20,211 bases of DNA. Origin: a virus. Positions 1-20,211 of the stretch are shown here, piece by piece. Location of the stretch: IMG/VR virus record IMGVR_UViG_3300042292_000214, positions 1 to 20,211 of that record. One strand, written 5' to 3'. Every line of letters starts with the position of its first letter. Position 1 is the first letter of the stretch. The notes below the pieces were generated by a model. It was not told the origin of the DNA. It was given only the letters and a program-made list of their open reading frames with translations, and searched no databases. The translations under genes and the position numbers were made by a program.

Positions 1-45
1 GGTGTGACAGGTGCGACCGTGACTTGGCAATCGGCTTACATTTAG
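1..45 (+). CDS. C-terminal end of an upstream gene (partial)
   Basis: Frame 1 is open from the first base and encodes the last 14 residues of a protein, GVTGATVTWQSAYI, ending in TAG at 43-45. A good ribosome-binding site (AGGAG at 44-48) for the next gene overlaps this stop. The Thr/Val-rich ending suits a beta-rich virion or tail protein, as expected upstream of tail-fibre genes, but the fragment is too short to identify. Confidence 0.6.
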   Translation, partial: GVTGATVTWQSAYI

Positions 46-53
46 GAGAATAA

Positions 54-1022
54 ATGACAGTTAGAACCCCGCCCAGTTGGTTGCAGAACGGATCGCACCC
101 TGCTGAAAACGATCGCCTTACAACCCAGGCGCTGTGGGCTACCACAGGTATCATCAACAGCGCATCTTTACTTGTTACGCAAAACACTCCTGCGGGTCTT
201 TCTGTTGTTGTTGCATCAGGTTGGGCGGCAATTGTTGGAACCACACAAGCCAACATGGGAACTTATGTAACTTACAACGATGCAAGCGTTGTTCTTTCTT
301 TGAACACAGCCGATCCGACCAACCCACGCATTGACCTTATTTGCGCAACTGTAAATGACGCTTATTACACAGGATCGCTAAACAATGTGGTGATTCAGGC
401 AATTGCGGGAACTCCTGCGGGATCGCCTGTGGCTCCAAGCCTTCCAGCCAACTCCATCACCTTAGCCACCGTTGCCGTAGGCGCGGGCGCAACTGCAATC
501 ACGAACGCCAACATCACAGACACACGCGTTTTGGTTACAACCAATATTCCTGAGTCGGGCGACATCAGCGCAGTCAACGCTGGCACAGGTCTTTCAGGCG
601 GCGGATCAAGCGGCTCTGTAACTTTGGCTATTGATACGGCCGTGACCGCCGATCTTACAACGGCACAAACTTTGACTAATAAAACTTTAACATCGCCGCT
701 TATAAATCTAGGTATCAACGCGCAGACAGGAACCACTTACACCACGGTTCTAGCCGATAACGGCAAACTTGTAACACAAACAAACGCCAGCGCTATAGCC
801 ACAACCATTCCTTTGAACTCAAGCGTGGCCTATCCAATTGGCGCTCAGATAAACATCGCGCAAATGGGTGCGGGCCAAGTGACAATTTCAGGAGCAAGTG
901 GTGTAACCATCGCTTCAACAGGCGCAACCGCAACTGCACCTAAGTTGAGAGCGCAATATTCAACAGCCACGGCGGTTCAAACCTCAACTGACACATGGTT
1001 AGTTATGGGTGACATTTCATGA
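54..1022 (+). CDS. tail fibre / minor structural protein, paralogue of the gene at 1273
   Basis: A 322-residue protein rich in Thr, Ala and Asn, as in beta-structured phage fibres. The N-terminal ~170 residues (starting MTVRTPPSWLQNGSHPAEND) look like a virion-attachment domain. The C-terminal ~155 residues begin with GTGLSGGGSSGS and TLTNKTLTSP, motifs seen in many phage fibres, and end TDTWLVMGDIS. That C-terminal part aligns by eye over its whole length with the C-terminus of the protein encoded at 1273-1905, so the two are paralogues. It probably forms part of the receptor-binding or baseplate-distal apparatus. The start follows AGGAGAATAA with good spacing, and the end overlaps the next gene by ATGA. 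The structural role is confident; the exact position in the tail is not. Confidence 0.8.
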   Translation: MTVRTPPSWLQNGSHPAENDRLTTQALWATTGIINSASLLVTQNTPAGLSVVVASGWAAIVGTTQANMGTYVTYNDASVVLSLNTADPTNPRIDLICATVNDAYYTGSLNNVVIQAIAGTPAGSPVAPSLPANSITLATVAVGAGATAITNANITDTRVLVTTNIPESGDISAVNAGTGLSGGGSSGSVTLAIDTAVTADLTTAQTLTNKTLTSPLINLGINAQTGTTYTTVLADNGKLVTQTNASAIATTIPLNSSVAYPIGAQINIAQMGAGQVTISGASGVTIASTGATATAPKLRAQYSTATAVQTSTDTWLVMGDIS

Positions 1023-1273
1023 GCCGCTTAGCATTAACGCCCACAAATGTGCCTGTTTCAGCAACTGATATTTCAACGCCAACTCTTAGGGCTGGCGATC
1101 TTTACTACAACACGACCGAAGGTCTGAAGGTCTACACTGGATCGGCATGGTCTGCCATGGGCGTTCCGCCTTTAACAGAAGTAGATGCGGGTGTGTTTGA
1201 TAGCATTGCCCCATACAATGGTGGCGATCCGACTACAACTTCGACACAAACAGTTAACGGAGGTACTCCCTAA
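1019..1273 (+). CDS. short tail-fibre module protein
   Basis: An 84-residue protein whose start overlaps the previous stop (ATGA), which suggests translational coupling. Its centre, GDLYYNTTEGLKVYTGSAW (residues ~27-45), matches a small repeat common in tail-fibre and tail-tip proteins (G-D-x-x-Y-N-x-x..L-x-x-Y-x-G-x-x-W). The same pattern occurs near residues 40-60 of the minor tail protein at 5355. The remainder is low-complexity Thr/Gly/Asn sequence. It lies between two paralogous fibre genes, so it is probably an accessory fibre subunit or a spacer domain that has become a separate gene. Confidence 0.65.
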   Translation: MSRLALTPTNVPVSATDISTPTLRAGDLYYNTTEGLKVYTGSAWSAMGVPPLTEVDAGVFDSIAPYNGGDPTTTSTQTVNGGTP

Positions 1274-1905
1274 TGGCAGTTGTAACACAAATCCAAGTAC
1301 GCAGGGGAACAGCCTCTCAATGGACTTCAACTAATCCAACGCTTGCTGCGGGAGAGTGGGGTTACGAAACAGACACAAACAAAGTTAAGATTGGCACAGG
1401 ATCAACAGCCTGGAACTCTTTAGGCTACCAGGGCGCGGGTGACATTGAAGGCGTGACGGCTGGAACTGGTCTAAGCGGCGGTGGAACTTCAGGCACAGTA
1501 ACTGTTTCAATTGATACATCTGTCACGGTTGATCTAACTACGGCACAAACATTAACCAACAAGACTCTAACTGATCCAAAAATCAACTTAGCCTTTGACG
1601 CAGAGACTGCTTCCTACACAGCCGTTCTTGCTAATAATGGTCAAGTTGTCACAATGAACAACGCTGCGGCTAACACATTCTCTATTCCTACAAACGCTTC
1701 TGTTGCTTTCCCGATCGGCACGCAAATAAATGTGCTACAAATTGGCGCAGGACAAACAACTATTCAAGCGGTAACAAGCGGCACTACAACGATCCAATCG
1801 ACTGGCGCAACTGCCGCAGCACCAAAACTTCGTGTGCGTTATAGTGCGGCAACTTGCGTAAAAGCAGGAACTGACCTTTGGTATGTGTTTGGAGATATTG
1901 CCTAA
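1273..1905 (+). CDS. tail fibre protein with Mtd-like N-terminal segment
   Basis: A 210-residue protein. Residues ~1-50 (TQIQVRRGTASQWTSTNPTL then AAGEWGYETDTNKVKIG) resemble the short N-terminal domain by which many phage fibres attach to the baseplate (major tropism determinant N-like family). Residues ~58-210 carry GTGLSGGGTSGT, TLTNKTLTDPKINL and the ending TDLWYVFGDIA, matching the C-terminal domain of the first fibre gene almost motif for motif. The start codon abuts the previous stop (TAATG) and its own stop overlaps the next start (TAATG). The two homologous C-terminal domains may form parallel fibres or a heteromeric fibre. Confidence 0.75.
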   Translation: MAVVTQIQVRRGTASQWTSTNPTLAAGEWGYETDTNKVKIGTGSTAWNSLGYQGAGDIEGVTAGTGLSGGGTSGTVTVSIDTSVTVDLTTAQTLTNKTLTDPKINLAFDAETASYTAVLANNGQVVTMNNAAANTFSIPTNASVAFPIGTQINVLQIGAGQTTIQAVTSGTTTIQSTGATAAAPKLRVRYSAATCVKAGTDLWYVFGDIA

Positions 1906-3671
1906 TGCCTATTCTTGGAGTTATTGCATCTGCCATTACAGGTAATCTTGGGTTGATTGTTGATTACCTTGTTGTTGCTGGTGGTGGTGGTGCTTCAGGT
2001 GGTGGAACAACAGCACAAAATCAAGTTTCAGGTGGCGGTGGAGCAGGTGGATTACGCTCAACGGTAACCAATACTGGCGGTTTAGGTTCTTTGGAAACTC
2101 CATTAACGCTTGCTTTTAATACTGCTTACACAGTTACAGTTGGTGCTGGTGGTGCGGCTGGTCCATCAAATCAATTTTCTCCCCCACCTTTAGGTTCAGT
2201 TGGTAGTAACTCTGTATTTGCGACTATTACTTCAACAGGCGGTGGATTCGGAGCAACGCAATTTGGATCAGCGCATACAGGCGGTGCAGGTGGTTCAGGC
2301 GGTGGTGGTGGTTCAGGCGGCGTAGCAGGAACAAGAACGGCAAGCCCAGTTCAAGGTTTTAATGGTGGAGATGGTGGCGTTTACACTTCTCCAGGATATT
2401 CAGGCGGTGGCGGTGGAGGTGCTGGAGCGGCTGGAACTGCTGGAAACTCAACATCAGGTAATGGTGTAGGCGGTAATGGTGGTACTGGAGTTGCCGTAGC
2501 AATTACTGGTTCTTCAGTTACTTATGCTGGTGGCGGTGGCGGTGGTAATTATGGTGGTTCAGGTACTGCTGGTTCAGGTGGCGCAGGTGGCGGTGGAAAT
2601 GCGAACCTAACTTCCGCAGGTGTTTCAGGAACAGTAAATACAGGTGGCGGTGGAGGTTCAGGCGGTTCAGGGTATGGTGGGCTTCCACCTGCGGCTGGCG
2701 CTGGCGGTTCAGGTATTGTTGTTGCCCGTTATTCAGGCACTACACAAAAAGCAACTGGCGGAACTATAACTACATCAGGTGGTAACACAATTCATACTTT
2801 TACATCATCAGGAACATTTTACACTGGTGTAGCACAAGCAACTGGTGGAACAATTACTCTAGCAAATGGATATTGGGTTCACACATTTACATCATCAGGC
2901 ACATTCACACCATCAGCCAATCTGACCTGTCAGTACATTGTTGTTGCAGGTGGTGGGGGTAGTTCTGATGGTCGCTTTGGCGGTGGGTCGGGTGCTGGTG
3001 GTTATCGTTCATCTGTTACTGGTGAGAGTTCAGGTGGTGGTGCATCTGCAGAGTCATCTATCTCAATGACGAATGCCACCTCATATACAATCACAGTTGG
3101 AGCGGGTGGTAGCACAACTTCAAACGGCTCTGACTCATCTATTGCTGGAAGCGGTCTTACAACTATCACATCTACTGGTGGTGGTCGTGGCGGTGGAGCA
3201 GGAACCTACAATGGTTATAGCGGCGGTTCAGGTGGCGGTGGCGTTGGTTATTACAACGGTGCAGGTGGGGCTGGAACTGCAAATCAAGGCTATGCAGGTG
3301 GTACTGGTCAAGTTCCCGACAATCGCGCAGGTGGTGGTGGCGGTGGTGCGGGTGCGGCAGGAACAAATGCCCCAGGCAGAGGCGGTAACGGTGGAATTGG
3401 TGTTCAATCATCTATTACTGGAACAGCAACTTATTATGCTGGTGGCGGTGGCGGTGCGGCAGAACTACCTTTAAGTGGCGGTGGAACTGCTCCAGCGTTA
3501 GGTGGCTCAGGTGGTGGCGGTAACGGTGGTTATGGAGATGGAACTGGAGTTGTTTACAATCAGCCACAAAGCGGAACAGTAAATACTGGCGGTGGCGCAG
3601 GTGGTAGGCCAACCAATTCAATTGAACCATTGGGCGGATCAGGTATTGTTATTATTCGTTATCTAGCATAA
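1905..3671 (+). CDS. glycine-rich tail adhesin with internally duplicated unit
   Basis: A 588-residue protein dominated by Gly-Gly-Gly/Ser/Ala runs. It has two homologous halves. Unit A runs from DYLVVAGGGG (residue ~20) to GSGIVVARYSG (~285). Unit B runs from QYIVVAGGGG (~343) to GSGIVIIRYLA at the C-terminus. Both contain YTVTVGAGG/YTITVGAGG, TITSTGGG, YAGGGGG and SGTVNTGGG in the same order. The linker has two copies of an ATGGTI...HTFTSSGTF repeat. Such proteins are known in phage tails, and polyglycine-II helix bundles form the receptor-binding tip of phage S16 gp38, so a receptor-binding role is plausible. Start 1905 is chosen from the TAATG junction; an in-frame upstream start at 1878 would lie inside the previous gene. 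Confidence 0.75.
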   Translation: MPILGVIASAITGNLGLIVDYLVVAGGGGASGGGTTAQNQVSGGGGAGGLRSTVTNTGGLGSLETPLTLAFNTAYTVTVGAGGAAGPSNQFSPPPLGSVGSNSVFATITSTGGGFGATQFGSAHTGGAGGSGGGGGSGGVAGTRTASPVQGFNGGDGGVYTSPGYSGGGGGGAGAAGTAGNSTSGNGVGGNGGTGVAVAITGSSVTYAGGGGGGNYGGSGTAGSGGAGGGGNANLTSAGVSGTVNTGGGGGSGGSGYGGLPPAAGAGGSGIVVARYSGTTQKATGGTITTSGGNTIHTFTSSGTFYTGVAQATGGTITLANGYWVHTFTSSGTFTPSANLTCQYIVVAGGGGSSDGRFGGGSGAGGYRSSVTGESSGGGASAESSISMTNATSYTITVGAGGSTTSNGSDSSIAGSGLTTITSTGGGRGGGAGTYNGYSGGSGGGGVGYYNGAGGAGTANQGYAGGTGQVPDNRAGGGGGGAGAAGTNAPGRGGNGGIGVQSSITGTATYYAGGGGGAAELPLSGGGTAPALGGSGGGGNGGYGDGTGVVYNQPQSGTVNTGGGAGGRPTNSIEPLGGSGIVIIRYLA

Positions 3672-3682
3672 GGAGAAGGCAA

Positions 3683-3886
3683 ATGAAAGAAGATAATGTA
3701 ACCCAAATTAAAGAAGAAAAAGTAACGCAACTTTTTAGTTATGAAGTTGTAATGATGGTTCACATAGTTGCTGATACTGAAGCGGAAGCCAAAGGGCAAC
3801 TAGATGAAAAAGGTGGAATTGTTACAAAGCGTGATGTAAAATTACTGAACGCAGCAACGCTTTACGGCGAAAAGGAGACAGAATAA
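3683..3886 (+). CDS. small hypothetical protein between tail genes
   Basis: A 67-residue acidic/basic mixed protein (MKEDNVTQIKEEKVTQLFSY at the N-terminus). It has no signal peptide, membrane segment or recognised motif. A predicted beta-alpha-beta-like stretch (FSYEVVMMVHIVADTEAEAKGQL) suggests a small compact fold. AAGGAGAAGG directly upstream is a strong ribosome-binding site, and the stop overlaps the next start (TAATG). Its place between the adhesin and the next accessory tail protein suggests a fibre-assembly or virion accessory role, but this is context only. Confidence 0.6.
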   Translation: MKEDNVTQIKEEKVTQLFSYEVVMMVHIVADTEAEAKGQLDEKGGIVTKRDVKLLNAATLYGEKETE

Positions 3887-4233
3887 TGGCACATTTTGCC
3901 AAAGTTGTAAATGGGATCGTTGAACAAGTAATTGTTGCCGACACTGCTGAGTGGTGCAAAGCCAACCTTGGCGGTGAGTGGGTGCAGACTTCTTACAACA
4001 CACACGGTGGAGTTAATAGCCGCGCAGGTGGCGAAGCCCTACACAAGAATTATGCTGGCATTGGTTACACATTTGATGGCACAGGATTCGCAGCGCCGCA
4101 GCCTTACGCTTCATGGACTTTGAACAGCGACACTTATTTGTGGGAAGCGCCGACACCTGCTCCAACAGACGGCAAGCGATACGAATGGAATGAAGCCGAT
4201 CTAGAATGGGTGGAAATCCCTGTAAGTGAGTAA
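3886..4233 (+). CDS. conserved phage tail-accessory protein
   Basis: A 115-residue protein starting MAHFAKVVNGIVEQVIVADT. It contains WVQTSYNTHGGVNSRAG, an Asn-rich middle, and then YASWTLNSDTYLWEAPTPAP near the end. Proteins of this pattern (N-terminal A-x-V-x-x-G-x-V-x-x-V-I-V-A, central W-x-Q-T-S-Y-N-T) are familiar from environmental phages, where they sit beside tail-fibre genes without a proven function. Candidates are a fibre-assembly chaperone or a small fibre subunit. It has no membrane segment and overlaps the preceding stop (TAATG). Confidence 0.65.
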   Translation: MAHFAKVVNGIVEQVIVADTAEWCKANLGGEWVQTSYNTHGGVNSRAGGEALHKNYAGIGYTFDGTGFAAPQPYASWTLNSDTYLWEAPTPAPTDGKRYEWNEADLEWVEIPVSE

Positions 4234-4239
4234 GGCGCT

Positions 4240-5355
4240 ATGCCAACTACCACTTATCGGTACTTATTTGTAGACCTTCCGACCAACACAATAATTGCTG
4301 AGTTGCCACTTACAGGGGTAGCATTCACACAACAGTTGAACACGGCTGGAACCTTCTCGGGCCATTTATTACTTTCAGGTCTAGACGCTGCGGCATTTAA
4401 TATTGATGCTTCTACAATCCCAGGCAAGTGCGGTATTTATGTAGACCGCAATGGCATCTTAGTTTGGGGTGGGGTTATTTGGAGCCGCACTTATAACAGC
4501 AGCGATCAAACTTTGTCTTTCAACGCCCGCGAGTGGATTTCATACTTTGAACGCCGCCGCATCACCACAACACGCGACTTTGACGGTATCGACCAATTGG
4601 TAATTGCTAAGACCCTCATTGAGGATGCGCAAAACGAACCCTACGGTGACCTTGGAATACTTTACAACACCGCAGGGCAAACAACCTCGGGCGTTTTGGT
4701 AGATCGCGTGTATTACGACTACGAACTGAAGTCGCTCTTTAATGCCATCCAGGATTTATCTCGTCAAGAGGATGGGTTTGATTTTGACATTGACATTGAA
4801 TATGACGGCGTGACTGGACTGCCAACCAAAGCCTTCAATACTTACTTCCCGCGCAGCGGCACTCCTTATGATCCAAATGACCCCGAGGCTGTTGTCTTTC
4901 AGTTCCCTGCGGGCAATGTGGTCGAGTACGAATACCCCGAGGATGGCTCAATCGCGGCCAATACCATCTACGCTTTAGGCGCAGGTTCCAATGAAGGTAA
5001 GTTAGTCTCAACTGCCGAAAACACCTCATTCCTTCTTGATGGCTGGCCTTTACTTGAGGATCAAGCCAACTACTCCGACATCACCGATCAAACGGTGCTA
5101 GATGAGTTGGCCACAGCCCAAGTGATCGCCGTGTCCTATCCCCCAACAACCATCAAAATGGTCGTGCCGCCTTATGTAATTCCCGAGTATGGAACCTACG
5201 AAGTGGGCGATGATGCACGCGTTCTGATCCAGGACAACCGTTTCCCTGAAGGCTTGGATGAGATTTATCGCATTGTGGGTGTGTCGGTGCAGCCTGGTGA
5301 GGATGGACCTGAACGCGCTACTCTTACTTTGACCCAGGGTTCAGGAGAAGCGTAA
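4240..5355 (+). CDS. minor tail protein, hub/baseplate-like
   Basis: A 371-residue protein with few Cys and much beta-rich sequence. The N-terminus (RYLFVDLPTNTIIAELPLTG, then VAFTQQLNTAGTFSGHLLLSG) is typical of actinophage minor tail proteins related to the baseplate hub (SPP1 gp21 / ReqiPepy6 Gp37-like group). These begin with two beta strands before a hub-like domain. The middle has EWISYFERRRIT and FNAIQDLSRQEDGFDFDID, and the C-terminus has DEIYRIVGVSVQPGEDGPERATLTL, which resembles the end of hub proteins. It probably links the tail tube to the fibres. It lies between fibre genes and another minor tail gene and ends with a TAATG overlap. The family assignment is from memory of sequence pattern, not a search. 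Confidence 0.7.
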   Translation: MPTTTYRYLFVDLPTNTIIAELPLTGVAFTQQLNTAGTFSGHLLLSGLDAAAFNIDASTIPGKCGIYVDRNGILVWGGVIWSRTYNSSDQTLSFNAREWISYFERRRITTTRDFDGIDQLVIAKTLIEDAQNEPYGDLGILYNTAGQTTSGVLVDRVYYDYELKSLFNAIQDLSRQEDGFDFDIDIEYDGVTGLPTKAFNTYFPRSGTPYDPNDPEAVVFQFPAGNVVEYEYPEDGSIAANTIYALGAGSNEGKLVSTAENTSFLLDGWPLLEDQANYSDITDQTVLDELATAQVIAVSYPPTTIKMVVPPYVIPEYGTYEVGDDARVLIQDNRFPEGLDEIYRIVGVSVQPGEDGPERATLTLTQGSGEA

Positions 5356-5975
5356 TGGCCTACATCAACCAACCGCCAGCCTTGCAGACTATGTTTGCCG
5401 ATCTTGACAGCCGCTTGCGCAAGTTGGAAACTGCGGTGCGCTTCACAGCCCCTGATGTTTCAACTGAGCCAACCTATCCACGCGTGGGCGACATCATCTT
5501 TGATAACTCAGATGATCTGATGAAATATTGGAACGGCACAGCCTGGGTTGAGTTCGCCGATAACAACCTCGGCACATCTATTATTGTTACTACGAATGCA
5601 ACGCTGAAAACGGTCAACAATAACATCGCATTCACGGGCCAGCCTTTGACCATTGAGTCCCAACGCATCGGCAAGATGATCACGGCCTACGCGGAGATTA
5701 TTGGCACAACAATTACAAACTGGGGAACAGGACAGATTTACTTCGAGTTGCCAGTGGGCTTTCCAACTTTTGCACACCAGGTTATTGCTGGCGGCGCGAT
5801 CATTGATGGCGGAACTACTTACACAATATTTGGTGTGATTGCACAGGGTGATAACAAAATGTATCTGTGGCATCCAACTTCCAACGGTGGCTCAGACACC
5901 GTCACCCATAACAAGCCAGCCGTTCTAGATGCAACCTCGACCATTGTTATAAACGGCGTTGCTTTAGTCGCATAA
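5355..5975 (+). CDS. minor tail protein
   Basis: A 206-residue protein. The N-terminal ~25 residues (QTMFADLDSRLRKLETAVRF) form a short amphipathic helix that could trimerise. Next comes a fibre module, VGDIIFDNSDDLMKYWNGTAW (residues ~36-57), like that in the 84-residue protein at 1019. The C-terminal ~130 residues are beta-rich with no recognisable enzyme motif, as in distal tail proteins of actinophages. It is the last gene of the structural block. Its start overlaps the hub gene's stop (TAATG). Confidence 0.7.
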   Translation: MAYINQPPALQTMFADLDSRLRKLETAVRFTAPDVSTEPTYPRVGDIIFDNSDDLMKYWNGTAWVEFADNNLGTSIIVTTNATLKTVNNNIAFTGQPLTIESQRIGKMITAYAEIIGTTITNWGTGQIYFELPVGFPTFAHQVIAGGAIIDGGTTYTIFGVIAQGDNKMYLWHPTSNGGSDTVTHNKPAVLDATSTIVINGVALVA

Positions 5976-5991
5976 TTGTTATTATTACATC

Positions 5992-6210
5992 ATGACACCT
6001 AATGAATGGCTTGGCATCGGAGTTGCCGTCAGCACCCTTTTGGGATCGCTGGCAATTGCGGTGCGCTTCTTAGTGAAGCACTACCTGTCCGAATTGAAAC
6101 CAAATGGCGGAGCAAGCCTTCGCGATGAGCAAACTAGGCAAGGCGCATCAATCAAACGGTTAGAGGATCGTATAGATGAGATTTATCGCTTGCTTATTAG
6201 TCGCCCTTAG
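5992..6210 (+). CDS. small one-TM membrane protein (holin-like)
   Basis: A 72-residue protein. Residues ~6-28 (WLGIGVAVSTLLGSLAIAVRFLV) are one hydrophobic membrane segment. A charged C-terminal helix (residues ~44-72, RDEQTRQGASIKRLEDRIDEI) could form a coiled coil. This layout (N-terminal TM, cytoplasmic coiled coil) is common in small proteins of actinophage lysis cassettes that are annotated as holin-like or as DUF2746-type proteins. It is the first gene after the tail operon. There is no strong Shine-Dalgarno; the upstream sequence is AT-rich (TTGTTATTATTACATC). A lysis role comes from position; other membrane functions cannot be excluded. Confidence 0.6.
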   Translation: MTPNEWLGIGVAVSTLLGSLAIAVRFLVKHYLSELKPNGGASLRDEQTRQGASIKRLEDRIDEIYRLLISRP

Positions 6211-6358
6211 TCTGACTGGTTGTGGGTATCAAGGCTGGACTAGGTATCCTTGCCAAGAATATGAAAACTGGCAAAAGGCTGAATGCAACCCACCTCAATG
6301 CGAAGCGATCGGTCAATGCACTAAGGACTTACTACCAAATGTGGAAACCGATGGCTAG
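6176..6358 (+). CDS. phage lipoprotein with Cys-rich mature domain
   Basis: A 60-residue protein. The N-terminus MRFIACLLVALSLTGC is a textbook lipoprotein signal peptide with lipobox L-T-G-C, so Cys16 should be lipidated after signal peptidase II cleavage. The mature part is short, with aromatic and Cys residues (YPCQEYENW, AECNPPQCEAIGQCTKDLL): four Cys in C-x(10)-C-x4-C-x5-C spacing that could form disulfides outside the membrane. The gene overlaps the previous gene by 35 nt and the next by 8 nt, in different frames. AGAGG about 8 nt upstream supports the start. Such lipoproteins lie in lysis cassettes of many environmental phages. Possible roles are spanin-like or superinfection exclusion; neither is shown. 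Confidence 0.7.
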   Translation: MRFIACLLVALSLTGCGYQGWTRYPCQEYENWQKAECNPPQCEAIGQCTKDLLPNVETDG

Positions 6359-6635
6359 AAAAAGACTCACACCCGAGGAATTGCACGCTCGCCTGATCGT
6401 CACGATTGGCATCCTGCTTGCTTTGGTATTTGCAGGATCGGTCTTTGCGATGCTTTATGCGTTGGTATTTGTGACGCAACCTATGGCCCAGGCTCCCAAT
6501 GATGCTGCGTTTATAGATCTAGTCTCCACTCTTTGCGTGTTTCTAACTGGCACCCTTTCAGGCATCTTGAGTGCAAATGGGCTAAAATCTAAACCGAAGC
6601 CAAAGGAGGGCGAAATCGATGAGCCAACGCGATGA
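6351..6635 (+). CDS. two-TM membrane protein, candidate holin
   Basis: A 94-residue protein starting MARKRLTPEELHARL at 6351, just before the lipoprotein stop. An earlier in-frame ATG at 6222 would lie inside the lipoprotein gene and add a basic segment unlike the rest, so 6351 is preferred. It has two hydrophobic stretches, residues ~16-42 (LIVTIGILLALVFAGSVFAM...) and ~53-76 (FIDLVSTLCVFLTGTLSGIL), then a Lys/Pro-rich tail (KSKPKPKEGEIDEPTR). Two TM helices with a charged C-terminal tail directly before the endolysin are the usual holin arrangement. The end overlaps the endolysin start by 17 nt. Confidence 0.6.
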   Translation: MARKRLTPEELHARLIVTIGILLALVFAGSVFAMLYALVFVTQPMAQAPNDAAFIDLVSTLCVFLTGTLSGILSANGLKSKPKPKEGEIDEPTR

Positions 6636-7134
6636 GTTTGTAGAAGTTGCGCTGAAGGAAGTCGGCACGATTGAAGGGCCAAAAGATAACGAAACCAAGT
6701 ATGGCGCTTTCACAAAAGCCAACTTCTTACCTTGGTGCGGATCGTTTGTAATGTGGTGCGCAAACCAGGTAGGTCTCAAGATCCCTAACTGCGTGTCTAC
6801 GCAAGCAGGAGCCTCTGCGTTTCTAGCCAAAGGGCGCTGGCAAGCAGCCGAGGAAGCAACCCCATTACCTGGCGACATTGTTTTCTTTGACTTTCCAGGA
6901 GATGGGATCGACCGCATTTCGCATGTGGGCATCGTTGTAAAAGATAACGGCAACGGCACGATTACTTGCGTGGAGGGAAATACCAGCCCTGATAAGAAAG
7001 GCGACCAAAGAAACGGCGGCGAATGCTGCTTGAAGGTTCGCGCTTACAAGAAAAAGAACGGCAGTAAATTAGTCAAATCTAAGCCTGTAGCAGTTGTGGG
7101 CTTCGGTAAACCAAAGTTCAAGGAGACCAAATGA
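6619..7134 (+). CDS. CHAP-domain endolysin
   Basis: A 171-residue protein with a CHAP (NlpC/P60-related) cysteine peptidase domain. The visible catalytic set is Cys40 in PWCGSFVMWC, His102 in RISHVGIV and Glu119/Asn121 in TCVEGNTS. PLPGDIVFFDF before the His is also typical. Members cleave peptidoglycan as amidases or endopeptidases. There is no signal peptide, so export would depend on a holin, consistent with small membrane-protein genes on both sides. No clear wall-binding domain follows; the last ~25 residues are a basic Lys-rich tail (KKKNGSKLVKSK) that might bind anionic wall polymers. AAGGAGGG upstream is a strong ribosome-binding site. The stop overlaps the next start (ATGA). Confidence 0.85.
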   Translation: MSQRDEFVEVALKEVGTIEGPKDNETKYGAFTKANFLPWCGSFVMWCANQVGLKIPNCVSTQAGASAFLAKGRWQAAEEATPLPGDIVFFDFPGDGIDRISHVGIVVKDNGNGTITCVEGNTSPDKKGDQRNGGECCLKVRAYKKKNGSKLVKSKPVAVVGFGKPKFKETK

Positions 7135-7373
7135 ACGCACAAATCAGAGCAGCACTTGAGTCATACGCACGATCCTTTGTGGTTGCGGCTATAGCCGTCT
7201 ACTCCGCAGGAGAAACCGATCTACGAGCCATTCTCATCGCAGGTCTAGCCGCTGTTGCTGGCCCAGCCATTCGCGCCGTCAATCCAAAAGACCCAGCGTT
7301 TGGCTTCATCGCTGACGCAGTTGATGTAGAACTTAAAGCGCTTGCCAAAAAGTCTAAGAAGAAAACAAAGTAA
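7131..7373 (+). CDS. small membrane protein downstream of endolysin (second holin candidate)
   Basis: An 80-residue protein with hydrophobic segments at residues ~14-26 (SFVVAAIAVYSAG) and ~32-49 (AILIAGLAAVAGPAIRAV), then NPKDPAFG and a strongly basic tail (KALAKKSKKKTK). A short two-helix protein with a Lys-rich C-terminus next to the endolysin fits the broad class of actinophage holins (r1t-like arrangement). It overlaps the endolysin stop by ATGA and is the last gene before a strong terminator, so it closes the lysis operon. The 94-residue protein upstream is the competing holin candidate; the two may act as holin and antiholin. Confidence 0.6.
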   Translation: MNAQIRAALESYARSFVVAAIAVYSAGETDLRAILIAGLAAVAGPAIRAVNPKDPAFGFIADAVDVELKALAKKSKKKTK

Positions 7374-7386
7374 CTCACAGAGGATT

Positions 7387-7424
7387 GCACCCGACTCTCT
7401 CCCGAGGTCGGGTGCTTTCTCTTT
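7387..7424 (+). terminator. intrinsic (rho-independent) terminator ending the late/lysis operon
   Basis: A perfect 9-bp GC-rich stem, GCACCCGAC at 7387-7395 and GTCGGGTGC at 7407-7415, encloses an 11-nt loop in which CTC and GAG can pair further. A T-rich run (TTTCTCTTT, 7416-7424) follows directly. This is the clearest terminator in the window. It separates the tail/lysis genes from the early-type genes that start at 7467. Confidence 0.9.
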
Positions 7425-7466
7425 GTAAACTGTTAAGGTATCCTTTAGGCTCGAGGAGGCATCATT

Positions 7467-7712
7467 ATGTTGAATGATAAATTCATAGAAATCTTGTCCA
7501 AACGACAAATCAGACGCGGTTCAGAATATTGTGCCTACCAAGATTTGTATAACAAACTAAGCAAAGAGGACCAAAAGGCTCTTGATAACGCTTGGGCCAA
7601 GAACTACCCGACAAACCTAATTGTTCAAGCCCTGCGTGCAGATGGGCATAAGTGCAGTTCCGACACCATTCGACTTCATAGAAACGGCACATGCAGATGT
7701 CCGAAAGAATAG
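7467..7712 (+). CDS. small putative DNA-binding protein with C-terminal Cys pair
   Basis: An 81-residue protein starting MLNDKFIEILSKRQIRRG. The middle (QKALDNAWAKNYPTNLIVQAL) followed by RADGHKCSSDTIRLHR looks like a helix-turn-helix in which the second helix follows a small-residue turn. It ends NGTCRCPKE. Similar short proteins with a final CxCP occur in actinophages, where they are usually called hypothetical or HTH proteins. GAGGAGG at 7453-7459 is a strong ribosome-binding site. This is the first gene after the terminator; a weak -10-like TATCCT lies at 7438-7443. A regulatory role is inferred from the fold guess and position. Confidence 0.55.
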   Translation: MLNDKFIEILSKRQIRRGSEYCAYQDLYNKLSKEDQKALDNAWAKNYPTNLIVQALRADGHKCSSDTIRLHRNGTCRCPKE

Positions 7713-7951
7713 ATGCCCTCATCAAAGAACGAGGCAAAATGTATGGCGAGGCTGTCGATAACTTCACGGCCGTGGGCAGAGGCTGGGGCGCAATCCTTAA
7801 CATCGAGGACATCCCGCCGTATCAAGTAGCGTTGATGATGGACTTTCTAAAGACCATCCGTTGCGCGATCAACCCAACACACGAGGACTCCTGGCAGGAC
7901 AAAGCGGGCTATTCGGAACTCGGGAAACGGATCGCTCTCGATGAGTCTTAA
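7691..7951 (+). CDS. DUF6378-like phage protein
   Basis: An 86-residue protein that matches the phage family annotated DUF6378. Visible pattern: IKERGKMYGEAVDNFTAVGRGW, then PPYQVALMMDFLKTIRCAINPTH, then EDSWQDKAGYSELG. Members are common in phages near nucleotide- or DNA-metabolism genes, and their function is unknown. The family name is from memory of the motif, not a search. A second in-frame ATG two codons downstream is an alternative start. The gene overlaps the previous gene by 22 nt and the next by 11 nt, which indicates one transcript. Confidence 0.75.
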   Translation: MQMSERIDALIKERGKMYGEAVDNFTAVGRGWGAILNIEDIPPYQVALMMDFLKTIRCAINPTHEDSWQDKAGYSELGKRIALDES

Positions 7952-8975
7952 AGATCAATTTGATGAGATGCCTGAGGGCGTTGAGTCCAAGGATGTAAAA
8001 GAATTACGGCAAGCCATGCTGCGTTTGCAGAAACAACTGAAACAATCAAAAGAACGAAATGAGGACCTGGTCTTTGCTACACGCCAGGCGGCCTACGATG
8101 CAATGCTCACCTTTGGCAAAATACCACCAGTTCCAACTGTGGCTATTGATAAACGCAAAGCAAAAGGTGAAGTTGCGCTTTGGCACATGACGGATTGGCA
8201 AGGAGCCAAACGAACCGTCAGTTATAACTCTCAGATTATGCGCAGACGCGTGATGGAATTTGCAGAGAAGGCCGTCAGGATCACCGACATTCAACGCGCT
8301 GATCACCCTGTAAAAGAAGTAACCATTGCCTTTGGCGGCGACATGGTCGAAGGCTTGTTCAACTTCCCAAGCCAGGCTTTTGAGATTGATAGCACCCTAT
8401 TTGAGCAATATGTAAATGTTTCTCGCCTTTGCGTGGATGTGGTCAGGTTTGCCCTGGCTAATTATGAAAAGGTCACCGTGGTTCCCGAGTGGGGAAACCA
8501 TGGTCGGATCGGATCAAAGCGCGACAATGTTCCGCGATCCGATAACTTCGACCGTATGTGCTACGAGTTGGCCCATCAGTTGCTTCAGGGAGAAAAACGC
8601 CTGGTGTGGCAGGACTGTCCCGAGGATATTCAACGCATCGAGATTGGCAACTACCGAGCGCTGTTGATCCACGGAGATGAAGTGGGCCGCAACGGTTTTG
8701 CTTCCCCTGGTGCAATAGTTCAACACGCAAACAAGTGGCGCTCGGGTTCCTACCCTTGGGAGTTCAGAGATGTTTATATTGGCCACTATCACACGCACGC
8801 GGAGTGGTCGATGGCTAACGGACTCGGAGCGGTGTATCAAACAGGCTCAACGGAGTCCGACAATCGTTATGCAGGTGTGATGCTTGCGGCCAGCGCAACT
8901 CCATCGCAACGCCTTCACTTCATTGATCCAGTAAAAGGCCGCGTGACTGCCGCCTACAAGGTTTGGTTAGATTGA
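7941..8975 (+). CDS. calcineurin-like metallophosphoesterase
   Basis: A 344-residue protein with the full metallophosphatase motif series: H82-M-T-D85, GGD134MVEG, G185-N-H-G, H244-G-D-E and G281-HYHTH. These residues bind two metal ions in calcineurin-like enzymes (Mre11/SbcD, phage serine/threonine phosphatases). Residues ~17-50 are a charged helix (ELRQAMLRLQKQLKQSKERN) likely to form a coiled coil. Phage proteins of this size and layout are usually assumed to act on nucleic acids as exonucleases or phosphodiesterases, though the substrate here is unproven. Its start overlaps the previous gene by 11 nt. Its end overlaps a convergent minus-strand small gene by 9 nt. Confidence 0.8.
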   Translation: MSLKDQFDEMPEGVESKDVKELRQAMLRLQKQLKQSKERNEDLVFATRQAAYDAMLTFGKIPPVPTVAIDKRKAKGEVALWHMTDWQGAKRTVSYNSQIMRRRVMEFAEKAVRITDIQRADHPVKEVTIAFGGDMVEGLFNFPSQAFEIDSTLFEQYVNVSRLCVDVVRFALANYEKVTVVPEWGNHGRIGSKRDNVPRSDNFDRMCYELAHQLLQGEKRLVWQDCPEDIQRIEIGNYRALLIHGDEVGRNGFASPGAIVQHANKWRSGSYPWEFRDVYIGHYHTHAEWSMANGLGAVYQTGSTESDNRYAGVMLAASATPSQRLHFIDPVKGRVTAAYKVWLD

Positions 8976-9050
8976 GGCCTCTGCTGCATCCACAGCATCA
9001 TCAACAGAGTAGGAATGTTCCTTAGAACATTGTCCACATTCTTTGCACAT
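8967..9050 (-). CDS. 27-residue CxxCxxC microprotein, second gene of the minus-strand pair
   Basis: On the minus strand, an ATG at 9050-9048 overlaps the stop of the upstream minus gene as TGATG. This is the coupling used throughout the window and is the main support for the gene being real. It encodes 27 residues starting MCKECGQCSKEHS and ending DDAVDAAEASI, with TAA at 8969-8967. Cys2, Cys5 and Cys8 in C-x2-C-x2-C spacing plus His12 could bind a metal such as zinc; the C-terminal half is acidic. The gene contains a perfect 18-nt inverted repeat (9013-9030) and a DnaA-box-like 9-mer (9030-9038). It may be a small regulator; no homologue is recognised. Confidence 0.45.
   Translation of the reverse strand: MCKECGQCSKEHSYSVDDAVDAAEASI
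9013..9030. repeat. perfect inverted repeat between convergent genes
   Basis: AATGTTCCTTAGAACATT consists of two 7-nt arms (AATGTTC / GAACATT) around CTTA. It lies just past the convergent stop codons, inside the tiny minus-strand gene. No T-run follows on either strand, so it is not a standard terminator. It could be an operator, a weak bidirectional transcription stop, or chance. Confidence 0.5.
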
Positions 9051-9259
9051 CAATCATCCTCATAATCATCACCATAATCGCTGGTGATCAATCTCATGTC
9101 TGCGATGTCGATGCCATTATCTTTTGCTTTATCCATTGCTTCTTTGAAGGTGGAAAGGCAACGGCTAGTTAGATCGGTAACCATGTCGGGATATTGGGCC
9201 TCGGTTCCCAATTCAACGGCAAGGCCGCCTAGACGGATGGATATTTGTGAATAAGCCAT
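9050..9259 (-). CDS. 69-residue hypothetical protein, one of only two minus-strand genes
   Basis: The minus-strand reading frame is open from 9337, but the real start is taken as the ATG at 9259-9257. AAGGGGG lies 7 nt upstream of it, while the segment before (translated GRGGYITGVITGIISARG) looks non-coding. The 69-residue product starts MAYSQISIRLGGLAVELG, continues with YPDMVTDLTSRCLSTFKEAM and ends with a very acidic tail (SDYGDDYEDD). No family is recognised. A divergent, oppositely oriented gene at the head of the recombination operon is a usual place for a phage regulator or anti-regulator, but no DNA-binding motif is visible. It is coupled to the 27-residue gene downstream. Confidence 0.65.
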   Translation of the reverse strand: MAYSQISIRLGGLAVELGTEAQYPDMVTDLTSRCLSTFKEAMDKAKDNGIDIADMRLITSDYGDDYEDD

Positions 9260-9355
9260 GGTGGACCCCCTTGCTGAAATTATGCCTGTAATCACGCCTG
9301 TAATGTATCCGCCACGCCCGATCCAGGGTCCTTCCAATTGTCGGTGGCGTGTGCC
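9260..9355. promoter_or_regulatory. divergent intergenic control region with short direct repeats
   Basis: This 96-bp gap separates the minus-strand gene pair from the plus-strand recombination operon, so it should hold promoters for both. It contains two exact copies of GCCTGTAAT (9284-9292 and 9296-9304) with a 12-bp period, as might bind a regulator on one face of the helix. On the minus strand CATAAT (9284-9279) is a possible -10. No convincing -35/-10 pair is visible on the plus strand. The A-rich block found before the other two leader elements is absent here. Confidence 0.5.
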
Positions 9356-9400
9356 AAGGTATGCCTTACAAGGGCGAAAGCCCCCTACAGAAAGGAAGGC
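9356..9400 (+). promoter_or_regulatory. repeated start-associated leader element, copy 1
   Basis: This is the first of three copies of a ~45-nt element. It runs from AAGGTATG (9356-9363) through the hairpin GGGC-GAAA-GCCC (9372-9383, GNRA tetraloop, followed by CC) to GAAAGGAAGGC (9390-9400), which ends 2 nt before ATG 9403. CCTT at 9364-9367 could pair with AAGG in the 3' end and so mask the ribosome-binding site. The ATG inside AAGGTATG is in frame with the gene and would add 14 residues. See copies at 14246 and 15649. Confidence 0.7.
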
Positions 9401-9402
9401 TC

Positions 9403-9963
9403 ATGGCCGAGAAATACAGCCTTGAGGATTACGAAACGGTCGAAGCGCGTCTCCGCCGTCTATACGAAAAATACCCAACAGCCCGATTGCTTACAGAACT
9501 GATCTACCAGGATGAGCGCCGCTTCATCTGTAAGACATTCTTGTATCTTGATCCGAAAGACAACACCCCGCACTCAACAGGCTATGCCGAGGAGATTGTG
9601 GGCGCTGGGTTTGTAAATAAAACATCGGCCCTTGAGAACTGCGAAACTTCCGCGATTGGCCGTTGCATAAGCAACTCCGTTCTTTGCCTTGGCGCACCAG
9701 TTGGCAAGCGCCCATCTCAAGAAGAGATGCAAAAGGTCGAACGCTACAAAGCAGAACCACGCAAAGCACCAGTAAAGAAACTCTCCTGGACTGACGATCA
9801 ATTGAAACTCGCCGAAGCAGCCATTCAGACGGTTGCTGCGATGAGTGACAAAGAGAAGTTGCGCGAGTTGTGGACTGGAAGCGCCGAGATTATTGACGCG
9901 CCAGTAAAAGGAACCACTCTGAAGGATGTAATCAATGCACGCGTTGCGGAGTTGAGCGCTTAA
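9403..9963 (+). CDS. putative single-strand annealing recombination protein
   Basis: A 186-residue protein. The key region is ENCETSAIGRCISNSVLCLG (residues ~78-97) followed by KRPSQEEMQ. The motif E-N-(A/C)-E-T-S-A-I-G-R is characteristic of a large phage family placed near recombination genes and thought to relate to ERF/Rad52-type annealing proteins. The N-terminal ~75 residues have an LLTELIYQDERRFICKTFLY strand pattern. The C-terminal ~60 residues are a separate helical part after a basic linker. The Cas4-like nuclease at 11758, RusA and SSB nearby fit a phage recombination system. ATG 9403 is chosen because the leader element ends just upstream; starts at 9349 and 9361 are in frame. The function is family inference, not proven. 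Confidence 0.6.
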   Translation: MAEKYSLEDYETVEARLRRLYEKYPTARLLTELIYQDERRFICKTFLYLDPKDNTPHSTGYAEEIVGAGFVNKTSALENCETSAIGRCISNSVLCLGAPVGKRPSQEEMQKVERYKAEPRKAPVKKLSWTDDQLKLAEAAIQTVAAMSDKEKLRELWTGSAEIIDAPVKGTTLKDVINARVAELSA

Positions 9964-10355
9964 TGAGCAACTTCAAAGTTGTGATGGGGGACTTGGAACT
10001 CCCCCTCACTCCATACGCTGGCACTTCAGGCTGGTCGGGATCGCAAACCAGCCAGGATCGTGCAGTTCAAGATGACACCGATGGAACTACAAAGGGCCGC
10101 CAAAATGTCACCTTGCGATTGATCAATGCATCCAAAACTTATGGAATGACCTGGAAAGAACTGGCCGATGAAACAGGCTGGCATCACGGCCAAGCCTCGG
10201 GTGTTCTTTCTGTTCTGCACAAAGAAGGATTGATTGAACGGCTTACGGAGCGGCGTGGCAAATGTGCCGTCTACATCGGGTTAAATTCGGTCAACGGTCG
10301 CAAGACCTCAGTTCGTAAAATCAAAAGTTGTAAGCATTGTGGAGGCGAATTATGA
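9963..10355 (+). CDS. winged helix-turn-helix DNA-binding protein with Cys-rich tail
   Basis: A 130-residue protein. Residues ~1-45 are polar and disordered-looking. Residues ~50-105 form a MarR/winged-helix-like pattern: MTWKELADETGWHHGQASGV as helix-turn-helix, then LSVLHKEGLIERL and a wing (TERRGKCAVYIGL). The C-terminus ends CKHCGGEL, half of a zinc ribbon. Such proteins are common in actinophage early regions. A role in transcription control or in modulating DNA ends is inferred. The stop of the annealing protein and this start are joined (TAATG), and the stop overlaps the next gene (ATGA). Confidence 0.6.
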   Translation: MSNFKVVMGDLELPLTPYAGTSGWSGSQTSQDRAVQDDTDGTTKGRQNVTLRLINASKTYGMTWKELADETGWHHGQASGVLSVLHKEGLIERLTERRGKCAVYIGLNSVNGRKTSVRKIKSCKHCGGEL

Positions 10356-10471
10356 GTGAAAAAGAACAGGCGTTTTGGGATTGGTGGAACAAGATTGAAC
10401 CGTACAAAGACTTGTACAACCTGCGCATGGCATTTGACGCGGGTTATGACGCTGGAAAAGGAGATGTGTGA
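10352..10471 (+). CDS. 39-residue hypothetical protein
   Basis: A short frame starting MSEKEQAFWDWWNKIEPYKD and ending FDAGYDAGKGDV. GGAGG lies 9 nt upstream, the start overlaps the previous stop (ATGA), and its own stop overlaps the next start (TGATG). This double coupling supports translation. The Trp-rich N-terminal helix and the A-F-x-A-G-Y-x-A-G motif are typical of small phage proteins of unknown function. Confidence 0.6.
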   Translation: MSEKEQAFWDWWNKIEPYKDLYNLRMAFDAGYDAGKGDV

Positions 10472-10758
10472 TGAGCGATAAAACTAAGAAGTTTGAACCA
10501 AGCGCTGGATTTGTGGTGTCGGTTCACATGAATAAGTTAGGGATCAGGGCGGTTGCCGCCGAGTTGGATGGCATCTTTGCAGAAACTTTGGCCGAGGCGA
10601 TGGATCGGGCTGGCTTTCAGTTGGTTCCTGATCCGTTTAACCTGACTAACGATGCCAAGAAGGTGATTGAGTTAGAAGAGCGTCAAAAGAACTCAGGACT
10701 AACACTTGTAAAGGAGGCGGGCGATGATGACCCAAGTGGTGACACCTCAGCAAATTGA
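10471..10758 (+). CDS. 95-residue hypothetical protein
   Basis: Starts MSDKTKKFEPSAGFVVSVHM at ATG 10471 (TGATG with the previous gene); a GTG at 10468 is in frame but less likely. The middle (LDGIFAETLAEAMDRAGFQL) is an amphipathic helix, and the C-terminus is acidic (EAGDDDPSGDTSAN). No family is recognised. It lies inside the recombination operon, overlapping the following coiled-coil gene by 35 nt, and AAGGAGG within its 3' end serves that gene. Confidence 0.55.
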   Translation: MSDKTKKFEPSAGFVVSVHMNKLGIRAVAAELDGIFAETLAEAMDRAGFQLVPDPFNLTNDAKKVIELEERQKNSGLTLVKEAGDDDPSGDTSAN

Positions 10759-11095
10759 GTCGCGCCTTTATGCTTTATCTAAAGAAGTAGATGAAGCACA
10801 CCAGGGTTTGGTTGATACAGAGCGTGAGTTCCATCAGACAACAGCCGAGTATGAAATAGCCATGGCACGCACACGCATTTCTTTGGCCAGCAAGTCATCG
10901 CCGACTGGAAAGAATTACACGGTCGGCGAGCGCGAGGACATGGCAATTATTGAAAATGCCGATCAGCATTTTAAGATGGCAACCATGGAAGCCCAGGTAA
11001 AAGCCGCACGCGCCAATGTGCAGCGGTTGAAAACCCAGGTGGAGATTGCCCGATCAATGTCGGCTTCAGTCCGATCCAGCATGGAGTTGTCATGA
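10724..11095 (+). CDS. coiled-coil phage protein near recombination genes
   Basis: A 123-residue, largely helical protein. Residues ~10-60 and ~75-118 form long heptad-rich stretches (YALSKEVDEAHQGLVDTERE; AQVKAARANVQRLKTQVEIA) around GEREDMAIIENADQHF, and it ends ARSMSASVRSSMELS. The pattern E-R-E-D-x-A...V-K-A-A-R-A-N-V...T-Q-V...R-S...S-V-R-x-S is familiar from phage proteins next to annealing and exonuclease genes. Their function is unknown; a recombination accessory is plausible. AAGGAGG at 10711-10717 is a strong ribosome-binding site for ATG 10724. The stop overlaps the next start (ATGA). Confidence 0.65.
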   Translation: MMTQVVTPQQIESRLYALSKEVDEAHQGLVDTEREFHQTTAEYEIAMARTRISLASKSSPTGKNYTVGEREDMAIIENADQHFKMATMEAQVKAARANVQRLKTQVEIARSMSASVRSSMELS

Positions 11096-11244
11096 CCATT
11101 GATCCAAACGACTGGAAAATGGCTGAACGGATCGCTGAAAACAGCAAGGTCTATAAAACACCCGCAGAGGTATTAAGCGCTTTTGAAGCGTTTATGAAGC
11201 AAGTAGAAAACAACCAGGAAGAAGGCGAAAATGAAAAGGATTAG
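11092..11244 (+). CDS. 50-residue hypothetical protein
   Basis: A short frame coupled to the previous gene by ATGA and overlapping the next gene by 14 nt. It begins MTIDPNDWKMAERIAENSKV and ends in a Glu/Asn/Lys-rich tail (ENNQEEGENEKD). The predicted structure is two helices. No family is recognised. Its 3' end carries the purine-rich sequence (GAAGAAGGCG) that acts as ribosome-binding site for the secreted protein that follows. Confidence 0.5.
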   Translation: MTIDPNDWKMAERIAENSKVYKTPAEVLSAFEAFMKQVENNQEEGENEKD

Positions 11245-11761
11245 TTTAGCAATGGCTGCGTTGCTGGCTTTGGGAGTTATCCCGAGTGCAAACGCAGATG
11301 TTTATGTAAAGGTGGATGCAAACGGCAACGCAATCGGCGGGGCCATAGTTTGTGATGCGGAAACCTGCGGAGAAGGATCGCTTTATTCACAGATGACCCT
11401 GGGGCCTGGCGAGCGTTATGTTTTACAGGGTTTGGGCGATGCGGGAATTGGAAACAACAACCCTGGAGTCGATGTAAAGGTGGACATTCCAACGCAAACC
11501 TGGACCGTGACAAATAACAACCAGCCCGATCCAGTCGTGACAACTTTCACGCCTTTTACTGGGACAACGGTCGCATCAATTGCGCCAACAATCACCGAAA
11601 CATCTACGGTGACTTTGGATACGGCTACCGCGACCATGGATACAACCACGGCAACCGTGGACACTTCGACCGTCACCGTGTCGGACCTGGATGCCAAGAT
11701 CAGGGAACTTCGGGCGTTGATTGCCTGGATTGAGGAGTTGTTAGCGAGGTTGTTCAAGTGA
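11231..11761 (+). CDS. secreted Thr-rich repeat protein inside the recombination operon
   Basis: A 176-residue protein with a clear Sec signal peptide: MKRISLAMAALLALGVIPSANA, cleavage likely after A-N-A (residue ~22). The mature part begins DVYVKVDANGNAIGGAIVCD with one Cys pair (IVCDAETCGEG) that may form a disulfide. Residues ~118-150 are tandem Thr/Val repeats (STVTLDTATATMDTTTATV). The C-terminal ~25 residues are an amphipathic helix rich in Leu, Ile and Arg (AKIRELRALIAWIEELLARL) that could associate with membrane. It sits between two DNA-metabolism genes with overlaps on both sides. A surface role such as superinfection exclusion is a guess; no family is recognised. Confidence 0.65.
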   Translation: MKRISLAMAALLALGVIPSANADVYVKVDANGNAIGGAIVCDAETCGEGSLYSQMTLGPGERYVLQGLGDAGIGNNNPGVDVKVDIPTQTWTVTNNNQPDPVVTTFTPFTGTTVASIAPTITETSTVTLDTATATMDTTTATVDTSTVTVSDLDAKIRELRALIAWIEELLARLFK

Positions 11762-12429
11762 TAGATCTACAAGGAATGCTGATTAAGTCGCTTGAGGCTT
11801 ATGACAGCCAGCGCGATCGTTCGCAACAGGTGGAAGTTGGGCCTTCAAGTATCGGTGGATGTCGCCGACAGGTTTATCACATCCTGAAACAAACCCCCAA
11901 GATTAACACCGACACGGAGTCGCTGGCCTCGATCATGGGAACCTTTATTCACGCTGGGATCGCCGAGTCGATCAAGCGCGAGGACCCATTTGGCGACAAC
12001 TTCATCATCGAACAGCAGGTTACCTTTGGCGACCTAAAGGGCCATGTTGATCTGTACATAAAGGACCTGGGTATGGTTGTGGATTGGAAAACAACCAAAA
12101 AGAAGTCGCTGCGTTACTTCCCCAAGATGCAGCAGAGAATGCAGGTCCAGGTTTATGGCTACCTGCTTGCCAAGAACGGACACGAGGTCAAATATGTGTC
12201 CCTGGTGGCTATCCCACGCGATGGGATCATGAGTGAAATCCGCGCTCATGTTGAGCCGTATGATGAGGCCCTGGCCTTGGAAGGATTGATGTGGCTAGAT
12301 GAAGTCAAAAAGATCGCTGCCGAGGATGGACCAAAACCCGAACCGACCGAGAACCTGGGATTTTGCGCCGCTTACTGCGACTTTTACGATCCAACAGGAG
12401 AGGTCGGATGCCCGAGTACAAACAGGTAG
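11758..12429 (+). CDS. Cas4/RecB-like PD-(D/E)XK exonuclease with Fe-S Cys set
   Basis: A 223-residue nuclease. Visible motifs: SSIGGC35RRQ, a conserved His65 in GTFIHAGI, GHVD98LYI, and VVD109WK111TTKK as the catalytic core, then MQVQVYGYLLAK matching the QxxxY motif of RecB-family nucleases. Cys35 together with C203, C207 and C218 (FCAAYCDFY...GC) reproduces the one-plus-three Cys arrangement of 4Fe-4S clusters in Cas4 and AddB. No cas genes are nearby, so it is a phage recombination or DNA-processing exonuclease, a likely partner of the annealing protein at 9403. The start is GTG 11758, overlapping the previous stop (GTGA); ATG 11776 is an alternative. Confidence 0.8.
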   Translation: MIDLQGMLIKSLEAYDSQRDRSQQVEVGPSSIGGCRRQVYHILKQTPKINTDTESLASIMGTFIHAGIAESIKREDPFGDNFIIEQQVTFGDLKGHVDLYIKDLGMVVDWKTTKKKSLRYFPKMQQRMQVQVYGYLLAKNGHEVKYVSLVAIPRDGIMSEIRAHVEPYDEALALEGLMWLDEVKKIAAEDGPKPEPTENLGFCAAYCDFYDPTGEVGCPSTNR

Positions 12430-12821
12430 ATTGGGATAAAGCCGAATGCTTAGAAGTCGACACTGAGTTGTTTTATCGGGTCGAGGAGGAGCGCAACTCG
12501 ACCGCTTATCAATACATCAACGCGGTCCGATCCATCTGTGGTCGTTGCCCGATCCAAAAGGACTGCCTGGCATACGCCTTTGGCAACGAGGACTATGGGG
12601 TGTGGGGAGGGTTGACCAGCCTTGAGCGGCGATCCATGGGCGATCCCGAGAAATACCCCATCCAGTTGCGCCGAGCGCTGGAAGCCTTAAAGATGTACGG
12701 AATTACCTACGAGGAAGTGAGGAAGGTGTATGAGCATTCGGTTGATGTCGGAATGTTGGCGGGCAGATTTACCTACGGTCGAAAAAATGGTGTTGTTGAT
12801 CATCGCCGACCACGCCTCTGA
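12408..12821 (+). CDS. WhiB-family Fe-S transcription factor
   Basis: A 137-residue protein with the WhiB (Wbl) signature: Cys14, then C44-x2-C47-x5-C53 to hold a 4Fe-4S cluster, followed by the GVWGG turn (residues 64-68) and a basic segment. WhiB proteins bind sigma factor A region 4 and retune host transcription; they are confined to Actinobacteria and their phages, which is the best host clue here. The helix after GVWGG is followed by an unusually long tail (~60 residues). ATG 12408 is chosen, with AGGAGAGG about 7 nt upstream; an in-frame ATG at 12363 lies inside the nuclease gene. The last 92 nt overlap the replication gene in another frame. Confidence 0.85.
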   Translation: MPEYKQVDWDKAECLEVDTELFYRVEEERNSTAYQYINAVRSICGRCPIQKDCLAYAFGNEDYGVWGGLTSLERRSMGDPEKYPIQLRRALEALKMYGITYEEVRKVYEHSVDVGMLAGRFTYGRKNGVVDHRRPRL

Positions 12822-13539
12822 CGATGGAACCGAAGCCTGGCCTTCTCAAGCCACAATCGCAACCAAGGCCAGCATCTCTATCAGGACCGTTCAAAGGGCC
12901 GTCAATAGCCTGGTAGCGGCTGGATATTTATGGATGGAGAAAGGTGCTGGGGGCAGCGCCAACTGCCGCGAGGATCGCAGACCGCATCGCTATACGATCA
13001 ACATCAAAAGATTACGGGGCGACACAGAGTCTACCCGCGAGGATCGGGCCGACTTTGACGACATCAACGGGGCGACTTTGACGACACCTACGGGGCGACA
13101 ATCACGCCCCATGAACCACCCTAATGAACCATCCAAAGAAACATCCATGTTCAACTTGTTTTGGGATCAATACCCAATCAAGGTGGGCAAAGCCGCAGCC
13201 AAGAAAGCCTGGGAGAAAGCGATCAAGGTTGAAGCACCCGATGTAATTATTGCGGGCGCTGCTCGATACGCCGCCGATCCAAACCGCCATCCGTCTTTTA
13301 CTGCGCACGCTTCCACCTGGCTCAACGCTCACCGTTGGGCCGACAGTCCACTTCCGCCACGCGTTTTCACGGCCGATGAAAAGAAAGCCCGAGAGTTGGA
13401 AGAGTCTAAGGCTAAGACTGAAAGAGAGCGCCAGGAGTATCTCAAGTGGCAGCAGGAGATCCGCGAAGCCGAAGCGCGATCCGTTCCACCACCTGCGGAC
13501 ATCGTAGAATTTCTACGGAAAACATTACCGAAAAGATGA
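12730..13539 (+). CDS. replication initiator (lambda O-like, helix-turn-helix)
   Basis: A 269-residue protein. Residues ~1-80 carry a helix-turn-helix domain (LPTVEKMVLLIIADHAS; AWPSQATIATKASISIRTVQ, then RAVNSLVAAGYL). A low-complexity linker (~95-140) follows. The C-terminal part has FWDQYPIKVGKAAAKKAWEK, a Y-A-A-D-P segment and ASTWLNAHRWAD, the layout of phage replisome organisers that load the helicase, like lambda O. The linker's DNA contains a 23-bp direct repeat out of frame with itself and further iteron-like repeats, matching the lambda model of an origin inside the initiator gene. The start overlaps the WhiB gene by 92 nt but is supported by GAGGAAG/GAGGAAGG upstream and the full N-terminal domain. 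Confidence 0.75.
   Translation: MSIRLMSECWRADLPTVEKMVLLIIADHASDDGTEAWPSQATIATKASISIRTVQRAVNSLVAAGYLWMEKGAGGSANCREDRRPHRYTINIKRLRGDTESTREDRADFDDINGATLTTPTGRQSRPMNHPNEPSKETSMFNLFWDQYPIKVGKAAAKKAWEKAIKVEAPDVIIAGAARYAADPNRHPSFTAHASTWLNAHRWADSPLPPRVFTADEKKARELEESKAKTERERQEYLKWQQEIREAEARSVPPPADIVEFLRKTLPKR
13014..13133. repeat. iteron-like repeat array, candidate replication origin
   Basis: Inside the initiator gene: ACGGGGCGAC occurs three times (13014-13023, 13067-13076, 13090-13099). Two 23-bp tandem copies (13050-13072, 13073-13095) begin CGACTTTGACGACA, end ACGGGG and match at 21 of 23 positions. A hairpin GGGGCG-ACAATCA-CGCCCC follows (13092-13110), then two 13-nt repeats (ATGAACCAYCCWA, 13111-13123 and 13124-13136) and A-rich sequence. 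Because 23 is not a multiple of three, the copies are read in different frames, so selection on protein does not explain the repeat. Confidence 0.6.
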
Positions 13540-13540
13540 C

Positions 13541-13593
13541 ACAAGTCACTTGTAACCCTTACACTTCTCGTAACCATTACAACTTGGAGGTTG
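13541..13593. promoter_or_regulatory. intergenic operator-like palindrome and direct repeats
   Basis: The 56-bp gap after the initiator holds a perfect palindrome ACAAGT-C-ACTTGT (13541-13553), overlapping two similar 11-mers GTAACCCTTAC and GTAACCATTAC whose starts are 18 bp apart. TTGGAGG at 13584-13590 is the ribosome-binding site of the next gene. The gap is longer than most in this operon, so a regulated internal promoter is plausible, although no clear -35/-10 pair is seen. Confidence 0.45.
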
Positions 13594-13595
13594 AA

Positions 13596-13784
13596 ATGAG
13601 TACACGAGTCGTTATGCCGACCCTGGTGCAAAGCGGTGACACAGTTGTCATTGGCGATCATCGCTGGCTGGTTAAATCCGTGTCCGAACCTGACTACGCT
13701 GGCTTCGTTGATGCATCAATGGTTGATGCAGAGGGTCGCGAGAAATGGTCATGCTTCTACGATGCGGTTACAATCGAGGTGTGA
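13596..13784 (+). CDS. 62-residue hypothetical protein, beta-barrel-like
   Basis: Starts MSTRVVMPTLVQSGDTVVIG at ATG 13596 behind TTGGAGG; the longer in-frame start at 13446 is inside the initiator gene. The alternating pattern (GDTVVIGDHRWLVKSVSEPD, then FVDASMVDAEGR) suggests a small SH3- or KOW-like beta barrel. Its stop overlaps the GTG start of the RusA gene. No function is recognised; it may accompany replication or the resolvase. Confidence 0.55.
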   Translation: MSTRVVMPTLVQSGDTVVIGDHRWLVKSVSEPDYAGFVDASMVDAEGREKWSCFYDAVTIEV

Positions 13785-14152
13785 TTAGTTTCAGAGTCGA
13801 TGGAATTCCTGTTCCGCAAGGATCAATGCGTGTGTACAACGGTCATGTTGTTCACAACAAGGGAGCCGAGTTAGCGGTTTGGCGATCGGCAATTGCGATT
13901 GAGGCACGCCGCGCTGGATGCACCCCTGAACCTGGTCCAGTTAAGTTAGATTTATTATTCTCAATGCCAAAACCAAAAACGGTGAAACGATTACATCCAA
14001 CCGTTGCTCCTGATCTTGATAAGTTGATCCGAGCCGTTCTCGACTCGATGACCGCGATCGCGTATTTAGATGACGGCCAGGTTACCGAAATCAACGCTAC
14101 AAAGATCTACGGCGTGGCCCCATTCCTGGAAGTTGGGCTTTGGCGGTCCTAA
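13781..14152 (+). CDS. rusA: RusA-family Holliday junction resolvase
   Basis: A 123-residue protein with the RusA pattern: N-terminal VDGIPVPQGSMR, then HPTVAPD78LD80KLIRAVLDS and AYLD97D98GQVTEI. Asp residues 78, 80, 97 and 98 correspond to the metal-binding acidic residues of the family, which cleaves four-way DNA junctions as a homodimer. Length matches the family (~120). It likely resolves recombination or replication intermediates made by the annealing and nuclease proteins of this operon before packaging. The start is GTG 13781, overlapping the previous stop as GTGA; an upstream ATG at 13745 would lie inside the preceding gene. It ends the operon, with a 143-bp control region behind it. 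Confidence 0.85.
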   Translation: MISFRVDGIPVPQGSMRVYNGHVVHNKGAELAVWRSAIAIEARRAGCTPEPGPVKLDLLFSMPKPKTVKRLHPTVAPDLDKLIRAVLDSMTAIAYLDDGQVTEINATKIYGVAPFLEVGLWRS

Positions 14153-14161
14153 TTGTCCGAA

Positions 14162-14170
14162 TGTGGATAA
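14162..14170 (-). promoter_or_regulatory. perfect DnaA-box-like 9-mer
   Basis: TGTGGATAA on the plus strand is the reverse complement of TTATCCACA, the consensus DnaA box. It lies in the gap after rusA, just upstream of the A-rich promoter-like block. A single 9-mer can occur by chance, so the support is modest. A second actinobacterial-type box, TTGTCCACA, lies at 9030-9038. Confidence 0.3.
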
Positions 14171-14190
14171 AACTCACAGGATTACACGCG

Positions 14191-14226
14191 TAAAAATAGT
14201 CAAAATAAGTGCCACAAATACTTCCA
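14191..14226 (+). promoter_or_regulatory. A-rich promoter-like block upstream of leader copy 2
   Basis: TAAAAATAGT, CAAAATAAGTG and CACAAATACTTCCA follow each other and match a block at 15595-15629 at most positions (shared AAAATAGT, AAATAAGTG, AAATACTT). The end of AAATACTT is exactly 22 nt before AAGGTATG in both places, and both blocks follow an ACACGCGT. The fixed spacing suggests a promoter whose transcripts start just before the leader element. It does not resemble a classic TTGACA/TATAAT promoter. Confidence 0.55.
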
Positions 14227-14245
14227 TTTGCCGCCGATCCATGGC

Positions 14246-14289
14246 AAGGTATGTCTCAACAGGGCGAAAGCCCCCAAGAGAAAGAAGGC
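14246..14289 (+). promoter_or_regulatory. repeated start-associated leader element, copy 2
   Basis: AAGGTATG (14246-14253), hairpin GGGC-GAAA-GCCC (14262-14273) followed by CC, then GAGAAAGAAGGC ending at 14289, six bases before GTG 14296. TCTC (14254-14257) can pair with GAGA (14278-14281), extending the hairpin and covering part of the ribosome-binding site. The ATG inside the element is in frame with the gene and would add 15 residues (MSQQGESPQEKEGKK). Confidence 0.7.
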
Positions 14290-14295
14290 AAGAAA

Positions 14296-14526
14296 GTGAC
14301 TGAACAAGGAACACTAGGATTACCTAGAAGTTTCTACCCTGCTGCGAACGGTGGAAAATATCACCAGGCAAATAAGGTAGTGCCAAACGCACTGTGCAAC
14401 GGATCAATCTTATTAGACACAGCAGAAACTCCAATTTCATACGATGCAACAACCTTATTCACAAAGGTGCATCCGATTGTTTGCCGCAAGTGTTTAACCA
14501 AGGCAACAGGAAGAGTGGCGATCTAA
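14296..14526 (+). CDS. 76-residue hypothetical protein behind leader copy 2
   Basis: Chosen start GTG 14296, immediately after the GAAAGAAGGC ribosome-binding site of the leader; ATG 14251 inside the leader and ATG 14209 are in-frame alternatives. The product begins VTEQGTLGLPRSFYPAANGG and has three Cys, one single (ALCNGS) and one pair (VCRKCL), which could bind metal with a His (KVHPIVC). No family is recognised. It is the first gene of an accessory operon and its stop overlaps the next start (TAATG). Confidence 0.55.
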   Translation: MTEQGTLGLPRSFYPAANGGKYHQANKVVPNALCNGSILLDTAETPISYDATTLFTKVHPIVCRKCLTKATGRVAI

Positions 14527-14813
14527 TGACAAAATATTACAAGGCAGAATTTGACGGCAAGATCATTGTGCGCAGCAGCGCCAACCGCGAGTTTCCATAC
14601 GCAGTTATCTTTGGCGACCATTGGATCACATCAGGTTACGCATCCTTTTGCGGATCGCTAGAGGCGGCGCAGAAAACATACGAAAGTTACACAAAGAAGT
14701 ATTTTGATACTTACTTCATGATTGTTTACACCAAAGAGATCAGCGAGGCTGAGTTCAAAACCATCAAGGCAAAACTTGATGCAATCAAAAAGCAACTGGT
14801 GGAGGCAAACTAA
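14526..14813 (+). CDS. 95-residue hypothetical protein
   Basis: ATG 14526 overlaps the previous stop (TAATG); the longer in-frame start at 14394 is inside the previous gene. The protein has a beta-rich N-terminal half (YYKAEFDGKIIVRSSANREF; YAVIFGDHWITSGYASF) and a helical Lys-rich C-terminus (FKTIKAKLDAIKKQLVEAN). It looks like a small soluble alpha/beta protein. No family is recognised. The stop overlaps the next start (TAATG). Confidence 0.55.
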   Translation: MTKYYKAEFDGKIIVRSSANREFPYAVIFGDHWITSGYASFCGSLEAAQKTYESYTKKYFDTYFMIVYTKEISEAEFKTIKAKLDAIKKQLVEAN

Positions 14814-15148
14814 TGCACGCAATAAGAATGACCAACAAGGTCTACCAAGAATTCACTCCGCTGCGGGAGTCCTGCGCAAACAACTCCGAGGATGATCATT
14901 GGGATGGTTTGTGGACCGCAATGGAAAATGCAACGCCTGTTCACAAAGGCCACCGCTCGCCCAAGATTGTGCAACTGACTGATCAGCAAGTGGAAAGATT
15001 TATGCACGCTCTTGAAACGCAAATTGAGTACATGCTGTTTGTGCAACTGGATCAGGCTTTGAAGGATGGCTGCCGCAAGTCGGCCAACGAGATCCATTAC
15101 ATCGCTCGGCAGATGAAACAACTGATGGCAACCTTGGAGGCAAAGTAA
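14813..15148 (+). CDS. 111-residue hypothetical helical protein
   Basis: Starts MHAIRMTNKVYQEFTPLRES at a TAATG overlap. The first half has an acidic/aromatic segment (SEDDHWDGLWTAMENATP). The second half is strongly helical (QLTDQQVERFMHALETQIEY and ANEIHYIARQMKQLMATLEA). No membrane segment or catalytic motif is visible, and no family is recognised. GGAGG in its 3' end (15135-15139) serves the next gene. Confidence 0.55.
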   Translation: MHAIRMTNKVYQEFTPLRESCANNSEDDHWDGLWTAMENATPVHKGHRSPKIVQLTDQQVERFMHALETQIEYMLFVQLDQALKDGCRKSANEIHYIARQMKQLMATLEAK

Positions 15149-15352
15149 ATGAAACGATGCTGCGACCTGATTTACTGGAAGCACGAGGATGGCTGGGATG
15201 TTTACCACCGATCCGAATGCCAGCCGATCAACGGAACCTGGGTCCCTGACTGGTTCGACAACTTTGTGATCGAGGATGCGCCAACCAAGGCTGCGGCCAA
15301 GGCGGAGATTGCCAGCCGACACATCTTGGGAATGTGCCTGGTGACTTCATGA
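15149..15352 (+). CDS. 67-residue hypothetical protein
   Basis: Begins directly after the previous stop (TAA then ATG) with TTGGAGG about 9 nt upstream. The sequence is rich in Trp, Asp and Cys (MKRCCDLIYWKHEDGWDVYH) and continues as a helix rich in Ala/Lys (EDAPTKAAAKAEIASRHI). It might be a compact beta-alpha protein. No family is recognised. The stop overlaps the next small gene (ATGA). Confidence 0.55.
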   Translation: MKRCCDLIYWKHEDGWDVYHRSECQPINGTWVPDWFDNFVIEDAPTKAAAKAEIASRHILGMCLVTS

Positions 15353-15447
15353 AATGCACGGAATGCGGCCGATCCTTTTATTGGAATTACCAGGCGGCGG
15401 GTTATAGCAAACCGATCTGCTTCAACTGCGCCGAGGGAAAGGACTAG
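15349..15447 (+). CDS. 32-residue zinc-ribbon microprotein
   Basis: A tiny frame coupled to the previous gene by ATGA. It encodes MKCTECGRSFYWNYQ, a short middle (AAGYSKP) and ICFNCAEGKD: two CxxC pairs separated by 17 residues, the layout of a minimal zinc ribbon. The whole protein is little more than the metal site. Such zinc knuckles in phages can bind nucleic acid or a host protein; the target is unknown. It ends the accessory operon and is followed by a 250-bp non-coding gap. Confidence 0.6.
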   Translation: MKCTECGRSFYWNYQAAGYSKPICFNCAEGKD

Positions 15448-15594
15448 GCCGTGTGTGCCTTTGTGCGGGGCGGCATAAAGCCTGGGGCCGTTACCCCTAC
15501 CCCTGGTCCGTTCGAGGCTGTGTCGGCCTCGTGTGGCCTCGGTAAATCCGAACAAGTGTTCTAATCCTGGCCCGACACGCGTGAAAAATAAATA
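15448..15594. other. GC-rich intergenic segment with possible hairpins
   Basis: This is the larger part of the longest non-coding gap (15448-15697). The first ~110 bp are clearly richer in G+C than the flanks and hold local inverted repeats: GAGGC-TGTGTCG-GCCTC (15515-15531) and GGGG-CCGTTA-CCCC (15484-15497), plus a repeated GGCCTCG. No terminator T-run follows and no tRNA cloverleaf was found. A 37-codon frame from GTG 15451 to TAA 15564 exists but lacks supporting evidence. It could be a small RNA, a transcription stop or a protein-binding site. Confidence 0.4.
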
Positions 15595-15629
15595 AAAAAT
15601 AGTAGAAATAAGTGGCATAAATACTTGCA
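15595..15629 (+). promoter_or_regulatory. A-rich promoter-like block upstream of leader copy 3
   Basis: AAAAATAGTAG, AAATAAGTGG and CATAAATACTTGCA match the block at 14191-14226, again with the AAATACTT end exactly 22 nt before AAGGTATG. It is preceded by ACACGCGT (15575-15582) and a run of A/T (AAAAATAAATAAAAAAT). The base sequence between block and leader is not conserved, only its length, which fits promoter geometry. Confidence 0.55.
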
Positions 15630-15648
15630 CTAACTTTGAATTTACGGG

Positions 15649-15692
15649 AAGGTATGTCTCACCAGGGCGAAAGCCCCCAAACGAAAGAAGGC
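15649..15692 (+). promoter_or_regulatory. repeated start-associated leader element, copy 3
   Basis: AAGGTATG (15649-15656), hairpin GGGC-GAAA-GCCC (15665-15676) followed by CC, then GAAAGAAGGC ending at 15692, five bases before ATG 15698. The ATG within the element opens a separate 15-codon frame (MSHQGESPQTKEGAK) whose TGA overlaps the gene's ATG as ATGA, so here it would be a short upstream frame rather than an N-terminal extension. Confidence 0.7.
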
Positions 15693-15697
15693 GCAAA

Positions 15698-16000
15698 ATG
15701 AACACAGCAACAGAAAGCAAGATTGTAAACGCGGTAGTTGAAATCGCAATGAGTGGCGAGATTGATGTTCCCCAAGACAACGACTTCGGCGGAGCGGATC
15801 TTTGGAAGCCAGGGCAACTTGGAGTCAAAATTATTAGCGGAAGCGGCGACCGTTATGTTGCAGAGGGAGTTCGCATTGCGATCGATGACAACCAAATCAA
15901 CCTTTACAAGTTTGAGCGCTCAGGCCTTAGCCGCACAATCAAGATGAGCGACACTTGCAGCGAGGCTTTTCTAATTGCAGCAATTCAAGAATTACTTTAA
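15698..16000 (+). CDS. 100-residue hypothetical protein behind leader copy 3
   Basis: Starts MNTATESKIVNAVVEIAMSG, followed by acidic DVPQDNDFGG and a beta-rich part (GVKIISGSGDRYVAEGVRIA). It ends with a helix (SEAFLIAAIQELL). It has no membrane segment and no recognised motif. The ribosome-binding site lies in the leader element. It heads the second accessory operon of tiny genes; a 23-nt gap with GGAGGC separates it from the next gene. Confidence 0.6.
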   Translation: MNTATESKIVNAVVEIAMSGEIDVPQDNDFGGADLWKPGQLGVKIISGSGDRYVAEGVRIAIDDNQINLYKFERSGLSRTIKMSDTCSEAFLIAAIQELL

Positions 16001-16023
16001 GAGACGGAAGCGGAGGCAAACTA

Positions 16024-16161
16024 ATGAACGAATGTCCAATGTGTGGGCGCACAACCAAAACCCTGGTGGGCCGTTGGTATAAATACGACAACGGCGAGCA
16101 AATAATTACCTGGGTTTGTATTCCTTGCGCTGATCTACATGCAAGCCTGGTAAATAAATGA
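16024..16161 (+). CDS. 45-residue zinc-ribbon protein
   Basis: Starts MNECPMCGRTTKTLVGRWYK at ATG 16024 (GGAGG 9 nt upstream); the in-frame start at 15955 is inside the previous gene. It has two CxxC pairs, CPMC (residues 4-7) and CIPC (~32-35), spaced as in zinc ribbons with a beta hairpin between. No further domain. Probably a nucleic-acid or protein-binding zinc knuckle. The stop overlaps the next start (ATGA). Confidence 0.65.
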   Translation: MNECPMCGRTTKTLVGRWYKYDNGEQIITWVCIPCADLHASLVNK

Positions 16162-16436
16162 GCGAAATCAAACTGCACATGATCGAGGAGGACTTTGAGA
16201 ACCTGGTCCATACCTCGATGCCCTGGGGCGGCCATTGGATCGAGCAGATTAATCGCTTTGATCCAGCCCCGATGCTTCATTGGCGCTATGCCTACTGGGT
16301 CGACAACTTTATGGCGGTACTTCTTTGCCGCGCATATTTGACCACGCAAAACTGCGAAACGCAGACCGTTTGGGATAGAGCCTTCAATTGCTATTTGATC
16401 CTAACCAACTACGAAACAAGAACCTGGAGGTCGTGA
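16158..16436 (+). CDS. 92-residue hypothetical protein rich in Trp
   Basis: Starts MSEIKLHMIEEDFENLVHTS, coupled to the previous gene by ATGA. It contains many Trp and Tyr residues (PWGGHWIEQINRF; MLHWRYAYWVDNFMAVLLCR) and looks like a small helical protein. FMAVLLCRAYL is hydrophobic but too short to be a confident membrane helix. No family is recognised. CTGGAGG near its end serves the next gene, whose ATG overlaps its stop (TGATG). Confidence 0.55.
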   Translation: MSEIKLHMIEEDFENLVHTSMPWGGHWIEQINRFDPAPMLHWRYAYWVDNFMAVLLCRAYLTTQNCETQTVWDRAFNCYLILTNYETRTWRS

Positions 16437-16639
16437 TGCATAAATTCAAAGTAGAGATTGAGATCAATTATGACGGCTTGATCGGCGAGGAACGCACCGA
16501 CCTGCCAATGTCTAAATCGCACAAAAATGCCCTGATGCGGCAAGCCGTGTGGCTACAAGTGGCCGATGCCATGGCATCCTATGGATTAACAACGACCGTC
16601 AAATCGGTGGTCTTTGCGAGAGGGAAGGAAGACAAATGA
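16436..16639 (+). CDS. 67-residue hypothetical protein
   Basis: ATG 16436 overlaps the previous stop (TGATG), with TGGAGG 8 nt upstream; the in-frame start at 16388 is within the previous gene. The product begins MHKFKVEIEINYDGLIGEER and continues with a helix (NALMRQAVWLQVADAMASYG) and a final strand (TTTVKSVVFARGKEDK), a beta-alpha-beta layout. No family is recognised. The stop overlaps the next start (ATGA). Confidence 0.55.
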   Translation: MHKFKVEIEINYDGLIGEERTDLPMSKSHKNALMRQAVWLQVADAMASYGLTTTVKSVVFARGKEDK

Positions 16640-16818
16640 ACAACGCACCTGTTTATCGCCGCCGTAGGTTTGTGGCGTTTGTGTTGATACCAGCGGTTGT
16701 TCTTGGACTGTTGATCGCATACGCAACCCGCGATCTTTGCTATGTCGGGGCCGAACACGGCAACGCACTTGGCTACGGATCGTGCAGCGCCATGATTGAT
16801 CGGGTGGTGGGCAAATGA
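16636..16818 (+). CDS. 60-residue single-pass membrane protein
   Basis: ATG 16636 overlaps the previous stop (ATGA); the longer in-frame start at 16549 lies in the previous gene. After a basic N-terminus (NNAPVYRRRR) comes one hydrophobic helix at residues ~11-29 (FVAFVLIPAVVLGLLIAYAT), then a short outer segment with two Cys (DLCYVGAEHGN; GSCSAM) that may form a disulfide. The positive-inside pattern puts the N-terminus in the cytoplasm. A small phage membrane protein far from the lysis cassette could act in exclusion or host takeover; no family is recognised. Confidence 0.6.
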   Translation: MNNAPVYRRRRFVAFVLIPAVVLGLLIAYATRDLCYVGAEHGNALGYGSCSAMIDRVVGK

Positions 16819-17042
16819 GTCCAGGGTTCAGCATGATGGGATCGGGCATTTACTCGGTCGAGGTTGATCGCGAGATTGTTTGCGCAGAAAGATGCTCAAC
16901 TTGCGATGAGGAAGGTAAGACTTGCGATGCGGTTTGGGAGGAGACTCTTTCAACCGATGATTGGGGCAATATCGACAACGATGTGGAATGCGCAAAATGC
17001 GGTCATACGATAAATTACACGGAGGAGAGGCATTATGACTGA
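16815..17042 (+). CDS. 75-residue Cys-rich hypothetical protein
   Basis: Coupled to the previous gene by ATGA. It starts MSPGFSMMGSGIYSVEVDRE and has six Cys: VCAERCSTC, then KTC, and ECAKCG near the end. The CxxC pairs (residues ~27-30 and ~60-63) suggest a zinc site of treble-clef or ribbon type. The remainder is acidic (EETLSTDDWGNIDNDVE). It is one of several tiny Cys-rich products in this region. No family is recognised. The stop region overlaps the next start by 8 nt. Confidence 0.55.
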   Translation: MSPGFSMMGSGIYSVEVDREIVCAERCSTCDEEGKTCDAVWEETLSTDDWGNIDNDVECAKCGHTINYTEERHYD

Positions 17043-17256
17043 AGGCAATCTGTACATGATCCAGGTAGTTGAGGATGGATCGGTAACCTTTTCACGCAAA
17101 TACGACAACGCGATTGAGGCAGTCCACGATTACGACCGCTTTGTGGACTTTGGACACGCTAAGTGGCAGCGCGAGATTGTATTGGTTGAGCCAAGCGGCA
17201 AGGCCCACGGCAAATCTTTTGATGGGCCGCTGACTCGAGCATTACAGGTAAAATAA
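17035..17256 (+). CDS. 73-residue hypothetical protein
   Basis: Starts MTEGNLYMIQVVEDGSVTFS with GGAGAGG about 7 nt upstream. It has a beta-alpha-beta-like order: strand (MIQVVEDGSVTFSRKY), helix (NAIEAVHDYDRFVDFGHA), strand (REIVLVEPSGKAHGKSF). No family is recognised. It is the last gene of the tight cluster; a 34-bp gap without an evident terminator follows. Confidence 0.55.
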   Translation: MTEGNLYMIQVVEDGSVTFSRKYDNAIEAVHDYDRFVDFGHAKWQREIVLVEPSGKAHGKSFDGPLTRALQVK

Positions 17257-17290
17257 TCCCGACCCATTCCCGAACCGAGAGGAACTGAAA

Positions 17291-17380
17291 ATGGATCAGA
17301 TGCTAAACCGCTGCGCGTATGGTGCGTGGCATTATGGAGAACAACTCTGCGAAGTCTGTCGAAAGGGGCAGAAGGAATAG
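17291..17380 (+). CDS. 29-residue Cys-rich microprotein
   Basis: A frame starting MDQMLNRCAYGAWHYGEQLC and ending EVCRKGQKE. GAGAGGAACTGAAA upstream gives a well-placed ribosome-binding site. Cys8, His14, Cys20 and Cys23 could form a small zinc site (C-x5-H-x5-C-x2-C). No overlap with neighbours confirms it, so support is weaker than for the coupled small genes. It could be a cotranscribed companion of the transglycosylase gene. Confidence 0.4.
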   Translation: MDQMLNRCAYGAWHYGEQLCEVCRKGQKE

Positions 17381-17389
17381 TCCGTTAAG

Positions 17390-17821
17390 TTGGTAGCGCG
17401 AGTTCTCTTAGCAGCCGCTTTAGCGGTAGGACTCGTGGCAGCAGCACCAGCAGAAGCGCAAGCGCCGCATTTAACTCAGGCACAAAAGATTAAGATCATG
17501 TCGCCCAAGGCTTATGCAGCGATGAAAGTTGAGTCCAAGTGGCGCAACCCGAAGCGTGAATTCAAGTGTCTGCATGATTTGTGGATGAAAGAAAGCAACT
17601 GGCGGCCAAACGCCCACAACAAGTCCTCAGGGGCTTTTGGGATTGCTCAATTCTTGCCATCCACTTGGGGCAACTACAAGTTTCCCTTCAAGCCAAAGGA
17701 CCCGCAGATCCAAATTGATGCTGGCCTTCGGTACATTTACAAGCGCTATGGCACTCCCTGCAATGCCTGGGCCTTTTGGAAAAAGCAAGCAGGACCTGAT
17801 TTACACGGAGGTTGGTATTGA
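17390..17821 (+). CDS. secreted lytic transglycosylase
   Basis: A 143-residue protein. TTG 17390 gives a complete signal peptide (VARVLLAAALAVGLVAAAPA, cleavage near AEA-QA at residue ~23); no better start is seen. The mature domain has the lysozyme-like fold motifs of SLT/actinobacterial transglycosylases: DLWMKE68SNW with the catalytic Glu, then SSGAFGIAQFLPSTWG and a final GLRYIYKRYGTPCNAWAFW. It cleaves the glycan strands of peptidoglycan outside the membrane. Because it carries its own signal peptide it does not need a holin. It lies 10 kb from the CHAP endolysin, among early-type genes. Possible roles are wall remodelling or lysis from outside. The stop overlaps the next start (TGATG). 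Confidence 0.75.
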   Translation: MVARVLLAAALAVGLVAAAPAEAQAPHLTQAQKIKIMSPKAYAAMKVESKWRNPKREFKCLHDLWMKESNWRPNAHNKSSGAFGIAQFLPSTWGNYKFPFKPKDPQIQIDAGLRYIYKRYGTPCNAWAFWKKQAGPDLHGGWY

Positions 17822-17913
17822 TGAGTCTTGACTCCCCCTTTGGCCTTCCTTTGCGCGTTGATCATCCCAGCGTTGATCCCACCGAGTGGGAAGACGATGA
17901 GGATGACGATTAA
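17821..17913 (+). CDS. 30-residue acidic microprotein
   Basis: ATG 17821 overlaps the transglycosylase stop (TGATG), and the frame ends at TAA 17913 just inside the HNH gene. It encodes MSLDSPFGLPLRVDHPSVDP then TEWEDDEDDD, a highly acidic C-terminus. Its main support is the TGATG coupling and GGAGG upstream. It may be a real small protein or mainly a translational bridge to the HNH gene. Confidence 0.45.
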   Translation: MSLDSPFGLPLRVDHPSVDPTEWEDDEDDD

Positions 17914-18244
17914 ACAAGCGATCGTTGACCTAGTAATTCAGAGAGCGGGCGGCTACTGCGAGAAATGTGGCCGACCCGCTTCTGAGTCTATGGCGCTCCA
18001 CCACCGCAAACTGAAGTCTAGGGGCGGCAAAGACGCAGTCAGCAATCTGATGTATGTCCACCACGAATGCCACAACCTTGGAAGCGAGTCGATCCATCTG
18101 CGCCCTGCTTTTGCAGCAGACAAAGGATGGATGGTTGCTTCTTGGGATAAACCTGAAAACACGCCGATGCAATTACCTGACGGTCGCCTTGTAATATTAC
18201 AGAATGACGGTAAGATTACAGACCTAAAGGAAGGAACATTATGA
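17903..18244 (+). CDS. HNH endonuclease
   Basis: A 113-residue protein. Residues 1-14 are a helix (MTIKQAIVDLVIQR), then YCEKCG starts the zinc-bound HNH domain: ALHHRK, then a GGKDAVSNLMYV middle with the catalytic Asn, and HHECHN. The Cys residues (CEKC) plus the HNH core match the HNH superfamily. HLRPAFAADKGWMVASWDKP after the core is common in actinophage HNH proteins. It may nick or cut DNA as a homing or packaging-associated nuclease; its place before SSB suggests DNA metabolism. ATG 17903 has a better spaced GGGAAG than ATG 17897; the in-frame ATG at 17828 is improbable. The stop overlaps the SSB start (ATGA). Confidence 0.75.
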   Translation: MTIKQAIVDLVIQRAGGYCEKCGRPASESMALHHRKLKSRGGKDAVSNLMYVHHECHNLGSESIHLRPAFAADKGWMVASWDKPENTPMQLPDGRLVILQNDGKITDLKEGTL

Positions 18245-18636
18245 GCATCCCAGTAACAATCAAAGGCAACCTCGGGTCTGATCCTGAGTTGAAATATGTA
18301 AAGACAGGGCGCGGTGATACCGCGCTTGTAACCTTTTCATTGGCACACACTCCACGCGAGCGCAAAGGTGATGAATGGGTCGAAGGCGAGACCATTTGGT
18401 TTCGAGTAACAACTTGGGGCGATAAAGGCGAAGTTTATGTCGATGCTTTGCGCAAAGGCGACAGCGTTCTAGTTCAGGGATCAATGAAACAATCAACATT
18501 TAAGGGGCGTGACGGAGTTGATAAGACCGCTTTGGAAATCACTGCTACTGACATTGGCATCGTTCCCAAGGTTCAGCGTGCTGCTGTTTCTCGCGGTCAG
18601 GCTCAAGTTAGCCGAGCAGAGGGTCCAGGATGGTAA
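18241..18636 (+). CDS. ssb: single-stranded DNA-binding protein
   Basis: A 131-residue OB-fold SSB. Residues ~1-105 contain the family pattern: VTIKGNLGSDPELKYVKTG, VTFSLAHTPRERKGDEWVEG, IWFRVTTWGDKGEVYVDAL, KGDSVLVQGSMKQSTFKG and ALEITATDIG. It coats single-stranded DNA during replication and recombination. The C-terminal ~20 residues (RAAVSRGQAQVSRAEGPGW) lack the acidic DDxxF-like tip by which host SSB recruits partner proteins, so this SSB may bind DNA without recruiting host partners. It overlaps the HNH gene (ATGA), and the next gene begins inside its end. Confidence 0.85.
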   Translation: MSIPVTIKGNLGSDPELKYVKTGRGDTALVTFSLAHTPRERKGDEWVEGETIWFRVTTWGDKGEVYVDALRKGDSVLVQGSMKQSTFKGRDGVDKTALEITATDIGIVPKVQRAAVSRGQAQVSRAEGPGW

Positions 18637-18818
18637 GCGAAGGGTTGCTCTCTGCCCAGGAGGTTGCCACTCGATTGAATATTACAATGAACAACCTCAG
18701 GCAATTACAACATCGAAAACAACTTGTATGGGTAGAGAAAGCGGGTCGCAATGTCTATTATCGTGAACAGGATGTGGTCGCGCTCGCGGAAAGACGCGCA
18801 GGGAGAAAGAAAGAGTAA
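18630..18818 (+). CDS. excisionase/MerR-like helix-turn-helix protein
   Basis: A 62-residue protein consisting of one winged helix-turn-helix: LLSAQEVATRLNITMNNLRQ then LQHRKQLVWVEKAGRNVYYR. This is the MerR/Xis (HTH_17) pattern, where the wing carries the aromatic-rich strand, and REQDVVALAERRAG is the last helix. Such small proteins serve as excisionases or transcription regulators; no integrase is seen here, so a regulator is more likely. It overlaps the SSB end by 7 nt. Confidence 0.65.
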   Translation: MVSEGLLSAQEVATRLNITMNNLRQLQHRKQLVWVEKAGRNVYYREQDVVALAERRAGRKKE

Positions 18819-18828
18819 TATCAATGCC

Positions 18829-18999
18829 ATGATTGTTATTGAAGGGGAAGTAACAGTTGCGGAGATTGATGAAGCGCTGCGCAACATTAGAGAGATGCTT
18901 GTAGATCGCTACGGCAATCGCTTATCCCATCAAAAGAAAGAATTACTACTAAGCAGCATTGATGATCTATTAGATGCAAGGTTGAACCTAACTAAGTAA
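18829..18999 (+). CDS. 56-residue hypothetical helical protein
   Basis: Start ATG 18829 is preferred (MIVIEGEVTVAEIDEALRNI); the in-frame start at 18751 is inside the previous gene. The sequence is one short strand plus two long helices (IDEALRNIREMLVDRYGNRL; HQKKELLLSSIDDLLDARL). There is no clear Shine-Dalgarno within the usual window. No family is recognised. It is followed after 11 nt by the methyltransferase gene, with which it probably shares a transcript. Confidence 0.5.
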   Translation: MIVIEGEVTVAEIDEALRNIREMLVDRYGNRLSHQKKELLLSSIDDLLDARLNLTK

Positions 19000-19010
19000 G
19001 AAGGCGAGCA

Positions 19011-20174
19011 ATGGAAGTAACGAGAAGGCTGATTTCAGATTTATCTTTTGACCCAAGGAATGCACGCACGCACTCCCAAAAGAACCTGGATGCAATTTGC
19101 ACAAGTCTTACAAAGTTTGGCCAACGCAAACCTATAGTTATAACAACTGACGGCTTTGTGCTGGCAGGTAACGGAACGCTTGAAGCGGCCAAAAGCCTGA
19201 AGTGGGACCACATCGATGTAACCGTGGCTCCTGCCGACTGGGATATGGAAACCGCTCGCGCTTACGCCCTAGCCGATAACCGAACCGCTGAGTTGGCGGA
19301 GTGGGATGACACGCTTTTGGCGCAACAACTTATGGAATTGCACGATGCGGACATTGATATCGAGGCTCTTGGATTTGAAATGCCGCAGGTCATTGCACCC
19401 GAACCCATCGATGAGGATGAAATACCGCTTGAACCCGAAGCAAAAGTAAAACACGGCGACCTTTGGCAACTGGGCGAACATTTACTATTTTGCGGCGATG
19501 CAACCGAAGTGGGGGCCTACGAACGCTTGTTGGGCGAGGACCAGGTCGATCTAGTTTGGACTGACCCACCCTACGGCGTGTCTTATGTTGGCCAGGGCGG
19601 AATGACCATCGAAAACGACAATCTAGACATTGGAGCGCTGGAGGAATTCTTGCGTCAATCATTCAACGCAATGGTTACTTACACAAAGCCTGGCGCTTGC
19701 TGGTATGTGGCTGCCCCTTCGGGTAACTTGTTCCAAGCCTTCAGCATCCCGCTTAGTGAATTACAAGTTTGGCGACACACGCTGGTGTGGGTAAAGGATG
19801 CCTTGGTTATGGGGCGAGCCGACTATCACTACCGTCACGAGAGCATTTTCTACGGCTGGACCCCTGGGGCCGCGCATCAAGAACCACCTGATCGCAAGCA
19901 GGACTCCGTGTGGGAAGTTCCACGGCCACGGTCAAACAAAGAACACCCAACGATGAAGCCAATTGAATTAATTACACGCGCCATCAACAACTCATCAAGG
20001 GCCAATGACCTGGTGCTTGACCCCTTCGCAGGGAGCGGTTCAACCCTGATTGCTGCGGAACAGACAAGACGGCGTGCCAGGGTGATGGAGATTGACCCGA
20101 AGTATTGCGATGTAATTATTGCTCGCTTTGAACGCATCACAGGTAAGACGGCAGAACTTTTGCCTGGAACTTGA
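19011..20174 (+). CDS. ParB-like / DNA methyltransferase fusion protein
   Basis: A 387-residue protein of two parts. Residues ~1-110 are a ParB/Srx-like domain (NARTHSQKNLDAICTSLTKF, then GQRKPIVITTDGFVLAGNGT and LEAAKSL). Residues ~145-385 are an N6-adenine/N4-cytosine methyltransferase with D185PPY as motif IV and D337PFAGSGST as the SAM-binding motif I downstream, the order of the beta class. MKPIEL before motif I is also typical. Such fusions are widespread in phages and probably methylate phage DNA against host restriction or mark it. The recognition sequence cannot be told from sequence. GGCGAGCA upstream is a weak ribosome-binding site. Confidence 0.85.
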   Translation: MEVTRRLISDLSFDPRNARTHSQKNLDAICTSLTKFGQRKPIVITTDGFVLAGNGTLEAAKSLKWDHIDVTVAPADWDMETARAYALADNRTAELAEWDDTLLAQQLMELHDADIDIEALGFEMPQVIAPEPIDEDEIPLEPEAKVKHGDLWQLGEHLLFCGDATEVGAYERLLGEDQVDLVWTDPPYGVSYVGQGGMTIENDNLDIGALEEFLRQSFNAMVTYTKPGACWYVAAPSGNLFQAFSIPLSELQVWRHTLVWVKDALVMGRADYHYRHESIFYGWTPGAAHQEPPDRKQDSVWEVPRPRSNKEHPTMKPIELITRAINNSSRANDLVLDPFAGSGSTLIAAEQTRRRARVMEIDPKYCDVIIARFERITGKTAELLPGT

Positions 20175-20181
20175 GCAAAAG

Positions 20182-20211
20182 ATGGAGGAAGCCGAGCAAA
20201 AGATTACAGAA
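20182..20211 (+). CDS. start of a further gene, truncated by the window end (uncertain)
   Basis: After the methyltransferase stop, ATG 20182 opens a frame MEEAEQKITE that runs off the window. There is no good ribosome-binding site. An alternative is TTG 20171, overlapping the previous stop as TTGA, in another frame (MSKRWRKPSKRLQ). Which one is real cannot be decided here. Confidence 0.25.
   Translation, partial: MEEAEQKITE

Follow-up and report, generated by a model that had tools for sequence, protein, structure and literature searches.

The window analysed here, a stretch of viral DNA 20,211 nucleotides in length, contains on its minus strand a 69-codon gene followed by an open frame of only 27 codons with closely spaced cysteines. 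This raises the question of whether so short a frame is a gene in its own right and, if so, what its product may do for the phage that carries it. The elements of the locus are the following, in coordinates of the window.

8967-9050, minus strand: the 27-codon microgene, MCKECGQCSKEHSYSVDDAVDAAEASI plus stop, from translation of the window
9052-9048, minus strand: TGATG, the 1-nt stop/start overlap between the 69-codon gene and the microgene, read from the sequence
9058-9061, minus strand: GAGG, Shine-Dalgarno-like, 7 nt ahead of the ATG of the microgene
9015-9047, minus strand: codons C2, C5, C8 and H12 of a putative 3Cys-1His metal site
8988-9002, minus strand: DDAVD codons, start of a conserved and presumably helical acidic amphipathic segment, from the alignment and a low-confidence model of a relative
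8967-8975: 9-nt convergent overlap of the microgene and the phosphoesterase gene, from the coordinates
7941-8975, plus strand: convergent metallophosphoesterase/exonuclease-like gene (phrog_284, 8.1e-40)
9050-9259, minus strand: 69-codon partner gene (69 residues plus stop)
9403-9963, plus strand: first gene of the divergent operon (phrog_11717, function unknown)

Coordinates and translations agree with an earlier note, made from the letters of this DNA, which had described the 27-codon frame as TGATG-coupled to the 69-codon gene and as running 9 nt into the phosphoesterase gene, and the ORF map of the window is likewise consistent with just two minus-strand genes. The putative metal site directly follows the initiator methionine, and the GAGG sits within the codons for the acidic tail of the 69-residue protein. 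In shuffled versions of the window a start codon followed by CxxCxxCxxxH is expected 0.01 times, against the single occurrence observed.

Viral contigs were searched with the 69-residue protein, and in 34 of the 80 loci obtained a CxxCxxCxxxH ORF was found at the identical 1-nt overlap, so that the coupled pair for which the note had suggested looking does recur in related phages. The pN/pS of the microgene, calculated from 23 distinct DNAs with the indel locus L026 excluded from the clade analysis, was 0.15 between near pairs and 0.35 when all pairs were taken, and within codons 2-24 the third positions were variable in 23 of 23 columns, the first in 13 and the second in 12. The 27-codon frame is a real gene, and the proposal of a hidden coding frame is borne out both by its recurrence at the overlap and by the near-pair pN/pS.

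In the other 46 loci the 69-residue gene is present but no CxxCxxCxxxH frame accompanies it at that place, and a search of these 46 records in their entirety found the motif in none. At the 28 junctions that were read, the frame has for the most part been deleted cleanly with a loss of about 78 nt, which leaves the two convergent stops overlapping or nearly so. Three loci (L052, L053, L057) retain apparent decayed remnants from which the Cys region is gone, and three others (L023, L025, L031) have unrelated short frames at the place of the microgene. The earlier note would have given up its two-gene operon if relatives kept the 69-residue gene and broke the 27-codon frame, and this is literally what 46 of the 80 relatives display; nevertheless, since the absence is mostly a clean deletion and the microgene persists elsewhere behind members of at least 28 partner families, what falls is the fixed partnership, and the microgene stands as an optional, independent gene. 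In the manner of moron-like accessory genes, it is inserted, by a clean presence or absence of about 78 nt, between genes that are adjacent in relatives.

A degenerate pattern, MCxxCxxCxxxHxxxxD[DN]xVD, gave at least 119 matching stretches in viral contigs, and three further pattern scans of viral contigs extended the family to at least 153 distinct proteins, at least 177 distinct genes and at least 261 loci, some of the last coming from one contig that is counted twice (their distinct 250-nt surroundings number 188). Among the matches listed, the consensus is MCK-x-CG-x-CSKEH-x-RTIDDAVD-xx-LDSPI, and all 153 distinct proteins have 27-56 residues, 121 of them 27-30. Genes with indels were left out of the core analysis, for which 157 distinct core DNAs were taken from among the 177 genes. 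A completed scan for EHxxTIDDxVD, in which no cysteine was required, returned 109 stretches and, over all loci, 61 distinct ORFs; in 60 of these CxxCxxC lies directly before, so the motif is no artefact of requiring cysteines, and in all 60 an ATG or GTG immediately precedes the first Cys. When the motif was sought without a start codon, 108 of 108 distinct ORFs among the matches listed were still preceded by ATG, GTG or TTG, and hence in these two sets it is always an N-terminus and never an inner domain. Of 141 distinct MCxxCGxCxxEH proteins among the matches listed, D[DN]xVD comes at precisely the spacing of the pattern in 85, and the other 56 mostly have DD[AS][IM]D or one extra residue, while a few (e.g. 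L272, L294) are unrelated. One could still suppose a leader-type ORF, whose translation matters and not its product, or a chance frame, given that the frame is very short and that its start overlaps a stop. However, the amino acids are conserved across unrelated contexts and the Cys cluster is present in 60 of the 61 ORFs, and the coding signature refutes this explanation, to which we leave scarcely any probability.

The exact spaced family pattern had no occurrence in contigs of 84,980 bacterial and archaeal species, nor did the exact spaced pattern when the start codon was dropped and a Gly was required behind the second Cys. A tblastn of the consensus against 50,697 phage records gave no match at E up to 10, and the pattern occurs in none of eight named phages. 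Our literature search found no description of the family, which appears to be previously unnamed at its length of about 28 residues; an anonymous cluster may exist in the catalogue of small phage genes that Fremin et al. have reportedly compiled.

For 173 of the 177 genes (four lacking 250 nt upstream were dropped) the upstream sequence was inspected. Among the matches listed, the microgene start overlaps an upstream stop in 114, by exactly 1 nt in 96, and lies 0-10 nt past it in 27 and 11-120 nt past it in 31, with no such ORF in one case. The 141 close upstream partners belong to at least 28 families, of which, among the matches listed, the 69-residue family is the commonest (58). Next come a 66-residue GRKKI/V protein with 28 cases, a membrane protein resembling DUF2061 with 9 and a protein of 76 residues adjoining a tail gene with 7; the phosphoesterase itself is among the remaining, smaller families. 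Shine-Dalgarno-like 4-mers precede 57 of 154 family starts, compared with 490 of 5000 control ATGs. The microgene has, moreover, been gained or lost repeatedly: on a phosphoesterase tree of 150 rows (one of 151 left out, its match being under 300 aa, and L197 standing on a doubtful long branch) its presence needs 10 gains or losses, at least five of them forced by well supported branches, and over four placements 17 changes are needed. Each carrier record has a single family copy, as counted in one set of 41 records and in another of 37 that overlaps it. In two records the pattern matches once more, and the extra match that was read is antisense within another gene.

A functional unit with the 69-residue protein, such as a toxin-antitoxin or co-regulator pair, as the first description of this operon implied, would fit the rank of that family as commonest partner (58 of 141 among the matches listed). 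Nonetheless, with at least 28 partner families, 46 of 80 relatives that keep the 69-residue gene alone, and a microgene in L126 that lies on the opposite strand behind the phosphoesterase, the change of partners largely refutes such a unit; we consider it very unlikely, and a fixed pair is rejected.

Several large carriers (among L107, L119, L136, L151, L152 and L160) have genes for a KatG-type peroxidase, AhpC and an AhpD-like protein near the microgene, downstream of it, and a Cys/Met PLP enzyme and 2OG-Fe(II) oxygenases are also encoded near or downstream. Further small proteins starting MCxxCGC are encoded upstream of the microgene in L120, L131 (49 aa) and L189 (69 aa). Placements adjoining tail genes, KatG and AhpC could point to another role of the microgene.

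The 69-residue protein itself belongs to a diverse beta-beta-alpha family with an invariant YPD and an acidic, low-confidence tail. A fold search of its model found no match at E < 0.001 in PDB or BFVD, tblastn against 50,697 phage records found none at E up to 1, and its Pfam matches were rejected as noise. Ahead of this gene lies the region shared with the divergent operon, with the following elements.

9266-9272, minus strand: AAGGGGG, Shine-Dalgarno-like site of the 69-codon gene, read from the sequence
9279-9284, minus strand: CATAAT, -10-like, lying 25 nt ahead of the ATG of the minus-strand pair
9284-9292 and 9296-9304: two direct repeats, GCCTGTAAT, limited to near relatives of the window
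9372-9383, plus strand: GGGCGAAAGCCC, leader hairpin before the divergent operon, from sequence comparison

The repeat reported in the shared control region is indeed present twice, but the regulatory switch that had been read into it finds no support. Of 60 distinct upstream regions, 14 contain ATTACAGGC twice in exact form, and these 14 come from near relatives of the window (three of 81 upstreams, being short, were left out); an operator-like role was rejected on this ground. The conserved part is CATA[AC]T, a -10-like element of the kind expected in an ordinary promoter, which is found in 52 of the 60 and stands mostly 23-26 nt before the ATG. A GGGC-loop-GCCC hairpin before the divergent operon, with a GAAA, GGAA or TAGTTA-like loop, is likewise found in 52 of 60. 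Judging from such comparisons, the control region has the anatomy of a promoter and a leader, although a scan of 8900-9460 for consensus promoters (sigma-70 consensus only) and terminators found none. The leader element, AAGGTATGYCTYA..GGGCGAAAGCCCCC with a purine-rich ribosome site behind it, is repeated on the plus strand before three genes (9356-9399, 14246-14290 and 15649-15692); its exact 12-nt hairpin occurs three times in the window, and the element has no match in Rfam. In addition, the GGAAGG ribosome site of the divergent operon is a potential pairing partner of GGGTCCTTCC (9323-9335 with 9394-9406), but such anti-Shine-Dalgarno pairing was rejected, as no covariation was seen in L023.

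The phages that carry the microgene are diverse. Eight terminases of carriers were compared and form four groups that show no mutual similarity beyond E 0.002; by this comparison, the microgene is present in at least four unrelated terminase lineages. The nearest named relatives of two of these terminases are in the Streptomyces phages BRock (54.5%) and Francob (64.1%); for that of L319, which is close to the window's own group, they are the Microcystis phage Mae-JY09 (49.7%) and then Arthrobacter phages (44.5%). A search for a T4-type capsid in 20 carriers gave no match, and the control likewise gave none. Passages of two papers use WhiB as an actinophage marker (PMC6802176, PMC10202952). A WhiB gene is present in 35 of 37 long carriers, the records of the other two lacking it, as opposed to one of 39 arbitrary long contigs, and the window itself has one as a separate gene; the microgene pattern is found in all 37 carriers, which were chosen for it, and in none of the 39 contigs. 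As a sign of the host WhiB is an indirect marker, and the two carriers that lack it, together with the L319 terminase, tell against the assignment to actinobacterial hosts. Since WhiB is also present in 16 of 17 relatives that lack the microgene, and the eight named phages lack the pattern, the microgene is an optional cargo of actinophages and not a mark of all of them. The hosts are likely to be freshwater actinobacteria.

In the microgene product C2, C5, C8 and H12 are invariant, a His being found at position 12 in every aligned member, and CxxCGxCxxxH is followed by a conserved I/V-DD-A-V-D and a hydrophobic C-terminus. A helix over residues 17-27 is predicted, with low confidence, in a model of a relative (pLDDT 68, pTM 0.25). 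This arrangement reads best as one metal site joined to an acidic amphipathic helix; the members of the family would probably bind metal, with zinc as the default assignment. The ferredoxin-like CxxCGxC makes an iron-sulphur site possible as well, and the product might be a minimal peptide that holds or carries a [4Fe-4S] cluster for redox sensing or for action on WhiB-type proteins. CxxCGxC is half of a ferredoxin motif, the fourth Cys being replaced by His, and the best matches, though weak, include ferredoxins: Fer4_21 at E 0.0039 and Fer4 at E 0.14, each in one of 40 members, and the structures 1clf and 9g03 at E 6-9 only. The KatG, AhpC, AhpD-like and Fe(II)-oxygenase genes near the microgene of large carriers would also suit it. 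On the other hand, at least 38 of the 40 members match no ferredoxin model, no CP stands behind the motif, CxxCG is also the usual turn of zinc knuckles, and the window and its small relatives are without a KatG/AhpC-type neighbourhood; we regard the cluster as rather unlikely. In the same 40 members no Whib Pfam domain and no PADLOC match was found, and the best E-values were 0.074 in PHROGs and 0.068 in NCBIfam.

A HypB-like metal carrier or scavenger that supplies phage metalloenzymes would agree with the N-terminal position of the motif (108 of 108 distinct ORFs among the matches listed) and with the other small MCxxCGC-starting proteins encoded upstream in large phages. Yet it leaves the conserved acidic helix unexplained and the partners vary, and we hold such a function to be distinctly unlikely.

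We therefore return to a metal site with an acidic helix, and hypothesize that the microgene is an optional actinophage cargo gene whose one-site metal microprotein acts on a host protein, a reading that is in our judgement probable, though far from secure. The gene would settle behind any available phage gene, its start overlapping or abutting that gene's stop; in this way, we propose, the upstream gene's ribosomes also translate the microgene, which in the window the GAGG in the upstream gene's tail would assist. Methionine aminopeptidase is expected to remove an initiator Met that stands before Cys, and here it would probably do so. C2, C5, C8 and H12 may then bind one metal, most likely zinc, and residues 16-28 would form the acidic amphipathic helix. 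The folded peptide would most likely dock on a host protein specific to actinobacteria, with the transcription machinery or a WhiB-type regulator as first candidates, and so adjust the cell to infection. Being useful but dispensable, as we propose, the microgene could be gained, lost and moved. Because the partner gene changes while the host group stays constant, the target likely lies in the host, and recurrence of the microgene among phages that are unrelated but have the same hosts suggests that this target is shared. A more specific version, which we think improbable, is a shared effector: a [4Fe-4S] or zinc peptide of 27-29 residues with an N-terminal Cys ligand, which is carried by unrelated phages of one host group, spreads stop-to-start and acts on one conserved host target, e.g. 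a WhiB-sigma or RNA polymerase surface. If true, this would be an effector hidden below gene-calling length. In fact, a gene of 84-90 nt does not exceed the minimum that gene finders usually require, which may be why a family found in many contigs from phages of one host group apparently went unnamed. The placement also suggests a simple route by which a promoterless gene may move, its start codon being dropped onto the stop of another gene, and the peptide is small enough for synthesis, so that its metal and its target can be directly tested.

Among known systems, the [4Fe-4S] ferredoxins of Fer4 (PF00037) and Fer4_21 (PF14697) share with the microgene product the CxxCGxC spacing and the Gly after the second Cys. 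In contrast to the CxxCxxCxxxCP of Fer4, however, the microgene product has His for the fourth Cys, no CP and no second motif, and it mostly has 27-30 residues with the motif always N-terminal. HypB, with its N-terminal metal motif MCxxCGC, also begins MCxxCG, but there a GTPase domain follows, whereas all 153 microgene proteins among the matches listed end within 27-56 residues, and the spacing of the third Cys and the His differ as well. The ZAS (zinc anti-sigma) domain likewise joins a Cys/His metal site to a helix, as the microgene product putatively does, yet its HxxxCxxC reverses the CxxCxxCxxxH ligand order and the microgene protein is far smaller. Finally, passages of PMC11323111 describe small phage proteins of fewer than 100 residues that, like the microgene product, probably act on the host; the family is absent from those passages, and what sets it apart is that it wanders among at least 28 partner genes by way of a stop/start overlap.
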